In this document: piece after piece, positions 1 through 37,516 of the stretch | Layout: each line of letters begins with the position of its first letter | How positions within the stretch are numbered: position 1 is the first letter of the stretch | Source: Patescibacteria group bacterium | Lineage (GTDB): Bacteria > Patescibacteriota > Patescibacteriia > UBA1558 > GWA2-36-10 | Direction: 5' to 3' | Length of the DNA: 37,516 nt | Assembly: GCA_018062885.1 (NCBI GenBank) | Contig: JAGORJ010000006.1 | Coordinates: 1-37,516 of the forward strand | Program-made: the position numbers and the translations under genes | The notes under the pieces: model-generated | The model's database searches: none | The model's input: the letters and a program-made list of their open reading frames with translations, nothing else | What the model was told of the DNA's origin: nothing

Positions 1-715
1 AATTTTCTCCCAAATAACTCATGCGATCACGGTCAACTTGCTTGTGTTTAGTTTGGATACACAACAAAACATCCTGAGCTTGATCATCCTCAGAATTGAT
101 ATAATGAATATCATTGCTGGCAATCAGACCTAGGTTATATTGAGCGGCTAATTTTTTGAGACCAGTGTTGACTATAGCTTGCTCGGGAGCATTGAGACTT
201 TGGAGTTCCAAAAATAAATTATTGGGTCCAAAAATATCCAAAAGAATTTGTAGATTTTTTTCGGCTTGTTGATTTTGTCCGGCGCGAATATGACGAGCAA
301 GTGGTCCTGCTAGACAAGCAGTGGAGGCAATAATGCCATGACTATATTTTTTGAGAGTTTCCCAGTCAATGCGAGGCTTATAATAAAAACCTTCCAGGTG
401 GGCGATAGAGGTGAGTTTGAGTAAATTTTTGTAGCCCTCATTGTTTTCTGCAAGCAATATCAAGTGATATGGTTTTTCTTTGGGCTTTTTGTCACTTAAA
501 CTATTGGGAGCAACATAAGCTTCTACGCCAATAATCGGTTTAATGCCAGCTTTTTTGGCTTTTTGATAAAATTCTATTGCTCCTGCCATGACACCATGAT
601 CAGTCAAGGCTAGAGAATTCATGCCTTTGGCTTTGGCGGCATTAACTAGCTGGTCGATGGTAGCTAAACCGTCTAATAAACTATAGTGAGAATGAGTATG
701 CAGGTGGACAAACAT
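1..715 (-). CDS. dnaE: DNA polymerase III alpha subunit, N-terminal part (PHP domain), 3' end outside window
   Basis: The replicative DNA polymerase catalytic subunit; only the first 238 codons are visible and the gene runs off base 1. The protein starts MFVHLHTHSHYSLLDG, the classic PHP-domain HxH motif of DnaE, followed by ALTDHGVMAGAIEFY and KPIIGVEAYV, and later SNDIHYI, all in DnaE order. The PHP domain is a metal-dependent phosphoesterase or proofreading-like module; the polymerase core lies outside the window. The start is the ATG at 715-713, with no SD (A-rich upstream). A weak hairpin at 732-771 separates it from the small membrane-protein gene upstream. DnaE1 rather than PolC is favoured because PHP is at the very N-terminus with no exonuclease insertion seen so far. 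Confidence 0.95.
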   Translation of the reverse strand, partial: MFVHLHTHSHYSLLDGLATIDQLVNAAKAKGMNSLALTDHGVMAGAIEFYQKAKKAGIKPIIGVEAYVAPNSLSDKKPKEKPYHLILLAENNEGYKNLLKLTSIAHLEGFYYKPRIDWETLKKYSHGIIASTACLAGPLARHIRAGQNQQAEKNLQILLDIFGPNNLFLELQSLNAPEQAIVNTGLKKLAAQYNLGLIASNDIHYINSEDDQAQDVLLCIQTKHKQVDRDRMSYLGEN

Positions 716-731
716 TTTTTTGACTAAATTA

Positions 732-771
732 AAAACCCCGTAAGGATAAAGTTATTTTAGGTAGGGGTTTT
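732..771 (-). terminator. Weak intrinsic terminator-like hairpin
   Basis: AAAACCCC at 732-739 pairs with GGGGTTTT at 764-771 around a 24-base loop. Read on the minus strand it follows the small membrane-protein gene and ends in a short T tract. On the plus strand the T tract is longer, but no plus-strand gene ends here. The long loop makes the call tentative. Confidence 0.4.
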
Positions 772-780
772 GTTTTTGTT

Positions 781-1083
781 TTAATTAGAGTCTGTTTTTT
801 TGCGCGTAGTTTTTGTCTCTTTTTTGTTTTTGATCATTTCAATGATTTGTTGGCTACTTTTGAGTAAAATTGCTAGATAAGTGCCAGCGGAGCTAGTTTT
901 TTCTTTTATTTTATTAGCCAAATTTGTGATCGCCTCAGCGGCGCGATTGAAACCGCTCATCATTTGATTTACTTGTTGCAAAGTTTTGCCTACTTGATAC
1001 AAGACCCAAGATAGCCAAATGGCTAAGGTAAAAATTGATAGACCTAAAAGTAAATTTAAAATGTCTTTTGAAGTTTCAAACAT
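781..1083 (-). CDS. Small one-helix membrane protein, unknown function
   Basis: A 100-residue protein with one hydrophobic helix at about residues 9-30, followed by an amphipathic region (about 35-85, likely helical or coiled coil) and a Lys/Thr-rich tail. This layout (N-terminal anchor plus coiled segment) resembles DUF948-type small proteins, but I see no diagnostic motif and assign no function. It lies 65 bases upstream of dnaE on the same strand. A TATAAT at 1121-1116 (minus) gives a plausible promoter with a leader of about 25 nt; there is no SD before the ATG. Confidence 0.7.
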   Translation of the reverse strand: MFETSKDILNLLLGLSIFTLAIWLSWVLYQVGKTLQQVNQMMSGFNRAAEAITNLANKIKEKTSSAGTYLAILLKSSQQIIEMIKNKKETKTTRKKTDSN

Positions 1084-1115
1084 ATTTTTATTTTTTGTTT
1101 AATCAAAGTACTTGT

Positions 1116-1121
1116 ATTATA
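1116..1121 (-). promoter_or_regulatory. -10 element for the small membrane-protein gene
   Basis: A perfect TATAAT on the minus strand, preceded directly by TG, 32 bases before the ATG at 1083. No clear -35 was found at 17 bases. Confidence 0.45.
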
Positions 1122-1140
1122 CAGTATTTTTTTGAAAAAT

Positions 1141-1172
1141 AAAAGCGCCGCAAAGAGCTACTTATTGGCGCC
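1141..1172 (-). terminator. Intrinsic terminator after the 1190-1360 gene
   Basis: On the minus strand GCGCC pairs with GGCGC, with an inner AAG/CTT pairing, followed by TTTTATTTTT. It lies directly after the TAG at 1192-1190, so the small gene has a complete transcription unit. Confidence 0.65.
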
Positions 1173-1189
1173 GAGATGCAGTTTGTTGT

Positions 1190-1360
1190 CTATTTACCGC
1201 GATATAAAGCTGCAAGCAACTTATTGTTGTTTTGAATACAACTGATTAATACGCGACGATCATTGTAATCAGTACATTGTTTGAGCTCTAAGTTGAGCTC
1301 CTGGTTACTTTTTTCTAGACTTTCGACTGCTTCGATTCAGGTGGGTGTTTGATACTGCAT
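1190..1360 (-). pseudogene. Small gene with full expression signals but an in-frame TGA at codon 8
   Basis: The start ATG (1360-1358) has a strong SD, AAGGAGA, seven bases upstream. The frame reads MQYQTPT, then TGA at 1339-1337, then IEAVESLEKSNQELNLELKQ and on to a TAG at 1192-1190, giving 56 residues if the TGA is read. The part after the TGA has no ATG, GTG or TTG near its start, so it cannot easily be an independent gene. Promoter, SD and terminator flank it exactly. No family was recognised; the middle is a likely amphipathic helix. Options are a recent nonsense mutation (for example TGG to TGA), readthrough, a sequencing error, or a 7-residue leader peptide. The standard code elsewhere argues against general UGA recoding. 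Confidence 0.6.
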
Positions 1361-1408
1361 AGACAGTTCTCCTTATTTAATGGATGTGAAAAAGACCGAT
1401 ATAATATA

Positions 1409-1437
1409 TTAATAAGATATTTTTGCTTTTTAGTCAA
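1409..1437 (-). promoter_or_regulatory. Sigma70-type promoter for the 1190-1360 gene
   Basis: On the minus strand TTGACT (1437-1432) and TATTAA (1414-1409) are separated by exactly 17 bases. Transcription would start near 1402, giving a leader of about 42 nt that includes the SD. Confidence 0.65.
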
Positions 1438-1481
1438 GTTTTGCTGAATTTTTTAGGCTAGCAGAATTTGTTTCTTTGGGT

Positions 1482-1487
1482 TATAAT
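1482..1487 (+). promoter_or_regulatory. -10 element placing the start site on the ATG of the 1494 gene
   Basis: TATAAT lies exactly six bases before the ATG at 1494, so the predicted transcript starts at or next to the start codon (leaderless). No good -35 is visible. Confidence 0.55.
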
Positions 1488-1493
1488 ATAAGC

Positions 1494-2369
1494 ATGATAG
1501 AAGAAGATTTGGTCAGCGATAAAGATTTGGAAAGAGGCTATTGGTGGCTGACACACAAAACTTTGTTAAACAAAGCTGGGCTTTTTATAGCTTTATTGGC
1601 TTTGCTTTTTTTGTATATTTTTTTGTTAGCCAAAGTCACGCATTATTTTAGTTTGCCTACTTTAGATAAATTTGCTGAAGCAGCTAATCAAAGTTTTGAT
1701 TGGCAAACATATCATCAAGAGCGCAAGCCACAAACATTGGTTTTGGGTCGAGTAGACATCATTCCAGTGTCAGGCTCTTTGTACAATTTAGCCGCCGTAG
1801 TCAAAAATCCAAATCCAGACTGGTCAGTCAGCTCTTTAGTTTATCGTTTTGTGATAAACGGTGAAGCACAAGCAGAGCAGACGACTTTTGTAAATCCTTT
1901 GCAAGATAAATTTTTATTAAGTTTGGGTTTAAATATCCAGGGTCCCGTGAAGACGGCTGACTTGCAGGTGATTGACATTGCTTGGCGTCGTTTTGAAAAT
2001 GATTTGATCGATTTGGATTGGCAAATTTCTCCTGCTAAATATCAGGGACCAAGTGTGATCACCGTCAAAGAAGAAAGAGTAGAAATTCCTGCTCGCGTCA
2101 CTTGGCAAGCCCAAAATTTATCTTTGTATAATCTCTGGGAAACAAATTGGCAGATAGCCTTGTACAACCTAGATCGTTTGGTGGGGATCAATCAAATTCA
2201 AAGCAACACTTGGCAATCATTAGAAAGTCGTGACCTAGAGGCAGTGTGGCTAAATTCTTTGCCTAATATCACCAAAATAGAAGTCAAGGCAGATGTTGAT
2301 TTGCTTTCTAGTGAAAATATTCAAGCAAACAGTCTCAATAGTGAGGAAAATAATCTAAATAACAGGTAG
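1494..2369 (+). CDS. Membrane-anchored protein of unknown function upstream of rodA
   Basis: The ATG at 1494 (MIEEDLVSDKDLERGYWW) is preferred over the upstream TTG at 1476 because a TATAAT box overlaps the region before it. The 291-residue product has one strong transmembrane helix at about residues 28-50 and a long, probably extracytoplasmic, beta-rich part. The segment VVKNPNPDWSVSSLVYRFVI recalls LEA/FxLYD-type beta-sandwich domains that act on the cell surface, but this is a pattern impression only. The gene is three bases upstream of rodA and probably shares its transcript, which suggests a cell-envelope role. The function is unknown. Confidence 0.75.
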   Translation: MIEEDLVSDKDLERGYWWLTHKTLLNKAGLFIALLALLFLYIFLLAKVTHYFSLPTLDKFAEAANQSFDWQTYHQERKPQTLVLGRVDIIPVSGSLYNLAAVVKNPNPDWSVSSLVYRFVINGEAQAEQTTFVNPLQDKFLLSLGLNIQGPVKTADLQVIDIAWRRFENDLIDLDWQISPAKYQGPSVITVKEERVEIPARVTWQAQNLSLYNLWETNWQIALYNLDRLVGINQIQSNTWQSLESRDLEAVWLNSLPNITKIEVKADVDLLSSENIQANSLNSEENNLNNR

Positions 2370-2372
2370 CTT

Positions 2373-3467
2373 ATGAGAAGACTTTGGGTGAATTGGCGAA
2401 AGCTTGATTGGTTTTTATTTTTGGCAGTTATTATTTTATTGTTACTTAGCTGTAGTATTTTGTATAGTTTGAATTTAAATATAGAAAATAGTACTTTTGT
2501 AGTATTTAAAAAACAAATATTTTTTGTTTTTTCTGGGCTCGCTTTATTCTTTCTTTTTGCTAAATTAAATTACAGTCTTTGGTCAACTTATTCAAAGGTG
2601 ATTTTTTTTGTCTTTATTTTAGCTTTAGTTTTGGTCTTGGTTTTTGGTACGCAGGTCAAAGGTACAACCGGTTGGTTGAGGCTTGGTCCTTTGGGTGTTC
2701 AGCCGGTAGAGTTTGCCAAAATTGCTTTGATTATTTTTTTGGCACGCTATTTTTCTCTCAATGCTCAAGATTTCAAATTGTTTAGACATATCTTTTTTTC
2801 TGGGCTCGCTACTTTTGTGTTTGTGGCCTTGGTGATGTTGCAGCCGGATTTGGGCTCGGCCTTAGTCTTGCTTGGTACTTGGGTGATAATGCTTTTGTTT
2901 ACTGGTATTCAAAAAAAACATTTGCTCTGGCTGACTAGTTCTTTTGTGCTGGTTTCAACTTTGGCCTGGTTTTGGCTTTTGAAGCCTTATCAAAAAGATA
3001 GAATTTTGACTTTTATCAATCCTAGTTTAGATCCCATGGGTTCAGGCTACAATGTGATTCAGTCTATGATTGCCGTTGGCTCTGGTCAGCTGACGGGTCG
3101 TGGTTTGGCTCTAGGCTCGCAGAGTAATTTGCATTTCTTACCAGAGCCTGGTACGGACTTTATTTTTTCAGTGATTGCGGAAAATCTTGGTTTTTTGGGA
3201 GTTACTCTGGTTTTGGCTTTATTTACTTTTATTTTTTATCGTTTATTATTGATCATGCGCAAAAGTCAGGACAATTTTGCCGGCTACTTTATTTTGGGAG
3301 TAGTCGCTATGTTGCTAGTGCAATTGTTTATCAATATCGGTATGAATATGGGCATTTCCCCGGTGACTGGTATTCCTTTGCCATTGCTTTCAGCTGGTGG
3401 TAGCTCTATTTGGGCTATTATGATTGCCCTGGGGATTGCGCAAAACATTAAAATCCGCAGCACTTAG
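2373..3467 (+). CDS. rodA: Peptidoglycan glycosyltransferase RodA/FtsW (SEDS family)
   Basis: A 364-residue polytopic membrane protein with about ten hydrophobic helices. SEDS signatures are in order: GTTGWLRLGPLGVQPVEFAK (residues 97-116), the LPEPGTDFIFSVIAENLG stretch (256-273) that carries the conserved Asp at 262, and GISPVTGIPLPLLSAGGSS (327-345). SEDS proteins polymerise lipid II into glycan strands with a partner class B PBP, which is not in this window. The loop sequence is closer to RodA (elongation) than to FtsW, but in reduced genomes one SEDS protein may serve both jobs. A hairpin overlaps the stop codon. Confidence 0.93.
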   Translation: MRRLWVNWRKLDWFLFLAVIILLLLSCSILYSLNLNIENSTFVVFKKQIFFVFSGLALFFLFAKLNYSLWSTYSKVIFFVFILALVLVLVFGTQVKGTTGWLRLGPLGVQPVEFAKIALIIFLARYFSLNAQDFKLFRHIFFSGLATFVFVALVMLQPDLGSALVLLGTWVIMLLFTGIQKKHLLWLTSSFVLVSTLAWFWLLKPYQKDRILTFINPSLDPMGSGYNVIQSMIAVGSGQLTGRGLALGSQSNLHFLPEPGTDFIFSVIAENLGFLGVTLVLALFTFIFYRLLLIMRKSQDNFAGYFILGVVAMLLVQLFINIGMNMGISPVTGIPLPLLSAGGSSIWAIMIALGIAQNIKIRST

Positions 3468-3474
3468 TCTGCGG
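3455..3474 (+). terminator. Hairpin overlapping the rodA stop codon
   Basis: CCGCAG (3455-3460) pairs with CTGCGG (3469-3474) around an 8-base loop containing the TAG. The following TTGACTTTATTTTTT is T-rich but interrupted and also holds the -35 of the next promoter. Confidence 0.5.
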
Positions 3475-3503
3475 TTGACTTTATTTTTTGTTTATGCTTA
3501 AAT
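3475..3503 (+). promoter_or_regulatory. Promoter for rplY
   Basis: TTGACT (3475-3480), 17 bases, TTAAAT (3498-3503), with an extended -10 TGC at 3495-3497. The leader to the ATG at 3553 would be about 40 nt, without a clear SD. Confidence 0.6.
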
Positions 3504-3552
3504 ATAGCCACTTTAAGTTTATCTAAGAAGTTTATTAAATTCTAAAAATCCT

Positions 3553-4185
3553 ATGTCTTTTGTATTAGAAGCTAAAACTCGTGAAATTGGCAAAGCTAGC
3601 CTTTTGAATGAATTGAGAAAAAATAGTCGTGTTCCAGCGATTGTTTATGGTTTTGCTAATGATTCACAAGCTATTTCTGTGGACTATAATGCCGTATTAA
3701 AGATTTTGAAAGAAGCTGGTACCAGTCATGTAGTGACATTGCAGATTGATGGTCAAGAAAAGCAAGTAATTGTCAAATCTTTTGACCAAGATCCAGTCAC
3801 CGACAAAATTACTCATGTTGACTTGATGTTGATGGTAGCTGATAGACCGGTGACCACCGTTGTGCCTTTGGCTTTTGTAGGCGTTTCCAAAGCTGTTAAA
3901 GAATTGGGCGCTAAGTTAGAAACAAAAAATCAACAAGTAACAGTCAAATGTTTACCAGCTGATTTACCAGCCAGTTTAGAAATAGATTTAAATACTTTGA
4001 CAACGCTTGGTCAGACTATTTTAGTCAAAGATATTCCAGTTTCTGAAAAAGTAAGTATTTTAAATAATCCTAATGATCCAGTTATTTCCGTCAAGATGCC
4101 TAAGAGAGCTAGAGTAGAGGCAGCTGCGGTAGTTGCTGCTCCAGTTGAAGAAAAGAAGCCAGAAGCAAAATCAGACAAGAAATAA
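3553..4185 (+). CDS. rplY: 50S ribosomal protein L25 (TL5/CTC type)
   Basis: A 210-residue two-domain bL25. The N-terminal 5S rRNA-binding domain is at about residues 3-92 (LEAKTREIGKASLLNELRK, VPAIVYGF, then HVDLMLM). The C-terminal beta domain of the CTC form follows at about 95-185 (VPLAFVGVSKAVKELGAKLE), and the end is an Ala/Val/Glu/Lys-rich low-complexity tail. Its stop overlaps the next start by one base (TAATG), so the two genes are translationally coupled. The length matches the long L25 form rather than the short E. coli form. Confidence 0.95.
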   Translation: MSFVLEAKTREIGKASLLNELRKNSRVPAIVYGFANDSQAISVDYNAVLKILKEAGTSHVVTLQIDGQEKQVIVKSFDQDPVTDKITHVDLMLMVADRPVTTVVPLAFVGVSKAVKELGAKLETKNQQVTVKCLPADLPASLEIDLNTLTTLGQTILVKDIPVSEKVSILNNPNDPVISVKMPKRARVEAAAVVAAPVEEKKPEAKSDKK

Positions 4186-5219
4186 TGTTGAGATTGTCAA
4201 ATAAACAATTTTTAATAATAGCTGCTATTTTGATGGCAGTTATTTTTATTAGTTTAAGTATTTGGTTTTATTTACAAAATAAAAATAGTAGCCTGGAAGT
4301 GGAAAATGCGACTTTATCTTTGGAAAATACCGAGACTGCCTTGAGACATCCTTTGAGTGGTCATAAAATTTCTGCTACTCAGTTTGATTTTTTCCCGGTC
4401 AGCGTCATGATTGACAATGGCTATGATATTTCTTATTTTGCTGGCTTAGATAAAGCACATATCGTTTATGAAGCTTTAGTTGAAGCTAATATTACAAGAA
4501 TCTTGGCTATTTTTGATAGTCAAACTGAGCTAGAAAAAATCGGTCCAGTCAGGTCAGCTCGGAGTTATTTTATGGATTGGGCTCAAGAGTACGGAGGTGC
4601 TTATTTACATGTTGGTGGTAGTCCACAGGCTTTGGCTGTGATAGATGATTATGATTTTATTCACATTGATCAGATTGGCTCTGGGCAAATTTATTTTGAT
4701 CGTGACGAAAGCTTAGATGCACCGCACAATGTTTTTACAAATTCCAAACATATTTCTCGTTTAAAAGAATGGAAACAAATAGCTACTACTAGTGTTGATT
4801 TTTTGCCTTGGAATTTTGTGGATATCAAAGATAATAATTTGCCCGATCCACCAAATTTTATAGTTAATTTTTCTAGTGAAAATTATCAAGTAGAGTGGAG
4901 ATATAGTCAAAGTTTGAGAGTTTATCAACGTTGGCGTAATCAAGAAAAACAAATTTCTGACAAAGGCGAACAGCTGAAAGCTGATAATGTCATCATTCAA
5001 ATAGCTCCAAGTACTTTGATAGACGCCGAAAGACGAGCGATAGACACAGAGTCTGGTGGTGAGCTGATTGTTTATAATTGCTTTGGTAAAAACACGGGCA
5101 CTTGGGAGAAAAATGGACAGCGTACTGAGTTTTTTGATAGCAATCATCAGCCAATGGCTTTGATTCCTGGGCAAACTTGGATAGAAGTAGTGGATAGTGC
5201 AGAAAAAGTTTTGGAATAA
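4185..5219 (+). CDS. DUF3048 (YerB-like) membrane-anchored protein
   Basis: A 344-residue protein with an uncleaved-looking N-terminal helix (about residues 8-28) and a large extracytoplasmic domain. The DUF3048 pattern is clear: HPLSGHK, PVSVMIDN, GLDKAHIVYEALVEANITR, KIGPVRSARSYF and APHNVFTN. The C-terminal PGQTWIEVV matches the second DUF3048 half. Proteins of this family (YerB of Bacillus) are surface lipoproteins of poorly known role. No lipobox Cys is visible here, so it is held by the helix instead. The gene overlaps rplY by one base. A hairpin with one mismatch follows the stop. Confidence 0.88.
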   Translation: MLRLSNKQFLIIAAILMAVIFISLSIWFYLQNKNSSLEVENATLSLENTETALRHPLSGHKISATQFDFFPVSVMIDNGYDISYFAGLDKAHIVYEALVEANITRILAIFDSQTELEKIGPVRSARSYFMDWAQEYGGAYLHVGGSPQALAVIDDYDFIHIDQIGSGQIYFDRDESLDAPHNVFTNSKHISRLKEWKQIATTSVDFLPWNFVDIKDNNLPDPPNFIVNFSSENYQVEWRYSQSLRVYQRWRNQEKQISDKGEQLKADNVIIQIAPSTLIDAERRAIDTESGGELIVYNCFGKNTGTWEKNGQRTEFFDSNHQPMALIPGQTWIEVVDSAEKVLE

Positions 5220-5226
5220 GCAGCTA

Positions 5227-5255
5227 TTGACTTATTTTTTGAAAAAGCCTCTAAT
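5227..5255 (+). promoter_or_regulatory. Promoter of the 5316 small gene, overlapping a hairpin
   Basis: TTGACT (5227-5232), 17 bases, TCTAAT (5250-5255). The -10 lies inside the left arm of a hairpin (5243-5255 with 5259-5271, one mismatch) that probably terminates the upstream gene. Confidence 0.5.
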
Positions 5256-5271
5256 TAAATTAGAAGCTTTT
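5243..5271 (+). terminator. Probable terminator after the DUF3048 gene
   Basis: An inverted repeat centred on TCTAAT-TAA-ATTAGA extends through AAAAGC/GCTTTT with one mismatch. The T tract is short. Confidence 0.5.
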
Positions 5272-5315
5272 AAAACATGCACATTGCACTTATTAGCCTA
5301 GAAGGGAGGGCTATC

Positions 5316-5582
5316 ATGAAAGCGAATAATCGAGCGGAGCTTAGGAGTTTACTAGCATCTATTCTTCGTGAAATGCCAGATGAGCGTGGCTTCAAGATCT
5401 TTGATGCGGCTCGTCAGCATTTTCTCAAGAAGCACATGACTAGTGTGGAGGCTGTTACCTACATAATCTCTAATCTCAGTGTAGAGGTTCGTAGGGACAA
5501 AGTGGAAATTCACGCCTTGCTGGATGGTGATGACAATGAGAAGATCTGTCAGGATTTCCTCAACTCCGAGCTTCGTGGCTAG
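5316..5582 (+). CDS. Small soluble protein of unknown function, strong SD
   Basis: The ATG at 5316 is chosen over the in-frame ATG at 5277 because GGGAGG ends six bases before it. The 88-residue product (MKANNRAELRSLLASILREM...) is charged, with no membrane segment, and is probably helical with a short strand pair (VEVRRDKVEIHALL). No family was recognised. It is monocistronic: promoter at 5227-5255 and terminator at 5603-5634. Its codon use is less AT-biased than the flanking genes, and like the gene at 1190-1360 it uses a canonical SD where most genes here have none. Confidence 0.7.
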   Translation: MKANNRAELRSLLASILREMPDERGFKIFDAARQHFLKKHMTSVEAVTYIISNLSVEVRRDKVEIHALLDGDDNEKICQDFLNSELRG

Positions 5583-5603
5583 CGGCTTTTCTGGGAGACA
5601 ATG

Positions 5604-5640
5604 TGAGACTCGTTTTGCCTTTGGGTGAGCGGGTCTTTAT
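5604..5640 (+). terminator. Intrinsic terminator of the 5316 gene
   Basis: GACTCG pairs with CGGGTC (one G-T pair), flanked by an A-T pair, then TTTATTTTT. It lies between two convergent genes, at the 3' end of prmC. Confidence 0.65.
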
Positions 5641-6458
5641 TTTTGAGAAATTTTCACTAAACGATTTTTTCCGGCTAAATCAGCTAAAATCTCTACGCTA
5701 CTTTGGGGTAAATATTTTTGTATGAGTGGGATAATTTTTTTGTCTTGCTCAGGGTCAATTTCTAGTAAAATTAAAAAATTTTTATTCAAATGAGATTTGA
5801 TTTGACTCAATAATCTTTGATAATGATCTAAGCCTTCTTTGCCTGAGACCAAAGCATTTTTTGGTTCATGTTTGAGGCTTGGTTCTGACATTTGTTGGCG
5901 GCTTAGATAGGGGAGATTAGCTAAAACTAAATCAAATTTTTGCGACTTAAGTTTCTTAAACAAATCAGAAGCTAAAAATTTTATTTTTACTTTATTTTTT
6001 CGGGCATTAGTTTTGGCGACTTTCAAAGCATCTTTGGAAATATCAGTCGCTAAATAATTATGATCTGGATTATTTTTAGCCAGAGAAATAGCCAAACAGC
6101 CAGAGCCAGTGCCTAGATCCAAAACATTGAGCTTTTTTTTATCGCCTAAATACGCCAAAGCTTGCTCTACTAATATTTCAGTATCTGGGCGAGGAATAAG
6201 AACATGCTGATTAACAAAGAATTTTAAGTTATAAAATTCTTTAGTTTTTTTCAAATAAGCTAAGGGCCAATGATTTAATCTTTGGCGGTATAATTTAGCA
6301 AATTTTTTTTGGCAGGAGACGGGGATTGTTTTTTCAGGATATGTATAGAGATAATTGAGATTTTTGTGGAGCGCCAAAGCCAAAAGCTGATCAATTTCAT
6401 TATTGTCTAGTTTTTTGTCAGCGAGGTAGTATTTTTGTAGTACTTGCTTAATAGTCAT
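5637..6458 (-). CDS. prmC: Peptide chain release factor N5-glutamine methyltransferase
   Basis: This enzyme methylates the Gln of the GGQ motif of release factors using S-adenosylmethionine. Its 273 residues show a helical N-terminal substrate domain (about 1-80), the SAM-binding loop DLGTGSGCLAIS (114-125), the acidic DIS after it, and ANLPYLS (180-186). The last is the family's NPPY catalytic motif with Leu in place of the first Pro (NLPY). It lies directly downstream of its substrate gene prfA (stop and start adjacent, no gap), so the two are co-transcribed. Confidence 0.94.
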   Translation of the reverse strand: MTIKQVLQKYYLADKKLDNNEIDQLLALALHKNLNYLYTYPEKTIPVSCQKKFAKLYRQRLNHWPLAYLKKTKEFYNLKFFVNQHVLIPRPDTEILVEQALAYLGDKKKLNVLDLGTGSGCLAISLAKNNPDHNYLATDISKDALKVAKTNARKNKVKIKFLASDLFKKLKSQKFDLVLANLPYLSRQQMSEPSLKHEPKNALVSGKEGLDHYQRLLSQIKSHLNKNFLILLEIDPEQDKKIIPLIQKYLPQSSVEILADLAGKNRLVKISQK

Positions 6459-7511
6459 TTAAGCGTTTTGTCGGCTAGCTTTTTGTAGCTCTTTAATAAT
6501 ATCTAGTAAATCTCCATCAAGCACTTTGTATAAATTGTGCACTGTCAGTTTGATGCGGTGGTCAGTTAGTCTATCTTGAGGGAAATTATAAGTACGAATT
6601 TTTTCACTACGGTCACCAGAGCCGATTTGATTTTTACGGGTGGCTGATTCTGCGGCCATTTTTTGCTCTTCTAAGTTTGCCAGAATTCTAGAGCGTAAAA
6701 TTTGCATAGCTTTGAGGCGATTTTGAGTTTGACTCTTTTCGTCCTGACAGCTTACCACCGTGTTGGTGGGGATATGAGTGACACGCACAGCTGAATACGT
6801 TGTGTTGACTGACTGTCCGCCGTTGCCAGAAGCCATAAAGGTGTCTATGCGCAAATCTTTAGCTTCAATTACCAAGTCTATTTCTTCTGCTTCAGGTAAG
6901 ACGGCGACCGTGGCAGCGGAAGTATGAACACGACCAGCCTTTTCGGTTTCTGGTACACGCTGAACTCTATGGACGCCACTTTCAAATTTGAAAAATTTGT
7001 AAGCATTTTCTCCAGTGACTTCGGCCAAAACTTCTTTGAAGCCACCAATTTCTGTGCGACTTTGAGAAAGGATTTTTAGTTTAAAATTCATCAGTTCGGA
7101 AAAACGAGAATACATTCTCAAAAGATCAGCGGCAAACAAACCAGATTCGTCACCACCAGTGCCGGCTCTGATTTCCAAAATAATATTTTTGTGGTCATTG
7201 GGATCAGCAGGGCTCATTAAGTCATGAAGCTCTTCTTGAGTGAGGTTGATTTGGTTTTCCAAATCTATTAGCTCCTCTTGGCTTAAGCTGATAATCTCTG
7301 GATCAGTTTCGGTACTGAGGAGATTTTTGGTCGCCCCCAAGTCATATTGGAGCTTTTCTAGTTTTTGGTTGGTCACCATGATGCTTTTGAGCTCATTGTA
7401 TCTTTTTCCGACCACGGCCATTTTTTTACTATCAGAAAGAACTTCTGATTTTTGTAGATCAGCTTCGACTTGAGCAAATTCTTCTTTTAGTTTGTTGATT
7501 GTTTCTGACAT
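6459..7511 (-). CDS. prfA: Peptide chain release factor 1
   Basis: RF1 terminates translation at UAA and UAG. Of its 350 residues, 187-189 are PET, the PxT codon-reading motif in [13 protein letters not shown] is at 231-233 in [11 protein letters not shown], where the usual His after GGQ is Ser. The PxT motif and the RF1-type [12 protein letters not shown] separate it from RF2 (SPF motif). It heads a prfA-prmC operon. An extended -10 (TGC TATAAT) sits six bases before the ATG, so the message is probably leaderless. No RF2 gene is in this window. Confidence 0.96.
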
Positions 7512-7517
7512 AGTTTT

Positions 7518-7526
7518 ATTATAGCA
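7518..7526 (-). promoter_or_regulatory. Extended -10 promoter of prfA, leaderless geometry
   Basis: On the minus strand TGCTATAAT occupies 7526-7518 and is followed by six bases and then the ATG at 7511. Confidence 0.65.
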
Positions 7527-7541
7527 AGATTTTTAGTAAAC

Positions 7542-7570
7542 AAAAAACTCTTAAAAGTTAAGAGTTTTTT
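7542..7570 (-). terminator. Intrinsic terminator of rpmE
   Basis: A perfect 13-bp stem, AAAAAACTCTTAA (7542-7554) with its complement (7558-7570), loop of three bases. It lies downstream of rpmE and upstream of the prfA promoter. The A and T arms supply the T tract in either direction. Confidence 0.85.
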
Positions 7571-7586
7571 AATTAATATAAAAAGG

Positions 7587-7901
7587 TTATTTGTTTGACT
7601 CAATTTCTGCCTTGATTTTAGCTTTTTCTTTTTCAGTTTTTCTGACAGCAGCACGTTTCTTTTTGTCAGCCTTACCTTTACGGACAACGCTGGTTTTCTT
7701 TTGTAAGTCTTGTTGTTTTTTGAAACGATCAACACGACCGGCAGTGTCAACTAATTTTTCTTTGCCAGTATAAAAAGGATGACAAGCAGAACAGATTTCT
7801 ACATGGATTTCCTTTTGGGTTGAGCCAATTTTATGAATAGCACCACAAACGCAAACAATTTGTGCATCAGCATGGTATTCTGGATGGATATCTTTTTTCA
7901 T
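7587..7901 (-). CDS. rpmE: 50S ribosomal protein L31, zinc-binding form with basic tail
   Basis: A 104-residue bL31. Cys17 and Cys19 (CVCG) with Cys37 and Cys40 (CSAC) form the zinc site of the C+ type. [20 protein letters not shown] is the family signature. The core ends at about residue 60 and is followed by a 40-residue Lys/Arg-rich extension not found in E. coli L31. It is transcribed alone from a good promoter (TTGACT, 17 bases, TATTCT) and ends at a strong terminator. Confidence 0.95.
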
Positions 7902-7926
7902 ATAAAGTCTAAATTAATGCCTGACT

Positions 7927-7955
7927 AGAATAGCATTATTTTCCAAACAAGTCAA
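7927..7955 (-). promoter_or_regulatory. Promoter of rpmE
   Basis: On the minus strand TTGACT (7955-7950), 17 bases, TATTCT (7932-7927), with TGC directly before the -10 (extended -10). Confidence 0.7.
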
Positions 7956-8058
7956 GACAAATTAGAGCTCAATAAAGCCTTGCTTTTTTTGAATTTTTGT
8001 GTTAAAGTATGGCTACTCTAATTAATTATTTTAAAAAACAAGCATTTTATAGAGTCTT

Positions 8059-8152
8059 TTAGCTACCTTGTCTGGGCTTCGCCTGGATCGGCTAATTAGA
8101 TAAAATGTGGGTTAAAGTCCGTATTATAGGGCTTTTTAGAAAGGAAAAACAT
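8059..8152 (+). promoter_or_regulatory. Structured leader of rpsB, candidate autoregulatory element
   Basis: Two stem-loops precede rpsB. In the first, TTAGC (8059-8063) pairs with GCTAA (8091-8095), enclosing TCTGGGC (8071-8077) paired with GCCTGGA (8081-8087). In the second, AAAGTCC (8114-8120) pairs with GGGCTTT (8129-8135), followed by TT and the SD AAGGA (8141-8145). The second looks like an attenuator or SD-proximal switch. Ribosomal-protein leaders often bind their own product; binding by S2 is inference. Confidence 0.6.
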
Positions 8153-8842
8153 ATGAAAGAATTAACTTTGCCTTCTTTAGAAGAGCTTTTGAAGAAAGGC
8201 GTCCATTTTGGTCATAAGACCAACAAAAGACATCCAAAAATGTCTCCTTTTATTTTTACCAAAAGAAATGGCATTCATGTCATTGATTTGGAACAAACCG
8301 TCACTCAATTGCGTAAAGCTTTGGCTTTTGTGGCTAAGATTGCTGAAAAAAATGGCAATATTTTGTTTATCGGCTCCAAAAAACAAGCTAAGTCAATTGT
8401 GAAAAATGCTGCTGATGACGCGACTATGCCTTATATTATTGGTCGTTGGCTGGGTGGTACTTTTACTAATTTTAACAATATTGTCCGTTTGACTCAAAAA
8501 ATGGAGAAGTTAGAAAAAGACAAAGAAGACGGTACTTGGGATTTGTATACCAAAAAAGAACAAGTTACTTTTTCTAAGCAATTGGCCAAACTCGAAGACA
8601 CTGTTGGTGGTATTCGCAAGATGAAACAATTGCCAAGCGCAGTTTTTGTGGTAGATATCAAAAAAGAAAAAACCGCTGTAGAAGAGGCTAACAAAATGAA
8701 AGTACCTGTCATTGCTATCACTGATACCAATGTCAATCCAGATTTAGTCCAATATGCTATTCCTGCCAATGACGATGCGGTGAAGTCTATTGAGGTGATT
8801 ACCAATTTGATAGCAGAAACTATCAAGGCTAATCGCGCTTAA
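8153..8842 (+). CDS. rpsB: 30S ribosomal protein S2
   Basis: A uS2 of 229 residues from the ATG at 8153, which has the SD AAGGA seven bases upstream; an in-frame ATG at 8105 lies inside the structured leader and is rejected. Motifs: LLKKGVHFGHKTNKRHPKM, GNILFIGSKKQAK, RWLGGTFTNF, GGIRKMKQLPSAVFVVD, and VPVIAITDTNVNPDLVQYAI. It is followed after 38 bases by tsf, the usual rpsB-tsf operon order. Confidence 0.97.
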   Translation: MKELTLPSLEELLKKGVHFGHKTNKRHPKMSPFIFTKRNGIHVIDLEQTVTQLRKALAFVAKIAEKNGNILFIGSKKQAKSIVKNAADDATMPYIIGRWLGGTFTNFNNIVRLTQKMEKLEKDKEDGTWDLYTKKEQVTFSKQLAKLEDTVGGIRKMKQLPSAVFVVDIKKEKTAVEEANKMKVPVIAITDTNVNPDLVQYAIPANDDAVKSIEVITNLIAETIKANRA

Positions 8843-8880
8843 ATACATAAAATTAGAAAATAAAATTAAACTTTAAAATT

Positions 8881-9654
8881 ATGTCTTTAGAATTAATCAA
8901 AAAAATTAGACAAATTACTGGTGCTGGCATGGTTGATGTCAAAAAAGCTTTGGATGAATCTGCTGGTAACGAAGAACAAGCGATAGATATCTTACGCAAA
9001 GCTGGTTCAAAAATCGCTGCTAAAAAAGCCGACAGAGTTGCTAGTGAAGGCGTATTTGCCTTAGCAAAAAATGACTCAAGTATTGCTGTCGTGAGTGTCA
9101 ATTGTGAAACAGACTTTGTGGCTCGCAATGAAGATTTTGTAGCGACTGTCAATGCTTTTGCTGCTAAACTGCTAGAATTAGGTGAAACTGAATTTGAGGC
9201 TTGGGCTCAGAACGAGATTACTAATAATTTGATTGTCAAAATTGGTGAGAACTTAGTTTTGGGTAGCTTTGCTATTTTGAGTGGTGAAAATATCGGTAGC
9301 TATTTACATTCCAACAAAAAAGTAGTCGGCATCGCTTGCTTGAAGGGTGGAGATAAAACTTTAGCTGATGATATCGCTATGCATATTGCCGCCTCTGCTC
9401 CAAAGTATTTGAAACCCGAAGAAGTAGAAGCAGAAGTTTTAAATCATGAAAAAGAAATCTACGCCGAACAGCTAAAAGCTGAAGGTAAGCCAGAGGCCAT
9501 GTTAGAAAAAATCATGGTCGGTAAAGTAGAGAAGTTTTATACTGAAGTTTGTTTAGTCAAGCAAATGTTTATCAAAGATGATAAAAAATCTATTGAGAAG
9601 TTGTTGGCTGAAAATAATGCTAGTTTAGAAAAATTTGCTTACTATAGTTTATAA
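8881..9654 (+). CDS. tsf: Translation elongation factor Ts
   Basis: The nucleotide exchange factor for EF-Tu. It has 257 residues with the N-terminal UBA-like domain LIKKIRQITGAGMVDVKKAL, then SEGVFAL and VNCETDFVARNEDF, the EF-Tu contact signature. The core and C-terminal part (VGKVEKFYTEVCLVKQ) match the family. There is no SD before the ATG; translation probably follows from rpsB on the same mRNA. A strong terminator follows. Confidence 0.96.
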   Translation: MSLELIKKIRQITGAGMVDVKKALDESAGNEEQAIDILRKAGSKIAAKKADRVASEGVFALAKNDSSIAVVSVNCETDFVARNEDFVATVNAFAAKLLELGETEFEAWAQNEITNNLIVKIGENLVLGSFAILSGENIGSYLHSNKKVVGIACLKGGDKTLADDIAMHIAASAPKYLKPEEVEAEVLNHEKEIYAEQLKAEGKPEAMLEKIMVGKVEKFYTEVCLVKQMFIKDDKKSIEKLLAENNASLEKFAYYSL

Positions 9655-9663
9655 AAATTTTTT

Positions 9664-9694
9664 AAAACACCCCGGCATCCGCCAGGGTGTTTTT
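9664..9694 (+). terminator. Intrinsic terminator of the rpsB-tsf operon
   Basis: AAAACACCC (9664-9672) pairs with GGGTGTTTT (9685-9693), with an inner GGC/GCC pairing around ATCC, then T residues. Confidence 0.85.
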
Positions 9695-9719
9695 ATGTCT
9701 TGATATTTTTTATTTTTCC

Positions 9720-9728
9720 TGTCATAAT
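9720..9728 (+). promoter_or_regulatory. Extended -10 promoter of ricT
   Basis: TGT CATAAT, 22 bases before the ATG at 9751. No clear -35 was found. Confidence 0.45.
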
Positions 9729-9750
9729 CATGTCACTTATTAGATAAAAC

Positions 9751-10590
9751 ATGCAAGTAGTTAAAGTTCAATTTCATATCGCTGACAAAGAGTATTTCTT
9801 TTTGCCTGAGTTTTCTCAAAACTTTTCTTATAAAGAAGAAGATTTTGCTGTCGGCAAAAAAGTCATAGTAGAGACAGAGTTAGGCACTGATATTGGTAGT
9901 ATTTTAGCAGTTTTGGATGCGAATGAGGCAGATATTCAGCAAGAACTCAAAAAAATGTTAAGGCCAGCTACAGCTGACGATGAAGTGGCTATGGTCAAGA
10001 AATCTGGAGCCTATAATGATTATTTGAAACAAATCAATGAAACTGCTAAGCAGTATGAGCTTAAAATCAAAATAGTAGATGTAGCTGAAAGTTTTGATAA
10101 TCAACGTCTAACTTTTTATTTTACGGCTGAAAGTAGAGTTGACTTTAGAGATCTAGTCAAAGACTTAGGTAAAATTTTTCACAAAAAAATTCGTTTGCAA
10201 CAAATTGGAGTTCGAGATCAAGCCAAAATTGAAGGGGATTATGGATCTTGTGGTTTGCCTTTGTGTTGCAAAAATTGGCTCAAAGTTTTAGGCAACGTGA
10301 ATGCTGAATATATCAAAGATCAAAATTTGATGCATCGTGGTAATGAAAGATTGTCTGGTGCTTGTGGGCGTTTGAAATGTTGCTTGAGATACGAAGAAGA
10401 GGCTTATAAATACGGTTTAGATAAATTGCCCAAAGTAGGTGACCCAATCAAAACTGGTGCAGGCCTTGGTAGGGTGATTAGCGTCAATCCTTTGCGCCAA
10501 ACAGTTCAGCTGGATATTGATGGTGCTCGAGTGGAGTATCCTTATTTACAAGGTAGAGTTTGTGAAAAAAATTGTGAAATAGCAAAATAG
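9751..10590 (+). CDS. ricT: PSP1-domain protein RicT (YaaT-like)
   Basis: A 279-residue PSP1 C-terminal-domain protein. The Cys pattern CGLPLCC (C167, C172, C173) and CGRLKCC (C205, C210, C211) is the RicT/YaaT signature; in Bacillus the Ric complex carries Fe-S clusters and promotes maturation of certain mRNAs by RNase Y. VRDQAKIEGDYGSC and DFRDLVKDLGKIFHKKIRL are typical. It is transcribed alone, from its own -10 to a strong terminator. RicA and RicF partners are not in the window, so its role here may be narrower. Confidence 0.9.
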   Translation: MQVVKVQFHIADKEYFFLPEFSQNFSYKEEDFAVGKKVIVETELGTDIGSILAVLDANEADIQQELKKMLRPATADDEVAMVKKSGAYNDYLKQINETAKQYELKIKIVDVAESFDNQRLTFYFTAESRVDFRDLVKDLGKIFHKKIRLQQIGVRDQAKIEGDYGSCGLPLCCKNWLKVLGNVNAEYIKDQNLMHRGNERLSGACGRLKCCLRYEEEAYKYGLDKLPKVGDPIKTGAGLGRVISVNPLRQTVQLDIDGARVEYPYLQGRVCEKNCEIAK

Positions 10591-10600
10591 AATAAATAAA

Positions 10601-10629
10601 AAAGCCCCAAGTAAAAGACTTGGGGCTTT
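10601..10629. terminator. Bidirectional terminator between ricT and a convergent gene
   Basis: A perfect 12-bp stem, AAAGCCCCAAGT (10601-10612) with its complement (10618-10629), loop AAAAG. T or A tracts lie on both sides. Confidence 0.9.
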
Positions 10630-10641
10630 TGTTAACTAAAT

Positions 10642-10890
10642 TTATTTTTTATTTATTAGATGTTGTATATAAATACCTGTCGCTAATAATATCAAAGCAG
10701 TAAAAGTGAAGGCTATGTAAATTAATAATTGTATAGATGAGCCGCCAAGATGACTTAATGGCCAAGGTTGATTTATAATCCATAAATATCTTTCAAAATC
10801 TCCATGTAGCCAATAGTAGAAAATAAAATTACCGCTAAAGAAAAATAGGGCTAGCAGAAAAAATAAGTTGGAGATTAGATATTTTTGCAT
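10642..10890 (-). CDS. Small two-helix membrane protein, unknown function
   Basis: An 82-residue protein with hydrophobic helices at about residues 5-27 and 53-76, joined by a loop with HGDFERYLWIINQPWPLSHLG, and ending in a positive tail (HLINKK). No family was recognised. It ends 13 bases from the shared terminator and starts about 100 bases from the divergent gap gene. There is no SD. Confidence 0.65.
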   Translation of the reverse strand: MQKYLISNLFFLLALFFFSGNFIFYYWLHGDFERYLWIINQPWPLSHLGGSSIQLLIYIAFTFTALILLATGIYIQHLINKK

Positions 10891-10956
10891 AAATTTATCT
10901 TAATTTAATCTATGGAAAATAGCAAATTTATCTTTTTGGTCAAAAATGGCTTTTTT

Positions 10957-10965
10957 TGTTATAAT
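10957..10965 (+). promoter_or_regulatory. Extended -10 promoter of gap
   Basis: TGT TATAAT with a possible -35, TTGGTC (10936-10941), 18 bases upstream. The ATG is at 10993. Confidence 0.6.
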
Positions 10966-10992
10966 GACTAGGTAATTTTTAAATAAAAATTT

Positions 10993-11994
10993 ATGGCACA
11001 AAAAATCAAAGTAAGTATCAATGGCTTTGGTCGCATTGGTAGGGCAGCTTTTAAAATCATGCTCAAAAGTAATAAATATGAAGTTGTCGCCATAAATGAT
11101 TTGGCGCCAGTCGAAACTTTGGCCTATCTCTTACAATACGATACAGTGTATCGTAAATTTTCCGGCAAAGTCTCGGCAAGTGGTAATTATCTGGTAGTCA
11201 ATAACAAAAAATATTTAATCACCGCAATCCCAGAACCAAATAAACTGCCTTGGAAAAAATTAGCTGTTGATGTAGTTTTGGAATGTACCGGTAGATTTGT
11301 GAGTGGTGATTTAGCCGCTTTGCATCTCAAAGCAGGTGCTAAAAAAGTGATTATTTCTGCTCCAGCCAAAGGCTCGGAAACACCGACTTTTTTGATTGGT
11401 GTTAATAACAAAGATTATAAAAATCAAACAGTGATTTCCAATGCTTCTTGCACAACTAACTGCATTGCGCCTGTTGCTCATGTTTTATCCAAATCTTTTG
11501 GTATCCAAAAAGCGATGATGACCACTATTCACTCATATACTGCTGATCAGACTTTGGTTGACGGTCCGCATAAAGATTTGCGTCGTGGCCGAACAGCGGG
11601 GCAAAATATAATCCCGACTTCTACGGGCGCAGCTAGCGCTTTAGGGCAAGTGATTCCAGAGCTTAAAGGTTTGTTTGATGGACTAGCTATTCGCGTTCCA
11701 AGTCCGATCGTATCTTTGGCTGACTTTACTTTTTTATTAAAGAAAAATGTCACTGTCCAACAAGTGAATAACGCTTTGATTAAAGCTAGTAAAACTAAGG
11801 AATTAGTAAATATTTTGGGTGTGACCGATAAGCCGGTGGTTTCCTCAGACTTTATAGGTGATGCTAGATCGTCTATTGTAGATTTATCTTTGACTCAGGT
11901 GGTTGATGGTGATTTAGTCAAAGTCGTGGCTTGGTATGACAATGAATGGGGCTATGCGAATCGTTTGGTGGATATGGTCTCAAGTATCAAATAA
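10993..11994 (+). CDS. gap: Glyceraldehyde-3-phosphate dehydrogenase, type I
   Basis: This enzyme oxidises glyceraldehyde-3-phosphate to 1,3-bisphosphoglycerate with NAD(P). It has 333 residues with the Rossmann start INGFGRIGRAAF, the catalytic Cys153 in ASCTTNCIAPV, the His of TTIHSYTADQ, and NEWGYANRLVDMV at the end. It is separated from the pgk-eno-gpmI cluster 20 kb away but feeds the same pathway. It is followed after six bases by cysS, so the two may be co-transcribed. Confidence 0.97.
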   Translation: MAQKIKVSINGFGRIGRAAFKIMLKSNKYEVVAINDLAPVETLAYLLQYDTVYRKFSGKVSASGNYLVVNNKKYLITAIPEPNKLPWKKLAVDVVLECTGRFVSGDLAALHLKAGAKKVIISAPAKGSETPTFLIGVNNKDYKNQTVISNASCTTNCIAPVAHVLSKSFGIQKAMMTTIHSYTADQTLVDGPHKDLRRGRTAGQNIIPTSTGAASALGQVIPELKGLFDGLAIRVPSPIVSLADFTFLLKKNVTVQQVNNALIKASKTKELVNILGVTDKPVVSSDFIGDARSSIVDLSLTQVVDGDLVKVVAWYDNEWGYANRLVDMVSSIK

Positions 11995-12000
11995 TTTATT

Positions 12001-13383
12001 ATGCAAATTTACCTCAATAACAGTTTAGCAAAGACTAAAGAAGAGTTTCAACCAATAAAAAATAATCAAGTTGGCCTGTATACTTGCGGGCCAACTGTTT
12101 ACGATTATCCACACATTGGTAATTGGCGCTCTTATATCACTTGGGATATTTTGAAAAGATTTTTTCTTTCCCAAAATTTTCAAGTAAATCATGTGATGAA
12201 TGCTACCGATGTCGGACATTTGGTGTCTGATGATGATTTTGGTGAAGACAAATTAGCCAAAGCGGCTAAAAGAGAAGGAAAAAACGCTTGGGAGATTGCA
12301 GAGTTTTTTCTGCAAGTTTTTAAAGTTGGTTTGAAAGATTTAAATATTTTAGAGCCAAGTCATTTGGTCAGAGCGACAGACACGGTTGCTGAGCAGATTG
12401 AATTTGTCAAAATTTTGGAAGATAAAGGTTTTTTATACAAAACTTCCGATGGCCTGTATTTTGATACCGCTAAAATTATTGACTACGGCAAAATTGCTAA
12501 TATTCAAAATATAGATTTACAAGAAGGTGCTAGAGTAGAAAAAAACCTTGAGAAAAAAAATATCACGGATTTTGCGGTGTGGAAATTTTCACCCGCAGAT
12601 CAAAAGCGAGATATGGAGTGGGAATCTCCTTGGGGCAAAGGTTTTCCGGGTTGGCATCTGGAGTGTTCAGTCATGAGCCGCATGTATTTGGGAGATACTT
12701 TTGATATCCACACTGGTGGTATTGATCACTTGGCTATTCATCACCCCAATGAAATGGCACAAAGTGAAGCTGTGACTGGCAAGTTGCAGGCCAGATTTTG
12801 GCTACACAATGAATTTTTGAAGTTTGAGGGTGGTAAGATGTCAAAATCAGCTGGTACTTTTGTTACTTTAGAAAATCTAAAAGAAAAAAATATCTCAGCA
12901 TTGGCTTATCGCTATTTTGTTTTGTTGACGCATTATCGCAAAAGTTTGAATTTTTCTTGGGAAGCTTTGGAGGCGGCCCAAAATGCTTTAGTAAATTTAG
13001 TCAAAACTATCGCTAGTTTCAAAGATGGTGGTAAGGCTGACCAAGTAAGCTTAGATAAATTTTATTCTGCCTTAGCAGATGACCTAAATACTCCGCAAGC
13101 CGTAGCGGTTTTGCAGGAAGTTTTGGCAAGTGATTTAACAGATCAAGATAAACTAGCAACTATTTATCAGATGGATGAAGTTTTGGGACTGGACTTAAAA
13201 AATCTCAAAAACCAAATTTTGAATTTATCAGCAGAAGTTAATGATTTATTAAGCCAGCGTGAGCAAGCAAGAAACAACAAAGATTGGGCATTATCTGATG
13301 CTTTGCGCGTGCGTTTACAGAGTTTGGGTGTAGAAGTAGAGGATACAGCTAGTGGTCAAAAAGCGATGAGGTTGAAAATTTAG
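12001..13383 (+). CDS. cysS: Cysteine-tRNA ligase
   Basis: Class I synthetase of 460 residues. It has [14 protein letters not shown] with the HIGH-type motif HIGN (38-41), zinc ligands Cys29, Cys222, His247 and Glu251 placed as in E. coli CysS, and GGKMSKSAG with KMSKS at 279-283. The C-terminal DALR-like helical part ends at KAMRLKI. The length is typical. It starts six bases after gap and is followed after three bases by the broken Nudix gene. Confidence 0.97.
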
Positions 13384-13386
13384 TTT

Positions 13387-13863
13387 ATGTTTGATATTCA
13401 AATAAAAATTGGTGCTTTAGTAGAAAATGACGGTCAGCTTTTTTTGATTTCAGAAATTGGACAAAACAACAAATATTTATTGAACATTGTCAGGGGTACT
13501 TTCGATCCAAAATTGGATAAAAGTTTATCAGCTACCGCAGTCAGAGAGTGTCAAGAAGAAATAAATGTTAAAGTTAAAGTAGAAAAATTACTCAATTTTA
13601 TTTATTTTAGGGAAAATAAATAAATTCGTTTACAGTTCAATTTTTTGTGTAAAGTCGTAGGCAAGAATAAGCCAAAAATTAGCTCTCCAGCTAAACAAAA
13701 AATTTATCAAGAAAATATCAATGATTGTAAGTTATTTAGTAAAGTAGAATTAAAAAAGTTAAAACAAAAAGATTTTATTGATAAAAGAGCACATGTTGCA
13801 GTTACTGATTATTTGGCTGGCAAATCTTTGCCGCTTTCTGTTTTGAGAGAAATAATTTTATAA
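13387..13863 (+). pseudogene. Nudix-family gene interrupted by one in-frame TAA
   Basis: The first part reads to a TAA at 13621-13623. The second part continues in the same frame (IRLQFNFLCKVVGKNKPKIS) to a TAA at 13861-13863. Read as one, it is about 158 residues, a normal Nudix length. The Nudix-box region is GTFDPKLDKSLSATAVREC then QEEINV: the REx2EE core is there, but the spacing is two residues long and the first Glu is Lys, so it was already degenerate. A TTG at 13645 could start the second half, but a stand-alone C-terminal half makes little sense. A single base change (for example CAA or AAA to TAA) explains the break. Confidence 0.75.
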
Positions 13864-13869
13864 TTATTT

Positions 13870-14286
13870 ATGAAAAAACTTCATCTAGGTGTTTACGGCA
13901 TTGTTGTAGTAGAGAATAAGATTTTGTTGATTAAGAAGGCCAGAGGACCGTATATTGGCTTATTTGATTTACCTGGCGGCAGCATAGAACATGGTGAAGA
14001 GATAGGCGAGGCTTTGAAAAGAGAATTAAAAGAAGAGGTAAATATTAGCGCCTTAGATTTCTCTTGGTTTGCAAATTATACCCATCAAGTTTCTTTTACT
14101 GATGCTGGTCAAGAAATTGACATGCATCACGTGGCCTTGATTTATAAAGTTGATAGATTTGATATTAATGATTTAAGACAAGATATTAATTTTGAAGATG
14201 TGGCTGGTGCTGAATTTTTTGATATAAATAACATTGACGAAAATTTATTATCTCCATTTGCCAAGAGAGTTGTTAGGGAATTGTAA
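13870..14286 (+). CDS. Nudix hydrolase
   Basis: A 138-residue Nudix protein with an intact box, GGSIEHGEEIGEALKRELKEE (G, then E, then REx2EE in correct spacing). Nudix enzymes cleave nucleoside diphosphates linked to another group; the substrate cannot be told from sequence. The start MKKLHLGVYGIVVVENKILLIKK is a typical first strand. It lies seven bases after the broken Nudix gene, so this is a tandem pair of which only the second is intact. It is followed directly by a membrane-anchored gene. Confidence 0.9.
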   Translation: MKKLHLGVYGIVVVENKILLIKKARGPYIGLFDLPGGSIEHGEEIGEALKRELKEEVNISALDFSWFANYTHQVSFTDAGQEIDMHHVALIYKVDRFDINDLRQDINFEDVAGAEFFDINNIDENLLSPFAKRVVREL

Positions 14287-14301
14287 GTGCGGCTAAGAAA
14301 A

Positions 14302-15735
14302 ATGTTTAAAAAGAATAAAATTTTAATTATTAGCATAACAGTCATTATTATTTTGATTGCTTTTTTGCTTTATCAAAAAATGGAAGAAGATAAGTTTTTT
14401 AATACTTATCATAATCAAACTTATAATTATTCTTTTAAATACCCTAAATATTTAGAACAAAGTGTCCATTGTTCTGGTGATGATCCAGTTTTTATTGCTG
14501 AAAATCCACAGGATTTTAACTCAGACGCTGTTTCAGTTGTTACTTCTCTAGCTAATTTTAATAATTTAGATGAGTGGTTACAAAAAGAAAATGAGTATTG
14601 GCAAAATTATAATAAAAAACGCATTGTAGAAACAGAAATAGAGATAGATAATAATAAAGCTTTTGTGACTTATTTGGAGACAAGTATTACGATGCCAAAT
14701 TTAGATAATCAAAATCAAGTTGGTATTGAAAAAGGTGAGAGTAGAAAAACAGTTTTTGTTAAAAATAATGTTTTATTTGAGATTAATACTCGTTTTATTG
14801 CTAATCAAAGCGAACAGCAAAAAATTTGGGATAGCTTTAAGATAGCTGATTTTAAGCAAATAAACACAGCGCAAAATAGCGCAGGCATTTATGTTAATCA
14901 GTATTATAATTATTTCATCAATTATGGAGATAATTTGAGAGTGAGTGAGTTTTGTTTTGGCTATCCAAATAATGTGAGTTTGTCTACCGTTGATGCAGAT
15001 CTTCCTTTTCATCTTGTGAATATTGCAGTTTTAGAAAATACTAGTTTTAAAACTATTAAACAATGGCAAGAAGCAGAAAATGCTAAAAATTCTGTATCTT
15101 TGCAAAAGTTTGAAAAAAATATTTTGATTGATGATTATCCAGCACAAGTTTTTTATGTGGCGGGTAAGAGTTCTTTATATGAAGATGAGCCATATAATAA
15201 AAAGACTGTTTTTATAAAAGATAATAATTTATTTATTATTTCTACTTATTTTGGAGACGAAAAAGATCATCAAGTAGTTTGGGATAATTTTAAATTTATT
15301 GAAAATAACTTGAGTCAAATAGAAGATTGGAATTTATATCAAGAAATTACGGATAAAAGTTTAAAAGCTAATCTTTTTGGTAATCCTGATGAATGTGTGC
15401 AAGTAGAGAATTTTAATCAAGAATTTGCTGATTTTAAAAAACAAGCCAATCGCGGAAATATCAAACAATTTTTATATGATGGAGTTTTAGAGCTTGTTAT
15501 CACTCCTAATTATAATAATTGGACTAATGATCAATTTTTAGCCTTGAGTGCAGATAATGGGGCGATTTGTAGTGTTGGTCATTTTAGCCCTGTGCGTGCT
15601 TATGAAGATAAGCTGTTGTGGAATTTGCCCTGTAGCTCTGGTGCGATGCCAGAAAAAGATGATCCAACCTATACAGATTTTATAAAATGCACAGAAGCAG
15701 AACAGACGGTGCTTGAGTATTTCTCAAAAAAATAA
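14302..15735 (+). CDS. Membrane-anchored protein with two tandem copies of a PsbP-like domain
   Basis: The ATG at 14302 is preferred to the GTG at 14287 (477 residues). It has an N-terminal helix at about residues 7-25, then two related domains of about 145 residues. Copy 1 (about 32-180) has YNYSFKYP at its start and RKTVFVKNNVLFEINTRF with QQKIWDSFKI at its end. Copy 2 (about 190-330) has YNYFINYG and KKTVFIKDNNLFIISTYF with HQVVWDNFKFI. The YxFxYP start recalls PsbP-like surface domains. A third, unrelated part holds four Cys (about residues 365-470), possibly disulfide-bonded outside the cell. The function is unknown. Confidence 0.75.
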   Translation: MFKKNKILIISITVIIILIAFLLYQKMEEDKFFNTYHNQTYNYSFKYPKYLEQSVHCSGDDPVFIAENPQDFNSDAVSVVTSLANFNNLDEWLQKENEYWQNYNKKRIVETEIEIDNNKAFVTYLETSITMPNLDNQNQVGIEKGESRKTVFVKNNVLFEINTRFIANQSEQQKIWDSFKIADFKQINTAQNSAGIYVNQYYNYFINYGDNLRVSEFCFGYPNNVSLSTVDADLPFHLVNIAVLENTSFKTIKQWQEAENAKNSVSLQKFEKNILIDDYPAQVFYVAGKSSLYEDEPYNKKTVFIKDNNLFIISTYFGDEKDHQVVWDNFKFIENNLSQIEDWNLYQEITDKSLKANLFGNPDECVQVENFNQEFADFKKQANRGNIKQFLYDGVLELVITPNYNNWTNDQFLALSADNGAICSVGHFSPVRAYEDKLLWNLPCSSGAMPEKDDPTYTDFIKCTEAEQTVLEYFSKK

Positions 15736-15738
15736 TAT

Positions 15739-15767
15739 TTGACAAAAAGTCTTGATTTTACTATGAT
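15739..15767 (+). promoter_or_regulatory. Near-consensus promoter of the 7TM/lipid operon
   Basis: TTGACA (15739-15744), exactly 17 bases, TATGAT (15762-15767). This is among the best sigma70-type matches in the window. It gives a leader of about 40 nt. Confidence 0.75.
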
Positions 15768-15783
15768 AATGCTGACGGCTGTC

Positions 15784-15801
15784 AATTTAGACGGCTAAAT
15801 T
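15784..15801 (+). promoter_or_regulatory. Inverted repeat in the operon leader, candidate operator or RNA hairpin
   Basis: AATTTAG (15784-15790), ACGG, CTAAATT (15795-15801): a perfect 7-bp inverted repeat just after the predicted start site. It overlaps a direct repeat of GACGGCT (15774-15780 and 15790-15796). No T tract follows, so it is not a terminator. Confidence 0.45.
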
Positions 15802-15812
15802 AGACTCAAATT

Positions 15813-17177
15813 ATGACCTTGGCTAATCTTATTTTGTGGATTGCTCTGTTGATAAACTTAAGTTTATTGCTAACTATAGTTTTCAATAAGCAACAAAGAC
15901 ACAAGAAGCAAGTTTTTTTACTAGTGTCTTTGATCACTTTGTGGGAGATTATTGAGCTTTTGAATGTTTTTTGGCTAAGAAATACCGACTATTTATTATT
16001 GGGTGCGCGTTTTGGACTTTTGCCTAATTTATTTATTGCCCCAGCCTTTTTGTGGCTGGTTTTTTCTTTGTGTGAAAGTTGTCATTTGGTGAAAAAATGG
16101 ATCAAAATAGCTGTCTGGTCGCCAGCTGTCCTGATGCTACCGTTTTTATTTACAAACTATAATATCAGTAGCGTCACTGTGACGGAAACTGGCTTTATTT
16201 TTCAACAAGAAATTTTGTATTGGTTTTTTCTTGTGTATTTTCTAGGCATTCTCTCCTGGGCTTTGATATTTTTGCTTCGCACCAGTAAAAATCTGAATCT
16301 GATTATCAAAAAACAAGTTGCGTATATTTTTTTTGGTACAGCCATTACGGCCAGTATGGGCATAGTTTTTAGTGTGATTTTGCCTTTATTTGATATAAAG
16401 TCTTTATTTTATCTCGGTGTTGATTCGTCGGTATTTTTTACTATCACCTTAGTATATGCCTTGTCACATGAAAGATTTTTGGATCTAAAATTGTTTTTTT
16501 ATCAGAAATTATTAGACTTCGTGGCTTTATTTATAGTTTTACTGATTTATTACTTTATTTTTTGGTTGCTATTGAATTTTATCAATATAGATTTTACTCA
16601 ATTTACCGAACAAATTTTATTTGTGGTTTTTGTGGGTTTGAGCTCACCTTGGCTTTATCAGGCTTTGTATCGTTTGCTGGATATTTTGTTTTTTAATCCC
16701 GATCAAAATTTTAATCAAACAGTAGAAAATGTCGCTGATATTTTGCGCTCAAATAGAGATTTGAATATTTTATTTTCTAAATTAGCCAAAGAGCTAGCAG
16801 AAGTCATAGACTATGAAGAAATTTTCATTTATTTAGCTAAACATAATAATAGCGAAATTTTTCACCAAGTTTTTCCAGTAGGGGAAAGACTTTTGCATTT
16901 AAAAGACGATCAATTGTTGCAGTTTTTGGCAAGTCATAGTCAGATGGTTTATCAGGCAGAAGTGGAGTATCAAAATACAGATCAATATTTAAGTTCGGCT
17001 TTAAAAAAACAGCAAATTGATTTAGCTTTACCGATTTTTTATAATCAACAGTTATTGGGTGTTTTAGTGATAGATAATGGGCGTAAATTATTGTCTAAAC
17101 AACAATTGCAATTTATGGCAGACATTAATAAATATTTAGATATCGCAGTCGGTAGTTTGTTACTGGCTAATAAGTAG
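15813..17177 (+). CDS. 7TM sensor with GAF domain but no kinase
   Basis: A 454-residue protein with seven hydrophobic helices (about residues 1-220), a second membrane pair (about 228-285), a helical linker, and a C-terminal GAF-like domain (about 300-452) with ALPIFYNQQLLGVLVIDN, a typical GAF core. The layout matches the first half of the histidine kinase at 24613 in this operon (7TM, two more helices, GAF), but it stops before any HisKA or ATPase domain. It is therefore a sensor without its own output, perhaps acting on the kinase or the neighbouring 7TM proteins. First gene of the operon; no SD. Confidence 0.8.
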   Translation: MTLANLILWIALLINLSLLLTIVFNKQQRHKKQVFLLVSLITLWEIIELLNVFWLRNTDYLLLGARFGLLPNLFIAPAFLWLVFSLCESCHLVKKWIKIAVWSPAVLMLPFLFTNYNISSVTVTETGFIFQQEILYWFFLVYFLGILSWALIFLLRTSKNLNLIIKKQVAYIFFGTAITASMGIVFSVILPLFDIKSLFYLGVDSSVFFTITLVYALSHERFLDLKLFFYQKLLDFVALFIVLLIYYFIFWLLLNFINIDFTQFTEQILFVVFVGLSSPWLYQALYRLLDILFFNPDQNFNQTVENVADILRSNRDLNILFSKLAKELAEVIDYEEIFIYLAKHNNSEIFHQVFPVGERLLHLKDDQLLQFLASHSQMVYQAEVEYQNTDQYLSSALKKQQIDLALPIFYNQQLLGVLVIDNGRKLLSKQQLQFMADINKYLDIAVGSLLLANK

Positions 17178-17186
17178 TTTAATTAT

Positions 17187-17876
17187 ATGGATTACGAAGG
17201 AATTATTTTATTTTTAGTTATGATTATCAACCTCGTTATGAGCGCGATTGTTGTGTCGCGTGGATATAAAAATCCAATCAATAAGTATTTTTCTTTAATG
17301 ACATTTTTTAATATTTTATGGGCAGGGGGCCTATTGTATTTTAGATTGAGTAATGATTATGAAATTGTGCGTTTTTTCGGAGCCTTTGTTTATTTTGCTT
17401 CGTTGCTAGTAGTGTTAAATTTATTTTACTTTACTTTATATTTTCCTTTTAAAATGTTTAAATTTTCAAAAAATTGGCAAAATATTTTTACATTATTGAT
17501 ATCTCTAGGTGCTTTATACTTTGTGTTTTTTTATCAAAAATTCTCTCTTTCGGTTGAGACATCAGGTTTAAACTCTATTGTGTATGAACCGATTGCATAT
17601 TTAATTTTTACAGTAGTTTTGGCAATTTTGATGCTGGCAGCTATATTAGTTTTAGCTATTAAATATTATATGTCTGACCAAGTGTTCAAGAAGTCATTAT
17701 TGCTAGTGTTAGTAGGTGTTATTTGTGGCGTATTGGCTGGCAGTTATTTTAATTTGTATGCTATGTATACAGATAATTTTAATGATTATCATTTTGGACC
17801 TTTATTTACTTTAGTTATTAATTTTGTGGTTTTCTATCTAATCTTTTTAAAAAGAGATAAAAAATTAGAATACTAA
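17187..17876 (+). CDS. Standalone 7TM protein (histidine-kinase N-terminal 7TM type)
   Basis: A 229-residue protein made of seven predicted helices (about 5-24, 33-52, 60-84, 100-118, 133-160, 170-192, 205-222) and almost nothing else. The last helix begins with the motif FGPLFTLVINFVVFYLIF, shared with the two other solo 7TM proteins here. The fold type is the N-terminal 7TM module known from histidine kinases and GGDEF proteins, here with no attached output. Gaps are nine bases upstream and four downstream. The ligand is unknown. Confidence 0.75.
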   Translation: MDYEGIILFLVMIINLVMSAIVVSRGYKNPINKYFSLMTFFNILWAGGLLYFRLSNDYEIVRFFGAFVYFASLLVVLNLFYFTLYFPFKMFKFSKNWQNIFTLLISLGALYFVFFYQKFSLSVETSGLNSIVYEPIAYLIFTVVLAILMLAAILVLAIKYYMSDQVFKKSLLLVLVGVICGVLAGSYFNLYAMYTDNFNDYHFGPLFTLVINFVVFYLIFLKRDKKLEY

Positions 17877-17880
17877 TTAT

Positions 17881-18582
17881 ATGGATTTTTTAATATCACC
17901 TTTAGGTTGGAAAAATTGGCTATTATTGATAGCGGCTCTTATTAATTTGGGCATGGCTATCTTTATTTTTTCCCGAGGGATTAAGAATAAAGTAAATCTA
18001 TATTTTTCCTTACTGACATTTTTTTGTTTTACTTGGGCAATTGGGCTCTGTTTTGCTAGATGGACTACTGATTTATTTTGGACCTCTATTTTCGCTCGTA
18101 GTACTTATATATCCGCTTTGTGTATAGCCTTGTCTTTATTCTATTTTGCTTTAACTTTCCCGTTTCCTAGTAAAGGGGTTGGTAAAAAATTAACATTTTT
18201 AGTGTGGTTATTTTTTATCTTTTTATCTTTTTTAACCTACACTAAGTGGTTTATTACCTCATTTATCTCAGCTTATTCAGCAGGTGAGTATATATCATTT
18301 TTCTATTTACCAGGATACATAGCATACTTTATTTATTTTGGCCTAATTGCGATTTTTGCTTTATCTAACCTGTTTAAAAAATATAAAATTTTAGAAGGTG
18401 CGGCAAGAAAAAATTTACTTTTACTTTTTTTTACTATTTTAATTGGTTTAATTTTTGGAACTTATTTTGATTTGTTTTTATTAATTTTTCAGGATTTTAG
18501 ATTTAATTGGTTTGGTCCAGTTTTTACTATCTTTATGAATAGTTTGGTTTTTTATTTATTAATATTTAGTAAAGAAAAGTAA
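17881..18582 (+). CDS. Standalone 7TM protein, close paralog of the 22654 gene
   Basis: A 233-residue 7TM protein that begins MDFLISPLGWKNWLLLIAAL. The first 50 residues are nearly the same as those of the protein at 22654 (MEFLILPIGWKHWLLLIAAL), at DNA level too. It ends with WFGPVFTIFMNSLVFYLLIF after the seventh helix. Helix 2 holds the FSLLTFFCFTWAIG pattern, also shared. It overlaps the next gene by one base (TAATG), suggesting coupled synthesis with the asparaginase-fold protein. Confidence 0.75.
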   Translation: MDFLISPLGWKNWLLLIAALINLGMAIFIFSRGIKNKVNLYFSLLTFFCFTWAIGLCFARWTTDLFWTSIFARSTYISALCIALSLFYFALTFPFPSKGVGKKLTFLVWLFFIFLSFLTYTKWFITSFISAYSAGEYISFFYLPGYIAYFIYFGLIAIFALSNLFKKYKILEGAARKNLLLLFFTILIGLIFGTYFDLFLLIFQDFRFNWFGPVFTIFMNSLVFYLLIFSKEK

Positions 18583-19565
18583 TGCTTAAACAAAAAAAGA
18601 AAATCTGTTTATTGTTGGCTGGAGGCACTTGGACAGTAGATAAAAGCAAAAATATTTTAGCGGTTAATAGCGCTGATGATTTGGATAATTGGTTAGCTAC
18701 TATGCCGGAATTAGCTATTTTATCTGATTTGGATATTCATTTTTTGGCTGACGAAGAAGTACAAGTTGGGGTGGATCTGTGGACCAAGATAGCTAAGTTT
18801 TTGATCAATAGGCAAAATGAATTTGATGGTTTTGTGCTTGTGACCAAAGTAGAAACTTTGGTGATGAGTGCAGTTGCTTTGAATTTTTTATTACAGCATT
18901 TCCCCAAAACTTTGGTGTTAACGGCTTCACAAATGAGCGGTCTTTATACCAAAGAGAAAAAAGAACGCATGCAAGAGCTTATTAGTGCTCAAGGTGGTTT
19001 GGGTCTACGCTCTAACCTTATCAATGCCGTGCAAGCAGCTGGCGAAAGTTTGCCTTCAGTAGCAGTGATGTTTGGTAGTCGTTTGGTAGCTAGTGTCAAA
19101 GCCAGATTAGAGTATCAGCAAGGAAAATATATACTTTTGAGTGTTGATGATGATTATTTGGCTAAAATAGACTTTGGTATTAGTTTCAAAAATAATTTGA
19201 CTTATCCTAAAAATGCTGCAAAAGAATTTTCTAAATTATCTCAGGAAGTTTGTATTTTGTCGGAGTTATTTTCGGTGCAATATTTATGGCCCAAAGAGGC
19301 TTTCTCAGCTTACAAGGCTATTTTAGTTTTTTTGTCCAATGAAGAATTAGGCTCTGAACAAAAAAAATATTTAGCTTCTTTAAATAAGCCGATTATTATT
19401 TATCATCCGCATTCTTTGCAGCAAGAAAAAGATTTTATCAGCCTGAATTCTTGTACGCCAGAAACAGCGGTGGCAAAAGTATTGTGGTTGGTAGAAAATG
19501 TTGAAGTGCAAGATTGGTCAAAAGTTATTCAGTCTAATATTATTGATGAATTTGTTAAATTTTAA
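18582..19565 (+). CDS. Asparaginase-fold protein lacking catalytic threonines
   Basis: A 327-residue protein with the skeleton of type I L-asparaginase: an N-terminal Gly-rich loop LLLAGGTWTV, DLWTKIAKFL, FDGFVLVTKVETLVMSAVAL, PKTLVLTASQ and NLINAVQAAGE. The two catalytic motifs are altered. TGGT is AGGT (residues 13-16), which loses the nucleophile, and HGTDT is TKVET (88-92), which loses the second Thr and Asp. It is probably not a hydrolase; a ligand-binding or scaffold role is possible. Family assignment is from motif order and is moderately sure; loss of activity is inference. Confidence 0.6.
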   Translation: MLKQKKKICLLLAGGTWTVDKSKNILAVNSADDLDNWLATMPELAILSDLDIHFLADEEVQVGVDLWTKIAKFLINRQNEFDGFVLVTKVETLVMSAVALNFLLQHFPKTLVLTASQMSGLYTKEKKERMQELISAQGGLGLRSNLINAVQAAGESLPSVAVMFGSRLVASVKARLEYQQGKYILLSVDDDYLAKIDFGISFKNNLTYPKNAAKEFSKLSQEVCILSELFSVQYLWPKEAFSAYKAILVFLSNEELGSEQKKYLASLNKPIIIYHPHSLQQEKDFISLNSCTPETAVAKVLWLVENVEVQDWSKVIQSNIIDEFVKF

Positions 19566-19570
19566 AATAT

Positions 19571-20131
19571 ATGACAATTTATTTTTACAGTCACGAAAAA
19601 AAAGATATCAGTCGTTCTATTTTGCAGTATTTGCACAAAATCGAAGTGGAGGTTTTTAGTAATTTGATTCCCACTAAAAATGAAGAAACTTCTTTGAGTA
19701 AAGCCGACGCTTTGGTGGTTTATGATGAGGGTTTGACGGAATTGAGTAGCTATTTTGTGGCTTTGGCTATTTCTGAAAACAAGCCTATTTTATTTTTGAC
19801 CAATAAAGCAGGCTCACAAACAAAAGCTTTACAAACTTTGCGTTCAGATAAAAACTTTAAAAATAAACTGGAAGTTAATATTTGTGAAGCAAAAAATGTT
19901 TTAAATATTTTATTGCAATTTTTACAAAAATTAGATCAAAATAGTGGACGAGATGTCATTAATGTCAAATATACTTTGCGAGTTTCGGCTAAAATGTCAG
20001 ACTATTTGGCTTGGAAATCCCAGTCAACGGCTATGCCAAAAGCAGATTGGATCAGAAATCTGATTGCAGACACATGTCAAAATGATAAAGACTATCAAAA
20101 TTTTTTGAATCAAAAATATAAAACTCAGTAA
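19571..20131 (+). CDS. Rossmann/TIR-like protein with C-terminal ribbon-helix-helix
   Basis: A 186-residue protein. The N-terminal half (about 1-115) alternates strands and helices (IYFYSHEKKDISRSILQYL, then KADALVVYDEG, then YFVALAISENKPILFL), a layout like nucleoside 2-deoxyribosyltransferase or TIR-like folds; the usual catalytic Glu is not apparent. The C-terminal part (131-168), VKYTLRVSAKMSDYLAW plus KADWIRNLIADT, has the strand-helix-helix pattern of CopG/Arc-type DNA-binding domains. It could be the operon's own regulator. Gaps are five and three bases to its neighbours. Both domain calls are by eye. Confidence 0.55.
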   Translation: MTIYFYSHEKKDISRSILQYLHKIEVEVFSNLIPTKNEETSLSKADALVVYDEGLTELSSYFVALAISENKPILFLTNKAGSQTKALQTLRSDKNFKNKLEVNICEAKNVLNILLQFLQKLDQNSGRDVINVKYTLRVSAKMSDYLAWKSQSTAMPKADWIRNLIADTCQNDKDYQNFLNQKYKTQ

Positions 20132-20134
20132 TTT

Positions 20135-20932
20135 ATGATTAAACAGCAAGTCAAGGAGTTCAGGGCTTTGGAAGGGGTGACAAAAAAAGCTTGGCCTTTT
20201 CAGATCAAAAAAGGTCATGATACCTTAGCTATTTTGGTGCATGGTTTTACTGGTACGCCTTATGATTTGTGGGTATTGGCAGATTTTTTGTCTATCAACC
20301 AGATGGATGTAGAGGCGCCTTTGCTAGCTGGACATGGTGGTAGCATTCAGCGATTGGCTGCTTCAAATTCAGATGATTGGCTAAATTCTTTGGAGAAAGT
20401 TTTGTTGGAAAATGTAGGCAAGTATAAAAAAATATTTTTTGTTGGTTATTCTTTTGGTTCTAATTTGTCTTTGCACCTGTCTATAAAATACGCCGATCAA
20501 ATTTCTGGTATCATAGCTTTGGGTGTGCCAATTTTTATGCGTAATGAAAAAAGAATTAGACTACTTTTACCATTGGCTAAGATATTCAAAAAAACTTACA
20601 AAAAACATTGGCTTACAGAAGAAGATGAAACTAATTTTCAGGACGAAGGCCGTCACAATTATATTCCGATTAGCAGTTTGTTACATTTTTATAATTTTAT
20701 TGATGTTTATACCAAGCCAGAGCTAGCTAAGATAAAAGTGCCTGTTTTGGTTATTCATTCGCGTGATGATTTGGTTTCAGATCCATATAGCTCGGAGTTT
20801 TTATTTGCTCAATTGACAGCTACGCGAGATAAACATTTGTTTATTTTGAATAAAAACGAGCACCATGTCATAGACAACACTAGAAGAGATTTTATTTTTA
20901 CAAAAAGTTTAGATTTTATCAAGGAACATTAA
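20135..20932 (+). CDS. Alpha/beta hydrolase (carboxylesterase or monoacylglycerol lipase type)
   Basis: A 265-residue esterase-type hydrolase. LVHGFTGTPYDLWVLADFL (34-52) and APLLAGHGGS (61-70) resemble Est30-type carboxylesterases and monoglyceride lipases. The nucleophile is Ser106 in GYSFGS, the acid is Asp211 in HSRDDLVSD, and the base is His243 or His244 in NEHHVIDN. No signal peptide is seen, so it acts inside the cell. Directly upstream of an acyl-CoA synthetase (4-base gap), it most likely releases a fatty acid from an ester such as a host glycerolipid; the substrate is inferred from context. Confidence 0.87.
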   Translation: MIKQQVKEFRALEGVTKKAWPFQIKKGHDTLAILVHGFTGTPYDLWVLADFLSINQMDVEAPLLAGHGGSIQRLAASNSDDWLNSLEKVLLENVGKYKKIFFVGYSFGSNLSLHLSIKYADQISGIIALGVPIFMRNEKRIRLLLPLAKIFKKTYKKHWLTEEDETNFQDEGRHNYIPISSLLHFYNFIDVYTKPELAKIKVPVLVIHSRDDLVSDPYSSEFLFAQLTATRDKHLFILNKNEHHVIDNTRRDFIFTKSLDFIKEH

Positions 20933-20936
20933 ACAT

Positions 20937-22649
20937 ATGCTGACTATTTCTTCCAAGTTTCAATCTATCGCTCAGATGTATGCTGATCATACGGCGCTGG
21001 CTTTTTTAGACCACGCTAAATATCATAAAATCACTTATCACAACTTAGATCTTTTTCGTTTGCGTTTGGCTGAAACTTTAAATACTTGGTCATGGAAGAA
21101 ACAAGAAAAAGTGGCAGTGATGTTAGTCAATGGCCCGGAGTGGATTATCAGCGATTTAGCAGCTTCAACTTTGGGTTTAGTAATAGTACCTTTACATTTG
21201 ACTTACAATCAATTACAGCTAGAGCAAATTATAAAACACGCTCAAGTGGATTATTTGATAATTCAAGAAGAGTATTTTCATAAATTTCAAGATTTATGGC
21301 TTGATTTTTCTTTTAAAACTATTGTAGTTGTTGGTCAATGTAAAAAACAGAGTGAAAAGATTAAGCTTTGGCCAAATTTAGAAAATATGCCTAATAGTTT
21401 TGATTTCCCGAATTTCCCTGTTTCAGAAAATGATTTGCACACCATCATTTATACTTCTGGCACAACTGGTGATCCAAAAGGTGTGATGCTTAGTCACAAA
21501 AATTTAATCAGCGATGTGATGGCAGCCAAAGAGGCCATAGATATCACTTTTAGTGACCGCTTTTTTTCTTTTTTGCCACTTTCACATGCTTTTGAGAGAG
21601 TAGCTGGCTATTACGCACCTATTTTTTCAGGAGCAAGTATTTATTTTGCGCGTAATTCTAAGACTATTGTAGAGGACATCAAAATTGCTCAACCGACGGT
21701 TTTGAATGCTGTGCCTAGAATTTTTGAGAAAGTTTATGATAAGGTTTTTGATAAAATTAGAACAGGCAGTGATTTGAAGAAGAGATTATTTTATCAGGCT
21801 TTAAATTTGGCTAAGTATAAAAAACAAAGGTCTTTACAAATTTTGGAAAAAGTTCAGCTTTATTTTTTGGATAAAATTGTTTTGCGTAAATTGAGACATA
21901 TTTTGGGAGGAAATCTGCGTTTGGCTATTTCTGGTGGCGCTTCTTTGAATCCCGCAATTGCTAAATTTTTTGGCAACTTAGGCATCCAGGTGATAGAGGG
22001 CTACGGTTTGACTGAAACATCGCCAATTGTAGCTGTGAATCAAATTAAAAACTATAAATTTGGAACAGTAGGAAAAATTTTGCGTTGTAACCAAGTTGTG
22101 ATTGCGCCGGATAAAGAAATTTTGATAAAAGGTGACAATTTGATGCAAGGGTATTATAATAATAGAGAGCTAACTACAGAGGTGGTAGATCAGGAAGGTT
22201 ATTTTCATACAGGTGATCTTGGATTTTTGGATAGTGATGGTTTTTTGACTATCATTGGCAGAGCTAAAGACATGATTGTCCTTTCGACAGGTAAAAATAT
22301 TTTTCCCGAGCCAATAGAAAATACTTTAAATGAAAGTAAATATATTGCTCAGAGTTTTGTCTATGGAGATAAGCAAAAAAATATAGCTTCTTTGATAGTA
22401 CCAGATTTTACATCATTAGAGTCTTGGTGTAAGCAAAATGAAGTGGATTATCTTTTACCAGAAGTTTTGCATAATTCCAAAGTCTTAACGCTCTATGAAA
22501 ATGTTTTAGCAGAAAAATTAAAAGATTTTTCACATTTGGAAAAAGTTAATGATTTTAGTTTAATAGGTCAAGAATTTACTCAGGAAAATGGTCTTTTGAC
22601 GCCAACTTTAAAATTAAGGAGAAATAAAATTAAGGAGAAGTATTTATAA
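20937..22649 (+). CDS. Long-chain fatty acid-CoA ligase (AMP-forming)
   Basis: A 570-residue ANL-superfamily enzyme that activates a fatty acid to acyl-AMP and then acyl-CoA. The phosphate-binding loop is YTSGTTGDPKG (172-182), followed by FLPLSHAFERVAGYY, typical of FadD15-type long-chain ligases, then EGYGLTETSP, YFHTGDLGFLD, GRAKDMIVLSTGKNIFPEPIE, and a C-terminal LTPTLKLRRNKI that holds the catalytic Lys region. The domain order is complete. Few Patescibacteria make fatty acids, so the substrate probably comes from outside or from the neighbouring hydrolase. It sits in the middle of the operon with 4-base gaps. Confidence 0.93.
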   Translation: MLTISSKFQSIAQMYADHTALAFLDHAKYHKITYHNLDLFRLRLAETLNTWSWKKQEKVAVMLVNGPEWIISDLAASTLGLVIVPLHLTYNQLQLEQIIKHAQVDYLIIQEEYFHKFQDLWLDFSFKTIVVVGQCKKQSEKIKLWPNLENMPNSFDFPNFPVSENDLHTIIYTSGTTGDPKGVMLSHKNLISDVMAAKEAIDITFSDRFFSFLPLSHAFERVAGYYAPIFSGASIYFARNSKTIVEDIKIAQPTVLNAVPRIFEKVYDKVFDKIRTGSDLKKRLFYQALNLAKYKKQRSLQILEKVQLYFLDKIVLRKLRHILGGNLRLAISGGASLNPAIAKFFGNLGIQVIEGYGLTETSPIVAVNQIKNYKFGTVGKILRCNQVVIAPDKEILIKGDNLMQGYYNNRELTTEVVDQEGYFHTGDLGFLDSDGFLTIIGRAKDMIVLSTGKNIFPEPIENTLNESKYIAQSFVYGDKQKNIASLIVPDFTSLESWCKQNEVDYLLPEVLHNSKVLTLYENVLAEKLKDFSHLEKVNDFSLIGQEFTQENGLLTPTLKLRRNKIKEKYL

Positions 22650-22653
22650 TTGT

Positions 22654-23361
22654 ATGGAGTTTTTAATTTTACCAATAGGATGGAAACATTGGCTATTGTT
22701 GATAGCAGCTCTTATTAATTTTGGCATGGCGATTTTTATTTTTAATCGAGGTACCAAGAACAAGGTCAATTTATTTTTTTCTTTACTAGTATTTTCTTGT
22801 TTTTTATGGTCATTTGGTATATTCTGGCAGATAGTTTTACGAAGCGTTGTGTGGTCAAAGTTTTGGTTTCAGACAAGTTTCATAGGTGCGTTGGGCGTGG
22901 CTATATTTTTGGTGCACTTTGTAGTTAATTTTCCTTTTAAGAGTATAAATTTAAAATTTTTTTCTGTGTATCTTGCTTATGTATTAGCTTTTATTTTGGG
23001 TATTTTTTCATACACAAGGTGGAATATGGTAAGTTTTGATAAAATAGTATATCAACAAACTTATGAATTTATCATACATTACAATCCTATTTTTCAATGG
23101 ACTTACTCTTTATTTTTTATTATTTTAGTTACTTATGCTTTATATATTTTATTACAGAAGCGTAAACATGTAGAAAATTATTTGAAAAAAGATATTTTAA
23201 TTTTATTTTGGATGATACTTACGGGATTAATTTTTGGTTTTTATTTCAATGTACTTTTGGATTATAGTGGTAATTTTCAATATGAGTGGTTTGGGCCAAT
23301 ATTTACTGTGCCTATGAATTTAGTAGTGGTTTATTTAATTTTTTTTAAAAGGCATAGATAG
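22654..23361 (+). CDS. Standalone 7TM protein, close paralog of the 17881 gene
   Basis: A 235-residue 7TM protein with the same architecture as the gene at 17881: GWKHWLLLIAALINFGMAIF, a shared FSLLVF...LWSFG second helix, and a final EWFGPIFTVPMNLVVVYLIF. The DNA around 22681-22760 is nearly the same as 17911-17990, while the rest has diverged, so the two genes arose by duplication or partial conversion. It lies between the acyl-CoA ligase (4-base gap) and the alpha-oxoamine synthase. Confidence 0.75.
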   Translation: MEFLILPIGWKHWLLLIAALINFGMAIFIFNRGTKNKVNLFFSLLVFSCFLWSFGIFWQIVLRSVVWSKFWFQTSFIGALGVAIFLVHFVVNFPFKSINLKFFSVYLAYVLAFILGIFSYTRWNMVSFDKIVYQQTYEFIIHYNPIFQWTYSLFFIILVTYALYILLQKRKHVENYLKKDILILFWMILTGLIFGFYFNVLLDYSGNFQYEWFGPIFTVPMNLVVVYLIFFKRHR

Positions 23362-23393
23362 TTTTTCTTTATCTTTAGTAAATAAAGTTTAAG

Positions 23394-23399
23394 TATAAT
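23394..23399 (+). promoter_or_regulatory. Internal -10 element before the alpha-oxoamine synthase gene
   Basis: TATAAT twelve bases before the ATG at 23412, in the only gap (50 bases) of the operon. The transcript would have a leader of about 5 nt. No -35 is visible. Confidence 0.5.
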
Positions 23400-23411
23400 A
23401 AATTTGAAAAT

Positions 23412-24611
23412 ATGCAAAATATTATTGATAGTTTAAATGAAATTAGAAAACTTGGCCAATATCCTGATGTTCATGTTATTGAGAGTTCTCCTGAGCCAGA
23501 AATTTTAATTAATGGCAAAAAGATTTTATTATTTTGTTCTAGTAATTATTTAGGAATGGCAACTAATCAACAACTAATAGATTCAGTTGCCTTATCTTTT
23601 AAAAAATATGGCACAGGATCAGGGGGCTCTAGATTATTATCTGGGACTTACGATGCGCATATTCTTTTAGATAAAAAAGTTGCAGCATTCAAATCAGCAG
23701 AAGATGCCTTAACTTTTAACAGTGGTTTTCAAACTAATTTTAGTGTAATCAATAGCATAGCGAATCCTTTTAAACTCTCATTGAAGAGTATGTTTTTATC
23801 ACAGAAGACAATAATTTTTAGCGATGCCTTGAATCATGCGAGCATAGTTGATGGTTGCAGGAGTAGTAAATCTGAAGTGTTTATTTATAAGCATAATGAC
23901 ATGCAAGATCTTGAGAGAGGGCTAAAAAAATATAAGAAGAAAAGGAAGCTAATTGTTACGGATGGTGTTTTTAGTATGGATGGTGATATAGCCAAGCTGG
24001 ATCAAATAGTAAAATTATCAGAGATTTACGGTGGTTTAATTTACGTTGATGATGCTCACGCCACTGGAGTTCTGGGTAATTTTGGTGGTGGCACAGCTGA
24101 ACATTATAATGTCCAAGATAAGATTGATATACAGATGGGCACATTTAGTAAAGCGGTAGGCGTTTTAGGTGGTTATATCGCTGGTAGAAAAGAGCTGATT
24201 GAATATTTAAGGGTTGCAACTAGGTCATATATTTTTTCCACGGCAATGCCTCCTGCGATAGCTGAGATTATAGCCAAGTCTTTGGACATAATACATAATA
24301 ATAATGATTTAAGAGTGAGAATAAAAGAGAATGGTGATTATTTAAGAGATAACTTACAAAACCTAGGTTTTAATACTTTGACGAGTGAAACGCAAATTAT
24401 ACCAATTTTAATAGGTGATGATAATAAGGCTATTGAAGCTGCTAGGTACTTGTTTGATCGAAATATTTTTGGCCCAAGTGTTAGGTGGCCAGTAGTAGAA
24501 AAAAATCGTAGCAGGATAAGACTAACCGTTATGTCTACACATACTAAAGAGCATTTAGATTATTTATTATCTGTTTGTAGTAAAATGAAAAAAGATTTAA
24601 AAATAAATTAA
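23412..24611 (+). CDS. PLP-dependent alpha-oxoamine synthase (BioF/KBL/SPT/CqsA family)
   Basis: A 399-residue fold-type I PLP enzyme that joins an acyl-CoA to an amino acid with loss of CO2. Motifs in order: CSSNYLGMA, GTGSGGSRLLSGTYDAH, DALNHASIVDG (the His that stacks on PLP), TDGVFSMDGDIAKL, YVDDAHATGVLG (the PLP-binding Asp) and GTFSKAVGVLGGYIAG with Lys247 as the Schiff-base residue. It does not point to one subfamily: AONS (biotin), KBL (threonine), SPT (sphingoid bases) or CqsA/LqsA (alpha-hydroxyketone signals). No biotin genes are nearby. The acyl-CoA ligase upstream and a sensor kinase one base downstream favour a lipid or signal product. Confidence 0.9.
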   Translation: MQNIIDSLNEIRKLGQYPDVHVIESSPEPEILINGKKILLFCSSNYLGMATNQQLIDSVALSFKKYGTGSGGSRLLSGTYDAHILLDKKVAAFKSAEDALTFNSGFQTNFSVINSIANPFKLSLKSMFLSQKTIIFSDALNHASIVDGCRSSKSEVFIYKHNDMQDLERGLKKYKKKRKLIVTDGVFSMDGDIAKLDQIVKLSEIYGGLIYVDDAHATGVLGNFGGGTAEHYNVQDKIDIQMGTFSKAVGVLGGYIAGRKELIEYLRVATRSYIFSTAMPPAIAEIIAKSLDIIHNNNDLRVRIKENGDYLRDNLQNLGFNTLTSETQIIPILIGDDNKAIEAARYLFDRNIFGPSVRWPVVEKNRSRIRLTVMSTHTKEHLDYLLSVCSKMKKDLKIN

Positions 24612-24612
24612 A

Positions 24613-27411
24613 ATGTATTTTTTGATTATAGTAGCAATTTTTTCTTTGGCATTAGGTACGTATGTTTTAACTAAAGGGGTAGGTAAAACATTAAATAGAC
24701 TATTTTTTTGGTTAACCATTTTTTCTACATTATGGATTTTGACAAATGTATTAGCGGGGTTAGTGGGGACAATTTTTTGGATTAAAAGCGCCTATGCTTT
24801 TGGTGCGTTTGTACCAGCCGCCGCTCTTATGTGGGTTTTATATTTGTCTGGGTTAAAGATAAAAAATTTTTATTTTTATTTAATAGGTTGTTTGGGGCTT
24901 TTCTTTTTCATTTTACCTTATGTAGATGGTTTAGTTTTATTAAAGATTGATGCAGTTTTTTTAGGTGGTTTTATTGGTAAATTTGGGCCATTATTTCCTC
25001 TTTATGCTTTTTATCAGACAGCTATGTTTTTATCAATGTGGTTTGTTTCTTATATTTCGTATAAAAATTCTTCCATAGGGTTGAAAAGGGAACAATTTAA
25101 GTATGTATTTATAGGGGTAGTTTTAACTTGTTTATTGATATTTATAGTTAGTTTTTTGTTGCCGCTATTTGATATTATACGTTTTACTTTTTTAGATAGT
25201 CCATCGCTAGTTATTTTTTTATCTTTTATCACTTATGCAATTACTAGATTTCGTTTATTTAATATTAAATCTTTTATTACTCGAAGTATTTTATATGCGG
25301 TTTTAGTTGCTAGTGTAGCTAGTTTTTTTGCTTTTTCTATTTTCTGGTTAGCACCTAAATTTGGCGGCGATACCCGTAATGGTAGAATTATTAGTACAAT
25401 TTTAAGTTCCATTTTGATTGTCGTATTTTTAGACCCCATCAAAAGAGTATTTGCAAAGTTAACTGATGCTATTTTTTATAAAGATAAAATAGATTATTCA
25501 CAAGTATTACAAAAAGCTAGTTCTATTGTTTCCAAAGAAATTGATTTGCAAAAATTATTGCACGAATTAGCCTTATTATTAAGTAAGGAGTTGAAATTAA
25601 AAAAAGTAAAAATATTTCTCCCGGTCAATAATAAGTTTGTTTTGACAGCGAGCTCTTCTAGTCATAACCAAACAGTTGTTTTGGCTGATCATATTATGAA
25701 ATATTTTGTTGATAAGAAAAGTATAGTGATTACTGAGGAGTTATTTAATCAAAGGGATGAAGAGTCAGATAAAAATTTGCAAGCATCAATTGATCATGTG
25801 ACGCAAGAGTTGGAAAATATTGGCTCAGAAATGACCATACCTATCATAGAAACTGGTCAAATTAATGCTTTGTTTGTCTTATCCCAAAAAATGTCTGGTG
25901 ATATTTTTGGTACAGATGATATTAATTTTTTTAATTTATTAGCCCCACAGATTGCGACTGCTATTGAAAAGTCAAGATTATACGAAGAAGTGCAAGAGTT
26001 AAATCTTGATTTGCAGAAAAAAGTTGATGAAAGAACTGAAAGTTTAAGGAAGGCAAACCTGGACTTAGAAGATAGAAATAAGTATCTCACTACTATGCAG
26101 GTGGTGGTGAATATGATTAGTCGCACACTGGATCTTAAGCAAGTAACGCAAATGATTGCCAATAGTATTGCTGCTGAACTTGGTTATATTGGTGGTGTTT
26201 TGAGCTTTGTTAACGCGGACAATAAATTGCGTGTCAAAGCGGTTACGGAAAATAAACAAGCCCAAGAAAGTATTGCTTTGTTGCCAAAAGATATTTTTCA
26301 TTATGAGGCAGACCTAAAAGGTGGTTATAATTTTGGTGTAGACACAGTGCTGACTGCAAAGATTAATTTTTCTGAGCACATGACAGACTTTTTTTCACCG
26401 CCAGTTGATAAAAATATCATTGAAGCGATTCAGGAAAAATTAGGGGTCAAAACAATAGTAGGTGTGCCTATCTTTTCTGAAGATAGAATCATCGGTGTAG
26501 TGCACTTTTTGCTATCAGTGGAAAGAGAAAAAATTTCTCCACTAGATATTGAGATGATGACTTCTTTGACGAGTCAGGTTGGGATAGTTTCTAGAAATTT
26601 AGCTTTGTATGAAAATTTACAAAAAGTAAATTATGATTTAAATGATGCTAATTTGCATTTGAAAGCTTTGGATAAAGCTAAATCTGAGTTTTTGTCCATT
26701 GCCTCTCATCAGTTGCGCACTCCCGTGTCTGCTTTGAAAGGTTATTTGTCTATGATGATGGAAGGAGACTTTGGACCATTGCCTGAGAAGATAAATAAAT
26801 TAATCGGTGATTTATTTGAAAGTGCCTCTCGTTTGGCTCGTACTATCAATGTTTTCTTGAATGTGTCGCGGATTGAAGCTGGTCGTATGAAACTGGAGAA
26901 AAAACCGATGCAAATCGGTGATTTGGTCAATAGTGTGATGACAGAGCTGGCTAGTGCGGCGGCAAATAAAAATATCAAATTAAGTTACGAAGTTGATAAA
27001 CAGCCTTTGCCATTGGTTTATGCTGATAGCGATAAATTAAGAGAGGTGATTTTGAACTTAGTTGACAATGCTATTAAATATACACCTCAAGGTAGTATAG
27101 TTGTTAAAACTCTTACACAAGGAAATATTTTGGAGTTTAGCAGTCAAGACACTGGCGTGGGTATTGATCCAGCTGAAGCGCAAGCTTTGTTTAGAAAATT
27201 TGTCAGAGGTGATGGCGCGGCGCAAATCAATACTGGTGGTTCCGGCTTAGGTTTATTTATTGCTCAAAAGATTGTCAAAGAGCATGAAGGTAATATTTGG
27301 GTAGAGAGCGCTGGTAAGGGTAAAGGTAGTGTTTTCAAATTTACTGTGCCCCTGGCAACTAAAGAGCAGATAGATATAGCAGAAAAGGAAAAAAATGAGA
27401 AGAAAGTTTAG
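24613..27411 (+). CDS. Hybrid-free sensor histidine kinase: 7TM, two GAF domains, HisKA, HATPase
   Basis: A 932-residue membrane kinase. It has seven N-terminal helices (about 1-215), two more (about 225-275), GAF 1 (about 290-455), a coiled coil (455-490, LQKKVDERTESLRKANLDLEDR), GAF 2 (about 495-675) and a HisKA domain with His699 in SIASHQLRTPVSALKGYL. The ATPase domain has the N box NLVDNAIKYTPQG (Asn819), DTGVGIDP, and GGSGLGLFIAQKIVKEH. All catalytic motifs are intact. No response regulator gene is adjacent, so it is an orphan kinase. It is the last gene of the operon, and its N-terminal half mirrors the kinase-less protein at 15813. Confidence 0.93.
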   Translation: MYFLIIVAIFSLALGTYVLTKGVGKTLNRLFFWLTIFSTLWILTNVLAGLVGTIFWIKSAYAFGAFVPAAALMWVLYLSGLKIKNFYFYLIGCLGLFFFILPYVDGLVLLKIDAVFLGGFIGKFGPLFPLYAFYQTAMFLSMWFVSYISYKNSSIGLKREQFKYVFIGVVLTCLLIFIVSFLLPLFDIIRFTFLDSPSLVIFLSFITYAITRFRLFNIKSFITRSILYAVLVASVASFFAFSIFWLAPKFGGDTRNGRIISTILSSILIVVFLDPIKRVFAKLTDAIFYKDKIDYSQVLQKASSIVSKEIDLQKLLHELALLLSKELKLKKVKIFLPVNNKFVLTASSSSHNQTVVLADHIMKYFVDKKSIVITEELFNQRDEESDKNLQASIDHVTQELENIGSEMTIPIIETGQINALFVLSQKMSGDIFGTDDINFFNLLAPQIATAIEKSRLYEEVQELNLDLQKKVDERTESLRKANLDLEDRNKYLTTMQVVVNMISRTLDLKQVTQMIANSIAAELGYIGGVLSFVNADNKLRVKAVTENKQAQESIALLPKDIFHYEADLKGGYNFGVDTVLTAKINFSEHMTDFFSPPVDKNIIEAIQEKLGVKTIVGVPIFSEDRIIGVVHFLLSVEREKISPLDIEMMTSLTSQVGIVSRNLALYENLQKVNYDLNDANLHLKALDKAKSEFLSIASHQLRTPVSALKGYLSMMMEGDFGPLPEKINKLIGDLFESASRLARTINVFLNVSRIEAGRMKLEKKPMQIGDLVNSVMTELASAAANKNIKLSYEVDKQPLPLVYADSDKLREVILNLVDNAIKYTPQGSIVVKTLTQGNILEFSSQDTGVGIDPAEAQALFRKFVRGDGAAQINTGGSGLGLFIAQKIVKEHEGNIWVESAGKGKGSVFKFTVPLATKEQIDIAEKEKNEKKV

Positions 27412-27420
27412 GGTATAAAT

Positions 27421-27448
27421 TTGACAAATAATTTAAAAGGTGTAAAAT
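27421..27448 (+). promoter_or_regulatory. Promoter upstream of the P-loop kinase gene
   Basis: TTGACA (27421-27426), 16 bases, TAAAAT (27443-27448). It starts a leader of about 110 nt. Confidence 0.55.
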
Positions 27449-27455
27449 AATTATA

Positions 27456-27566
27456 AATTGAATATTTCAACAGGCCATTCCCATTTTTGGGCGTGGTTTT
27501 TTGTCATGTTCAATTGTGAGTGTGAAATGATTCAGGGTGTTCATTGAAAAAGAGGGGAAGTGAAAA
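27456..27566 (+). promoter_or_regulatory. Structured leader with terminator-like hairpin and alternative pairings
   Basis: TTGAA (27458-27462) can pair with TTCAA (27466-27470). A terminator-like hairpin follows (CCAT..CCC with GGG..GTGG, loop ATTTTT, then TTTTTT at about 27473-27502). TTCAATT (27509-27515) can pair either with AATTGAA (27456-27462), enclosing the hairpin, or with ATTGAA (27543-27548, six bases). The SD GAGGGGA lies at 27552-27558. The competing pairings suggest an attenuator or riboswitch-like switch. The simpler option is that the hairpin only ends the upstream operon. Confidence 0.5.
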
Positions 27567-28049
27567 ATGATGACCATAAAAATCATCGGAGCCTCTGGTT
27601 CGGGCAAAAGTTCTTTGATAAATGCCTTACAAGAATCAGACTCAAGATTTGTTGGTGTAAATTTTAGTAGTTATATTGAAAAATTTGGAAAAAACACAGA
27701 AAAAGAGCTTGCTTCATTTTTGGCGAGCTTAAAAAATGAGATTGTTTTTATGGATGAGCATTTGGAGATAGGTCAAGATGATTTTAGGCCTTTGTATAGA
27801 CAGGAAAATACAATTGGCCTTATCTACCTTGATCTATCAGTCAATGAAATTTTGAACAGGAGGCATAAAGACAAAAATAGAGTGCGGTATGGTGATCGAA
27901 GTGTGATCTCTAAAGATATTTTCTCTATAGAGAGCAGATTGAGCTTGATATTGAGGTCATTGAATCTGCCGTCTCTATTCTTGCAGGAAATGTCTTTGGA
28001 TTTTTCCGTTCAATTAGCACGATCCTTCGCTTATGGAGCGGTAAGTTGA
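27567..28049 (+). CDS. P-loop nucleotide kinase-like protein
   Basis: A 160-residue P-loop NTPase with Walker A GASGSGKS (8-15), then a short strand ending FMDEHLEIG (possible Walker B or DE motif) and RRHKDKNRVRYGDR, an Arg-rich lid like that of adenylate kinase and related small-molecule kinases. The size fits a nucleoside or nucleotide kinase; the substrate is unknown. The start at 27567 has the SD GAGGGGA eight bases upstream. It ends with TGA, a rare stop here, inside the loop of its own terminator. It stands as a one-gene unit. Confidence 0.7.
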   Translation: MMTIKIIGASGSGKSSLINALQESDSRFVGVNFSSYIEKFGKNTEKELASFLASLKNEIVFMDEHLEIGQDDFRPLYRQENTIGLIYLDLSVNEILNRRHKDKNRVRYGDRSVISKDIFSIESRLSLILRSLNLPSLFLQEMSLDFSVQLARSFAYGAVS

Positions 28050-28060
28050 TTACCGCTCCA
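28034..28060 (+). terminator. Terminator hairpin with the stop codon in its loop
   Basis: TGGAGCGGTAA (28034-28044) pairs perfectly with TTACCGCTCCA (28050-28060). The 5-base loop GTTGA contains the TGA stop. The following AATTTTATTT is T-rich. Confidence 0.75.
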
Positions 28061-28075
28061 AATTTTATTTATAAA
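28046..28075 (+). promoter_or_regulatory. Possible promoter of the 28083 gene
   Basis: TTGATT (28046-28051), 18 bases, TATAAA (28070-28075), seven bases before the ATG. It overlaps the terminator; tentative. Confidence 0.35.
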
Positions 28076-28082
28076 TTATTTT

Positions 28083-29120
28083 ATGAAAGAAGAAAACGCG
28101 GTAAATTTTTATTTTGATAACTTTGATCTATCATTATATTGGAATCAACATTGGATAATTGAACAGATTAGATCTTTTATTCGGCCACTAATTAGGGAAA
28201 GGTTTTTGAAATCAGACATTTTATTTGACCCACAGGATCTTGAACATCAGGTTTTATTTTATCTAACAACCTATAATCCAAGCAAGATCACAAATAAAAT
28301 TATTGAAGATTCTCTAGAAGAGCAGTATTTGTTAATCAGAGAGAGACTTTTTAAAAATTTTAATAAAAAAGAATTAAAGCATTTGTTCAGAGGTTTAAGC
28401 GGGGATGCTGTCGATTTGAATGTTGATAATAGATTAAAGTTAATTAAAATGCATGGTAAATTGTTTGCGTCTAATGATAAAATGCAGTTAGAGGTTGAGT
28501 TTAGAAAAATTGACAATTTACAGCACGCATTTCTTTTTACTAGTTGTTTTCATTATATACACCAAGATAGATGCAGGGGTGATGTTTTTGGTTTTTATTT
28601 TAAAGGAGATAATTATCCATGGGCGATTGAAACCACTGAAAATGCCGTTTTTTCTAGAGATTATAAAAAACAAGCTTTAATGTATAATGGTTTAAATCCA
28701 GAAAATGTTATAGAATTAACTAGATATTATACTTTGCCTGGATCGCCATTAAATTCTATTTCCATGATAGATTCTTTGGTGAAAAAGTATTATAAAAAGT
28801 ACGATAAAAAAATAGAGGCTTTGATCACAACCACAATGCCATCTTATTCTAAAAGTAAATCTACTACTATTTCTGGCGGGTTAGATAATGTTTTATGCGT
28901 GAAGGATTTAGAGCATTATTTTATAAAAAGAGAAGTAGATAATAATATTTGTTGGCAGCATGTCTCAAAAAGATATTTAGAAAATTTTGAAGATAATTTA
29001 GAAATTAAAAAAACTGATAAAAATTTTCATTTATTTCCAAAAGTTGATGTTTTTATGAAGATAAATTGTAAAAATAATACAGTTTCTAAAAAGAATAACT
29101 TAGTCATGCATTTTTTATGA
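28083..29120 (+). CDS. Unknown protein with a possible GNAT/Mom-like acyltransferase region
   Basis: A 345-residue soluble protein that I do not recognise with confidence. The N-terminal third is helical and charged. The centre (about 180-275) reads GFYFKGDNYPWAIETTENAV, then IELTRYYTLPGSPLNSISMIDSL and ALITTTMPSYSKSKSTTISGG. This order (strand, a P..xxN.xS segment leading a helix, then a strand with a Ser/Thr-rich turn) recalls Mom-like GNAT proteins that modify bases in phage DNA, but no residue proves it. It ends with TGA in an ATGA overlap with the next gene, so the two are co-translated. Confidence 0.5.
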   Translation: MKEENAVNFYFDNFDLSLYWNQHWIIEQIRSFIRPLIRERFLKSDILFDPQDLEHQVLFYLTTYNPSKITNKIIEDSLEEQYLLIRERLFKNFNKKELKHLFRGLSGDAVDLNVDNRLKLIKMHGKLFASNDKMQLEVEFRKIDNLQHAFLFTSCFHYIHQDRCRGDVFGFYFKGDNYPWAIETTENAVFSRDYKKQALMYNGLNPENVIELTRYYTLPGSPLNSISMIDSLVKKYYKKYDKKIEALITTTMPSYSKSKSTTISGGLDNVLCVKDLEHYFIKREVDNNICWQHVSKRYLENFEDNLEIKKTDKNFHLFPKVDVFMKINCKNNTVSKKNNLVMHFL

Positions 29121-29722
29121 AAAAAAAGATTTTAATTGGTACTGGTAATCCACATAAAATAAAATTTTTGACAGAAATAGTCGCAGATTATTTTGAGCCA
29201 GTTTTTTTAAGGGAGAGTTTTGAAGTCAAAGAAGTTGGTGGTAATTTTTTAGAGATTGCCGAAAATAAATCACTTTTTTATTCTATAAAGTATAAGACCT
29301 TAGTCGTTTCGACTGACGGGGGCGCTGTTATTCCAGCTTTGGATAATTGGAATCCATTGACTACCAGAAGATTTGCGGAAAATGATCAAGAAAGAATTGA
29401 AAAATTATTGGTAATGATGGAGGATGTAAAAGATAGAAGATTAGAGTGGTATGAGGCTTTGGCGGTGTCTGATAATGGTAAATTATTATTTTCTAGTTTA
29501 CAAAGAGCAATGGACGCGGAGATCACTAAAGTTTTTAATCCCGAGTTTTATCATCCAGGAATTTGGCTTTGTTCTATTTGTGAGTTTCCTAAATTTGGTA
29601 ATAAAAATTATTTTGAGTTAAATGAAACAGAAAAAAGAACAACGGAGGATTCATGGGATAAGCTAAAAGATGATTTTGGTAAATTTGCAAGAGATTATGT
29701 TGTAAGTTTTAAAAAAAGTTAG
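29117..29722 (+). CDS. Divergent Ham1/ITPase-like nucleotide pyrophosphatase
   Basis: A 201-residue protein with the Ham1/RdgB outline: start KKKILIGTGNPHKIKFLTEI (family TGNxxKxxE/F), ENKSLFYSIKY, VVSTDGGAVIPAL in place of the usual DDSGL segment, and TTEDSWDKLKDDFGKFARDY at the C-terminus. The family hydrolyses non-canonical or excess NTPs to NMP and pyrophosphate. Changes in the core suggest a shifted substrate. It overlaps the previous gene by four bases (ATGA), and with the P-loop kinase nearby it points to nucleotide modification or sanitation. Confidence 0.7.
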   Translation: MKKKILIGTGNPHKIKFLTEIVADYFEPVFLRESFEVKEVGGNFLEIAENKSLFYSIKYKTLVVSTDGGAVIPALDNWNPLTTRRFAENDQERIEKLLVMMEDVKDRRLEWYEALAVSDNGKLLFSSLQRAMDAEITKVFNPEFYHPGIWLCSICEFPKFGNKNYFELNETEKRTTEDSWDKLKDDFGKFARDYVVSFKKS

Positions 29723-29786
29723 TAGTATAAATAGTGTGATTTCAATTTTTCAAGTCTTTTTTTAAATAGTTAAGCTTATTATTTTT

Positions 29787-29795
29787 TGCTATACT
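29787..29795 (+). promoter_or_regulatory. Extended -10 promoter of ddl, leaderless geometry
   Basis: TGC TATACT, then six bases, then the ATG at 29802. The same spacing is found at prfA and at the 1494 gene. Confidence 0.6.
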
Positions 29796-29801
29796 TAGTA
29801 T

Positions 29802-30896
29802 ATGAATAAAAAAATCAAGGTTGCTATCATTTTTGGAGGTAAATCAGCTGAGCATGAAGTATCTATTCAGTCTGCTAAAACAATTTTTGATTGTATAGAT
29901 AAGAAAAAATATGAACCAGTTTTAATTAAAATTGATAAAATAGGTCATTGGAAATTTGTTGATTCTACCGCACTATTGAGTGATAAGCGAAACAAATTAA
30001 ATCAAAAGAGTGAAGAACATTGTATTTTGATTCCTCAAGGCAATGGTAGTACGCTTAGTAAAGATGGCTTTAGTCCAAAAAAAGTTTTTGATGTGGCCTT
30101 CCCTGTCTTGCATGGGCCATTTGGAGAAGATGGTACTATTCAGGGACTTTTAAAGTTAGTCAACATACCTTTTGTGGGCGCCTCTGTTTTGGGTTCAGCT
30201 GTCGGTATGGATAAAGACATTACGAAGAGACTATTGAAAGAAGCTGATTTGCCAGTGGTTGATTGTTTGGTTTTTAAAGATTACGAAAGGGGTAAAATTA
30301 ATTTTCAGAATGTTGTCAGCAGATTAAAATTACCATTTTTTGTGAAACCAGCTAATTCGGGATCCTCGGTTGGTATTTCTAAAGTTCATAACAGAAAAGA
30401 ATTTTCGGTGGCTATAAAAGAAGCATTTTTGTTTGACAATAAAATTTTGATAGAAAAATGTATAGTAGGCAGAGAAATAGAATGCGCGGTTTTGGGCAAT
30501 GAAAATCCCAAAGCCTCTCTGCCAGGTGAAATTGTGACTAAGAACAGTCATAAATTTTATTCATATCAAGCTAAATATATTGATGAAAAAGGCGCGAATC
30601 TAATCATTCCGGCCGATTTGAATAACATAATGATTAAAAAAATTCAAGAATTAGCTATTAAAACATTTAAAGTGTTAAATTGTGAGGGCATGGCTAGAGT
30701 AGATTTTTTCTTGGACAATAAAAATAAATTAATTATTAATGAAATTAATACTATTCCGGGCTTTACTAAATTTAGTATGTACCCAAAGCTATGGGAAACG
30801 AGTGGTTTATCTTGTGCTAAGTTAGTAGATCAATTGATTCAATTAGCTATTGAGAGATTTAAGAAAGAAAATAAATTAAAAACATCTTATACTTAA
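29802..30896 (+). CDS. ddl: D-alanine-D-alanine ligase
   Basis: An ATP-grasp enzyme that makes D-Ala-D-Ala for peptidoglycan. It has 364 residues with IIFGGKSAEHEVSIQSAK (N-terminal signature), PVLHGPFGEDGTIQGLL, GMDKDITKRLLKEADLP, FVKPANSGSSVGISKV (ATP-binding Lys and Gly-rich loop), and INEINTIPGFTKFSMYPKLW (metal and substrate site). The length is typical. It is transcribed alone from an extended -10 promoter to a strong terminator. With rodA it supports a peptidoglycan wall. Confidence 0.96.
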   Translation: MNKKIKVAIIFGGKSAEHEVSIQSAKTIFDCIDKKKYEPVLIKIDKIGHWKFVDSTALLSDKRNKLNQKSEEHCILIPQGNGSTLSKDGFSPKKVFDVAFPVLHGPFGEDGTIQGLLKLVNIPFVGASVLGSAVGMDKDITKRLLKEADLPVVDCLVFKDYERGKINFQNVVSRLKLPFFVKPANSGSSVGISKVHNRKEFSVAIKEAFLFDNKILIEKCIVGREIECAVLGNENPKASLPGEIVTKNSHKFYSYQAKYIDEKGANLIIPADLNNIMIKKIQELAIKTFKVLNCEGMARVDFFLDNKNKLIINEINTIPGFTKFSMYPKLWETSGLSCAKLVDQLIQLAIERFKKENKLKTSYT

Positions 30897-30923
30897 TTTT
30901 TCAAATATTAGGCTTTCGATTAT

Positions 30924-30952
30924 AAAAAATGGCTAAAATTTAGCCATTTTTT
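30924..30952 (+). terminator. Intrinsic terminator of ddl
   Basis: A perfect 12-bp stem, AAAAAATGGCTA (30924-30935) with TAGCCATTTTTT (30941-30952), loop AAATT, then ATTTTTT. Confidence 0.9.
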
Positions 30953-30967
30953 ATTTTTTAGCTGGTG

Positions 30968-30976
30968 TGTTATAAT
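30968..30976 (+). promoter_or_regulatory. Extended -10 promoter of the lower-glycolysis operon
   Basis: TGT TATAAT, the same nonamer as at gap (10957) and the DUF212 gene (37486, minus). The ATG of the first gene is at 31003. Confidence 0.65.
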
Positions 30977-31002
30977 ATGCTTATAAATTAGATACATTTT
31001 GC

Positions 31003-31371
31003 ATGAAAACCAGCAATACAATTTGGCTATTTGTTTTGATATTTTTGATGGTTCTTGGGCTTTTTTTGTTTTTAAATAAATCAGCAAGCCAAGTACCAAA
31101 AAATCTTGAGCAAACACTGGCCTGTTATGATTCGCCAAAATTAGACCAAACAATCTTGTCTTTGCCAGAAAATACTGTGAATTTCAAAGCTTTTATCAGC
31201 TTTGAAGCTTTGCCTTTGAGTGAGGGGCAAATCAGTGACTTAAAGGCACTGGGTGTCTCTTTAGATCAAAGCTCAGGTGTATTTGAATATTTATGGGCGC
31301 AAATACCAACTGGCAGTGTCTGTCAGTTGGTAGAGAGATCAGATATCAGGTCTATTTTTACTTTAAAATAA
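31003..31371 (+). CDS. Small secreted or membrane-anchored protein, possibly inhibitor-I9-like
   Basis: A 122-residue protein with an N-terminal hydrophobic helix (about 7-26) and a small outer domain. That domain reads VNFKAFISFEAL, LSEGQISDLKALGV, VFEYLWAQIPTGSVCQLVER and SDIRSIF, a beta-alpha-beta pattern like the I9 propeptide domain of subtilisins (ferredoxin-like; strands end in 'IP.. L.. V..I'). There is no protease in the window for it to pair with. It is the first gene of the operon, four bases before pgk, an unexpected partner for glycolysis genes. The domain call is weak. Confidence 0.6.
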   Translation: MKTSNTIWLFVLIFLMVLGLFLFLNKSASQVPKNLEQTLACYDSPKLDQTILSLPENTVNFKAFISFEALPLSEGQISDLKALGVSLDQSSGVFEYLWAQIPTGSVCQLVERSDIRSIFTLK

Positions 31372-31375
31372 ACAG

Positions 31376-32542
31376 ATGAAATTAAACACTATTAAACAAG
31401 TCAAAACTTGGCGTGACAAAAGAGTGCTTTTGCGCCTAGATTTGAATGTGGTGATTCATAAAAATAAAGTGCATCCCAAAGACGCCTGGCGTTTGGAAAG
31501 AGCATTGCCAACTATTAAGTTTTTGTTAAAAAACCAAGCCAAAGTCATCATAGTGGCGCATTTAGGTAGGCCAAATGCTAAGGTGATGCCAGATTTATCT
31601 TTGAAACCGGTTGTCAAATATTTGAGTCAAAGTTTAAAACAGGACATCAAGCTTTGGGCGGGCAATTTGGAGGAATATGTTGATCACAGTAAGAAGCTAA
31701 AAGCTGGACAGCTGGTGATGCTGGAAAATATTCGTTTTCATGCTCGTGAGCAAAAAAATTGCCGAAAACTGGCTAAAAAACTAGCTAATTTAGCTGATAT
31801 TTATGTCAATGATGCTTTTTCTAATATGCATCGAGACAAAGATACTTCAATGATGACTATTACAAAATTTTTACCAAGCTACGCTGGCTTATTAGTTGAA
31901 GATGAGATTAAGCACTTAAGTGCTATTTTGGCTAGCAAAAAAGGCTTAGGAGTTGTTTTTGGTGGAGCTAAAGTCAGTACCAAAATTGGCTTTTTACATA
32001 AAATTAGTCAGCAAGCGCAAGTTGTATTTTTGGGTGGCATTTTAGCTAATACCGTTTTAGCATCTCGTGGTTTTGATATGGGCGCTTTGAAAGTGGTTAG
32101 TTCTGAATTAAAAATCGCTAAACAATTAAGCAGTCAAAAAATACATCTACCCCTTGATGTGGTGGTGGCCAAAAATATGACTGAGCAATCTTCTGCTACT
32201 TGTGATATTTCTCAAGTGCCGGCTAATATGTTGGCTTTTGATATTGGCCCCAAAACAGCTAAACAATATTTAGCAGAATTAACAAAATGTAAGCTAATTG
32301 TTTGGAATGGACCATTGGGTTATTTTGAAAATAAATACCTTAGTAAAAATTCAGTTAGTTTTGCCAAAGCTTTAAGTAAAATTAAAGTAAAAATTATTGT
32401 CGGTGGAGGTGAAACGGTGGCGATGCTAAATGAACTGAATTTACTCAAAAAATTTACTTTTGTTTCTACCGGTGGCGGTGCTTTGATGGCTTTTTTGGAC
32501 GGTAAAAAATTGCCAGCTCTAGAAGCCTTAATAAAAAAATAG
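31376..32542 (+). CDS. pgk: Phosphoglycerate kinase
   Basis: This enzyme makes ATP from 1,3-bisphosphoglycerate. It has 388 residues with LLRLDLNV (usual RvDfNVP), IVAHLGRPN, MLENIRFHAREQKN, YVNDAFSNMHRDKDTSM (usual VNDAFgtaHR), GGAKVSTKIG, VWNGPLGYFE and VGGGETVAML. Most substrate motifs are kept with conservative changes, as often seen in Patescibacteria. It is followed by eno after three bases. Confidence 0.95.
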   Translation: MKLNTIKQVKTWRDKRVLLRLDLNVVIHKNKVHPKDAWRLERALPTIKFLLKNQAKVIIVAHLGRPNAKVMPDLSLKPVVKYLSQSLKQDIKLWAGNLEEYVDHSKKLKAGQLVMLENIRFHAREQKNCRKLAKKLANLADIYVNDAFSNMHRDKDTSMMTITKFLPSYAGLLVEDEIKHLSAILASKKGLGVVFGGAKVSTKIGFLHKISQQAQVVFLGGILANTVLASRGFDMGALKVVSSELKIAKQLSSQKIHLPLDVVVAKNMTEQSSATCDISQVPANMLAFDIGPKTAKQYLAELTKCKLIVWNGPLGYFENKYLSKNSVSFAKALSKIKVKIIVGGGETVAMLNELNLLKKFTFVSTGGGALMAFLDGKKLPALEALIKK

Positions 32543-32545
32543 TCT

Positions 32546-33817
32546 ATGCCAGATAAAATAAAAAATATTAGTGCTTTAGAAATTTTAGACTCACGTGGTG
32601 AGCCGACCTTGCAAGTGGAAGTGACTTTGAGCTCCGGTATCAAATCCAGTGCTTGCGTGCCTAGCGGGGCCTCTACGGGCCGTTTTGAAGCACATGAACT
32701 GAGGGACAATGATCCTTTTCGCTATGGCGGTAAAGGTGTTTTGAAAGCGGTTGCCAATGTGAATCAAATTTTAAACAAAGAATTAAATGGTTTACGCGTC
32801 ACTGAACAAAAACAAATTGATCAGCTGATGATTGATCTGGATGGCACAAAAAACAAAAGTAAACTGGGGGCTAATGCAATTTTGGGTGTGTCTTTGGCAG
32901 TGGCACATACTGCTGCCAAGTCAGTTGGTGAGCCTTTATACAAATATTTACGCACTTTGTATAATCCAAAAATAAGCAATTTTATTTTACCGACACCAGT
33001 AGTCAATGTTTTTAATGGCGGTAAACACGCTAGTTGCAACATTGATTTACAAGAATTTTGGATTGTTCCACAAAAAGCGCCATTATTTAAAGAAAAATTA
33101 CAGCAAGCCAGTGAAATTTTTCATGCTTTAGGAGAATTATTACGATCTATTGGTTATGATACTGATCTGGGTAATGAAGGTGGTTATGCACCAAATGTAA
33201 AATCACATCGTGAAGTTTTTGATTTACTGATGCAAGCAATTGCAGCTTCAGGTTTTGAGGCGGGGGATGATATTGTTTTGGGTATTGATGCTGGTGCTTC
33301 GGTTTTTTATGATCACCAGACAAAAACTTATAATCTATCTTTAGATAAAAAAGTTTTTTCAAGCCAAGAGTTTATAGAGTATTATTTAGATTTAGCGGAT
33401 GATTATCCATTAGAATTTTTGGAGGATCCACTTGATGAAGAGGATTGGGAAAATTGGCAGACTTTTAGCAAAAATCCAGCTATCAAAGAGCATAATATCA
33501 AATTGATTGGTGATGATTTGTTTGTGACCAATAAGTTGCGTTTACAAAAAGGCATTGAACAAAAAGTAGCTAATAGTATTTTGATAAAACCCAATCAAAT
33601 TGGTACTTTATCTGAAACCTTAGAAACCATTCATTTGGCTCAAGCTAATAATTATAGTATAGTTATTTCCCACCGTAGTGGAGAAACCACTGATACGACT
33701 ATTGCTGATTTGGCGGTCGCGGTCAACGCCCAGTTTATCAAAACCGGCTCAACAGCTAGAGGTGAAAGAATTGCCAAATATAATAGACTATTAAAAATCG
33801 AAGAAGACTTAAGTTAA
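32546..33817 (+). CDS. eno: Enolase
   Basis: Converts 2-phosphoglycerate to phosphoenolpyruvate. It has 423 residues with ALEILDSRGEPTLQVEV, PSGASTGRFEAHELRD, FNGGKHASCNIDLQEFWIVP, DLGNEGGYAP, the metal-site runs LEDPLDEEDWENW and IGDDLFVTN, the catalytic Lys in ILIKPNQIGT, and ISHRSGETTDTTIADLAVA. It lies in order between pgk and two gpmI genes, so the operon covers three consecutive steps from 1,3-BPG. Confidence 0.96.
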   Translation: MPDKIKNISALEILDSRGEPTLQVEVTLSSGIKSSACVPSGASTGRFEAHELRDNDPFRYGGKGVLKAVANVNQILNKELNGLRVTEQKQIDQLMIDLDGTKNKSKLGANAILGVSLAVAHTAAKSVGEPLYKYLRTLYNPKISNFILPTPVVNVFNGGKHASCNIDLQEFWIVPQKAPLFKEKLQQASEIFHALGELLRSIGYDTDLGNEGGYAPNVKSHREVFDLLMQAIAASGFEAGDDIVLGIDAGASVFYDHQTKTYNLSLDKKVFSSQEFIEYYLDLADDYPLEFLEDPLDEEDWENWQTFSKNPAIKEHNIKLIGDDLFVTNKLRLQKGIEQKVANSILIKPNQIGTLSETLETIHLAQANNYSIVISHRSGETTDTTIADLAVAVNAQFIKTGSTARGERIAKYNRLLKIEEDLS

Positions 33818-33832
33818 GAATTTTGTAAGTAA

Positions 33833-35407
33833 ATGAATTTTATGCCACAAAATATAAAAAACAAAATAACGGCTCCATTAGTCCTGGCCATTTTGGATGG
33901 CTGGGGAATTTGGAAGGAAACCGAGGGCAATGCCATTGCCTTGGCCAAAACTCCAGTGATGGATAGTTTGTACAAAAAATATTCCAATACTTTGATCAAT
34001 GCTTCTGGAAAATATGTTGGTTTGCCTGATGGTCAACCAGGAAACTCAGAGGCTGGCCACATGAACATTGGGGCTGGTCGTATCATTGAGCAAGATGCTA
34101 TCACTATTTCCAAGAGTATCAATAACGGAACTTTTTTTAAGAATCCAGCTTTTTTTCAGGCGACAAAACATGTCGCTCAATACAAATCAGATATTCATTT
34201 GATGGGCTTGTTGTCTGACGGCTCTAGTCCACACGCTGACAATGATCATTTATTGTCTTTGCTCAGTTTTTTTGTCAACAAAACTAAAGCCAATATTTAT
34301 TTGCATTTATTTACCGATGGTCGTGATAGTCCACAATTTGCTGCTTTGAAAGTTTTGGAAAAATATAAAAACATTTTTGAGCGTCAAAGAATTCAAGTGG
34401 CAACTGTGATGGGACGTTTTTATGCTATGGATAGAAAAAAATCTTGGTCGCGTACAGAGCTGGCTTTTAAAGCTTTGGTCAATGGCCAGGGAATTAAAGT
34501 AAATTCTGCAGCCGAAGGCGTCAGTCAGGCTTATAACAGGGGAGAAAGTGATGAGTTCATCAAGCCGACAGTAGTGCTAAAAAATAAAAGACCAGTCGCT
34601 ACTATCAAAGACAAAGATGCGGTAGTATTTTTTAATTTACGATCAGATAGAGCAAGGCAACTGGCTAAGGCTTTTGTGCAAGCAGAATTTGAAAAGAAAA
34701 ATCCTAACTCTTTTAAGCGTGGACATGTTTTTAAAAATTTATTATTTGTTGCACTTACAGATTTTGGGCCAGACTTGGATAGTATTTTGACAGCTTTTCC
34801 TGGTATTGATTTGCCGGAAACTTTACCAATGGCCCTGAAAGATTTGCGTCAACTGTATCTAGCAGAAACTGAAAAATATGCTCATGTCACTTATTTTTTC
34901 AACGGTGGCTATGATCATATAGTGGCTGGTGAAGAGCGGGTAAATATTCCATCCAAAGACGTTGACTCTTATGCTCAAACGCCAGCGATGTCCACTCAAG
35001 AGTTAGCTAGCTATGTCAGCAAAGTTGTGACTGAGAAAAAATTTGATTTTATTTGTGTCAATTTTGCCAGTCCAGACATGGTCGGGCACACTGGTGATTT
35101 GCAAGCTGGTATCAAAGCAGTTGAGGTGGTAGATAGAGAGCTCGGTAAACTTATACAAGTAGTATCTCAAGCCAAGGGCACGGTGATTGTGACGGCAGAT
35201 CATGGTAATATTGAAGAAATGATTGATTTGAAAACCAAAGAAGTAGATACTGAGCATTCAACTAATTTAGTGCCATTTATTATTGTAAATAAAAATAAAT
35301 ATACTTTAGTTAAAAATGGAGCCTTGGCTAACATTGCGCCGACAATTTTAGATATTTTGCAAATTGAAAAACCAAAGTTAATGTCAGCCAAATCTTTAAT
35401 AAAATAA
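33833..35407 (+). CDS. gpmI: 2,3-bisphosphoglycerate-independent phosphoglycerate mutase, copy 1
   Basis: An alkaline phosphatase-superfamily mutase converting 3- to 2-phosphoglycerate. It has 524 residues from ATG 33833 (ATG 33842 also possible). AILDGWGIW is the first metal motif, Ser72 in PGNSEAGHMNIGAGR is the phosphate acceptor, then HLFTDGRDS, GRFYAMDR, NLRSDRARQL, AETEKYAHVTYFFNGG, FASPDMVGHTGD and VTADHGNIEEM. All active-site motifs are intact. It is followed six bases later by a second complete gpmI. Confidence 0.94.
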   Translation: MNFMPQNIKNKITAPLVLAILDGWGIWKETEGNAIALAKTPVMDSLYKKYSNTLINASGKYVGLPDGQPGNSEAGHMNIGAGRIIEQDAITISKSINNGTFFKNPAFFQATKHVAQYKSDIHLMGLLSDGSSPHADNDHLLSLLSFFVNKTKANIYLHLFTDGRDSPQFAALKVLEKYKNIFERQRIQVATVMGRFYAMDRKKSWSRTELAFKALVNGQGIKVNSAAEGVSQAYNRGESDEFIKPTVVLKNKRPVATIKDKDAVVFFNLRSDRARQLAKAFVQAEFEKKNPNSFKRGHVFKNLLFVALTDFGPDLDSILTAFPGIDLPETLPMALKDLRQLYLAETEKYAHVTYFFNGGYDHIVAGEERVNIPSKDVDSYAQTPAMSTQELASYVSKVVTEKKFDFICVNFASPDMVGHTGDLQAGIKAVEVVDRELGKLIQVVSQAKGTVIVTADHGNIEEMIDLKTKEVDTEHSTNLVPFIIVNKNKYTLVKNGALANIAPTILDILQIEKPKLMSAKSLIK

Positions 35408-35413
35408 TTTTTT

Positions 35414-36988
35414 ATGCGTCCAAAACCAGTTATTTTGATAGTTTTAGATGGCTTTGGCATTGCGCCACCGACAAGAGCCAATGCGATTGCTTTAGCAAAA
35501 ACTCCAAATTTTGATAAATACATGAGTAACTATCCTGTCATGCCACTAGCATCCTCTGGGGAAGCGGTTGGTTTGTCTTGGGGTGAAATGGGTAACTCAG
35601 AAGTTGGTCATTTGTCTTTGGGATCTGGCACTATTTATTATCAAAATTTACCTAGAATTACCAAAGCAATTGCTGATGGGGATTTTTATCAAAATGAAGC
35701 ATTTTTAAAAGTCTGCCAGTATGTCAAAAGCAAAAGTTCTAGTTTGCATATTTTGGGTTTAGTTTCCTCGGGTGGTGTCCATAGTTTCAATGAGCACTTA
35801 TATGCTCTGGTAGAGCTAGCTAAACAGCAAAAAGTAGAGCGTTTGTATATTCATGCCTTTTTGGATGGCCGTGATACGGCTTATAATAGTGCTTTGAGTT
35901 ATATTACAGCTTTGGATTCTAAATTAAAACAGATTGGTCTGGGGGCCATTGCCTCTTTGTCTGGGCGTTTTTATGCCATGGATAGGGACAATAACTGGGA
36001 GCGCACAGAAAAGGCCTATCGTGTGCTAGTTGATGGTCAAGCAGATAATAAATTTGAAGACCCAATAGAAGCTATCAATGCTTCTTATGCTAAGAGTATC
36101 TATGATGAAGAGCTGGTGCCTACTATTATCACTGATGACTTGGGTAAAGCCAAAGGTGTGATTAAAGATGAAGATGGAGTGATATTTTTTAATTTCCGTG
36201 CAGATAGAGCCAGACAATTAACCAAAGCTTTGGTGCTACCAGGTTTTGAAAAATTCCCTCGTACTTATTTGAAGAGCTTGCTCTTTGCTACCATGACAGA
36301 ATATGAAACAGACTTGCCGGTGATCGTAGCTTTTCCTAAAGTAAATATGGATATGCCACTTGCTAGGGTGATTTCTGAGGCTGGCTTAAAGCAACTGCAT
36401 ATAGCGGAAACTGAAAAATATGCTCATGTCACTTATTTTTTTAATGGTGGCAATGAAAAAGTTTATCCCGGAGAAGAACGAATGCTTGTGCCTTCACCAC
36501 ATGTTGGCTCTTATGATGAAAAGCCAGCGATGTCGGCTCGCGAGCTAAGTAACAAAATAGTACAAAGTATCAAAGAATCAAATTATGATTTTATAGTAGC
36601 CAATTTTGCCAATCCTGATATGGTTGGCCATACCGGCAATTTGCCAGCGACGATTGAGGCAATTGAAATTGTTGATCGTTTGGTGGGAGAGATTGTGGAT
36701 ACGGTTTTGTCTTATGGAGGAGTAGCTTTGATCACGGCTGATCATGGCAATTGTGAAGAAATGTACAATTTGCAAAATGGTTTGATAAACAAAGAACATT
36801 CAAACAATCCTGTGCCCTTGTTTATCATCGGACAAGATTTTGCTGGCAAGAGCGTTTTGCCGGGTCTGGCAAACTCTGATTTGAGCCAGATTACTGCTAT
36901 GGGAGTTTTGGCTGATGTGGCACCGACAATTTTAAAAATTATGGGACTTAAAAAACCACCGACCATGACCGGCAGTCCTTTAATTTAA
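35414..36988 (+). CDS. gpmI: 2,3-bisphosphoglycerate-independent phosphoglycerate mutase, copy 2
   Basis: A second complete GpmI, also 524 residues. VLDGFGIAPPT, Ser62 in MGNSEVGHLSLGSG, HAFLDGRDT, LSGRFYAMDRD, NFRADRARQL, AETEKYAHVTYFFNGG (same as copy 1), FANPDMVGHTGN and TADHGNCEEMYN show that all metal and phosphate ligands are kept. It has diverged from copy 1 over most of its length, so the duplication is old or one copy was acquired. It is the last gene of the operon. Confidence 0.94.
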   Translation: MRPKPVILIVLDGFGIAPPTRANAIALAKTPNFDKYMSNYPVMPLASSGEAVGLSWGEMGNSEVGHLSLGSGTIYYQNLPRITKAIADGDFYQNEAFLKVCQYVKSKSSSLHILGLVSSGGVHSFNEHLYALVELAKQQKVERLYIHAFLDGRDTAYNSALSYITALDSKLKQIGLGAIASLSGRFYAMDRDNNWERTEKAYRVLVDGQADNKFEDPIEAINASYAKSIYDEELVPTIITDDLGKAKGVIKDEDGVIFFNFRADRARQLTKALVLPGFEKFPRTYLKSLLFATMTEYETDLPVIVAFPKVNMDMPLARVISEAGLKQLHIAETEKYAHVTYFFNGGNEKVYPGEERMLVPSPHVGSYDEKPAMSARELSNKIVQSIKESNYDFIVANFANPDMVGHTGNLPATIEAIEIVDRLVGEIVDTVLSYGGVALITADHGNCEEMYNLQNGLINKEHSNNPVPLFIIGQDFAGKSVLPGLANSDLSQITAMGVLADVAPTILKIMGLKKPPTMTGSPLI

Positions 36989-37007
36989 ATTTTATAAATT
37001 TAAGAAT

Positions 37008-37448
37008 TTAAAATATTTGTATTAGTAGCAAAGTGCATAGTAAGCCGAAAATAACACCGCCAATGACTTCTGTAGTTTTGTGACCAAATTTTTCTCCTAA
37101 GATAGGAAATTTATATTCTTGTTCATCTGGTAGCTCTTTGACTAACTGATTAATCATTTGTCCGTGCTGACCGATGGCTAAGCGGAAACCAGAAGCATCT
37201 CTGATGGTGATAAGGGCTAGTATGACAGCCACCGCAAAGCTAGGGGCACTGATACCTTGGTCATAAGCCAAAACAGTGACTAGTGAGGTGACCATGGCTG
37301 AGTGGGAAGATGGCATGCCACCGTACTGGTTAAATCTTTTGAGGCGATTCCAATCCCAAGTTTTGGATCTAGTAAAGACTACTTTGAGTGCTTGAGCGAT
37401 AACCATCACCAAAAAAGGGATGAGCCATAATTGATAATCTATAAGCAT
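37008..37448 (-). CDS. DUF212 (divergent PAP2-related) membrane protein
   Basis: A 146-residue membrane protein of the YuiD/DUF212 family, distantly related to PAP2 phosphatases and vanadium haloperoxidases. Signatures: FNQYGGMPSSHSAMVTSL (40-57), IRDASGFRLAIGQHGQMIN (82-100), and EKFGHKTTEVIGGVIFG near the end. Three or four membrane helices. The biochemical role is not established; a lipid-phosphate phosphatase role is often guessed. It is convergent with gpmI copy 2, 19 bases away, with no clear terminator between them. Confidence 0.9.
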   Translation of the reverse strand: MLIDYQLWLIPFLVMVIAQALKVVFTRSKTWDWNRLKRFNQYGGMPSSHSAMVTSLVTVLAYDQGISAPSFAVAVILALITIRDASGFRLAIGQHGQMINQLVKELPDEQEYKFPILGEKFGHKTTEVIGGVIFGLLCTLLLIQIF

Positions 37449-37477
37449 AGGATTTTCTTTAATATTAATTTAGCTTT

Positions 37478-37486
37478 ATTATAACA
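37478..37486 (-). promoter_or_regulatory. Extended -10 promoter of the DUF212 gene
   Basis: On the minus strand TGT TATAAT (37486-37478), about 29 bases before the ATG at 37448. No gene is seen in the remaining bases to 37516. Confidence 0.6.
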
Positions 37487-37516
37487 AAAATTAAGCAAAT
37501 ATCACAATGTCTATTT

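Follow-up and report, generated by a model that had tools for sequence, protein, structure and literature searches.

An operon of Patescibacteria in which an exchangeable enzyme module and the sensor half of a histidine kinase co-segregate

Comparison with described synthase–kinase systems

In Vibrio and Legionella, the CqsA/CqsS and LqsA/LqsS systems place the gene of an alpha-oxoamine synthase (AOS) next to that of a multi-pass membrane histidine kinase. The operon described here, from a member of the Patescibacteria, has the same adjacency, which is repeated in its relatives. It differs in that it adds an acyl-CoA ligase, a hydrolase, a pseudo-asparaginase and extra 7TM proteins, and in that its enzyme slot is exchanged for other chemistries. 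Moreover, its AOS scores 196 bits with the CqsA/LqsA family model (NF005526/PRK07179), against a cut-off of 428, and direct membership in this family was therefore rejected; the relation was judged by this model score, the references of our AOS tree being BioF, KBL, serine palmitoyltransferase (SPT) and ALAS.

A previous study reported 51 CqsA-like and 18 LuxI-like synthases beside sensory kinases in CPR (Bernard et al. 2020, PMC7567580). These adjacencies are very probably the same kind of gene pairs as ours, and the pairing of AOS and LuxI-type enzymes with kinases in CPR is already known. A shared chassis, interchangeable modules and sensor–module co-segregation do not figure in the portion of that description available to us. 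As far as the literature searched shows, the shared chassis, the exchange of unrelated chemistries within a single slot and the co-segregation demonstrated here are new.

In the agr system of Staphylococcus and comQXPA of Bacillus, a hypervariable block comprises the signal maker and the N-terminal sensor of the kinase, while the kinase body is conserved (PMC10482373, PMC4008528). Here too, enzyme and sensor half are swapped over a constant kinase, the synthase and the N-terminal sensor varying together. However, the signal of agr and comQXPA is always a modified peptide, whereas in the present locus the class of chemistry itself changes. The modules found here are acyl-transfer and other small-molecule enzymes rather than makers of a processed peptide, and the locus therefore works like agr and comQXPA without being a member of that group. 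A further parallel is found in Rhodobacteria, where clusters combine SPT, an acyl-ACP synthetase and ACP, and thus likewise tie an AOS-fold enzyme to an acyl-activating ligase that draws on free fatty acid (PMC9386255). In contrast to these clusters, the present genome has no ACP, the AOS falls outside the SPT clades, and a kinase is linked.

The operon and its alpha-oxoamine synthase

The window, by which we mean the whole stretch of DNA analysed (37516 bases), belongs to a genome of 731 kb in 57 contigs that is 95% complete. This size and the lack of fatty-acid synthesis agree with an assignment to Patescibacteria, a phylum whose genomes are uniformly small. Ten ORFs on the plus strand occupy positions 15813–27411, separated by gaps of 9, 4, -1, 5, 3, 4, 4, 50 and 1 bases in order, behind a near-consensus sigma-70-like promoter (TTGACA-N17-TATGAT, 15739–15767, 11/12 matches). 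An earlier note on this DNA had described the ten tightly spaced genes and their single promoter, and all were found as described. Since the operon and its gene order recur in relatives, it is real, far beyond chance. It is flanked by housekeeping genes, with ribosomal S2, GAPDH and CysS upstream and PGK and enolase downstream. Behind PGK and enolase lie tandem genes for cofactor-independent phosphoglycerate mutase (33833–35407 and 35414–36988), and just upstream of the promoter is a 482-aa membrane-anchored protein with no Pfam match (14287–15735), an orthologue of which stands at the same place in a relative (G007).

The operon opens with a 7TM-GAF protein that has no kinase, a constant sensor (15813–17177; PF16927 1.4e-9, GAF 1.6e-5), and two stand-alone 7TM proteins, a (17187–17876; PF16927 1.7e-8, with family orthologues) and b (17881–18582; PF16927 2.1e-8). 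Farther on come an alpha/beta hydrolase (20135–20932; PF12146 1e-16, with a GYSFG nucleophile elbow), an AMP-forming long-chain acyl-CoA ligase (20937–22649; PF00501 2e-72, with YTSGTTGDPKG), whose top NCBIfam model, FadD11-like, scores below its cut-off, a third stand-alone 7TM protein, c (22654–23361; PF16927 7.7e-10), the AOS (23412–24611; PF00155 2e-60) and the kinase. The kinase sensor half, residues 1–200, is encoded at 24613–25212, and the remainder, at 25213–27411, carries the last two TM helices, two GAF domains, HisKA (ASHQLRTP at 697) and HATPase, giving a complete GAF-GAF-HisKA-HATPase architecture by Pfam and NCBIfam. These family matches bear out the hydrolase, acyl-CoA ligase, AOS-fold PLP enzyme and full histidine kinase named in the earlier note. 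Its five 7TM modules also stand: four of the five match HisKA_7TM (PF16927), and the fifth, the N-terminus of the window kinase, has no match of its own, whereas 11 of 13 orthologous N-termini do match.

Two further genes, both conserved, had been left unnamed. The first encodes a 327-aa asparaginase-like protein (AsnL, 18582–19565; PF00710 2e-14, PDB profile match 1e-31), which keeps the type I asparaginase fold and usually the GGT motif. The second catalytic motif, THGTD, occurs in 0/19 aligned AsnL orthologues, and the protein thus lacks the combination of TGGT and THGTD that marks a type I asparaginase. Judged by these motifs, AsnL is a predicted pseudo-enzyme and perhaps a binding protein. 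The second encodes a 186-aa protein (u186, 19571–20131), aligned over 19 orthologues. Its N-terminus weakly resembles the nucleoside deoxyribosyltransferase/DNPH1 fold (profile E 0.005), and its C-terminus forms a conserved strand-helix-helix reminiscent of ribbon-helix-helix proteins; a single-sequence AlphaFold2 model was of low confidence (pLDDT 46). As a guess, u186 might be a DNA-binding output. No response regulator is found among the ten genes of the operon, and the six short response regulators of the genome all lie on other contigs.

The AOS retains its motifs intact (HASIVDG at 142, DDAHATG at 213 and GTFSKAVG at 243), and the GTFSK, DDAH and HAS motifs align to SPT and KBL structures, placing the enzyme in the AOS superfamily. 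It nevertheless falls below every NCBIfam equivalog cut-off tested: 408.9 against 426.5 for BioF, 412.7 against 460 and 327.2 against 493 for KBL, and 362 against 640, 294 against 500 and 240 against 670 for SPT. A tree was built with the E. coli BioF and KBL, other labelled BioF, KBL, SPT and ALAS references, and another 48 AOSs from the phylum. In this tree, the kinase-linked AOSs form one clade (SH-aLRT 96) outside the BioF, KBL and SPT references. Of the 17 rows of this clade, 15 are kinase-linked, one is at a contig end and one is unlinked. Almost all other unlinked AOSs group with KBL references. No bioB match was found in the window genome. The earlier note's expectation that the AOS would lie outside BioF and KBL was thus confirmed, as was its tie to the 7TM kinase, a linkage that recurs across the class as well as in further classes of this phylum. 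Plasmid matches of 22–26% identity, tried as CqsA references, were set aside, as the two compared with the PDB were other AOS types. The enzyme probably joins a fatty acid to an amino acid.

A conserved chassis, a variable slot and the kinase sensor

We searched 140 relatives with both the AOS and the ligase, and labelled the ORFs of 20-kb neighbourhoods by their similarity to the window proteins. In the window genome's own family (f1; 21 genomes in the counts), the conserved order is 7TM-GAF, 7TM, AsnL, u186, hydrolase, ligase, a variable slot and the 7TM histidine kinase. The chassis thus consists of the 7TM-GAF protein, AsnL, u186, the hydrolase, the ligase and the kinase remainder, while the 7TM protein c, the AOS and the kinase sensor half make up the variable cassette. 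The earlier note had asked whether the accessory genes stay linked to the AOS. The ligase and hydrolase do share the operon in many relatives, but the operon is not centred on the AOS: the ligase is present in 17/21 family genomes and the AOS in 3/21, namely those of the window and G010 and, in the form of two separate ORFs, G017.

The occupants of the slot are diverse. An AOS is found in the window, in G010, together with an ADC-like protein, and in G028. A FeeM/autoinducer-synthase-type GNAT with ThiF (PF21926 1e-11, PF00765 1e-8) takes its place in G015, and a methyltransferase with FeeM in G008. PlsC with HAD or DUF362 occupies the slot in five genomes (G005, G006, G014, G016, G018) and also in four order members (G023, G026, G031, G033). 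In G012, G013 and G019, the slot holds a flavoprotein CoaC, a transglutaminase-like protein and a DFP/CoaB, in G020 a 532-aa protein of no assigned family, and in G011 a methyltransferase alone. The slot protein of G128 may be acyl-ACP-reductase-like, Pfam giving a Rossmann match only. PlsC is not in the window genome; where it occurs in the slot it is mostly the genome's only PlsC, and PlsC with HAD and the AOS are mutually exclusive there. In distant genomes, the kinase orthologue often lies beside PGK and enolase, preceded by an AOS, by FeeM with ThiF or a methyltransferase, by a GNAT with a methyltransferase, by an aminotransferase with a GNAT, or by another methyltransferase. The AOS is therefore one allele of a polymorphic enzyme slot.

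Several loci deserve separate mention. At L172, L174, L177 and L253, split CoaC-like and CoaB-like genes surround a transglutaminase-like gene directly before the kinase; since CoaE did not appear above its cut-off in three family genomes, these genes may not serve ordinary CoA synthesis. At L260 (G068:C2:52001-72000), sets of FeeM/LuxI-like, ThiF, methyltransferase and 7TM-kinase genes stand in a row with response regulators, forming a multi-copy array of loci of this kind. The AOS is broken into two ORFs at L032 (G017) and L134 (G046), the adjoining kinase being complete in G017 and cut short in G046; a receiver-only state or an assembly error is possible. The AsnL–u186 pair is kept in distant genomes near 7TM/AOS genes, without the full chassis, at L125 (G087:C12), L255 (G058:C2) and L261 (G127:C2).

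Comparison of the kinases revealed that the sensor follows the slot. Over residues 1–200 of the family kinases, mean pairwise identity is 0.32–0.56 between kinases with the same module and 0.18–0.29 between those with different modules, while from residue 201 to 932 the two curves nearly coincide (for example, 0.91 vs 0.88 at the phospho-acceptor), the break near residue 200 being sharp. Once kinase-domain identity has been regressed out, the module has an effect on sensor identity of 0.125 in the family and 0.081 over 36 kinases, in each case reached by 0/2000 label permutations. Such permutations leave some relatedness, which is reduced by the regression and by the tests on trees. Controls on the GAF and kinase regions displayed no module effect (206/2000 and 1125/2000 permutations), nor did the ligase, AsnL, u186 or 7TM-GAF in the same test of chassis genes; the hydrolase displayed a small one (0.03, 15/1000 permutations).

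The trees tell the same story. Eleven of the twelve AOS-linked sensors group in a single clade (SH-aLRT 99), although they belong to relatives at the family, order and class levels. The module labels require 14 changes on the sensor tree vs 22 on the kinase tree, and the AOS label alone 2 vs 8. In the AU test, a single clade of AOS kinase bodies is rejected (p 5e-56), as is one of PlsC kinase bodies. The twelfth AOS sensor is that of G010, where the ADC-like protein lies between AOS and kinase. A truncated kinase from another family with an AOS and ADC-like module (G064) matches the G010 sensor at 209 bits, the next best match being 136; in the reverse direction the match is less exclusive, several PlsC sensors of f1 scoring alike over a longer stretch. 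The exception is a sub-type, AOS with ADC-like protein, and the G064 match is as the pairing rule predicts. Among loci of the AOS type, the distances between AOSs and those between sensors correlate when G010 is left out (r 0.56, p 0.02) and not when it is included (0.18, p 0.25), and fine co-divergence, being weak and dependent on this omission, was not retained.

The clearest single case comes from two genomes of one genus, G046 and G087. The 3' part of their kinase genes is 87.7% identical in DNA over 2140 bp, whereas no similarity is detectable in the sensor or the modules, a GNAT facing the CoaC-transglutaminase-CoaB set. This is a recent cassette swap with a breakpoint inside the kinase gene. 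In independent pairs, the boundary between sensor and body lies near residues 200–280, which is the end of the 7TM region. Third-position GC is slightly lower in the window cassette (0.23–0.25 vs 0.28–0.29), too slight a difference to mark a recent import. Thus, module and sensor half co-segregate and are replaced together, as one cassette, on a kinase body that stays conserved.

Proposed mechanism, alternatives and meaning

The earlier note had suggested that the organism scavenges fatty acids. This agrees with our searches: beta-ketoacyl synthase (PF02801), the condensing enzyme of fatty-acid synthase, is absent from all 35 genomes examined (the organism's own and 34 relatives), with positive controls, so fatty acids must be acquired from outside. 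ACP was found in few order relatives only, being absent from the genome itself and its family, and CoaE did not reach its cut-off in the genome or the family relatives tested; the thioester carrier is perhaps acquired CoA. In G011, where a methyltransferase alone fills the slot, the ligase is missing from the genome while the rest of the chassis is present, one case that would be expected if the ligase feeds acyl modules.

The simplest explanation of the co-exchange, our analysis suggests, is that every sensor detects what its own module makes, and we consider it likely that the locus is a polymorphic synthase–receptor system of this kind. To judge by their families, the hydrolase would release a fatty acid and the ligase would make an acyl thioester, both as constant parts. 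The variable module would turn this thioester into a specific small molecule; in the window genome, condensation of the thioester with an amino acid by the AOS would yield an alpha-amino ketone, possibly followed by rearrangement to a hydroxyketone. Recognition of the module's product would fall to the sensor half of the adjoining 7TM kinase, which would drive the conserved GAF-GAF-kinase body; the partner of this kinase is likely one of the short response regulators encoded elsewhere. Exchange of module and sensor half onto the conserved kinase would then change the whole chemistry at once. The binding of the product by the sensor, its release from the cell, its structure and the output are what we infer from these data. 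The earlier note had suggested that the 7TM proteins may sense the product; in our data, only the kinase sensor tracks the enzyme slot, and the slot is polymorphic. Several points speak against the synthase–receptor reading: ACP and CoaE are lacking for the thioester carrier, the AOS is split in G017 and G046, and the operon contains no response regulator.

The strongest alternative, though an unlikely one, is membrane-lipid remodelling, in which scavenged fatty acids go into unusual membrane lipids of the cell itself (sphingoid-like with AOS, glycerolipid with PlsC, lipoamino acid with FeeM), the kinase providing homeostatic feedback and no signal being released. The exclusion between PlsC with HAD and the AOS, the slot often holding the genome's only PlsC, and a hydrolase and ligase suited to scavenging without fatty-acid synthesis all fit this reading, and a sensor monitoring the cell's own membrane lipid would also co-vary with the enzyme. 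However, small-molecule enzymes make up most of the alleles (FeeM with ThiF and methyltransferase, methyltransferase alone, GNAT with aminotransferase), and for this reason a product acting as a signal is favoured. Furthermore, neither a ketosphinganine reductase nor any later gene of the sphingolipid pathway was seen in the operon, and one would not expect a housekeeping membrane route to be missing or swapped from one close relative to the next.

The remaining alternatives are much weaker. It is improbable that enzyme and kinase 5' end move jointly through adjacency only: they do adjoin and transfer clearly occurs, but the boundary at the 7TM end recurs in independent pairs, and the same pairing persists in different families and classes. 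Still less probable is host-lipid sensing by the 7TM proteins, an option raised by the earlier note, with the enzymes breaking down or using that lipid. The hydrolase and ligase, together with the missing fatty-acid synthesis, would suit it, and the constant 7TM-GAF sensor, which does not vary with the module, could see such a lipid; the kinase sensor, however, changes with the cell's own enzyme and not with genome phylogeny, which makes host-lipid sensing the less likely option. Finally, ordinary biotin or threonine metabolism, with a BioF or KBL standing before the kinase by chance, is hardly credible, for although the best pairwise similarity of the AOS is to BioF/KBL/SPT-type enzymes, such a housekeeping role was ruled out by the equivalog cut-offs, its own clade and the absent bioB, and the kinase linkage is repeated.

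Taking the synthase–receptor reading one step further, we tentatively propose, at somewhat less than an even chance, a cell–cell signalling locus of Patescibacteria in which the chemical class of the signal is a swappable allele. The signal would be an amino-ketone, N-acyl amino acid, acyl-glycerol phosphate, fatty aldehyde or methylated compound; each would derive from a scavenged fatty acid or a precursor and be read by its own 7TM sensor on one kinase body. To our knowledge, almost nothing is known on communication in Patescibacteria, or on why symbionts with so few genes retain elaborate sensor operons. The locus offers a testable list of synthase–receptor pairs in which sequence alone shows the cognate partners, and it makes published guesses on CPR quorum sensing testable by sensor swaps. 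It also presents a case of receptor specificity evolving by the grafting of sensors for unrelated chemistries onto one kinase. If the swappable-signal reading is true, a single cassette exchange would switch group identity.
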